From a virus, in IMG/VR virus record IMGVR_UViG_3300019764_000017, positions 1 through 28,877 of that record: a DNA stretch of 28,877 nt; one strand, written 5' to 3'. The translations under genes and the position numbers were made by a program. This document shows, piece after piece, positions 1 through 28,877 of the stretch (position 1 is its first letter; each line of letters begins with the position of its first letter). The notes under the pieces were generated by a model that had not been told where the DNA came from, did not search any database, and saw only the letters and a list, made by a program, of their open reading frames with translations.

Positions 1-69
1 GATTCCTCAGAAAAAGCAGTGGAGTTGATTAAAGAATGGCTAGCTCAAGCAAACGAAAAGGTTCAGTAA
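1..69 (+). CDS. 3' end of a gene cut by the window edge
   Basis: Frame 1 is open from the first base and gives 22 residues ending in NEKVQ before TAA at 67-69. The residues (SSEKAVELIKEWLAQANEKV) look like an amphipathic, charged C-terminal helix. The next gene starts inside it at 36, an overlap of 34 nt. The start and function lie outside the window. With so few codons the coding call rests only on the open frame and the plausible composition. Confidence 0.45.
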   Translation, partial: DSSEKAVELIKEWLAQANEKVQ

Positions 70-203
70 AGACGGTTGAATGGTGGAAACACCTTAGATG
101 GCGTAAGCGAGACCAAAACAAGCGCGTCAGGTCTGATGGGAAAACGCAGATAGATAGCGGCGTTCGAGAGGATGCGGAAATAGATAATCAGGATAGGGCT
201 TGA
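36..203 (+). CDS. Small basic phage protein of unknown function (55 aa)
   Basis: ATG at 36 follows a GTGGAG ribosome-binding site at 19-24. The product is 55 residues and strongly basic in its first 40 (KRKGSVK, WWKHLRWRKRDQNKRVR), then acidic at the end (REDAEIDNQD). There is no membrane segment or cysteine motif. It overlaps the end of the preceding frame and is followed by the promoter of the primase gene. The basic, Trp-rich stretch would suit nucleic-acid or protein binding, but I do not recognise the family. Confidence 0.5.
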   Translation: MASSSKRKGSVKTVEWWKHLRWRKRDQNKRVRSDGKTQIDSGVREDAEIDNQDRA

Positions 204-211
204 TGATCCCA

Positions 212-240
212 TTGCCACGCGACTGATTCACTGATACAAT
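212..240 (+). promoter_or_regulatory. Sigma70-type promoter of the primase-helicase gene
   Basis: TTGCCA at 212-217 and TACAAT at 235-240 are separated by exactly 17 bp, and TG at 232-233 gives an extended -10. It sits in the 60-nt gap between the small basic gene and the primase start at 264; the ribosome-binding site AGGAG follows at 251-255. Confidence 0.75.
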
Positions 241-263
241 ACGGTCTTGCAGGAGATGTATTA

Positions 264-2990
264 ATGACCGATTACACAATTGAGGACATGCTAGACCGTG
301 TCGATATAGTTGACATGGCGGCGAATGTCTACGGATTAGATTTAAAAAAGAAAGGCGTTGAATATGAATCGTTATGCTGCTTTCATAAAGAAAAGACGCC
401 TAGCTTAACATTCACGCAGACCAACCAGACGTACTATTGCTTTGGATGCGGCGCTGGCGGCAATGCTTACAACTTCATTAAAGATCATGAGCAACTGTCA
501 GACAAAGAAACGGTTAAGCGATTGAAGCAGATTGCGGGTATCGCTGATGACGATGGTAGGGCTATTGAGAAACCAGAGCCTCGCACTGTGGTAAAACAGC
601 ACAACCCGCTCGATGACTGGGATCATGTATTCCCTGTGCCGGTTCACGCGCCTAAGTTGATCCAAGGCGGAAAAGCTACTGCGTTTAACCCGAAAGTCAA
701 CGCGACTAAAACATATACGCCGGAAGCTGATGGTGTTTATGCTTATCGTGACGCGCACGGTAATCTATTGGGCGCTATCCTTCGTTGTATTTTCAGTGAC
801 GGTAAAAAACAGTTCCTACCTGTCACGTATTGCGTGAATAAAATCACCGGTGAAGAGTCGTGGATTCTTAAGGGCTTTGATGATAATCGACCGATTTACC
901 TACTCGATACGCTAAAAGGGCATGACGAGGTTTTAGTCGTTGAGGGCGAGAAATGCGCCAAAGCTGCTAGCATTGACATCGGGCATGCCTACGACGTTGT
1001 TTCGTGGATGGGCGGAACTAAGGCGATTGATAAGACTGACTGGTCGCCGCTGTACGGCATGAAAGTCACGCTCTGGGCCGATAACGATATTCAGGTTTAC
1101 AAACGAGGTGCTAACGAGGGAAAAGTCAAGCCACAGGATGAACAGAATGGCAGAATGGCTATGATATGGCTTAAGAAACATCTTGAAGCGAACGGGTGCA
1201 CAGTTACGCTGCTAGATCAGCCGATTGGTAAACCTGACAATTGGGATTGCTCTGACGCGAAGGAAGAGGGTTACGATCTGATTCAATATATCGCTGACCA
1301 CACACCAGAGCCTGAGCAGTATAGCGATGATGAAGAACACGACCAGCCTCAGCAAAAGCTTGACATTGCACCGCAGGGTTATGACGAAGGCCGCTTCTAC
1401 TACTATAGCCGGTTTACAAAGCAAATCAAGATGTTACGTGACCGCGACCATACGAAAAACTCGCTGTTAGGAATCGCACCACTTGAGTGGTGGAAAAGCG
1501 GGTTTCAGAACAGTAAGGACGGCGTAGACTGGGACGCTGCTACATCGTGGATGATGAATGCGTGCCGTGTCGTTGGTATATTCAATAAGCGCCGTATTCG
1601 CGGCCGTGGTTGTTGGATGGATGATGGGCGTTTTGTGATGCACTTGGGTGACCGTTTGGTCGTTGATAACACTACAGTAGATATTGGCGGTATACGCTCT
1701 AACTACCTGTACCAAGCGGCTGAGCGCAAGAAAGCGCCATCTAACCCGCTAGGACAAGAAGAGGCTAAGGGGCTGCTAGAAGCAGCAAAGGCTTTTGACT
1801 GGGATATGCCAGCAAGCGCGGCGCTGTTGGCTGGTTTCTGCGTATTAGCTCCAATATGCGGGATGCTCGAATGGCGTCCGCATCTATGGATCAATGGTGG
1901 TTCTGGTTCGGGTAAGTCGACTGTTACCAAATCCTTCACTCGTAAACTAATCGGCGACATGGGCGTATACATCACGCTTAACTCATCTGTGGCTGGGCTT
2001 AGGCAGACGCTAAAGAGTGACGCATTCCCAGTCATGGTGGAGGAGTTTGACCCAAAGAACAAGAGCACTAACGACAAAGCGCAGGAATATTTCGACATGA
2101 TGCGCGACTCGTCTGACGACACGGAAAACCCAGTACTTCGCGGGAACCCGAGCGGCGAGGTTATGGAGTACAGCAGTAACTCGATGTTCTACCTCGTAGG
2201 CGTTCAGGTGTGTACGACAGAGCAAGCGGTACTCAACAGAACGGCTATTCTTTCACTACGATCAAGGCCGGACAAGACGGCACAGCAGAAGGCGAGGAAT
2301 AAAGAAAACTGGGGCCAAATTCAGAGCACAATCTACGAGAAAATAGACACGATTGACGACGTAGCAAGTCGTCTACTAGCTCGCACTATCGGCATGATTG
2401 ATATTATCAGAGATAATATTAAAACGTTCCGTAGCGCAGCCAATACGCACTTTGGTAACGCTCGATACGCTGATCAGTACGGCACGTTACTGGCTGGCTC
2501 ATACTCTTTGGTTTCTGATTGTCGCGTAACAGAAGAGGTTGCACTTAACTACATTAAGGTATATGATTGGTCTGTCTATACTGAGGATTCAGACGATGAT
2601 GAGTCAATGCTGGCATTGAGTAGTATTATGCAGATTAGGATAACAATTGAAGGGCCGTTATCGAAAAGAAGCATAACAATAGCTGAGGCTATAGATAGAG
2701 TAAGAAATCTAGAGGATGGTTATACAGAAGATCATCTTGAGCTAAAGCGTAATGGTATTTTATGCAAAGATAATTATTTTGTTATTGCAAATAAATCAGA
2801 GGCTTTGGCGAAAAAGCTAGAGGGTAAGCCGTGGGGCCAACAGTGGAACCGCTACTTAAAACGAATAATTACACAGTCGGGAGATCACGTAAAAAGCACA
2901 GACAATCCTATAAGATTCGGTGCTATGTCTCAGCGAGGTATGGAGATACCGTACAGCGTTGTTTTTGGTGAAGATGACTATTTGGGGTGA
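264..2990 (+). CDS. Primase-helicase (CHC2 zinc finger, TOPRIM, P-loop helicase)
   Basis: A 908-residue bifunctional replication protein that would prime lagging-strand synthesis and unwind the fork. The N-terminus has a CHC2-type zinc finger: C38, H41, C59, C62 with the typical HKEKTPS stretch. A TOPRIM domain follows, with VVEGEK at 225-230 and WADND at 271-275. After a middle region of unclear function comes a Walker A motif GGSGSGKS at 545-552 and a probable Walker B (VMVEEFD) about 40 residues later, so the C-terminal half is a P-loop NTPase. The gene has its own promoter and AGGAG 8 nt before the ATG. Bulky multi-domain primases of this kind are typical of phages and plasmids. The exact helicase superfamily is uncertain; the rest is secure. 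Confidence 0.92.
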   Translation: MTDYTIEDMLDRVDIVDMAANVYGLDLKKKGVEYESLCCFHKEKTPSLTFTQTNQTYYCFGCGAGGNAYNFIKDHEQLSDKETVKRLKQIAGIADDDGRAIEKPEPRTVVKQHNPLDDWDHVFPVPVHAPKLIQGGKATAFNPKVNATKTYTPEADGVYAYRDAHGNLLGAILRCIFSDGKKQFLPVTYCVNKITGEESWILKGFDDNRPIYLLDTLKGHDEVLVVEGEKCAKAASIDIGHAYDVVSWMGGTKAIDKTDWSPLYGMKVTLWADNDIQVYKRGANEGKVKPQDEQNGRMAMIWLKKHLEANGCTVTLLDQPIGKPDNWDCSDAKEEGYDLIQYIADHTPEPEQYSDDEEHDQPQQKLDIAPQGYDEGRFYYYSRFTKQIKMLRDRDHTKNSLLGIAPLEWWKSGFQNSKDGVDWDAATSWMMNACRVVGIFNKRRIRGRGCWMDDGRFVMHLGDRLVVDNTTVDIGGIRSNYLYQAAERKKAPSNPLGQEEAKGLLEAAKAFDWDMPASAALLAGFCVLAPICGMLEWRPHLWINGGSGSGKSTVTKSFTRKLIGDMGVYITLNSSVAGLRQTLKSDAFPVMVEEFDPKNKSTNDKAQEYFDMMRDSSDDTENPVLRGNPSGEVMEYSSNSMFYLVGVQVCTTEQAVLNRTAILSLRSRPDKTAQQKARNKENWGQIQSTIYEKIDTIDDVASRLLARTIGMIDIIRDNIKTFRSAANTHFGNARYADQYGTLLAGSYSLVSDCRVTEEVALNYIKVYDWSVYTEDSDDDESMLALSSIMQIRITIEGPLSKRSITIAEAIDRVRNLEDGYTEDHLELKRNGILCKDNYFVIANKSEALAKKLEGKPWGQQWNRYLKRIITQSGDHVKSTDNPIRFGAMSQRGMEIPYSVVFGEDDYLG

Positions 2991-2993
2991 TTT

Positions 2994-3161
2994 ATGACGG
3001 TCTATTACTTTATAGCGCTCATTCTTTTTTCAGTGCAGTGTTATATTTTTGGTTTGTGTATTGCAAATAACAAAAACCCTATAACCCAGTATTATGGGCT
3101 CGTTGTGTGGATGGCACCCGTAATATATTACTTGTACGTGCTTGATAAAATAGGAGTTTAA
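2994..3161 (+). CDS. Small membrane protein (55 aa)
   Basis: ATG at 2994 lies 3 nt after the primase stop and is preceded by GGGGTGA. The product has two hydrophobic segments, residues about 4-24 (YYFIALILFSVQCYIFGLCI) and about 34-50 (YYGLVVWMAPVIYYLYV), joined by a polar NNKNPITQ turn, so it is probably a two-span inner-membrane protein. The stop at 3159-3161 sits 2 nt before the next gene, whose ribosome-binding site lies in its last codons. The family is not recognised; a holin-like role is possible but unsupported. Confidence 0.6.
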   Translation: MTVYYFIALILFSVQCYIFGLCIANNKNPITQYYGLVVWMAPVIYYLYVLDKIGV

Positions 3162-3163
3162 CT

Positions 3164-3589
3164 GTGTCTGATTTACTACAAAAATACAACGAATACGAAA
3201 GCGCACGATCAGAACTTATTGCTGATATGCGGAAATTGAGGAATGAGATTTCGGAGTATATTGTCGACAACGACTTAGAATGTGAAATTAATTGCGGTGC
3301 GTTTGATGGCAAGTATGATTCATCTCCCAATGATGACTCGTTTCATATCAGTATTCTAGGCGGGAATGTTTTTTTTCATTTTAGCAAACCAGACCCATAT
3401 GATGACTACGAATACACATGGTCATTCACTTATCAACCAAACTGGGAAGGATTATCCGTTGAAGAGATAGTACAAGACATTGTAAAACAATCTAAAGAGC
3501 TGTTTGATTCGCAAAGGAAACGGGCAATTGATGAAGTCAAGTTTCGAGCTGAAGAGTTGGGAATTAGTGTTAGTGAGGGGAGTAAATGA
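3164..3589 (+). CDS. Unknown phage protein (141 aa), coiled-coil N-terminus
   Basis: It starts at GTG 3164 with TAGGAG at 3151-3156. Residues 1-40 are charged and helical (SDLLQKYNEYESARSELIADM), followed by an acidic, aromatic-rich central part and a second helical region at the C-terminus (QSKELFDSQRKRAIDEVKFR). No enzymatic motif is visible. Its last 4 nt overlap the next start, so the two are probably translationally coupled. Function unknown. Confidence 0.7.
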   Translation: MSDLLQKYNEYESARSELIADMRKLRNEISEYIVDNDLECEINCGAFDGKYDSSPNDDSFHISILGGNVFFHFSKPDPYDDYEYTWSFTYQPNWEGLSVEEIVQDIVKQSKELFDSQRKRAIDEVKFRAEELGISVSEGSK

Positions 3590-3822
3590 AGTTCGGTCTA
3601 ATTGACGGAAAGTGGAACGTTTGCGGTATAATTCACTGCGTCATCAAGTACGAAAATCTTGAAGAGTCAATAGTAGACTGTTATTCAGATGAGCTAGAAG
3701 CAGAAAAAAGAATGCTTCGAGAAGAGCTAAAACGAATAGATGACGTTGAACGCGGTGGCGTTAGCTTTTATATTAACAGTGTAGATGTTAGAGGGGATCG
3801 GTGGTGTACAAATCAGAAGTAA
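3586..3822 (+). CDS. Unknown small phage protein (78 aa)
   Basis: The ATG overlaps the preceding stop in an ATGA arrangement, and GAGGGGAG lies just upstream, so the start is well supported. The product has a beta-rich N-terminus (FGLIDGKWNVCGIIHCVIKY) and an acidic helical middle (DELEAEKRMLREELKRIDDV). Its 3' end overlaps the ThyX gene by about 20 nt. No known motif; it lies in an operon-like run from the primase to ThyX. Confidence 0.65.
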   Translation: MKFGLIDGKWNVCGIIHCVIKYENLEESIVDCYSDELEAEKRMLREELKRIDDVERGGVSFYINSVDVRGDRWCTNQK

Positions 3823-4715
3823 AAGGCAAGTGCGGGATTGTTGCTCGTGTTGTTGCTGACAGTGTTAGCGAAGGCGGTACTAGAATCACAACGTTCGAGC
3901 TTGAATATCCTAGATTCATTCATTCAGAGCTAATGACGCATCGAATGCTAAGTCGTAATGCAATGAGCAGTCGAGCGGTTCCGATCAGTAAAATGATTGA
4001 TCAGGTTATGAAAAAACCAGCGACGCCTATTCATTGGGGTAAAAACAAACCGGGTATGCAAGCTAATGAGGAATTAACCGGATCATCGTTATCATACGCA
4101 AAAGCAAACTGGAATCATGCTGCTGTTTGCGCTGCTGGTATAGCTAGAACGCTGCTAGCTGGCGGCGCACATAAGCAGATTGTCAACCGTATTTTAGAGC
4201 CGTTTCAGATGATGAAAACGGTTGTAACTGCTACGGAGTGGAACAACTATTTTTATCTTCGCGACCATGAAGACGCGCAACCGGAGATTGCAGAGCTGGC
4301 TAAGTGTATGAAGTCCGCTATGGATAAAAGCGAGCCTATGCTTTTGCATGACGGCGAGTGGCACATGCCTTACATTAACACTGACCGCGATAGCGACGGC
4401 GAAATCAGATACACAACTGAAGATGTCGACTTTGGTAGCGATCCAGAAAACGCATTGAAAGCGTCTGCATCATGTTGCGCACAAGTTAGTTATCGTGTAC
4501 TTGACTTCGACTTAGACAAAGCGCTTGATATTTATGACCGGCTTGTAAACAGTAAGCCTGTTCATGCTTCACCGTTTGAGCATCAAGCAAAGCCTATTGA
4601 TAGTAGTGAAGAAGGCGTTACTCATGTTGACGTTAATTACGATATGTGGTCTGGAAACTTTAAATACTGGGTTCAGTATAGGCAGTTGATTAAAGACAAC
4701 TACGTTTCAGGCTAA
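3804..4715 (+). CDS. thyX: FAD-dependent thymidylate synthase ThyX
   Basis: Converts dUMP to dTMP using methylene-tetrahydrofolate, FAD and NADPH. Two adjacent GTG codons (3801, 3804) could start it; GAGGGG at 3791-3796 is better placed for 3804, giving 303 residues. The ThyX signature is clear: ELEYPRFIHSELMTHRMLSR followed by NAMSSRAVPISKM, where the THR and SSR parts correspond to the conserved RHRxxSxNxxS region. Later blocks, HKQIVNRILEPF, ATEWNNYFYLRDHEDAQPEI and SPFEHQA, are also typical. At about 300 residues it is longer than many bacterial ThyX proteins (about 220-250). With the phage NrdAB and a MazG-like enzyme it points to reprogrammed dNTP synthesis. Confidence 0.93.
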   Translation: MYKSEVKGKCGIVARVVADSVSEGGTRITTFELEYPRFIHSELMTHRMLSRNAMSSRAVPISKMIDQVMKKPATPIHWGKNKPGMQANEELTGSSLSYAKANWNHAAVCAAGIARTLLAGGAHKQIVNRILEPFQMMKTVVTATEWNNYFYLRDHEDAQPEIAELAKCMKSAMDKSEPMLLHDGEWHMPYINTDRDSDGEIRYTTEDVDFGSDPENALKASASCCAQVSYRVLDFDLDKALDIYDRLVNSKPVHASPFEHQAKPIDSSEEGVTHVDVNYDMWSGNFKYWVQYRQLIKDNYVSG

Positions 4716-4727
4716 CACGCCCACCCA

Positions 4728-4736
4728 TGCTATACT
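4728..4736 (+). promoter_or_regulatory. Extended -10 promoter before the DUF5675 gene
   Basis: TGCTATACT at 4728-4736 is a textbook extended -10 (TGnTATACT) in the 51-nt gap after thyX. No convincing -35 lies 16-18 bp upstream. The same nonamer occurs before nrdA (16648-16656), and a one-base variant before terS (23101-23109), which suggests a shared promoter class. Confidence 0.6.
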
Positions 4737-4766
4737 CTAACGACCATCATCAACAGAGTATCAGAA

Positions 4767-5234
4767 ATGGAACTCAAACTGCACAGACTAAATACCGACG
4801 GTGACTCAACCGTTGGTATTCTCCATCTCGATAGCAAGTTTAATTGCTACACTATCGAAGACGAAGCGCGCAAAATCAAGATTAAAGGCGAAACTCGAAT
4901 ACCGGCTGATCGATATGAGATCAAGCATCGTGAGGTACTATCTGATATGACTGTTCGCTATCGTGAGCGTTATAGATGGTTCAAATGGCACTTAGAGCTT
5001 CAAGATGTGCCGGGATTCGAGAATATCTATATCCACATTGGTAATGATGACGATGATACTGAGGGATGTATTCTCGTCGGCAATACTCAGAACAGCAATG
5101 TCGGTATGTTGAACGGATTTGTCGGCCAGAGTAGAAATGCTTTTCAGTCGCTATATGAGAAAGTATCTTTACGGTTAGACGGCGGCGAACGAGTGTTTAT
5201 TACTATCGCAGATGAGGATTGGATTCATGGGTAA
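4767..5234 (+). CDS. DUF5675 family protein
   Basis: A 155-residue protein whose N-terminal part matches the DUF5675 pattern: FNCYTIEDEARKIKIKGETR, then IPADRYEIKHRE, and later a HIGNDDDDTEGCILVG block with conserved His, Gly and Cys. Proteins of this family occur in phages and bacteria and have no assigned activity. The HIGN...GC arrangement recalls the active site of L,D-transpeptidase-like folds, which is my inference. The gene has its own extended -10 promoter. Its last 8 nt overlap the phoH start region. Confidence 0.75.
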   Translation: MELKLHRLNTDGDSTVGILHLDSKFNCYTIEDEARKIKIKGETRIPADRYEIKHREVLSDMTVRYRERYRWFKWHLELQDVPGFENIYIHIGNDDDDTEGCILVGNTQNSNVGMLNGFVGQSRNAFQSLYEKVSLRLDGGERVFITIADEDWIHG

Positions 5235-5982
5235 ACACGCAAACAAACACAGAGACTATGATTTAGATTGTCAGCCAACTTTTATTAATAGAAAGAAGTT
5301 TGACTTAAAAGACCTTTGTTCATTTAGCCCGAAGTCAGAAAACCAAGCGACGTTTATCGAGTCATATTTAAATACTGATTGCGACACGTTCGGGCTATTC
5401 GGATATCCCGGAACAGGTAAGACATTTCTAGCTATCCGATGCGGCTTTGTTGATGTTCTAGATCACGATGTTCCAGAATATAACAAGTTAATAATCGTTC
5501 GTAGCGCAGTTGAAACAAGGGACACGGGTTTTAAGCCGGGAGATGAAACAGATAAAAATATGGTTTACGCAAAGCCGTATTATGGGCTGATGCAGGATGT
5601 GTTTAATTTGAATCACAAAAAGATATTTGAAAACCTGCTAGATATCGGCAAAGTTAAATTCGAGACGACATCAAACGAGCGCGGCGTTACATGGGATAAT
5701 GCTATCGTCGTTATTGATGAAGTGCAGAATATGACTTACGGAGAAATTCGAACTATTTACAGCCGCGGCGGAAAGAATTGTAGATACATTATGTGCGGCG
5801 ATGTTGGCCAGAATGATTTGGTTAAGAAGTCTAGCGATAAAAGCGGATTGAAAGACTGGATCAAGGTAATGGAAGGTATGGGGGATACGTCAATTACCGA
5901 GTTTTACTCGCTAGGCGACATTGTGCGATCAGGTCGAATAGAAAGAATGATTAAACGTGAAATAGAATTAGGTTTTGTTTGA
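5227..5982 (+). CDS. phoH: PhoH-like ATPase
   Basis: A PhoH-family P-loop ATPase, common in phages of marine and enteric bacteria; the role is not settled, though RNA-related functions are proposed. From ATG 5227 the protein has 251 residues. That start is chosen over ATG 5212 because GAGGA at 5214-5218 is 8 nt upstream. Walker A is GYPGTGKT at residues 59-66, the family signature IIVRSAVETRDTGFKPGD follows, and the Walker B is VVIDEVQNM. The C-terminal motif (CGDVGQND) matches the sensor region of PhoH. Its stop overlaps the -35 of the next promoter. Confidence 0.9.
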   Translation: MGKHANKHRDYDLDCQPTFINRKKFDLKDLCSFSPKSENQATFIESYLNTDCDTFGLFGYPGTGKTFLAIRCGFVDVLDHDVPEYNKLIIVRSAVETRDTGFKPGDETDKNMVYAKPYYGLMQDVFNLNHKKIFENLLDIGKVKFETTSNERGVTWDNAIVVIDEVQNMTYGEIRTIYSRGGKNCRYIMCGDVGQNDLVKKSSDKSGLKDWIKVMEGMGDTSITEFYSLGDIVRSGRIERMIKREIELGFV

Positions 5983-6007
5983 CACGTTGATTTTTATTTA
6001 GTAACAT
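5979..6007 (+). promoter_or_regulatory. Sigma70 promoter overlapping a terminator
   Basis: TTGACA at 5979-5984 and TAACAT at 6002-6007 with a 17-bp spacer. The -35 overlaps the phoH stop codon. The expected start (about 6014) falls inside the 5' arm of the hairpin at 6010-6035, so RNA made from this promoter would lack most of that arm. Confidence 0.75.
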
Positions 6008-6009
6008 GG

Positions 6010-6041
6010 CCCTACAGTTTATAAATAACGTAGGGTTTTTT
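6010..6041 (+). terminator. Rho-independent terminator after phoH
   Basis: CCCTAC (6010-6015) pairs with GTAGGG (6030-6035), with a 14-nt loop, followed by six T at 6036-6041. It should stop transcription coming from phoH, while RNA started at the overlapping promoter escapes. Confidence 0.75.
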
Positions 6042-6067
6042 ATGTGCAGTAACGAGGTGGCCAACAC

Positions 6068-6517
6068 ATGAACGAACTAGCACCGTATACAGCGCTCAAG
6101 CGCGCTGTAGATTCAGGGTCGGATACTGAAACAGTTAGAGCAGCTAATCAGTATGTAGAATTAATCGAAAAAGGGGCATACAATAAAACTACACCATTTA
6201 CTCCATCGCAAGATGCAGTGATACGCATTATGTTCAACCGCTGCGAGCCGGAAGAGCTTACAGAGTGGCTTAATTGCTCAATGAGTCAGCTTATCACGCG
6301 AGCGCGGCAACTAAGCGCAACGAACCAAGAGGATGGCATGACGGCGCAGGATTTCCAGCTTATGGAAGCATGTCTTGATGACGGCATGAGTGTAGAAACG
6401 CTTTGCAGCACGTTCTATATCGAGCCGCCAGTTGAGACAGTGGCAATGAACAACATTCAACGAGCTAATGCTTATGATGCTGCGTATAAATTCAAATCTC
6501 AGGGTACGATGGTATGA
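6068..6517 (+). CDS. Unknown phage protein (149 aa), helical
   Basis: ATG 6068 is preceded by GAGGTGG with 7 nt spacing. The product is mostly helical (NELAPYTALKRAVDSG, PEELTEWLNCSMSQLITRAR, MSVETLCSTFYIEP). The last two blocks look like short helix-turn-helix-like repeats, such as the EELTEWLNCSMSQLITRA pattern, so DNA binding is possible. I do not recognise the family. It heads an operon with the 55-residue gene and dnaN (4-nt overlaps throughout). Confidence 0.75.
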   Translation: MNELAPYTALKRAVDSGSDTETVRAANQYVELIEKGAYNKTTPFTPSQDAVIRIMFNRCEPEELTEWLNCSMSQLITRARQLSATNQEDGMTAQDFQLMEACLDDGMSVETLCSTFYIEPPVETVAMNNIQRANAYDAAYKFKSQGTMV

Positions 6518-6681
6518 AAACATTAGAGGATTATGCTATTGCTGCCATGGGTGCTCTGATATCAACTTACGACACAATGCCTTTTGAAAAAGTAGCTGAA
6601 GAGTCATTCGATATAGCAGAAGCTATGCAAAAAGAAGCGCGTCGTCGCAAAATAGAACAAAATAAAGAGGAAAGTAAATGA
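6514..6681 (+). CDS. Small unknown protein upstream of dnaN (55 aa)
   Basis: ATG 6514 overlaps the preceding stop, and its own stop (6679-6681) overlaps the dnaN start at 6678, so both junctions are ATGA couplings. The protein is helical, with a hydrophobic-amphipathic N-terminus (KTLEDYAIAAMGALISTYD) and a highly charged C-terminus (KEARRRKIEQNKEESK). The tight coupling on both sides is the best evidence that it is real. Function unknown. Confidence 0.65.
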   Translation: MKTLEDYAIAAMGALISTYDTMPFEKVAEESFDIAEAMQKEARRRKIEQNKEESK

Positions 6682-7763
6682 AATTCACAGTATCGCAGTC
6701 GGATCTATCATCATCAATGGCGTTTGTAACAAGCGCTGTTGAGTCAAAATCTACAACGCCAATTTTGCAGAATGTTTTGATTGTTGCGGATGAGGGAAAG
6801 CTAACAATCACGGGCACTAACTTAGAGATTGAGAAATCAGTAACTATTGAATCAACCGTTGGGCAGTCTGGAAGTATTACAGTCCCAGCGCGAAAGCTGC
6901 TAGATTTTGCTAAAAACGCTGATTCATCAAAAGACATATCATTAGAACTGAAAGGCGCAGAAGCTACGATCAAATCAGGCCGTAGCCGTTGGAAGCTGTC
7001 AACGCTACCAGCTAAGGACTTCCCAGAGTCAAACAGCATGGGCGATAATCCACAATCAATTAACGTTGATATTGCTGAATTGTCGCGAGGTATTAGCAAG
7101 GTATCACCTTCTATGGCTCAGCAAGATGTTCGCTACTACCTAAACGGTATGCTGTTTGATGTATCAGAGTCAGGATTAACTATCGTTGCTACAGACGGAC
7201 ATAGAATGTCAATGTACACGGTGGATGCTGATACTCATTTCGAGAAACAGTCAATCGTTCCTCGAACAGCTGTATCTGATATTTCAAAAATGATTAGCAA
7301 AGGCTTTGATGGCACCATTGAGGTGACAAGCAACTATTTGAAAGTTGAAACATCCTCTATGATGCTGAAAACCAAGCTCATTGATGGCAAGTACCCAGAT
7401 TACAAACGAGTTATTCCGTCGAAATGCTGCGTTAGTGCTGAGATGTCAACGGTTGATCTAGTTAACGCAGTGAAGCGCGCCATGCCGCTGGCTAACCAGA
7501 CATATAAGGGTATTAAACTATCATTCGATACTGAATCGCTTCGTATTACCGCATCGAACCAGCAACAAGAAGAGGCTTTCGAGGAAATTCCATGCAACAT
7601 CGACGGCGACAACATGGATATAGGGTTTAATGGTGTTTATGTTCAAGACGCTATTAGTGGTATTGAGTCTGATTCAACTGTTATTCAATTATCAGACGGT
7701 TCTAGCTCTGCTCGCATTGACGAGGGCAAGTTTACTGCGGTTCTAATGCCAATGCGTCTATAA
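6678..7763 (+). CDS. dnaN: DNA polymerase III beta subunit (sliding clamp)
   Basis: A 361-residue beta clamp, close to the usual 366 residues of bacterial DnaN, with all three clamp domains apparently present. Landmarks are the start MKFTVSQSDL, TTPILQNVLI, LEIEKSVTIE, the mid-protein YYLNGMLFDV and VATDGHRMSMY, and the C-terminal VLMPMRL, which forms part of the partner-binding pocket. It would encircle DNA and tether a polymerase. GAGG lies upstream, within the preceding small gene. No DNA polymerase is seen in this window, so the clamp may recruit the host Pol III or a phage enzyme encoded elsewhere. Confidence 0.95.
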   Translation: MKFTVSQSDLSSSMAFVTSAVESKSTTPILQNVLIVADEGKLTITGTNLEIEKSVTIESTVGQSGSITVPARKLLDFAKNADSSKDISLELKGAEATIKSGRSRWKLSTLPAKDFPESNSMGDNPQSINVDIAELSRGISKVSPSMAQQDVRYYLNGMLFDVSESGLTIVATDGHRMSMYTVDADTHFEKQSIVPRTAVSDISKMISKGFDGTIEVTSNYLKVETSSMMLKTKLIDGKYPDYKRVIPSKCCVSAEMSTVDLVNAVKRAMPLANQTYKGIKLSFDTESLRITASNQQQEEAFEEIPCNIDGDNMDIGFNGVYVQDAISGIESDSTVIQLSDGSSSARIDEGKFTAVLMPMRL

Positions 7764-7771
7764 CAATCAAC

Positions 7772-7790
7772 GCGCCCTACGGTGCGCTTT
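7772..7790 (+). terminator. Weak terminator-like hairpin after dnaN
   Basis: GCGC (7772-7775) pairs with GCGC (7784-7787), and an inner CC/GG pair with one bulged T adds to it; only three T follow. It also ends just before the ribosome-binding site of the next gene, so it may be an mRNA processing or attenuation element rather than a full terminator. Confidence 0.4.
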
Positions 7791-7801
7791 AGGTGGTACG
7801 A

Positions 7802-8233
7802 ATGACAACAATAGCATACAAAAACAATCAGATAGCGTATGATAGTCAGGCAACTAGAGGAGATACGATAGTAAACGTTGAGTTTGATAAAAAGATTGAA
7901 GCTGAAGGGTATAAGTTCTTTTTCTCTGGATCTACAACTCAGTTCGACACACTGATTGAGTTGTTTTTCAATGGACACAAAACAACGAAAATCGACGCTA
8001 CAGCAGCATTTGTTATAACGCCAGAAAATGAGGTGCTGATTGCTGCTTTTGATGATGACGGGACTGTAATCTCAGATCAGGTGGTAAACGGGGAAATATA
8101 CGCCATAGGCAGCGGTTCACTGTTTGCGATCGGCGCAATGGACTCAGGGTTGAGCGCGTATGATGCTGTATGTATTGCTGCTAAGCGCGACCCGTACACC
8201 GGCGGAACGATTAAGACTTATACGATAGGGTAA
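7802..8233 (+). CDS. HslV/proteasome-like Ntn-hydrolase
   Basis: ATG 7802 is chosen over the upstream GTG 7793 because AGGTGG sits at 7791-7796. Removal of Met would expose Thr1 (TTIAYKNNQIAYDSQATRGD), which resembles the mature N-terminus of HslV, with Asp13 and Lys30 near the positions of its conserved Asp17 and Lys33. An FSGS block follows at the place of the HslV FAGG motif, and the C-terminus has IGSGSLFAIGAMDSG and AAKRDPYTGG. The length (143 aa) is shorter than HslV (about 175). Similar proteins occur in phages with no established substrate. It could be a protease or a structural relative; catalytic activity is inference. Confidence 0.75.
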   Translation: MTTIAYKNNQIAYDSQATRGDTIVNVEFDKKIEAEGYKFFFSGSTTQFDTLIELFFNGHKTTKIDATAAFVITPENEVLIAAFDDDGTVISDQVVNGEIYAIGSGSLFAIGAMDSGLSAYDAVCIAAKRDPYTGGTIKTYTIG

Positions 8234-8238
8234 TTATA

Positions 8239-8260
8239 AGCCGCCTTCGGGCGGTTTTTT
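8239..8260 (+). terminator. Rho-independent terminator
   Basis: A CCGCC/GGCGG stem, extended by flanking pairs, is closed by a TTCG tetraloop (8246-8249) and followed by six T (8255-8260). It is the cleanest terminator in the window and ends the dnaN / Ntn-hydrolase unit. Confidence 0.9.
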
Positions 8261-8268
8261 GCTACAAT
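8260..8268 (+). promoter_or_regulatory. Extended -10 promoter
   Basis: TGCTACAAT at 8260-8268 begins at the last T of the terminator. No good -35 is visible because the terminator stem occupies that place, so recognition would rely on the extended -10. It would drive the DUF3307 and MuF genes. Confidence 0.5.
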
Positions 8269-8295
8269 ACACTATTTACATCAGCGAGTTGAGAC

Positions 8296-8670
8296 ATGAC
8301 AACAATTATACTTATGCTTTTTGCATTTCAAATCAAACACTTCATTGCAGATTACCCCCTGCAAAATACATATATGCTAGGAAAGTTTAAAGAGTATGGA
8401 TGGGTTGCTCCATTGTCGGTCCACTGTGCGGTTCATTCTTTAATTACTTTTTTGATTTGTTCTTATTTTGGGTTTTATGTTGCTATTTTAGCAGCTTGTT
8501 TTGATTTTGTTATCCATTTTACAATGGATCGGATTAAAGCATCACCAAAGTTGTTAGGGAGATACAAACAAGACAATCCAAAATTTTGGTGGGCTCTTGG
8601 TTTTGACCAGATGGTTCATCACTTAACGCACTATTTAATAATCTTTGCCGTTGTGGGGATGGGTGCATGA
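8296..8670 (+). CDS. DUF3307 family integral membrane protein
   Basis: A 124-residue protein with three or four hydrophobic segments and the DUF3307 hallmarks: FQIKHFIADYPLQNTYMLGK, GWVAPLSVHCAVHSLITFL, DFVIHFTMDRIK, and DQMVHHLTHYLII. The conserved His and Asp residues lie in membrane segments. The family is widespread in bacteria and phages and has no established function. The gene overlaps the following head-protein gene by 4 nt. Confidence 0.85.
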   Translation: MTTIILMLFAFQIKHFIADYPLQNTYMLGKFKEYGWVAPLSVHCAVHSLITFLICSYFGFYVAILAACFDFVIHFTMDRIKASPKLLGRYKQDNPKFWWALGFDQMVHHLTHYLIIFAVVGMGA

Positions 8671-9896
8671 CAACACTATCACAAGAGATTTTCATGCTAT
8701 CAGTGAGTCATGCTCACTATCGTAACCGTTACGGCGCGCACGTTGCTAATCAGGCGATTGAACGGATTGCTAAAGCTTATCCAGAGTCGCGGAACATATT
8801 GGTCGCTAACATCGAAAAGCTGCGCGAGGCTTACGACAATGACAATACGCCCACTAAGCGTAAGTTTCGTCGAGTCGTCGATGAAGTTGTTGATATGATC
8901 TATGAATATAGATTGCCGTTCTACGATGAGACGTTTCAGTATATCGACGAATCAATGATTGAGTTCAGCGAATACGAAGCGAAGTACAATCAAGAGAACA
9001 TTTACAACAAAGCAGCTGAAGATACTTTCGATGGATTGCCTATCGTCCTTTTGTTTGCTGGCGTATCCGGCGCTGCGGTGTACGCTGCAACAATGAATAG
9101 CGAATTGTCGCTTGGCGGTAGGTTAAGCGGTACGCTGAATAACCTGCTAAAAGGTATTCCAGCATCAGAGCGTCAGCGGATGAAAGACTCGTTGCGGTCA
9201 CTGTTCAACGGCAAAACAGCATCAAATCAGCAAATCATTCGTTCTATATTCAACAAGAAAAAGAACAATGCTGTTGAATCAATCAGTCGAAGCAGTATCG
9301 ACTCGATAACTAGAACATCGGTTAATAGCGCAGGGAACCAAGCGGCTAGGCTAACAGCTCAGGCCAATGAAGACCTGATCCGCGGCTATCGCAATGTGGC
9401 AGTATTTGATAATCGCATCTCTGCTATATGTAAGTCGATAGCGCTGAAATACAAAGACACTGTTCTGCCGAACTACGACGACTTTCCACCGGTTCCAAGG
9501 CATTTGCGGTGCCGGTCAATGATTCAGCTAGTAATGAAACCGTGGGGCGAAGTGCTGGGAACCGGCAAGATAGGAATCAAGCAAGACAACGGAAAGATTA
9601 AATATTTTGCCGGCGCTAAGAAAGCAACTCCGGCGCAGATACAAGACACGCTAGAGAAAGAAGGCTTAACCAATCTACAGATAACACAATTCATGGAGCG
9701 ACTGCGAGGAGAAACCAGCGAAACGACGCTAGCGGGATTTGTTGCAGAGCAAAAGCGGCGTGGCAATCGTGAATTTCTTGATTCGTTTTTCGATAGCAAA
9801 GAGCGCGCTCAGATGTATATTGACGGAAAATACACGGCTGATCAGTTGTTTGACTTAGAGTCACGAAAGCCTATGCCGTTGGAATTGTTGCGCTAA
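8667..9896 (+). CDS. MuF-like minor head (head morphogenesis) protein
   Basis: A 409-residue protein with a MuF / SPP1 gp7-type domain in its second half: RTSVNSAGNQAARLTAQAN (about 216-234), then VAVFDNRISAIC (C255), PPVPRHLRCRS (H279, C282). This D..R....C..PP..H..C arrangement is the family signature. Such proteins sit near the portal inside the head and assist assembly or DNA ejection. The N-terminal 200 residues are helical and unassigned; about 120-145 is hydrophobic (LPIVLLFAGVSGAAVYA) and could insert in a membrane. It is placed between metabolic genes instead of next to a portal gene, which is unusual. Confidence 0.8.
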   Translation: MTTLSQEIFMLSVSHAHYRNRYGAHVANQAIERIAKAYPESRNILVANIEKLREAYDNDNTPTKRKFRRVVDEVVDMIYEYRLPFYDETFQYIDESMIEFSEYEAKYNQENIYNKAAEDTFDGLPIVLLFAGVSGAAVYAATMNSELSLGGRLSGTLNNLLKGIPASERQRMKDSLRSLFNGKTASNQQIIRSIFNKKKNNAVESISRSSIDSITRTSVNSAGNQAARLTAQANEDLIRGYRNVAVFDNRISAICKSIALKYKDTVLPNYDDFPPVPRHLRCRSMIQLVMKPWGEVLGTGKIGIKQDNGKIKYFAGAKKATPAQIQDTLEKEGLTNLQITQFMERLRGETSETTLAGFVAEQKRRGNREFLDSFFDSKERAQMYIDGKYTADQLFDLESRKPMPLELLR

Positions 9897-9902
9897 AAGC
9901 AG

Positions 9903-9931
9903 TTGACATCAATCAAGCACTAACGCATAAT
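9903..9931 (+). promoter_or_regulatory. Sigma70 promoter of the helicase/methyltransferase operon
   Basis: TTGACA (9903-9908) and CATAAT (9926-9931) with a 17-bp spacer. The last three bases of the -10 are also part of the 5' arm of the terminator at 9929-9955, so RNA started here (about 9938) begins in the hairpin loop. Confidence 0.75.
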
Positions 9932-9958
9932 CCCTGTATCGTTAATATGGGGATTTTT
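9929..9958 (+). terminator. Terminator overlapping a promoter
   Basis: AATCCC (9929-9934) pairs with GGGATT (9950-9955) and the T run continues to 9958. It would end transcription from the MuF gene. The loop is 15 nt, so the hairpin is of moderate strength. Confidence 0.6.
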
Positions 9959-9973
9959 ATTTAAGGGGTATTT

Positions 9974-11347
9974 ATGGGAAGTTATGAGGAATTTATTGCA
10001 AACAAGCGGCACTCTATAGGCAACTTTGGTTTCGAGCCGATTTGGATGCCGAATGATGCTTTTGATTTTCAGGAGTCAATCATTGCAAGGTCTGTAAACA
10101 AGGGTCGAATAGGTGTTTTTGCTGATACAGGTCTTGGAAAGACGCTAATTCAATTATCTATTGCTCAGAACGTGGTTGAAAAAACAAATAAGCGCGTATT
10201 GATTTTGACGCCGCTTGCAGTAGCATTTCAATTTCTGAACGAGTCTGATCGAATTGGCATATGTGACATAGTTCATAGTAAGGACGGTAAGCACAATAAG
10301 AAAATAGTTATATGTAACTACGAACGATTGCACTATTTAAACCCGAATGACTTTGAGTGTGTGATGCTTGATGAATCTAGCATTCTTAAGAATTTCGACG
10401 GAAAGATTAAGGCTGAAATTATAGCGTTTATCAAGCGCGTAAAGTATCGGGTCTTGTCAACTGCTACGCCGTCTCCTAACGATTTTATCGAGCTAGGCAA
10501 CAGCTCAGAAGCGCTAGGATATATGGGATATATGGATATGCTTACGAAGTTCTTCAAAAGCAATCAAAATAGCGCAGACAGTAGGAATCGAAACATAGGT
10601 GAGAAATTCTACCTAAAGCCGCACGCAGAAAAAGACTTTTTTGCATGGGTTAACCAGTGGGCAATTATGGTTAAGCGTCCGTCTGATTTAGGGTTTAGTG
10701 ATGAGCGCTATGTATTGCCTGAGTTGCACACCAACAAACATATTGTAAACAACAATAATATGTTCGAGGTAAACGGCCAGTCATCATTGTTTGTTATGCC
10801 TGCAACTAGATTAACTGAGGTGCGAGCTGAACAAAAAGCAACAGTAAAAGAACGCTGTGAGAAAGCGGTGGAGTTGGCTAGCGGTAAAACATCAGTGTAT
10901 TGGTGTAATCTAAATGAAGAGAGTTCGTTACTAAAAGAGCTTGATGGAGACGCCGTAGAGATTAGGGGAGGGATGAGTATTGATAAAAAAGAGGAGTTGC
11001 TAATAGCGTTTGCTAATGGTGAGATAGATCGACTAATTACAAAGGCTAAGATGACGTCAATGGGACTTAATTGGCAGCATTGTAACCATACTGTTTATTT
11101 CCCGACTTACTCATATGAGCAATATTATCAAGCAATCCGCAGATTCTGGAGATTTGGACAGAAAAACGAGGTTACTTGCGACATGGTAATTAGCGAAGGA
11201 CAGACAAGAGTTTTAGAAGCAATAGATCAAAAAACGCAAAAAGCTATTGAACTTTATGAAAATCTAGTTCAGAATGCAAATCGTGATTTTAGTCACACAG
11301 TTAAAGAATTCAACAAAGAAACAGTATTGCCGGGGTTTTTGAAATGA
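9974..11347 (+). CDS. SNF2-like superfamily 2 DNA helicase/translocase
   Basis: A 457-residue ATP-dependent helicase or translocase. Walker A is DTGLGKT at 51-57; motif II is DESS at 133-136, instead of DEAH; motif III is STATPSPND at 162-170; motif VI is QAIRRFWRFGQ at 386-396, with TSMGLNWQHC as motif V shortly before. There is no visible nuclease domain. AAGGGG precedes the ATG. It overlaps the methyltransferase gene by 4 nt, so the two are made together. Such helicase/methylase neighbours are seen in other phages; whether the helicase translocates for modification, restriction or something else is not known from the sequence. Confidence 0.87.
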   Translation: MGSYEEFIANKRHSIGNFGFEPIWMPNDAFDFQESIIARSVNKGRIGVFADTGLGKTLIQLSIAQNVVEKTNKRVLILTPLAVAFQFLNESDRIGICDIVHSKDGKHNKKIVICNYERLHYLNPNDFECVMLDESSILKNFDGKIKAEIIAFIKRVKYRVLSTATPSPNDFIELGNSSEALGYMGYMDMLTKFFKSNQNSADSRNRNIGEKFYLKPHAEKDFFAWVNQWAIMVKRPSDLGFSDERYVLPELHTNKHIVNNNNMFEVNGQSSLFVMPATRLTEVRAEQKATVKERCEKAVELASGKTSVYWCNLNEESSLLKELDGDAVEIRGGMSIDKKEELLIAFANGEIDRLITKAKMTSMGLNWQHCNHTVYFPTYSYEQYYQAIRRFWRFGQKNEVTCDMVISEGQTRVLEAIDQKTQKAIELYENLVQNANRDFSHTVKEFNKETVLPGFLK

Positions 11348-12363
11348 GTTACACAAAAGAACAGTTAATTACAGATCGTTATGGAATTTACAATAGCGAT
11401 TGCATGGAAATTTTGCCAACGATTCCTGATAAGTCTGTCGATTTATCAATCTATAGCCCCCCGTTTGCTGGGCTGTATAACTATAGTTCAAGCGAGCGTG
11501 ATTTTTCAAACTGTGAAAGCAAAGAGCAGTTTTTGGAACAGTATGATTTTTTGGTTTCAGAGATTGCTCGCGTTACAAAGCCCGGTCGAATCACCGCAGT
11601 TCACTGTACTGATGTGTTTGATAACTCTTGTTTTTTGTGGGACTTTCCGCACGAGATTATTAAAATTCATGCTAAATATGGTTTTCACTACAGAAACAGA
11701 ATCACAGTATGGAAAGAGCCACTAAAAGTCAGAATGCGAACAATGGTTAAAAGCTTGATGCATAAGCTAATCGTTGAAGACTCTACGCAGTGCTTCACTG
11801 CAATGCCAGACTATGTTTTGATATTTACGCGCAACGGCGAAAACGAAGTACCGGTTACTCATTCGCGTGGCCTTACTCAGTATTTCGGCGATACGCCAAT
11901 ATTGCCCAACATTCTACAGGCGTTCAATAACGCAAATGACACGAAGTTTAATTCTGATGAGTTGTGGGAATATTTAAACAACACATTTCATGATCATCAA
12001 GACCCGAAAAGCAACAAGTTGTCGCACTACATCTGGCAGCGATACGCCTCCAGCGTATGGGATGATATTCGTATTGATAATGTATTACCATTTCGTGACT
12101 CGAAAGAAGAAGACGATGAGAAACACGTGCACCCATTGCAGCTAGACGTAATTGATCGACTTGTTGAGATGTACAGCAATCCTGATGAAATTGTATTAAC
12201 TCCATTTATGGGCGTTGGTAGCGAAGTTTACAGCCCTGTTTCACTTGGACGAAAGGCTATTGGAGTGGAGCTAAAGGACAGTTATTTCAAACAAGCAAAA
12301 ATCAATTTATCTTTATCTGAAAACCGATTCGAGAAGAAGTCGGAGCAAGCAAGCCTTCTGTGA
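11344..12363 (+). CDS. DNA methyltransferase, beta-type (N4-cytosine or N6-adenine)
   Basis: A 339-residue SAM-dependent DNA methyltransferase. Catalytic motif IV is SPPF at 38-41, close to the N-terminus, and the SAM-binding motif I is FMGVG at 288-292, followed by GRKAIGVELKDSYF; this order defines the beta class. SPPF favours N4-cytosine methylation over the DPPY typical of N6-adenine enzymes, but does not settle it. The middle (residues 100-260) is unusually long and may hold the target-recognition part. It is coupled to the helicase and followed by a terminator. No endonuclease gene is adjacent, so self-protection or regulation is likelier than restriction. Confidence 0.9.
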   Translation: MSYTKEQLITDRYGIYNSDCMEILPTIPDKSVDLSIYSPPFAGLYNYSSSERDFSNCESKEQFLEQYDFLVSEIARVTKPGRITAVHCTDVFDNSCFLWDFPHEIIKIHAKYGFHYRNRITVWKEPLKVRMRTMVKSLMHKLIVEDSTQCFTAMPDYVLIFTRNGENEVPVTHSRGLTQYFGDTPILPNILQAFNNANDTKFNSDELWEYLNNTFHDHQDPKSNKLSHYIWQRYASSVWDDIRIDNVLPFRDSKEEDDEKHVHPLQLDVIDRLVEMYSNPDEIVLTPFMGVGSEVYSPVSLGRKAIGVELKDSYFKQAKINLSLSENRFEKKSEQASLL

Positions 12364-12369
12364 TACCAT
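12361..12369 (+). promoter_or_regulatory. Possible extended -10 promoter abutting a terminator
   Basis: TGATACCAT at 12361-12369 fits TGnTAnnAT and lies directly before the terminator stem (12370). There is no recognisable -35. It is listed mainly because it repeats the -10/hairpin geometry seen at 6002, 9926 and 19927. Confidence 0.35.
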
Positions 12370-12392
12370 AGCCCCTTCATTGGGGCTTTTTT
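12370..12392 (+). terminator. Rho-independent terminator after the methyltransferase
   Basis: AGCCCC (12370-12375) pairs with GGGGCT (12382-12387), loop TTCATT, and six T at 12387-12392. Confidence 0.85.
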
Positions 12393-12405
12393 ATGAGTTA
12401 TACGT

Positions 12406-12669
12406 ATGGATGAGATAGATTACGCACAAGAGCTAGAGCAATTGCAGCGCGACGAGGCAATCGGTAAGAGTCAAGACAAGATAAAGCACGAGCGCGAACG
12501 TCTGCAAATGATGCAAGAAAAAGGTATACATAATGCTTGCAAGTATTGTTCGGAACCGTTAGACTGTTACGACTACTCATTCTGCAAGCCGGAAAAAGAC
12601 TGGTCTTGTAGCGAGGAGTTCTATAAAGAAAAGCGAGCCCTAGAGTCAGGGCGAACAGTGAGGGTGTAG
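12406..12669 (+). CDS. Small zinc-finger protein, TraR/DksA-like N-terminus
   Basis: An 87-residue protein. The start MDEIDYAQELEQLQRDEAI resembles the N-terminal helix of phage TraR/DksA-type proteins, which act on RNA polymerase. Cysteines C45, C48 (CKYC), C54, C60 and C68 could bind zinc, but their spacing differs from the CxxC-x17-CxxC of DksA, so the relation is uncertain. The ribosome-binding site is weak; the leader from the putative promoter would be about 30 nt. It opens the operon ending with the lysis genes. Confidence 0.65.
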   Translation: MDEIDYAQELEQLQRDEAIGKSQDKIKHERERLQMMQEKGIHNACKYCSEPLDCYDYSFCKPEKDWSCSEEFYKEKRALESGRTVRV

Positions 12670-12671
12670 GA

Positions 12672-13181
12672 ATGGATGTGAGTAAGTTGGATTGCAAGTC
12701 TATTATAGAGAATGCGCCGGATGGGTGGGTTTATTATGATCATTTAGATTGTAGATATTTAAAGGTTATAAATGATTCTCACTTAAGCGTATGGGGAGAT
12801 AATCTGTCATATTGGTCTCCTCCTATACCAATAGTTGATCTTATTAGTGATTACGGGATTGTTACTGGACGAATGGCAACCCGCGAAGAAATCGAGCAGT
12901 CTGCGGGAGTTGCGCCTGCCGTATCTGTTGACTCGCACTATCAGAAATACGTTTATCGAGTTAAGCTGTCTGATCAAGACGTTAAAAACGGTTTCCTAGA
13001 TGTTAAACTCGACCCGTATCGGGTTGCCAGTGTTTGCGGCGTTGGTGGCGGAGCGCTTGAGCACTGTCTTAAAAAAGCCATGCGAGGAACCGACAAAGGG
13101 CATGATTTGCGCTATGTTTATAACGAGATAATCAAAGCCGCGATGCGTGGTATTGAAATGATTGATGAGGATTTGAAATGA
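12672..13181 (+). CDS. Unknown phage protein (169 aa), paralogous N-terminal module
   Basis: It starts at ATG 12672 after GTGTAGGA. The N-terminus (LDCKSIIENAPDGWVYYDH) and the TREEIEQ segment near residue 72 are shared with the next gene, and a 20-nt identical stretch is found at 12687-12706 and 13193-13212. The C-terminal half (KYVYRVKLSDQDVKNGFLDV then KLDPYRVASVCGVGGGALEH and LKKAMRGTDKGHD) looks like a separate, conserved phage domain that the next gene lacks. Function is unknown. Its stop overlaps the next start. Confidence 0.75.
   Translation: MDVSKLDCKSIIENAPDGWVYYDHLDCRYLKVINDSHLSVWGDNLSYWSPPIPIVDLISDYGIVTGRMATREEIEQSAGVAPAVSVDSHYQKYVYRVKLSDQDVKNGFLDVKLDPYRVASVCGVGGGALEHCLKKAMRGTDKGHDLRYVYNEIIKAAMRGIEMIDEDLK
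12687..12706 (+). repeat. 20-nt direct repeat, copy 1 (paralogous N-termini)
   Basis: This 20-nt sequence, starting TTGGATTGCAAG, is repeated exactly at 13193-13212. It encodes LDCKSII in both genes and marks a recent or constrained duplication. Confidence 0.9.
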
Positions 13182-13609
13182 AAGCAAGCGAATTGGATTG
13201 CAAGTCTATTATCAGGAATGCGCCTATCGGTTGGACGCACTACGAAATAAAAACATCAAAAAACTGGGTTCCCAACTATTATAATGACACAGAAAAAGAT
13301 GCAAAAATCTGGGATTGGACTGAAGGGAGATGGAGCTATATTCCATCTATTCCTGAAAACGGTTCTATTATCGGCATGAAGCAAATAGAAAATCTATTCA
13401 CTCGCGAAGAAATCGAAGAGCAAGCATACCCAGACTACGTAAAAACATATCTAAAGCGAGGCGGAATTAATAACGATAAGCTTTTGCTTGTTGATGACCG
13501 AGGTGCTGTGATTGGTAGGCAGATTGAAAACGTTTTGAATTTTGATTTAGAAAACCAGTCTGCCACGGTAACGATTGTGTTTGACGGCTTTTATGAGGAT
13601 TTGAAATGA
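13178..13609 (+). CDS. Unknown phage protein (143 aa), paralogue of the preceding N-terminus
   Basis: The N-terminus LDCKSIIRNAPIGWTHYEIK and the FTREEIEEQ segment match those of the upstream gene; the C-terminal part (LLLVDDRGAVIGRQIENVLN) is unrelated. So the module was duplicated and joined to a different second half. The junction sequence ATGAGGATTTGAAATGA, which carries ribosome-binding site, stop and next start, occurs before this gene (13165-13181) and again before the next (13593-13609). Function unknown. Confidence 0.75.
   Translation: MKASELDCKSIIRNAPIGWTHYEIKTSKNWVPNYYNDTEKDAKIWDWTEGRWSYIPSIPENGSIIGMKQIENLFTREEIEEQAYPDYVKTYLKRGGINNDKLLLVDDRGAVIGRQIENVLNFDLENQSATVTIVFDGFYEDLK
13193..13212 (+). 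repeat. 20-nt direct repeat, copy 2 (paralogous N-termini)
   Basis: Exact second copy of 12687-12706, at the same position in the downstream paralogue. Confidence 0.9.
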
Positions 13610-14115
13610 ACAACTACATACAGCTAGCAATGCGCACCAACTCACCAACGGTAGGCACTTACAACGTGCCTCCTGATATTCTACATGCGGCGCTTGGATT
13701 GGCGGACGAGATTCAAGAGTATAGCGATGCACCTGACACGGTAAATATGATCGAAGAGCTATCAGATCTATGTTGGTTCACGGCGCTAGCGTGTAATGCG
13801 AGCGACATCGTAATGGACTACTCATGCAAATCCCCGCCGTCATTGTATGAGTCTGTTAATGCCTATATTTCAATGATTAAGCGATGGTACGCTTACGGCA
13901 AAGTGCCGACTCACGCTGAAACAGCAAACGATCTGTATCATGTTGCTAGTGCGATTCGAGTGGCGTGCGAAAAATGGGGATATACTATTGATGATGTTAT
14001 GGAGATCAACATTAACAAGCTGTCAATACGTTATCCTGACAAATTCACGACAGAAAACGCTATTAATCGTGATATAATCGCAGAACGAGCAGAACTTGAA
14101 CGTATGACGAGGTAG
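13606..14115 (+). CDS. MazG-like nucleotide pyrophosphohydrolase
   Basis: A 169-residue all-alpha NTP pyrophosphohydrolase. The first motif is LHAALGLADEIQEYSD, giving the metal-binding acidic ExxE-type pattern, followed by MIEELSDLCWF with the EExxD helix. The C-terminal NINKLSIRYPDKF followed by TENAINRD is typical of phage MazG-like proteins. Such enzymes hydrolyse (d)NTPs to monophosphates and may clean up the nucleotide pool or lower alarmone levels. It is longer than a bare catalytic domain (about 100 aa), with an inserted helical region from 60 to 110. The start overlaps the preceding stop. Confidence 0.8.
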   Translation: MNNYIQLAMRTNSPTVGTYNVPPDILHAALGLADEIQEYSDAPDTVNMIEELSDLCWFTALACNASDIVMDYSCKSPPSLYESVNAYISMIKRWYAYGKVPTHAETANDLYHVASAIRVACEKWGYTIDDVMEININKLSIRYPDKFTTENAINRDIIAERAELERMTR

Positions 14116-14118
14116 ATC

Positions 14119-14340
14119 ATGTCACTACTGCAAGACAAATGCGGCAAAACATCAGCAATGCGGGTTGGGTTAATGTCCAGTCTTGCAGTAGGTGCGATAC
14201 TGTGTATCGGCGGATTGGTCGGGATTTTCACGGGTGCAGCAAATGCGATCGGTGCTATTAATGCTGGTGCTATGCTCATGGGCAGTAGCGGCTTCGCGAA
14301 AGCTGTGCAGTCGAAATACGAGGCTAAACATGTGGATTAG
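14119..14340 (+). CDS. Small two-span membrane protein, probable holin
   Basis: 73 residues with hydrophobic segments at about 15-38 (RVGLMSSLAVGAILCIGGLV onward) and about 40-57 (NAIGAINAGAMLMGSSGFA) and a short charged C-terminus (KAVQSKYEAKHVD). GAGGT precedes the ATG. It overlaps the start of the Rz gene by 11 nt, and the lysis context (Rz/Rz1 directly downstream) is the reason for the holin call. No endolysin is recognised nearby, so its partner is missing from this cluster. Confidence 0.6.
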   Translation: MSLLQDKCGKTSAMRVGLMSSLAVGAILCIGGLVGIFTGAANAIGAINAGAMLMGSSGFAKAVQSKYEAKHVD

Positions 14341-14620
14341 GTTGTTGCCGTATGCTGTCGTTGCTGGGCTGCTTGCGGCTGTTGGCTTCTGGGTTTATGG
14401 CTTAGGGTATAGCTCGTGCGAGGCTGATCATCTGAAAGCCGCTGAAGCAGCTAGACAAGCTCAATCAGAATTGTCAGACAAAGCAGACCAAGAAATCAAA
14501 GTCGAACGTTCCAAATCAGAAGCGAGGGTGAGAACAATCTATGTTGAAAAAGATGCCACTGGTTGCGGTGATTCTGCTCCTCCTGTCGGGGTGCTCAACT
14601 CATTACGTGACAGTGATTGA
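14330..14620 (+). CDS. Rz-like i-spanin
   Basis: 96 residues starting at ATG 14330 after GAGG with 7 nt spacing. It has an N-terminal membrane anchor (LLPYAVVAGLLAAVGFWVYG), then a long charged helical periplasmic part (HLKAAEAARQAQSELSDKAD, KVERSKSEARVRTI), as in Rz. The Rz1 gene begins inside it at 14541 in another frame, the classical overlapping spanin architecture. Together they would fuse inner and outer membranes at lysis. Confidence 0.85.
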   Translation: MWIRLLPYAVVAGLLAAVGFWVYGLGYSSCEADHLKAAEAARQAQSELSDKADQEIKVERSKSEARVRTIYVEKDATGCGDSAPPVGVLNSLRDSD

Positions 14621-14756
14621 TAAGCGATTGACAACGCCGTGCGATAAGCCTAAACTTGATGGCGAAACATGGCGAGACGTGGCAATACTTGCTGAGAGGC
14701 GCGGGTTGAGCATAGATGAGTGCAATATCAGGCTAAGAAAGATTCGCGGTGAATGA
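14541..14756 (+). CDS. Rz1-like o-spanin lipoprotein
   Basis: 71 residues with a lipoprotein signal peptide: KK, a hydrophobic core (LVAVILLLLSGC) and a lipobox LSGC with the acylated Cys at 18. It starts within the Rz frame and continues 136 nt past it, so the overlap is partial. The mature part is short but contains just one Pro and no proline-rich stretch beyond CDKPKLDG, unlike lambda Rz1. An alternative start is ATG 14553. It would be anchored in the outer membrane and bind Rz. Confidence 0.82.
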   Translation: MLKKMPLVAVILLLLSGCSTHYVTVIDKRLTTPCDKPKLDGETWRDVAILAERRGLSIDECNIRLRKIRGE

Positions 14757-14777
14757 TAATAATGTAGGAGAATATAA

Positions 14778-15089
14778 ATGGAAAAATACATAAACGAAGA
14801 CGGTAAAGTTGGCGTTTTAGTATCCGAAGGGCAGATATGGTCATTATATAGCGAAAAACCGTGGTTCTTTGCTATGGACAAAACGCTAATTGAAATGAAG
14901 TTAAATGATTTATGTAGGGATGATGTTATAGATTACATATCAAACTCCGTAGGGATTAACGATCACTACATGGGTGGGTGGAAAACGGCAAAGGTACATT
15001 GGGTAGACAAAGGAACTGTTTTTGTAATTGAAATGTTTGACGGCCACGAAATTCTAACACTTGCCTCAGATGTTTGCATGATAGCTTAA
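14778..15089 (+). CDS. Unknown phage protein (103 aa)
   Basis: ATG 14778 follows GTAGGAG with good spacing. The protein is soluble and acidic-aromatic, with probable beta strands at both ends (GKVGVLVSEGQIWSLYS; GTVFVIEMFDGHEILTL). No known motif. Its leader (AGGAGAATATAA) resembles that of the next gene (AGGATAATATAAA), so the two form a pair of small accessory genes between lysis and RNA regions. Confidence 0.7.
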   Translation: MEKYINEDGKVGVLVSEGQIWSLYSEKPWFFAMDKTLIEMKLNDLCRDDVIDYISNSVGINDHYMGGWKTAKVHWVDKGTVFVIEMFDGHEILTLASDVCMIA

Positions 15090-15111
15090 TGTTATTACAG
15101 GATAATATAAA

Positions 15112-15345
15112 ATGATTGAGTTTGTTACGGAAGGAAATAGTAAAAGTTTAACATTTAGTGATGTTGAAGATAATCAGTTTTTTGTTGATTTAGATGGGTT
15201 TCTTTGCCAGAAAATTGATCCAGATTCCTATACAATCGTCGCCGACAATGTTGGAAACCCTCATGGTGGTTATTTTGATGATGTTTTGGAAGAATCACCT
15301 ATCAAAAAGGTTTTACCGAGGGTAACTAAGATTAGGTTTGGTTGA
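15112..15345 (+). CDS. Unknown small phage protein (77 aa)
   Basis: ATG 15112 follows AGGATAATATAAA. The acidic product (FSDVEDNQFFVDLDGFL, FDDVLEESPIKKV) has no recognised motif. It is the last protein-coding gene before about 900 nt of RNA genes and leader sequence. Confidence 0.65.
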   Translation: MIEFVTEGNSKSLTFSDVEDNQFFVDLDGFLCQKIDPDSYTIVADNVGNPHGGYFDDVLEESPIKKVLPRVTKIRFG

Positions 15346-15394
15346 GGCTTATAGCCGGTTAATGTTAATTGCACAAGATGTTTTAAAATTTAGC

Positions 15395-15422
15395 TTGACT
15401 GTATTACAAATTGTGATATAAT
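15395..15422 (+). promoter_or_regulatory. Strong sigma70 promoter of the RNA region
   Basis: TTGACT (15395-15400), 16-bp spacer, perfect TATAAT (15417-15422), and TG at 15414-15415 giving an extended -10. A second TATAAT lies at 15431-15436. It is the closest to consensus in the window and points at the structured RNA and tRNAs. Confidence 0.85.
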
Positions 15423-15427
15423 TCGTA

Positions 15428-15870
15428 TTGTATAATTTGGATGCAACAAAACGGAATTCTCAATTAAAGACCCCTGTTGAGTTTCTGTTAAAAGACTTAG
15501 GTGCGCTAACACTCTAAGCAACGAGAACCTGCACTGCCTTCCCAGTGCGGGTTTTCACCATTAACCAGTAATGGTTGTTGGAATCTCGCTGTGAAGCGAC
15601 ATAGCACAGATAGTCCCTGTTTTATCTGTGACGGCTTGGAGTGCGCCAACACTCGCAAGCCACTTAGCCGACCTGAGGCGGCGCTGCTTTACCTCAGGAT
15701 GTATTCGAATGGTGGTTGTAGCAGCTATCATCCTAATACAGTGAATGCGCAGGCTGATGCGTTACAAGATAGCGGCAATAACTCTGTAAGGCCCACGTGG
15801 CAGGACGTAATCCCGCAATGCCGGAGATCAGTACCGGCCACTGTATTACCGATACGTGGATTCCAGTTTC
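15428..15870 (+). ncRNA. Candidate large structured RNA upstream of the tRNAs
   Basis: About 440 nt with no credible gene between a strong promoter and tRNA-Met. Self-complementary segments follow one another almost without gaps: 15496-15518; 15526-15553 (11 bp including one G-T); 15557-15575 (7 bp); 15586-15599 (TCGCT-GTGA-AGCGA, a GNRA tetraloop); 15605-15630 (8 bp); 15633-15661; 15672-15698 (7 bp). A 10-bp perfect helix joins 15734-15743 to 15839-15848 and encloses hairpins at 15744-15763, 15799-15822 and 15820-15838 (the last two share bases and are alternatives). The hairpins at 15496 and 15633 have matching loops (CGCTAA, CGCCAA) closed by GTG/CAC. Large ornate RNAs (GOLLD, ROOL) are known next to phage tRNA genes; membership in either class is not shown. 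The 15526 hairpin with TTTT could alternatively end a 125-nt small RNA. Confidence 0.6.
15526..15555 (+). terminator. Terminator-like hairpin inside the RNA region
   Basis: An 11-bp stem (one T-G pair, loop CCTTCC) followed by TTTT. It may terminate part of the transcripts from the 15395 promoter, giving a short RNA, or simply be one helix of the larger fold. Confidence 0.5.
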
Positions 15871-15948
15871 GCGCCAATAGCATAATAGGTTAATGCAGTC
15901 GCCTCATAAGCGGAAGAAGGAGCGGTTCGAATCCGCCTTGGCGCACCA
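15871..15948 (+). tRNA. tRNA-Met (anticodon CAT)
   Basis: Acceptor stem GCGCCAA/TTGGCGC, D stem GCAT/ATGC, anticodon loop CTCATAA with CAT at 15905-15907, T arm GCGG-TTCGAAT-CCGC, discriminator A and encoded CCA ending at 15948. The anticodon stem has four pairs plus a G-A mismatch at its top. CAT could be elongator Met, or Ile2 if the C is modified to lysidine; the first pair G-C argues against an initiator tRNA. Confidence 0.85.
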
Positions 15949-15955
15949 TTTTACT

Positions 15956-16096
15956 GTTTCAGTAGCTCAGCGGTTAGAGTGCATCTTGCATATGATGGGT
16001 GAAAAGGCCCGAAAAAACAGGCAAGTTTGGGAAAAGGCAGCGCTGCCCGATTACCTAGAAAAATGGCCGTGGGTTCAAATCCCACCTGAAACACCA
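15956..16096 (+). tRNA. Abnormal tRNA-like gene with a 71-nt variable region
   Basis: Acceptor GTTTCAG (15956-15962) pairs perfectly with CTGAAAC (16086-16092), followed by A and encoded CCA. D arm GCTC..GAGT and T arm GTGGG-TTCAAAT-CCCAC are intact. The anticodon arm is irregular: CATC/GATG enclose 8 nt (TTGCATAT), so the anticodon (GCA or TGC) is unclear. Between 15998 and 16068 lie 71 nt where 4-24 are usual. They can fold into one long arm: GGCC/GGCC (16006, 16065), AGG/CCT (16019, 16054), TTGGG/CCCGA (16027, 16046). Because acceptor halves match each other and nothing else nearby, this is one gene with an insertion, not two tRNAs. It may be a decayed tRNA or a specialised RNA. Confidence 0.65.
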
Positions 16097-16100
16097 TTAC

Positions 16101-16177
16101 GCGCATATAGCTCAATTGGATAGAGCATCGGTCTTCTACACCGAGTGTTGCAGGTTCGAGTACTGCTAAGCGCACCA
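16101..16177 (+). tRNA. tRNA-Arg (anticodon TCT)
   Basis: Acceptor GCGCATA/TAAGCGC with one A-A mismatch, D stem GCTC/GAGC, anticodon stem TCGGT/ACCGA (perfect) with loop CTTCTAC and anticodon TCT at 16135-16137, T arm GCAGG-TTCGAGT-ACTGC with one mismatch at the loop, and encoded CCA at 16175-16177. It reads AGA/AGG, which are rare in many enteric hosts but frequent in AT-rich phage genes. Confidence 0.88.
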
Positions 16178-16208
16178 CTCCCCATTGAAATCAGCATCAA
16201 AAAAAAGC

Positions 16209-16237
16209 TTGCATTCATGATATGCATGATAGATAAT
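16209..16237 (+). promoter_or_regulatory. Sigma70-type promoter after the tRNAs
   Basis: TTGCAT (16209-16214) and GATAAT (16232-16237), 17-bp spacer. The RNA would carry CCTGT (16241-16245) able to pair with ACAGG (16264-16268), which overlaps the ribosome-binding site AGGTGA of the next gene; translation may thus be damped. Confidence 0.6.
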
Positions 16238-16275
16238 AGCCCTGTCTTAAAGAATTAACAAAAACAGGTGATGCA

Positions 16276-16482
16276 ATGAACTATCAAGAATACCAACAAT
16301 TAAAGGCAACTAAAGACAACTTAAGTGTGCGCTTAGACACACTGGCGAAAAAATATAATTCAGACCAGCTCACAATTGACTGCACAAAAATGACGGAACA
16401 AGATTATAATTTATATATTGCCATTGATTCTGAATTAGAAAAAACAAAGGAAACGATGAGCAATTATTATGGTTTGGTGTAG
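16276..16482 (+). CDS. Small unknown protein (68 aa), coiled coil
   Basis: ATG 16276 follows AGGTGA with good spacing. The product is helical and hydrophilic, with heptad-like stretches (YQQLKATKDNLSVRLDTLAK and AIDSELEKTKETMSN). No membrane segment or enzymatic motif. It has its own promoter and is followed by a hairpin at 16604, so it forms a small independent unit between the tRNAs and nrdA. Confidence 0.65.
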   Translation: MNYQEYQQLKATKDNLSVRLDTLAKKYNSDQLTIDCTKMTEQDYNLYIAIDSELEKTKETMSNYYGLV

Positions 16483-16523
16483 GTATAAAAATAGAGGAGT
16501 ACTATGAAAAATATTTTGCCGGA

Positions 16524-16673
16524 ATGCCTCAAAGTCAGTTTGATGAATATCTTAAAATGCTAGATTATTACACAGATCAGTATAGTACAAAACTGTACAT
16601 CGCAGGGAGCCTATTGGCTCCCTATCTTGTTGCAATACTCTCCAAAATGCTATACTATCAGGCCCGTCATTAA
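16524..16673 (+). CDS. Doubtful small membrane protein (49 aa)
   Basis: An open frame from ATG 16524 encodes MPQSQFDEYLKMLDYYTDQ followed by a hydrophobic segment (LYIAGSLLAPYLVAILSKML). The frame stays open upstream (IEEYYEKYFAG) but has no usable start there, and the good ribosome-binding site AGAGGAG points at ATG 16504 in another frame, which stops after 19 codons. A terminator-like hairpin and the nrdA promoter lie inside its 3' half. It may be a remnant with a frameshift, or not a gene. Confidence 0.25.
   Translation: MPQSQFDEYLKMLDYYTDQYSTKLYIAGSLLAPYLVAILSKMLYYQARH
16604..16630 (+). terminator. Strong hairpin with weak T tract before nrdA
   Basis: AGGGAGCC (16604-16611) pairs fully with GGCTCCCT (16616-16623), loop TATT, followed by ATCTTGT. 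The stem is excellent but the T tract is poor, so termination may be partial. Confidence 0.5.
16627..16656 (+). promoter_or_regulatory. Promoter of nrdA (extended -10)
   Basis: TGCTATACT at 16648-16656, with TTGTTG at 16627-16632 (18-bp spacer) or TTGCAA at 16630-16635 (15-bp) as possible -35. The nonamer is identical to that before the DUF5675 gene. Confidence 0.6.
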
Positions 16674-16691
16674 CTAACACGGAAAAATTAC

Positions 16692-19600
16692 ATGACTATA
16701 TTCGTTACTAAGCGCAACGGAGATCGTGAGGCGCTTGATTTGGATAAAATTCACAAGGTTATCAATTGGGGATCAGAAGGGCTTAATGTTTCTGTTTCTC
16801 AGGTTGAGCTTAAAGCTAATCCGCACTTCGTTGACGGAATCAAAACATCTGATATCCATAAGACGCTGGTTAAGTCTGCTGCCGACTTGATTACAGAATG
16901 GGAGCCCGACTATTCACTACTAGCCGCGCGCTTGGCTGTGTTCGATCTTCGTAAGCGATCGTTCGGTCAGTACACGCCGCCAGATTTGTATCAGCATGTT
17001 GATCACCTAGTGGGTAAAGGTATCTACGACAAGCACATCGTAGAGGATTACACAGCTAGCGAGATTACGGAGTTAAGCGAACATATTGATCATGATCGTG
17101 ACCTGAGTTTTCACTATGCCGCTGTTAAGCAGTGGGAAGGCAAATACCTAGTTCAAGACCGCACTAATGGCACTATCTACGAATCGCCACAGCAAGCTTA
17201 CATGTTGATTGCTATGTGCTTGTTCGCATCCGAGCCTAAAGATAAGCGTATGGACTACGTTAAGCGGTTCTATGATGCTGTCTCGTTGCACAAGCTATCA
17301 TTGCCAACGCCTATCATGGCAGGTGTGCGAACACCTACGCGACAGTTTAGCTCATGCACTCTGATAGAGTCAGGCGATAGTATTGATTCAATCAACGCAA
17401 CAGCGGCATCTATTGTTAAATACGTGTCTCAGCGCGCAGGAATTGGAGTTAATGCGGGTAGTATTCGTGCCATTGGTAGTCCGATTCGTAATGGTGAGGC
17501 GTTTCATACGGGTTGCATCCCGTTTTATAAGCACTTCCAAACGGCGGTCAAGTCTTGCTCGCAAGGTGGTGTGCGTGGTGGTGCGGCGACACTGTTTTAT
17601 CCATTGTGGCACTTAGAGGCTGAGTCGCTTTTGGTGCTAAAGAACAATCGAGGCACTGACGAGAACCGTGTCCGTCATATGGATTATGGCGTGCAATTGA
17701 ATAAGCTCATGTATCAGCGCTTGGTCAAAGGTGGAAATATTACGCTGTTTAGCCCTCACGATGTAAAAGGGCTGTATGATGCATTTTTTGCTGATCAAGA
17801 TGAGTTCGAGCGATTGTATATTCAAGCCGAAAACGACCCAAGCATTCGCAAGAAGACGATAAAAGCCGTTGATCTGTTTAGTTCGTTAATGTCTGAGCGC
17901 GCATCTACGGGCCGTATCTATATTCAAAACGTTGACCATTGTAACACCCATAGCCCGTTCGATCCGGATGTTGCTCCGGTTAGGCAGAGTAATTTGTGTG
18001 TTGCTCCTGAAACAATGATTCTAACTGATTCCGGATACTACCCAATATCTGATCTTGAAAACGAGCAAGTGAATGTCTGGAACGGAGAAGAGTTCTCAGA
18101 AACAGTTGTTGTGAAAACTGGAGAGAACCAAAAGTTAATTACAGTTAATACAAATAGTACAAAATCAATTGATTGTACCGAGTATCATAAGTTTTATGTT
18201 GCTCTGGGGTATACTGGTAAGTACGTGGAAAAACGGGCTTTTGAGTTAAAATCAGGAGATAAGTTAATTAAGTTTGATTTGCCAGTGATTCACGGCAAAA
18301 AAACTCTTGAAAACGCATACACAAACGGAATGTTCACGGCTGATGGTTGTTATGATGGCGGAAGAAACAAGCTGTATCTTTATCATGAAAAAAGAAACCT
18401 AAAACACAGGATGTCAAGTGAAATTGTATGGAAAGAGCAGGATTCTGAAAATAGAAGCTATGGGTACTGTCAAAATCTAAAAGATAAATTCTTTATTCCT
18501 GACGCATCTTATACCGTTGAAAGTCGTCTTGAATGGCTAGCTGGATACCTTGATGGAGATGGGACAATAGTAAGAAATGGATCAAATGAATCCATTCAAG
18601 CAGTTTCTATTGATTTTGAATTTTTATATGAACTTCAAATGATGCTTCAAACGCTTGGCGTACAGTCAAAGGTTGTAAAAGCAATGGAAGGTGGGTGTCG
18701 CCCTATGCCTGCAAACAACGGCACCGGCGAAAATAAAATGTTTGACTGCAAGGAAACAAAAAGAATACTTATCTCATCAAGCGGCTTGTTTAAGCTAGCC
18801 CAGTTAGGATTAAACACAAGCAGGCTTAAGTGGAACAAAAGAAAGCCGCAAAGATGTGCTGAGCAATTCATTCAAGTAGAGTCGATTGAGTATAACGGTC
18901 GTACTGATGATACGTATTGCTTTGCTGAACCAAAGCGCCACATGGGGATGTTCAACGGCATTCTGACTGGACAATGCCTTGAAATTGCCCTACCAACCAA
19001 GCCGCTAAACGACATTAACGACACTAACGGCGAGATTGCGCTTTGTACGCTGTCGGCGTTTAACTTGGGCGCTATTGGCATTGATGAGCTGCCGGAGTTG
19101 TCTGAACTGATCGTGCGCGCACTTGATAATCTACTTGACTATCAGGACTACCCGATCAAAGCCGCAGAGATAGCAGCGAAACAGCGTAGAACGCTAGGTG
19201 TTGGCGTTACTAACTTCGCTTACTTCTTAGCCAAAAACAACGTGAAATACTCGGATGGTTCTGCTAATAATTTGGTTCACCGTTGGTTTGAAGCGATTCA
19301 ATACAGCTTACTAAAAGCATCTAACGAACTAGCGAAAGAAAAAGGCGCTTGCGGACTGTTTGGCGACACTCGCTATAGCGTGGGTATTGCCCCTCACGAC
19401 ACGTCCAAGCCGGAAGTCGACGCGCTACACAGCGAGCCGCTGCATCTGGACTGGGATAGCCTTATGTTTGACATTGCGAAAGACGGGCTGCGCAATAGTA
19501 CGCTAACAGCTATTATGCCTTGCGAGACATCTAGCCAGATTACTAACTCAACGAACGGCATCGAGCCGCCACGAGGTTATGTGTCTGTTAAGTTAAGCAA

Positions 19601-19916
19601 GGACGGCATATTAAAGCAAGTTGTTCCTGAGTTCGCTGAGATGTTCGATAAGTATGAGTTGTTATGGGATATTCCAAACAACAAAGGATACCTTGAGTTA
19701 GTCGCTATCATGCAGAAATTCGTTGATCAGTCGATTAGCGCAAACACTAACTACGATCCTGCGCGGTTTGAGAATGGTAAAGTGCCTATGAAGCTTCTGC
19801 TATCAGACCTGCTCACAGCGTATAAAAACGGCGTGAAAACGCTGTATTATCACAATACTCGAGATGGGCAGGGCAATGAAGATGATGGATGTGAATCTGG
19901 GGCTTGTAAACTCTGA
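16692..19916 (+). CDS. nrdA: Ribonucleotide reductase class Ia alpha subunit, intein-containing
   Basis: Reduces ribonucleoside diphosphates to dNDPs together with NrdB. The precursor has 1074 residues; without the 326-residue intein (436-761) the extein is 748, near the 761 of E. coli NrdA, which it resembles throughout. It has an N-terminal ATP cone (VTKRNGDREALDLDKIHKVI), Cys222 in FSSCTLIES, the radical cysteine (C762 of the precursor) in C-LEIALPTKPLND, Cys785 in ALCTLSAF, two tyrosines of the radical path in the C-terminal KTLYYHNTRDG, and the shuttle cysteines in the final CESGACKL. The segment before the C-terminal pair is shorter than in E. coli. Without splicing, the active site would be interrupted. 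A terminator follows at 19934. Confidence 0.97.
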   Translation: MTIFVTKRNGDREALDLDKIHKVINWGSEGLNVSVSQVELKANPHFVDGIKTSDIHKTLVKSAADLITEWEPDYSLLAARLAVFDLRKRSFGQYTPPDLYQHVDHLVGKGIYDKHIVEDYTASEITELSEHIDHDRDLSFHYAAVKQWEGKYLVQDRTNGTIYESPQQAYMLIAMCLFASEPKDKRMDYVKRFYDAVSLHKLSLPTPIMAGVRTPTRQFSSCTLIESGDSIDSINATAASIVKYVSQRAGIGVNAGSIRAIGSPIRNGEAFHTGCIPFYKHFQTAVKSCSQGGVRGGAATLFYPLWHLEAESLLVLKNNRGTDENRVRHMDYGVQLNKLMYQRLVKGGNITLFSPHDVKGLYDAFFADQDEFERLYIQAENDPSIRKKTIKAVDLFSSLMSERASTGRIYIQNVDHCNTHSPFDPDVAPVRQSNLCVAPETMILTDSGYYPISDLENEQVNVWNGEEFSETVVVKTGENQKLITVNTNSTKSIDCTEYHKFYVALGYTGKYVEKRAFELKSGDKLIKFDLPVIHGKKTLENAYTNGMFTADGCYDGGRNKLYLYHEKRNLKHRMSSEIVWKEQDSENRSYGYCQNLKDKFFIPDASYTVESRLEWLAGYLDGDGTIVRNGSNESIQAVSIDFEFLYELQMMLQTLGVQSKVVKAMEGGCRPMPANNGTGENKMFDCKETKRILISSSGLFKLAQLGLNTSRLKWNKRKPQRCAEQFIQVESIEYNGRTDDTYCFAEPKRHMGMFNGILTGQCLEIALPTKPLNDINDTNGEIALCTLSAFNLGAIGIDELPELSELIVRALDNLLDYQDYPIKAAEIAAKQRRTLGVGVTNFAYFLAKNNVKYSDGSANNLVHRWFEAIQYSLLKASNELAKEKGACGLFGDTRYSVGIAPHDTSKPEVDALHSEPLHLDWDSLMFDIAKDGLRNSTLTAIMPCETSSQITNSTNGIEPPRGYVSVKLSKDGILKQVVPEFAEMFDKYELLWDIPNNKGYLELVAIMQKFVDQSISANTNYDPARFENGKVPMKLLLSDLLTAYKNGVKTLYYHNTRDGQGNEDDGCESGACKL
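17997..18974 (+). other. Intein with LAGLIDADG homing endonuclease, inserted before the NrdA radical cysteine
   Basis: 326 residues. It begins with Cys1 (CVAPETMILTDSGYYPI, block A) right after extein QSNL; block B is DCTEYHKFYV with His64; two LAGLIDADG-type motifs are NGMFTADG (about 110-117) and WLAGYLDGDG (180-189), so a DOD homing endonuclease is probably present; block F/G is DTYCFAEPKRHMGMFNGIL then TGQ. The last two residues are Gly-Gln, where His-Asn is usual. The +1 extein residue is the catalytic cysteine equal to E. coli C439. Inteins ending in Gln are known, but loss of the penultimate His too makes splicing efficiency uncertain. The coding sequence looks more A+T-rich than the flanking exteins. 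Confidence 0.95.
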
Positions 19917-19932
19917 TCATAGGTAGTAATAT
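19904..19932 (+). promoter_or_regulatory. Possible promoter overlapping the nrdA terminator
   Basis: TTGTAA (19904-19909) and TAATAT (19927-19932) with a 17-bp spacer, both 4 of 6 to consensus. The -10 ends one base before the terminator stem begins, and the expected start (about 19939) is inside its 5' arm. Confidence 0.45.
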
Positions 19933-19933
19933 A

Positions 19934-19959
19934 AGCCCTATCAGTTGATGGGGCTTTTT
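19934..19959 (+). terminator. Rho-independent terminator after nrdA
   Basis: AGCCCTATCA (19934-19943) pairs with TGATGGGGCT (19946-19955) with one T-G pair, then TTTTT to 19959. Confidence 0.85.
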
Positions 19960-19977
19960 AATTAGTGGGAGAATAAA

Positions 19978-20313
19978 GTGGACAATACAATACTAAACAA
20001 GTTTTTAGATAGTTTCTCAGATCATCCGGAAAAGTGGAGTGTGCAGGGTGTAGTCGCAAGTAAATTCCTTAAATTAGTTAACGATAAAGGCTTATCGATT
20101 TGTGTTGCATTAAAAAACAAGACGTTTAATCAGAATGGATTTATTCATATCATTAACATTGATCTAGTAATTATAGTCAATGGTAAGTTCAAGCATGAAT
20201 TTGAAATACCGGTTACTGATGAAAACGGAACGCACTTTCTAGCAGACTTTGTGCAAGAAAACATCAACAGACAATACAGATCAGACCTGAAAGAAATTGA
20301 GGCTTTGTTATGA
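19978..20313 (+). CDS. Unknown protein between nrdA and nrdB (111 aa), paralogue 1
   Basis: GTG start at 19978 with GGGAG upstream. The N-terminus (ILNKFLDSFSDHPEKWSV) is shared with the next gene, and a 19-nt identical stretch is present at 19998-20016 and 20327-20345. The remainder looks alpha/beta (SICVALKNKTFNQNGFIHII, DLVIIVNGKFKHEFEIPV). No recognised motif. Being placed between the two reductase subunit genes, it may have been inserted by chance, or modulate the enzyme. Confidence 0.7.
   Translation: MDNTILNKFLDSFSDHPEKWSVQGVVASKFLKLVNDKGLSICVALKNKTFNQNGFIHIINIDLVIIVNGKFKHEFEIPVTDENGTHFLADFVQENINRQYRSDLKEIEALL
19998..20016 (+). repeat. 19-nt direct repeat, copy 1
   Basis: CAAGTTTTTAGATAGTTTC, exactly repeated at 20327-20345; it codes for the shared KFLDSF. 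Confidence 0.9.
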
Positions 20314-20708
20314 GTGATCTAGTAGGCAAGTTTTTAGATAGTTTCCTAGGGATCACTGATAAATGGGATCTAGTTGATCCGCCACCGCTTGACAAATCTG
20401 ATTTTAGATTTAGGCAAACAGACTGGTTTTGTGTAAAAAACACAAATGAAGTATATGTAAAAATATTGATAGAAACTGATCCACTATATAGCTACAGTTC
20501 CATTAATATGGAAGATTATGATATGTTTTTTTCTATTGATATTAATGCAATTCCTGATATTAATTCTTCTGAGTTGATAGATAAAGCAATGCATAAAGAA
20601 GAACACATATATTTATGCGAGTATATGAAAAACTATCTTTCAATGAGTGCAGATAATGCCTATGTAAGCGAGCTGCGCAAGCTAAACGAGGTCATGGCAA
20701 AGATATGA
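20310..20708 (+). CDS. Unknown protein between nrdA and nrdB (132 aa), paralogue 2
   Basis: ATGA overlap with the preceding stop; GAGG 8 nt upstream. The N-terminus [17 protein letters not shown] matches that of paralogue 1, followed by a similar pattern of an aromatic-rich strand region ([20 protein letters not shown]) and an acidic helical end. The pair arose by tandem duplication and diverged strongly after the first 25 residues. Its stop overlaps the nrdB start. Confidence 0.7.
20327..20345 (+). repeat. 19-nt direct repeat, copy 2
   Basis: Second exact copy of 19998-20016, in the downstream paralogue. Confidence 0.9.
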
Positions 20709-21778
20709 CAGTATTCAACAAAAAACACTTTGATGCTACGAGAGAGCCTATGTTCTTCGGCGAACAGGTTAACGTGGCGAGGTATGATCAACAGCGTTAC
20801 CCGATCTTTGAGAAGCTTATCGAGAAGCAGCTTTCTTTCTTTTGGCGACCGGAAGAGGTTGATCTGTCTAAAGACCGCATCGACTTTGCAGCGCTACCGT
20901 CGCATGAGCAGCATATATTCCTGAGTAACCTAAAGTATCAGACGCTACTCGACTCAGTACAGGGCCGTTCGCCTAATCTTGCGTTATTGCCCATCGTGTC
21001 AGTTCCCGAGCTTGAAACGTGGCTAGAAACATGGGCGTTCAGCGAGACTATCCACAGCCGGTCGTATACTCATATCGTGCGCAACGTGATGAACGATCCT
21101 AGCGCCGTGTTCGACTCGATCATGTCAGATACTGAGATAATGAAACGTGCCGACTCGGTAGCGCATTATTATGATGATCTGATTGATGATGTTAGATCTG
21201 GATGTTTCACTCGAGATACTAAGAAAAAGCTATACTTGTGCTTGATGTCGGTCAACATCCTTGAGGCGATTCGGTTCTACGTGTCATTTGCTTGCTCGTT
21301 CGCGTTTGCTGAGCGCGCAGTCATGGAAGGTAACGCTAAGATCATTAAGCTAATTGCGCGCGATGAGGCATTGCATCTGTCAGGGACTCAGCACATGATC
21401 AACATCCTGCGACTAGGCGAAGATGATCCAGAGTTTCGAGATATTGCAGAAGAGTCTCGAGCTGAATGCGTTCAGATGTTTGAGGACGCAGCGAGGCAAG
21501 AGAAAGATTGGGCGCGGTATTTGTTTAAGGATGGTTCTATGATCGGGCTAAACACTGAAATACTATCGCAATACGTTGATCATATTACAGCGCAAAGAAT
21601 GACGGCTGTTGGTTTAGGAGATGGTAAGACCTACCAGAATCCTATACCGTGGATTAACAACTGGCTACAGTCAGACAATGTGCAAGTAGCGCCGCAAGAG
21701 TCAGAGATTAGCTCGTACCTTGTTGGACAGATAGACAACTGTATGTCTGATGGTGATTTTGACGGGTTTGATATTTAG
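20705..21778 (+). CDS. nrdB: Ribonucleotide reductase class Ia beta subunit
   Basis: A 357-residue R2 subunit that forms the di-iron tyrosyl radical used by NrdA. Metal ligands are visible: D83 in [11 protein letters not shown]114 and H117 in [11 protein letters not shown], further ligands in the helices ending EAIRFYVSF and in [14 protein letters not shown] (E and H). The radical tyrosine is Y121 in SRSYTHI, matching E. coli Y122. It is slightly shorter than E. coli NrdB (376). It is coupled by a 4-nt overlap to the small gene upstream. A promoter for the next unit starts 3 nt after its stop. Confidence 0.97.
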
Positions 21779-21781
21779 TCG

Positions 21782-21810
21782 TTGACACTACAAGCCAAGG
21801 ATGGCATTAT
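21782..21810 (+). promoter_or_regulatory. Sigma70 promoter after nrdB
   Basis: Perfect TTGACA (21782-21787), 17-bp spacer, CATTAT (21805-21810). The expected start near 21817 supports translation of the next gene from ATG 21840, not the upstream ATG 21801. Confidence 0.75.
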
Positions 21811-21839
21811 TAGCGGACTGTATTAGAGTGGTGTGGCGA

Positions 21840-22211
21840 ATGAAAACGAACATGCAAGAAAAAGAACTTCTTATTAACTTATTAAAAAGTCTAAATAATA
21901 TTGATTATCATAAGGATTCCGGTATTTGCAATCAAGTATTACACGGTGTATATAGCGATGAATATACTTTCCGTCTGAGGTTTTTGCGCAAATGCTTTGT
22001 TAAGTGGCCAGATTATTCAGGCGACGCTGCGTATCCGGTTAAAAATCCATCAACCTTGTTATTTAAAACAAGACATCCTTTCACTAATACGCCAAGCAAG
22101 GCATACAAGCGCTTGAATTGCTGGAAAGGCGAATACGGTGAAAGCAGAGAAAGGTTGTTGACGTTTATCAAGAATGAGGTTAGAGTGTCTATTAATGGAG
22201 GTGGTGAATGA
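21840..22211 (+). CDS. Unknown phage protein (123 aa)
   Basis: Start ATG 21840 is preferred because the promoter -10 lies at 21805-21810, inside the longer frame that begins at 21801. The ribosome-binding site is poor (AGAGTGGTG). The protein has an N-terminal helical part (QEKELLINLLKSLNNID) and a basic, aromatic middle (FRLRFLRKCFVKWPDYSGD, YPVKNPSTLLFKT). The WPDYSGDAAYPV block looks like a conserved phage family of unknown function. It ends in a GGAGGTGGTGA that serves the next gene. Confidence 0.72.
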   Translation: MKTNMQEKELLINLLKSLNNIDYHKDSGICNQVLHGVYSDEYTFRLRFLRKCFVKWPDYSGDAAYPVKNPSTLLFKTRHPFTNTPSKAYKRLNCWKGEYGESRERLLTFIKNEVRVSINGGGE

Positions 22212-22474
22212 AAACCAAAGAATACTTTATAGACCTTAGTAATCAGTCGATGGCTTATCATATTAATGTTGATGGGGAAGGTGGGCAGGGATGTTACTTT
22301 AATAACATTACGAGCGTAGAGGCCACGTCAGATGGTAAAGTTTACGTTGTGCTGCAAGAGTCAGACATTCCAGAAGTGGTTTATGATTGCCTTTGCGATA
22401 TGATTGCAGATGATATTGATGCAGGCTACTATGATGAGGACGAGTATATTGAACCGGATGGGGTTGAGTTATGA
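22208..22474 (+). CDS. Unknown acidic phage protein (88 aa)
   Basis: ATGA overlap with the gene upstream and a very strong GGAGGTGG site. The product is acidic, especially at the end (DMIADDIDAGYYDEDEYIEP). The middle (ITSVEATSDGKVYVVLQESD) looks like beta strands. It is coupled to the next gene by another 4-nt overlap. Highly acidic small phage proteins can be DNA mimics, but nothing specific supports that here. Confidence 0.7.
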   Translation: MKTKEYFIDLSNQSMAYHINVDGEGGQGCYFNNITSVEATSDGKVYVVLQESDIPEVVYDCLCDMIADDIDAGYYDEDEYIEPDGVEL

Positions 22475-22662
22475 CATACACACAAAACCAGCTAGTAGAC
22501 ATCGAGATATATTCTCAGTCACTGGGACATACTATCAATATGAGAAAGCAGGTTGTTAAGTACCACTCGAAGTGGCTCATTGTTGTAGAGAATCACGGGA
22601 AGGATTTTTGTTTTCATATGAGCGAAGTTGAGTCTATTGCGTTGTCGGTTATGGATAGTTAA
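22471..22662 (+). CDS. Unknown small phage protein (63 aa)
   Basis: Third gene of the coupled 21840-22662 unit. Probably beta-rich (LVDIEIYSQSLGHTINMRK, KWLIVVENHGKDFCFHM). No known motif. A promoter begins 6 nt after its stop. Confidence 0.65.
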   Translation: MTYTQNQLVDIEIYSQSLGHTINMRKQVVKYHSKWLIVVENHGKDFCFHMSEVESIALSVMDS

Positions 22663-22668
22663 TAAGTG

Positions 22669-22697
22669 TTGACACCGCCACACAACTAAGTCACAAT
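22669..22697 (+). promoter_or_regulatory. Sigma70 promoter
   Basis: Perfect TTGACA (22669-22674), 17-bp spacer, CACAAT (22692-22697). The leader contains GGGTT (22707-22711) and AACCC (22725-22729), which can pair, but there is no T tract, so it is not a terminator. Confidence 0.7.
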
Positions 22698-22751
22698 ACA
22701 GTCATAGGGTTGAGGAAGAAACCTAACCCAGTAACTAGATAGGTGAATGAG

Positions 22752-23072
22752 ATGAAAAACGAATTAAAATTACTACCGGTAAATACACGCAAATCTATTA
22801 AAGATTACTTAGTTGGTTTTCCGGCATCGGCAGCAAGAGCGCAGTTAATTAGCATTCTTGGATATAGGCTTGCCGATGATGAATCTATTGCTGATAGATT
22901 TATTCGAGATCATGTTTCTGTGCAACATGCTTACAGACAAGCTTTGCTTTTGGTCAATGCGGGTGCTGCAAAGTTAGATAAAGTTGTGAAGAAAGTCCAT
23001 TGTGGAAATGGAGTTTTTAAAGATAAAGAGGTCGCTTGTAATATAGTTTTTGAAGATGGTAGCAGAATCTAG
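22752..23072 (+). CDS. Unknown phage protein before the terminase (106 aa)
   Basis: ATG 22752 is preferred over GTG 22743 because AGGTGA (22741-22746) is well placed for it. The protein is helical and basic at the C-terminus: NTRKSIKDYLVGFPASAARA, LADDESIADRFIRDHVSVQH, KLDKVVKKVHCG. The SIADRFIRDHVSVQHAYRQA stretch has a helix-turn-helix look. It sits directly upstream of terS, but has its own promoter; a regulatory role is possible. Confidence 0.68.
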   Translation: MKNELKLLPVNTRKSIKDYLVGFPASAARAQLISILGYRLADDESIADRFIRDHVSVQHAYRQALLLVNAGAAKLDKVVKKVHCGNGVFKDKEVACNIVFEDGSRI

Positions 23073-23100
23073 TATAAAAATAACGCAAGCTATGGCTTTG

Positions 23101-23109
23101 TGTTATACT
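23101..23109 (+). promoter_or_regulatory. Extended -10 promoter before terS
   Basis: TGTTATACT at 23101-23109, a one-base variant of the nonamer before nrdA and the DUF5675 gene. No clear -35. TAATAC at 23121-23126 is a weaker second candidate that directly abuts the hairpin at 23127. Confidence 0.5.
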
Positions 23110-23126
23110 GTAACAAATATTAATAC

Positions 23127-23146
23127 GCCTGCCTATTCAGGCTTTT
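23127..23146 (+). terminator. Short hairpin with T tract in the terS leader
   Basis: GCCTG (23127-23131) pairs with CAGGC (23138-23142), loop CCTATT, then TTTT. It is a weak terminator or attenuator between the promoter and the terS ribosome-binding site (GGGGG). Confidence 0.5.
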
Positions 23147-23155
23147 GGGGGTTTT

Positions 23156-23653
23156 ATGGGTGCGCCAAATGGCAACAAGTTTTGGCTTGCACGTTCATCT
23201 CACGGACGCAAGCTGTTATTTGAAAATCCAGAGGCATTATGGGATGCGGCTTGCGAGTATTTTCAGTGGGTTGATGATAACCCGTTAGTAGAAGAAAAGC
23301 TTTTTCATGCAAACGGACTTATCACAAAAGATAAGGTGTATCACCCTCGACCTATGACGTTATCAGGGCTTAGGTTGTTCCTTGGGATTAGCGAGCAGAC
23401 TTGGTTGGACTACCGAAAACGAGATGGTTTTATTGGGGTCTGTCAAGAAATTGACGCTACTATCTACAATCAGAAGTTTGCAGGGGCTACCGCTGGGCTG
23501 ATGAACGCTAATATTATCGTTCGTGATCTTGGGTTGAGGGATGGTCAGGATGTTAAGCAGACTACAACAGCAACAGCAACCGTAACCCACAGCGTTGACC
23601 CAGTGTCAAAGCTTGCTGACATCCTGAAAGATTACGATAGCAATAGTGAATAG
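23156..23653 (+). CDS. terS: Terminase small subunit / DNA-packaging protein
   Basis: 165 residues. The N-terminus GAPNGNKFWLARSSHGRKLL and the following PEALWDAACEYFQWVDDNP are characteristic of one phage TerS family. The middle (MTLSGLRLFLGISEQTWLDY) is a helix-turn-helix-like DNA-binding region, and a later helical stretch (NQKFAGATAGLMNANIIVRD) probably mediates oligomer formation. The C-terminus has a Thr-rich linker (TTTATATVTHS) before SKLADILKDY, likely to contact TerL. It would recognise the packaging site. Its stop overlaps the terL start by 8 nt. Confidence 0.88.
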   Translation: MGAPNGNKFWLARSSHGRKLLFENPEALWDAACEYFQWVDDNPLVEEKLFHANGLITKDKVYHPRPMTLSGLRLFLGISEQTWLDYRKRDGFIGVCQEIDATIYNQKFAGATAGLMNANIIVRDLGLRDGQDVKQTTTATATVTHSVDPVSKLADILKDYDSNSE

Positions 23654-24956
23654 CGTTGAAACCGTTCGCAAGTTCATACATGAAAACCCGCGCATAGCAA
23701 GAGACGTTATAGCGCGGCTTTTTAATGATGACGACGAAACGAAAAACGAAATACTTCACGACTGGCGACTATGGGCCAGACCTGAGCAGCAATTCAATAT
23801 AAGTGATCTTTATACCGCTATTCTTCTTTTGTGTGGCCGTGGATGGGGTAAGTCTCACTGGCTTTCTAATGCTATAGTTGATGATGCGTTAAGCGCGCCT
23901 AATCGCAGGCTATTGTTAATGGCAGCTGACTACAACAACCTCAAGAAGGTTAACTTCTTGGGCGACTCAGGCATTATAAACACAATCAATCCAAACCTAG
24001 AGTATGAGTTCAATAAGGTTGATCTAACGCTTACGTTTGCCAATGGTTCGCAAATTGTCAGCTACTCGGCCGAAGCTTACGATAAAACCCGTGGTTCCCA
24101 GTTTCATAATGCCTATCTTGATGAGTTGGCAGCTTGGCAATACGCTGTTGAAGGTCTTGAGGCTGCTAGGCTGGTTTTGCGTCTTGGCTCAAATCCTCGC
24201 ATGTTTATTGCGACCACGCCGCGACCGACTCCAGTAATAAAGCAACTTGCAGTTGATGAGCGCACTCTAGTTGTCAAAGGTCTTACTGCTGATAACTACT
24301 TCTTACCCCCATCATATCTCGAAGAGCTTCGCAGAACGCTAACAGATAGAATGTTTCGTCAGGAATGCTTGGCTGAAATACTTGATGATAACCCCTATGC
24401 ACTTTGGCAAATGGCGCAGATTGATAGGGATCGCGTAAGCAAAGCGCCAGAGTTGCGACGCATCGTCGTAGCTATTGATCCGGCCGTTACGAGCAATGAA
24501 GAGTCTGATGAGACCGGTATTGTGGTCATGGGTATTGGCTATGACAATAAAGGCTACGTTCTAGAAGACTGCTCAATGAGTGCCGCAACTCCAGACCAGT
24601 GGGCTAAACGCGCTATCGAGGCGTACTATAAATGGGGAGCTGATCGCATTGTTGCGGAGGTAAACCAAGGCGGAGACATGGTGGAAACCGTTATTCGGAA
24701 TGCTGATAGATCAATGCCGCCAGTCAGGAAGGTTAGGGCTACCAAAGGAAAGGAGTTGCGAGCTGAGCCTATTGCTGCATTCTATGAACGAGGCGAGGTT
24801 TGTCATGTTGGTAGACACGATCTATTAGAGCGCCAGATGACAGAATGGAATCCAACAAGTAAAGGCCGGTCGCCCGATAGGATTGACGCATTGGTTTGGG
24901 CGGCTACTGAGCTTATGACTAAGCCGCAAGCAACCGCCTCCGTTAGTTATGGGTAG
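23646..24956 (+). CDS. terL: Terminase large subunit
   Basis: The 436-residue packaging motor. The ATPase has Walker A GRGWGKS (64-70), Walker B YLDE (157-160) and the coupling motif ATTPRPT (189-195). The RNase H-like nuclease begins at AIDPA (276-280) with the first catalytic Asp, continues with VAEVNQGGDMV, and ends with SPDRIDALVWA. Start is GTG 23646 with no strong ribosome-binding site, so translation probably depends on TerS coupling. It is a full-length terminase. It is convergent with the minus-strand gene at 24959; only 2 nt separate their stops. Confidence 0.95.
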   Translation: MNSVETVRKFIHENPRIARDVIARLFNDDDETKNEILHDWRLWARPEQQFNISDLYTAILLLCGRGWGKSHWLSNAIVDDALSAPNRRLLLMAADYNNLKKVNFLGDSGIINTINPNLEYEFNKVDLTLTFANGSQIVSYSAEAYDKTRGSQFHNAYLDELAAWQYAVEGLEAARLVLRLGSNPRMFIATTPRPTPVIKQLAVDERTLVVKGLTADNYFLPPSYLEELRRTLTDRMFRQECLAEILDDNPYALWQMAQIDRDRVSKAPELRRIVVAIDPAVTSNEESDETGIVVMGIGYDNKGYVLEDCSMSAATPDQWAKRAIEAYYKWGADRIVAEVNQGGDMVETVIRNADRSMPPVRKVRATKGKELRAEPIAAFYERGEVCHVGRHDLLERQMTEWNPTSKGRSPDRIDALVWAATELMTKPQATASVSYG

Positions 24957-24964
24957 CGCTACCC
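24951..24964. terminator. Palindrome between convergent genes
   Basis: GGGTAGCGCTACCC is a perfect 14-nt palindrome that contains the stop codons of both convergent genes. It can form a hairpin in either transcript but lacks a T tract, so it would need help (for example Rho) to terminate. Confidence 0.4.
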
Positions 24965-25444
24965 CCCATACTTACACTGTTCTGCTAAATAAGCAACGGT
25001 TTCTTGATCTGTTTTGCCGTCGCAGCGTTCTAAAAACATCCTAGCATGGTATGCAGCGGTAGACGGAGCTAGGTATTTATTAGGCTCGCTGTAAACGGTA
25101 TCTGGTATTTTAATCTTTCCTACGTTATCGTCGTGAATGTAAATGCCGCAATCGTCGTCGCTGTAGATTGCGCCGTGTTTTGGCGCTGGTTGGGCGACTC
25201 GGTATTGAGTGCTAATATAAAACTGTGGAACGGTTATCGAAACAAATTTATCCTTAATATGGCTGAATGTCTCCACATCGCATCCATCACACCACTCCTT
25301 AATAACCTCGCTATGCTTTTCCCATTGCGCAAAAGTGCCTTTCCACTTTCTAACTTTTCCCTTATGCTTAACTGTTGTCATTGTCATTTTGATTAGATGG
25401 TCATTCCACTCTTGATCTACTGGGTCTTTATTTTCGTTTGACAT
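24959..25444 (-). CDS. Unknown phage protein (161 aa), last gene of the minus operon
   Basis: The start at 25444 has AGGGAGGG upstream on the minus strand. The protein is soluble: an N-terminal charged part (NENKDPVDQEWNDHLIKM), a Trp/Lys-rich segment (KGKVRKWKGTFAQWEKHS), cysteines in WCDGCD, and a C-terminal region ending in AYHARMFLERCDGKTDQETV. No known motif. It is the most distal gene of the leftward operon. Confidence 0.7.
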   Translation of the reverse strand: MSNENKDPVDQEWNDHLIKMTMTTVKHKGKVRKWKGTFAQWEKHSEVIKEWCDGCDVETFSHIKDKFVSITVPQFYISTQYRVAQPAPKHGAIYSDDDCGIYIHDDNVGKIKIPDTVYSEPNKYLAPSTAAYHARMFLERCDGKTDQETVAYLAEQCKYGG

Positions 25445-25456
25445 TCTATCCCTCCC

Positions 25457-25663
25457 CTAACTTGATTGCTCATCAATAACCAACGCTATCTGCTTATCAA
25501 TCTCGCTGTTAACGCTAGACACGTTCATTACTATAACTAGGTAGACAACTAGGTAAAACATCCCTAGAAGACCGAATAAGAGTATTAGCACGGTGCTAAC
25601 TGTGATATGCAGAAAATGGTTAACGCTCTGCTTGCTTTGCTGTAGTGATTTGATTGTGTTCAT
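25457..25663 (-). CDS. Small membrane protein (68 aa)
   Basis: From ATG at 25663 (GAGGAG 9 nt upstream) it encodes a soluble helix (NTIKSLQQSKQSVNHFL) and a long hydrophobic region (TVSTVLILLFGLLGMFYLVV onward), probably two short or one long membrane span, then an acidic tail. The frame stays open to an ATG at 25780 with a protein-like stretch (FHNTAIYETITLVLQLIGHT) but no ribosome-binding site; if that start is used the protein has 107 residues. A promoter at 25700-25729 would only serve the shorter form. Confidence 0.6.
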   Translation of the reverse strand: MNTIKSLQQSKQSVNHFLHITVSTVLILLFGLLGMFYLVVYLVIVMNVSSVNSEIDKQIALVIDEQSS

Positions 25664-25699
25664 GTCATCTTTCTCCTCAATTGCACATTTGATTCTTGC

Positions 25700-25729
25700 A
25701 TGATAGCAGGTATGGCCTATCAATTGCAA
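25700..25729 (-). promoter_or_regulatory. Minus-strand promoter within the leftward operon
   Basis: On the minus strand TTGCAA (25729-25724) and TATCAT (25705-25700) are 18 bp apart, with TG two bases before the -10 (TGCTATCAT). It would add transcripts for the two distal genes. Confidence 0.5.
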
Positions 25730-25838
25730 TACCAATGTTATAGTTTCATAAATCGCCGTGTTGTGAAAGTTTAGTTTCATTACTTATAGCCATAACACGT
25801 CGATATATGGGCACGCCAGTGCGCCATGTATCTCGGTG

Positions 25839-26135
25839 TTAGTTTGATCTAACTACTATACCGTTAAAATTATCGTTATCGTCATCTATTAAAAGAACTG
25901 CATATTCAGGATACTCAAAAGGGGCTGAGTTAAAAACGTCTATTAGTTGGTTTATCTTTTTCATTCCTATAGATCTGGGGCAAGTACCGAACGATTCAAA
26001 AGATAATACTTTTGCGCCACCATCGGCGCCCCCATCGCTCAACTTTTTAAAGCCCAAACCTGTCTCTTTATTGATGTACTCAATAGCATTATCGTCAAAA
26101 AAAGATGTGATCATCAAGTCTGTAGTGTTAGCCAT
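25839..26135 (-). CDS. Unknown phage protein (98 aa)
   Basis: Starts at ATG 26135 with AGGGAGAAAG upstream. Soluble alpha/beta protein with a Gly-rich turn (KLSDGGADGGAKVLSFESFG) and an acidic strand-like end (YAVLLIDDDNDNFNGIVVRS). No recognised motif. A 170-nt stretch without a strong gene separates it from the next distal gene. Confidence 0.7.
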   Translation of the reverse strand: MANTTDLMITSFFDDNAIEYINKETGLGFKKLSDGGADGGAKVLSFESFGTCPRSIGMKKINQLIDVFNSAPFEYPEYAVLLIDDDNDNFNGIVVRSN

Positions 26136-26222
26136 ATTCTTTCTCCCTTATCGTTAAGTGCCGTCAGCAAACTAACAACACGTATCAACCGACAAATAAC
26201 ACTTGTCGCTTCGCTATGGCGC

Positions 26223-26315
26223 TTATATTTGCGCCTTTACTAAAGCTTGTTCACGCTTTGCGCACGATGCGCACATGCCGCCTTTGGGTTGGTGAACGGT
26301 TGGCTTGTGTTTCAT
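26223..26315 (-). CDS. Very small CxxC protein (30 aa)
   Basis: ATG at 26315 lies 2 nt after the stop of the upstream gene, whose last codons carry GAAGAG as a ribosome-binding site. The product is basic with CASC (KGGMCASCAKREQAL). Short phage proteins with a GGMCxxC pattern are seen elsewhere, which supports it; but at 30 residues the call is tentative. It could bind a metal alone or as a dimer. Confidence 0.45.
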   Translation of the reverse strand: MKHKPTVHQPKGGMCASCAKREQALVKAQI

Positions 26316-26317
26316 TT

Positions 26318-26509
26318 TTATAACTCTTCTTCGCATGTAGGACATTTACTGCCTAAAGAGTCACATTCACACTCATCAAAATCAGGCAGTAAGCCCTCTA
26401 GTTTTGCTAGGTAGGATTTTAGTAAATCAGCATTATTGTAGTTGCGTTCTAAATCTTTAATGTGAAAGCGCATATCATCTACAATCCCTTTTAGTTTATT
26501 TACATTCAT
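26318..26509 (-). CDS. Small protein with Cys-rich C-terminus (63 aa)
   Basis: Starts at ATG 26509 with GGAGGGG upstream. A helical N-terminal 40 residues (KLKGIVDDMRFHIKDLERNY) is followed by DECECDSLGSKCPTCEEE. The CxC...CxxC arrangement could bind zinc. Helix plus zinc ribbon suggests a small nucleic-acid- or protein-binding factor; the family is not recognised. Confidence 0.68.
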   Translation of the reverse strand: MNVNKLKGIVDDMRFHIKDLERNYNNADLLKSYLAKLEGLLPDFDECECDSLGSKCPTCEEEL

Positions 26510-26531
26510 GATTTCCCCTCCACTGTTTAGC

Positions 26532-26735
26532 CTATCTTCTCATACGATCAATAGCGCTGTCAACTACTTTAACGCATTCGAGCATGTCTAGCGCTACGCT
26601 ATTTGCTTGAGTGTACACAAGCTCGAACAGCTCTGATTCTGTTTTAATGATGCCTGTCGAATCGAACTCGCAAGGCCAAGGCGTATCAAGCAAAGGCTTG
26701 TCGCCAACCCAATGTGCTGGCTGGTATCGTCTCAT
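26532..26735 (-). CDS. Unknown phage protein (67 aa)
   Basis: Starts at ATG 26735, just after the stop of the upstream gene (26737). The first half is Pro/Trp-rich (YQPAHWVGDKPLLDTPWPCE), the second half helical (SELFELVYTQANSVALDML, KVVDSAIDRMRR). The ribosome-binding site would be GGAGGCTTTT in the upstream gene's end. No known motif. Confidence 0.65.
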   Translation of the reverse strand: MRRYQPAHWVGDKPLLDTPWPCEFDSTGIIKTESELFELVYTQANSVALDMLECVKVVDSAIDRMRR

Positions 26736-26736
26736 G

Positions 26737-26976
26737 CTAAAAGCCTCCGGTTGCCATGATAAACACCAATCCGCATAGCGCAGACGTTAGGGCTAGCGTG
26801 ACTATTGGCATGTACCAGCGCTCTTTTTTCTTGCGAAGGCTTGCTGGGGTGTACTTTTTGTTAAACAGATTAAGCATTTTTCTAGCAACAGCTATCTGCT
26901 CTTTTGTTTTGCAACTAGCCAGCACATTGCCAACTTTTTCGAAGTCTCTTTTGATCTCTTCCTTTGAATAACCCAT
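26737..26976 (-). CDS. Small membrane-anchored protein (79 aa), paralogue A
   Basis: ATG at 26976 is chosen because GAGGATAATGTT precedes it; the longer open frame to 27027 starts without a binding site and overlaps the upstream gene more. It has a soluble helical part (SKEEIKRDFEKVGNV, CKTKEQIAVARKMLNLFNKK) and one C-terminal membrane segment (WYMPIVTLALTSALCGLVFI). It shares KEEI, CK, QIAxA, KM, KKY spacing with the gene upstream, so the two are paralogues. Function unknown. Confidence 0.68.
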   Translation of the reverse strand: MGYSKEEIKRDFEKVGNVLASCKTKEQIAVARKMLNLFNKKYTPASLRKKKERWYMPIVTLALTSALCGLVFIMATGGF

Positions 26977-26980
26977 AACA

Positions 26981-27256
26981 TTATCCTCGCATGCCCATAA
27001 AGTAAAGTAATACAATAACACCGGCAATTATCAATGAAACCTCTGTGTAAGTCAACAATGTATTTCTGTGCTTGCCAATCTTTAGTCGACCGTTAATTGA
27101 TTTTGAATATTTCTTATCGTAAAGGCTTGCCATTTTGTTGGCAATAGCAATGTGCTGATCGTTTTTACAGCTATCACGCACGTTCAATACTTTAATCCAA
27201 TCCTTACACGCCTGTCCAATCTCTTCCTTTGTGTTTCCGTGCATGTCGAGTTGCAT
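26981..27256 (-). CDS. Small membrane-anchored protein (91 aa), paralogue B
   Basis: ATG at 27256 follows GAAGGAG with 8-nt spacing; the longer frame to 27289 is not needed. Same plan as paralogue A: soluble helical domain (TKEEIGQACKDWIKV, CKNDQHIAIANKMASLYDKK) and a C-terminal span (YTEVSLIIAGVIVLLYFMG). The two proteins align over KEEI...CK...QxAIA.KM..L..KKY. Membrane-anchored pairs like this may act on the host envelope, for instance in exclusion, but this is a guess. Confidence 0.7.
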   Translation of the reverse strand: MQLDMHGNTKEEIGQACKDWIKVLNVRDSCKNDQHIAIANKMASLYDKKYSKSINGRLKIGKHRNTLLTYTEVSLIIAGVIVLLYFMGMRG

Positions 27257-27258
27257 GT

Positions 27259-27444
27259 CTAGCGCTCCTTCTGAATCAATAAAGCCCAATCATCATGATT
27301 GAATGAAGCTTCTTTTGCTTCTCGTTTTAACTGTTCTTTTGTGAAGTCGCTGATTCTATCCCATTTTTTCAGAATCTCTGTAACAACCTGAAGGGCTGCA
27401 CCTGTTTGTCTATTATGCGCGTATCTAGCTGCAAGCACAAACAT
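27259..27444 (-). CDS. Small helical phage protein (61 aa)
   Basis: ATG at 27444 follows AGGAAG. A helical protein (FVLAARYAHNRQTGAALQVV, LKKWDRISDFTKEQLKREAK, NHDDWALL). The YAHNRQTGA...KKWDRIS..TKEQLKREA layout looks like a conserved phage family with small size, but I cannot name a function. It ends 2 nt before the ATG of paralogue B. Confidence 0.7.
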   Translation of the reverse strand: MFVLAARYAHNRQTGAALQVVTEILKKWDRISDFTKEQLKREAKEASFNHDDWALLIQKER

Positions 27445-27479
27445 TGTTTCTTCCTGATATGTTAGTTTGTTTTTCGTTT

Positions 27480-27704
27480 CTAGTCCTTTATGTCTAGTTT
27501 AAATTTAATTAATTTATTTCTCGCAAATACAATGCTTGATAGAGAGGATGGTTTTGTGGCCCACAGAGAATATTCATCCCAACTCATACCAAGGTATTCA
27601 TTCAGGCTGCATTTTATCCTTTCATCTTCATGCCACTTATCAATATAATCGTCTATTTCACTTTCAGTGACCAATCCTTCTATCAGCATTTCCATGTAGT
27701 TCAT
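27480..27704 (-). CDS. Unknown phage protein (74 aa)
   Basis: ATG at 27704 is chosen because GGTGGG lies 8 nt upstream; the frame is open to 27746. The protein (MLIEGLVTESEIDDYIDKWH, CSLNEYLGMSWDEYSLWATK) contains the EYLGMSWDEYSLW block that recurs in short phage proteins of unknown function. Mostly helical and acidic. Confidence 0.7.
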   Translation of the reverse strand: MNYMEMLIEGLVTESEIDDYIDKWHEDERIKCSLNEYLGMSWDEYSLWATKPSSLSSIVFARNKLIKFKLDIKD

Positions 27705-27705
27705 G

Positions 27706-27798
27706 TTATTTTCCCACCCCATTAACCGCAACCTCAGTAATAACACCTAACATCAAAGAGGCTATTATTACCAGTGCTGTGCTTGTTAGTATTAGCAT
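27706..27798 (-). CDS. Very small single-span membrane protein (30 aa)
   Basis: ATG at 27798 lies just after the stop (27800-27802) of the upstream gene, and its stop is at 27706-27708, just before the ATG of the next gene at 27704, so it fills the gap exactly. The peptide is one hydrophobic span (LILTSTALVIIASLMLGVIT) with a short polar end. The ribosome-binding site is weak. The position and composition support it modestly. Confidence 0.42.
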   Translation of the reverse strand: MLILTSTALVIIASLMLGVITEVAVNGVGK

Positions 27799-27799
27799 T

Positions 27800-28309
27800 T
27801 TACACAAACCACTCAGGCGTTGCAATAGGAAATTCAACTGATAATGGCTTTTCTCTCGTAGCCCACTCTTTGTATTTCTCTATTAGTGTTAGTTTGTATT
27901 TATCGAATACGTTTATTTGTTTTGAATTAATATAATCTGGGACTACCGCGACAAATGGAGTCAGCCCATACCGGATTATACCGGCAGGTGAATTACCGAG
28001 TTGTTCACCAATCTGTTTAATTGATTTATGCTGCTTGCCGGTTTGCATTAAATAAATATCGCCAAGCGCAACCATGTGATTATAAACCCATAGATAATTA
28101 TCGGCCGACTCTCTGCACCATTTTGCAGATGGATGATTAATATGCGACGCTTTATATAACCCCATCTCATTGGCATTATTATCATCAAAGTATCGGTGCG
28201 TCGTAGATAATAACTGTGCGCATTCTAAAATCATTTTAACTACGTGCCGATAGCACAGGTTATATGCGCTAACCTCTGGGCACTTGTCTGTTATAAATAT
28301 ATTCACCAC
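27800..28309 (-). CDS. Conserved phage protein of unknown function (169 aa)
   Basis: Starts with VNIFITDKCPEVSAYNLCYR then HVVKMILECAQLLSTTHR, a pattern shared by a widespread phage family (IF-D-CP..A..LC..HVVKM..E.AQLLST.HR). Further conserved-looking blocks are YKASHINHPSAKWCRESADN and YLWVYNHMVALGDIYL. The His, Cys and Glu residues in the first 40 positions and the HP..W.RES block could form an active site, but no activity is known to me. It overlaps the gene upstream by 7 nt. Confidence 0.8.
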   Translation of the reverse strand: MVNIFITDKCPEVSAYNLCYRHVVKMILECAQLLSTTHRYFDDNNANEMGLYKASHINHPSAKWCRESADNYLWVYNHMVALGDIYLMQTGKQHKSIKQIGEQLGNSPAGIIRYGLTPFVAVVPDYINSKQINVFDKYKLTLIEKYKEWATREKPLSVEFPIATPEWFV

Positions 28310-28569
28310 TTCATCCTCAGTAACTTGTCAGATTCGTCTAACTCTTGCTTGCTAATGTACGCTAGCGCGTTCTGGTAGTCAAGTGTTTTCTTGTGCTTGC
28401 GCATAAACATGCTGTTAATGGGTTGCCATCCCTTCACTTCATAGACCTGTTTTGCAGTGTTATAGCCGACGTTAAACGCTTGCTTGATGTCGTAGATTGT
28501 TACTTGAGTATCTAGCATTTTTGCCGCAATCTGCTCCGGCGTGAGTGTTGAGTGCTTGCCTTTTGGCAT
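28303..28569 (-). CDS. Putative helix-turn-helix protein (88 aa), first gene of the minus operon
   Basis: ATG at 28569 follows AAGGAGATG. Residues 8-45 (LTPEQIAAKMLDTQVTIYDI, KQAFNVGYNTAKQVYEVKGW) look like a helix-turn-helix with the turn at FNVGYNTAK, and the C-terminal part is basic. As the promoter-proximal gene next to a cluster of repeated palindromic sites (28650-28863) it is a good candidate for the factor that binds them. That link is inference. Confidence 0.65.
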   Translation of the reverse strand: MPKGKHSTLTPEQIAAKMLDTQVTIYDIKQAFNVGYNTAKQVYEVKGWQPINSMFMRKHKKTLDYQNALAYISKQELDESDKLLRMKW

Positions 28570-28597
28570 TTTTTCATCTCCTTGTTAATTTCGGCCA

Positions 28598-28626
28598 ATG
28601 TTACGTGAATAGGTCGAAATAGTCAA
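28598..28626 (-). promoter_or_regulatory. Main promoter of the leftward operon
   Basis: On the minus strand TTGACT (28626-28621), 17-bp spacer, TAACAT (28603-28598). The same -10 (TAACAT) is used at 6002. It stands 30 nt before the first gene of the operon. Confidence 0.75.
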
Positions 28627-28651
28627 ATCCTGACTTTTGGGTAAGGATTTA

Positions 28652-28761
28652 TGTTACAAAACGTCACAATGTTACACTTTTTTTTGATTTTGTAACAGAA
28701 AACGTGACATGCGAAACCCGCGCAGCACTAAGGCTAGAGCACTCTTGTCTACAATGTAACA
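28652..28761. promoter_or_regulatory. Cluster of GTNAC motifs (candidate operators or iterons)
   Basis: GTNACA occurs at 28653, 28663, 28671, 28692, 28704 and 28756, with a seventh at 28849. Three of the copies are preceded by T, giving the full palindrome TGTWACA more than once. Centre spacings of 10, 8, 21 and 12 nt are close to helical turns. No gene lies in the stretch. It sits directly upstream of the leftward promoter. Confidence 0.6.
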
Positions 28762-28863
28762 ATATATATTGAAATATATATATATATATAGAAGTCTATT
28801 TTTTTATCTTTCTCCTTCTCTATATATGTCTATTTTCACGAAAAAAGCGTGACATTGTAGACA
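28746..28863. repeat. Inverted repeat flanking a TA-rich tract (candidate origin or control region)
   Basis: TGTCTACAATGTAAC (28746-28760) and GTGACATTGTAGACA (28849-28863) are inverted copies, 14 of 15 matching, 88 nt apart. Between them lie a run of TA repeats (28774-28790) and a pyrimidine-rich tract (about 28795-28837). Repeats beside an easily melted tract are typical of replication origins but also of divergent regulatory regions. The stretch 28570-28877 holds no gene. Confidence 0.6.
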
Positions 28864-28877
28864 AATCGCTGTAGGCC

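Follow-up and report, generated by a model that had tools for sequence, protein, structure and literature searches.

Phages and prophages carry non-coding structured RNAs, two of which, GOLLD and ROOL, are found near tRNA islands (PMC12286853). Another RNA that will be important here is STnc100, which has been detected by Northern blot (PMC5331693) and which has a relative, PasD, that was identified by Hfq RIL-seq and is reported to bind Hfq and to have mRNA targets (PMC13192938). The locus considered below lies in a viral sequence of 28,877 nt (IMG/VR record IMGVR_UViG_3300019764_000017, here called the window), of which positions 15428-15870 were examined; the promoter, RNA, and tRNA features described there are on the plus strand. 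A sequence-only reading had proposed that this stretch encodes a single large, ornate RNA of an undescribed type beside phage tRNAs. The comparisons reported here lead to a different division of the stretch: a string of hairpins is followed by a compact element of about 140 nt (15709-15850), which is, on well-supported grounds of sequence comparison, one member of a widespread and so far unnamed family of phage RNAs. The existence of an undescribed-looking structured RNA next to the tRNAs, and of helices in the 440 nt, was therefore correctly perceived, while the idea that these helices span one large RNA was not.

The Locus and Its Surroundings

A sigma70-type promoter, identified by its match to the consensus, lies 5' of the RNA and tRNA stretch at 15395-15422 (TTGACT, 16 nt, TATAAT; 11 of 12 matches); it has a TG ahead of the -10 hexamer and so is the near-consensus, extended -10 promoter that had been claimed. 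On the other side, and again as claimed, tRNA-Met follows directly (15871-15948). Next come a tRNA-like gene with an oversized insertion (15956-16093), which the Rfam tRNA model scores at 42.7 bits and ARAGORN does not call, and a tRNA-Arg (16101-16177). The insertion in the tRNA-like gene amounts to some 60 additional nt in the anticodon/variable region, and comparable tRNA-like domains with odd insertions are present 5' of family members at two other loci (L086 and L229). Further downstream, the NrdA gene (16692-19916) exceeds many of its relatives in length by about 1 kb. Residues 588-658 of its product match an endonuclease family, which points to a probable intein or another kind of homing insertion.

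A search of the stretch against all the models of Rfam 15, up to E = 10, returned only tRNAs and weak noise. This result rules out GOLLD, ROOL, or another Rfam family as the identity of the RNA, in keeping with the earlier reluctance to assign it to either of the first two.

Folding Energy and the Upstream Hairpins

Compared with shuffled sequences, the whole of 15428-15870 folds far better than expected: its minimum free energy is -161.6 kcal/mol (z -5.45), and none of 100 shuffles was as low. However, 15428-15689 by itself has a z of -6.26, whereas 15690-15862, which contains the 10-bp helix that had been singled out, has a z of -0.01. The energy signal thus comes from simple hairpins, all of it from the chain at 15428-15698, and the energy of the family member itself is ordinary (z 0.0). 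Folding energy, then, lends the 10-bp helix no support; the evolutionary signal resides in the part that has no energy signal.

The string of simple hairpins occupies 15428-15660, and two of these hairpins (15501-15514 and 15641-15654) have the loop sequence GTGCGCYAACACTC in common. Only 15581-15665 of the string was found in relatives (loci L004 and L005), a longer piece of the upstream part being present in L004 alone. A 7-bp hairpin (CCTGAGG..CCTCAGG, 15672-15698) is also kept in L004. The 16-mer GAGTGCGCCAACACTC forms a hairpin in 30 viral contigs, in some of which it is complementary to one end of BsrG RNAs; it was rejected as the mark of a shared RNA family, as these 30 occurrences are in unrelated surroundings.

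The separation into modules is due to the comparison with L004, an IMG/VR contig in which the best segment of NrdA is 87% identical to that of the window and in which a tRNA-Arg stands immediately 3' of the core. Three blocks are kept in this relative (15581-15665, 15668-15713, and 15719-15850), and between them it has about 55 and 48 nt of additional sequence; the second insertion falls in the apical loop of a hairpin (P0, 15709-15731) whose stem is kept. Blocks that are kept individually and separated in this way, together with the restriction of the widespread family to 15709-15850, argue against a single large RNA. A proposed pseudoknot between CCACGT (15793-15798) and ACGTGG (15854-15859) was dropped: L004 has CCATGT in place of the first arm and lacks the second. 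A coding reading of the 100-aa ORF at 15591-15893 was likewise rejected; it has no PHROG match, and the 55-nt insertion in L004 breaks its frame.

A Widespread Family of Compact RNAs

BLAST with the stretch gave matches in 177 phage and 73 plasmid records, the best of which contained two short, co-occurring blocks, GTGAATGCGCAGGCTGATGCG and GCCGGAGATCAGYRCCGGCCAC. Pattern scans found both blocks in 71 viral contigs (and block 2 alone in further ones) and block 1 in 80 stretches of bacterial genomes. A covariance model, R1, was built for the family, and the whole element was found in nearly all the block-1 loci searched. The window scores 79.4 bits against R1 (E 6.8e-20), a value to be read in the knowledge that its sequence is part of the training set; its block match had been found by BLAST before R1 existed, and it has block 1, block 2, and the P1, P2, and P3 pairs that characterize the family.

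After de-duplication, 203 distinct members were obtained from phages, prophages, and plasmids. They include the Pseudomonas phages PS-1 and Shamal, Erwinia phage phiEt88, Burkholderia phage CSP3, Klebsiella phage Magnus, the coliphages HK620 and P1, phage ZC03, and an E. coli prophage. Because most of them were collected through exact identity to one block, the blocks look somewhat more invariant than they are. A BLAST match exists in 1005 of 5426 complete E. coli genomes, and no annotated feature underlies the matches listed. With the covariance model, the prevalence in Enterobacterales is at least 4 of 149 genomes, for each of which 25 candidates were scored. The genome loci are mostly in Gamma- and Betaproteobacteria, and the few in metagenome-assembled genomes of other phyla are possibly misbinned. 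Several copies can occur in one genome, as on a single contig of Pantoea sp. BAV 3049 (L281, L292, L325, and L341), or in tandem, as at L328 (positions 3726 and 4340). No paper describing the family was found in the open-access literature, to which the search was confined, and a literature search for phage P1 transcriptomes yielded nothing usable.

The Conserved Fold

Comparison of the members shows a common architecture in which a 5' hairpin (P0) precedes a closing stem (P1, usually 7-9 bp), a 4-bp arm (P2), an insert, and a 5-bp arm (P3) directly adjoining P1, the whole folding as sense-strand RNA. In the window, P0 pairs 15709-15718 with 15722-15731. The helix is formed in 142 of 197 members versus 27 of 197 shuffled sequences, and its modal distance to block 1 is 9 nt, as it is in the window; in L271, ZC03, Magnus, and the first unit of phage P1 (see below), its place is taken by a tRNA or a degenerate tRNA-like domain.

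Stem P1 (15734-15743 with 15839-15848) encloses the core, and it is the perfect 10-bp helix of the sequence-only reading, which proves to be real and to covary in relatives. Its four outer pairs are formed in 99, 99, 97, and 90% of the 203 members and comprise as many as six types of pair; its covariation score was reached by none of 500 shuffles and is abolished when the partner is shifted. P1 is 7-9 bp long in 170 of the 203 members.

Within P1, block 1 (GTGAATGCGCAGGCTGATGCG, 15741-15761), for which the chance expectation in the window at three mismatches is 0.02 matches, overlaps the P2 arm (15747-15750 with 15759-15762; 8-nt loop at 15751-15758). Three pairs of P2 are present in all 203 members, with double changes such as GCAC/GTGC, GCGT/ACGC, and GCGA/TCGC, among others. 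Block 2 (GCCGGAGATCAGTACCGGCCAC, 15820-15841) contains the P3 arm (15820-15824 with 15834-15838), which is joined to P1 without a linker and which varies as GTCGG/CCGAC, GCTGG/CCAGC, and GCCAG/CTGGC.

The P2 loop (AGGCUGAU) and the P3 loop (AGAUCAGYR) could form six pairs with each other in nearly all members, the individual pairs being kept in 191-203 of the 203; in the window, these would join GCTGAT (15753-15758) to ATCAGT (15827-15832). A compensated change (GCGA with UCGC) occurs in L214, the only divergent cousin of this kind. The near-invariance of the loops, together with this one cousin, makes it likely that they pair over 6 bp in the manner of a tRNA elbow, and we infer that the pairing is intramolecular.

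On the sense strand, G.U mispairs outnumber A.C mispairs by 83 to 23 (raw counts, from members that share ancestry), which supports folding as sense-strand RNA. Coding is not a family-wide property: one frame is open across the core in 45 of the 203 members and a second in 1 of 203.

At the end of P1, the window has ACC (15848-15850, followed by G) and L004 has ACCCA, a tRNA-like 3' end that recurs in many members. Among 170 deduplicated members, ACC follows P1 in 63, versus a background of 3.2 per offset, and ACCA in 30 (three offsets pooled, the end of P1 being ambiguous) versus 0.8 per offset. These counts strongly suggest that ACC(A) is often the 3' end of the RNA, although the ACCA could partly reflect shared ancestry.

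Resemblance to tRNA, GOLLD, and ROOL

The 7-9 bp closing stem, the 3-nt AAT linker, the 4-bp arm with its 8-nt loop, the variable middle, the 5-bp last arm without a linker, the proposed contact between the loops, and, in a minority, the terminal ACCA are all reminiscent of tRNA. The helices have the order and sizes of the acceptor stem, D arm, and T arm, followed by CCA, with the loop pairing replacing the elbow. However, the P3 loop has 9 nt and no T-loop motif, and a 6-bp pairing between loops differs from the usual D-loop/T-loop contacts. Neither ARAGORN nor the Rfam tRNA model recognized the core. The resemblance is one of analogy rather than of membership.

Like GOLLD and ROOL, the family occurs near phage tRNAs, as in the window. 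Unlike them, its members measure about 140-220 nt rather than several hundred, and they contain a hypervariable insert rather than one large conserved fold.

A Sister Family: STnc100 and the Array in Phage P1

The window has no match to the STnc100 model (RF02076) at E <= 10 and so does not reach its gathering threshold of 47 bits. Nevertheless, STnc100 and the R1 family have in common a closing stem ending in GUG, an AAU linker, a P2 hairpin, and a P3 arm that abuts CAC. They also occupy the same kind of phage loci, and they are found together in one array in phage P1, in Magnus, and at L095. They differ in the sequences of blocks 1 and 2 and in the P3 loop (AGGCA in STnc100 versus AGAUCAGYR), and their P2 sequences and inserts are unrelated.

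In phage P1 (locus L162), an array of about 900 nt (2430-3330) consists of four structured RNA units with one frame; it sits between the tRNA-Asn and tRNA-Thr genes and tciA, where only a small hypothetical protein is annotated. Two clear members of the R1 family (2486-2633 and 2915-3029) alternate in it with two cousins that share their frame. Of the four units, the last scores 33.9 bits with RF02076, below the gathering threshold, and 21.6 bits with R1. On the basis of the common frame (P1, the AAT linker, P2, and P3 joined to CAC) and of this unit scored by both models, we conclude from sequence comparison that STnc100 and the R1 family are best regarded as sister families.

The Variable Insert

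Between P2 and P3 lies an insert (15763-15819 in the window), for which the role of an exchangeable payload is proposed. Its length ranges from 7 to 179 nt among the 203 members, and its sequences fall into about 143 clusters, 107 of them single, a number that is approximate in that single linkage joined a few dissimilar inserts. Shuffled inserts stayed under the clustering threshold. Among the loci fetched, the type present in the window recurred in L004 alone.

Identical inserts can be found on differing flanks: unit 3 of phage P1 has the insert of L118, and unit 1 that of L220. More generally, the upstream flanks of recurring insert types mostly differ, with a median identity of 0.55-0.61 in most clusters and a maximum of 0.72. 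Recurring inserts can contain compensatory stems, as in L118 versus L135 and in the GGCAAGACAA..GCGGCCC type. A frame that is fixed and a middle section that varies between phages suggest an RNA "holder" for exchangeable parts.

Transcription Signals and Genomic Context

Terminators are present within 160 nt on the 3' side in 38 of 198 members, versus 2-11 in control windows and 4 on the antisense strand, and promoter-like sites on the 5' side in 73 of 188, versus 36-45 in controls. A tRNA lies within 300 nt 3' of the element in 18 of 203 members, versus 1 in the control window. In ZC03, the element is inside an array of 10 tRNAs; in phage P1, it is 3' of tRNA-Asn and tRNA-Thr; in ASO78B, it is oriented, like its tRNAs, against the flanking structural genes. 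Co-orientation statistics based on ORFs were uninformative owing to spurious ORFs. The copy in HK620 lies between pR'/qut and the late terminator, and that in E. coli CE10 is in an early region. Across these contexts (late leader, tRNA array, and early region), no shared target or partner gene was found.

The prophage late-leader sRNAs IsrJ (RF01393), IsrK, and Proteo-phage-1 (RF03044) are likewise non-coding and occupy the same intergenic stretches, but they have no match in sequence or structure to the R1 family. Beside one member (L097), positions 1269-1305 match the Rfam abiF RNA (RF03085) at 55 bits on what appears to be an intrinsic terminator; no AbiF-like gene was identified, and the Rfam model may partly capture terminators.

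Possible Functions

The reading that we prefer, tentatively and with a probability of about 0.45, is that of a trans-acting phage sRNA in which a tRNA-shaped scaffold presents an exchangeable effector domain. The RNA would be made from a strong promoter together with the tRNAs and then excised by tRNA-type processing. Its frame would shield it from nucleases and hold out the insert, which would, during infection, act in trans on an RNA or protein of the host; different phages may have different targets.

The two main rivals both overlap with this scaffold model. One is that the family consists of ordinary base-pairing sRNAs that depend on Hfq or ProQ, like PasD or STnc100, with a seed in the insert or the P0 loop, a frame that binds the chaperone, and a likeness to tRNA that is coincidental. 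The sister relation to STnc100, the discovery of the related PasD by Hfq RIL-seq (PMC13192938), and the terminators that a fraction of members possess are what such an sRNA would lead one to expect; however, near-invariant blocks of 21 and 22 nt and a loop-loop contact are more than a chaperone site needs, and the inserts have folds of their own that include compensatory stems, which makes this explanation rather doubtful. The other rival is an anti-defence decoy or inhibitor that, by mimicking a tRNA or other host RNA, would tie up a defence nuclease or toxin, with different insert types suited to different defence systems. A near-fixed frame with rapidly exchanged inserts in mobile phage genomes would suit a decoy, as would the tRNA-like layout and the tRNA neighbours, but no link to defence genes emerged (the sole abiF-RNA match beside a member resembles a plain terminator), and we consider a decoy unlikely.

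A role in cis, as an antiterminator-like leader or a processing site for downstream late genes or tRNAs, is suggested by the position of the HK620 copy and by those in phiEt88 and the window, close 5' of tRNAs. It is distinctly improbable for an element that is also found between tRNAs, 3' of them (phage P1), in early regions (E. coli CE10), and 5' of its own terminator, with no constant gene downstream. Finally, the modular spread has the look of mobility, and folding of single-stranded DNA could also give compensatory changes, as if the element were a recombination or transposition hairpin; that it acts as DNA is nonetheless scarcely credible given the excess of G.U over A.C on one strand, the terminators and promoters on that same strand, and, in ASO78B, its orientation with the tRNAs against the structural genes.

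A bolder version of the scaffold model, possible but not to be expected, is that phages have a natural "tRNA scaffold" system, in which they swap RNA effector domains on a tRNA-shaped frame that hardly varies, either as single units or as arrays beside tRNA genes (four units in phage P1), each domain being directed against a different component of the host or its defences.

The family also indicates that a genuine structured RNA can escape notice if folding energy is the sole criterion: its member here has a z of about 0, and poorly conserved neighbours have a z of -6. This RNA is present in model phages such as P1 and HK620 and in many bacterial genera, yet no Rfam model matches it. A nearly fixed frame with exchangeable inserts predicts that it is the insert that would confer specificity.
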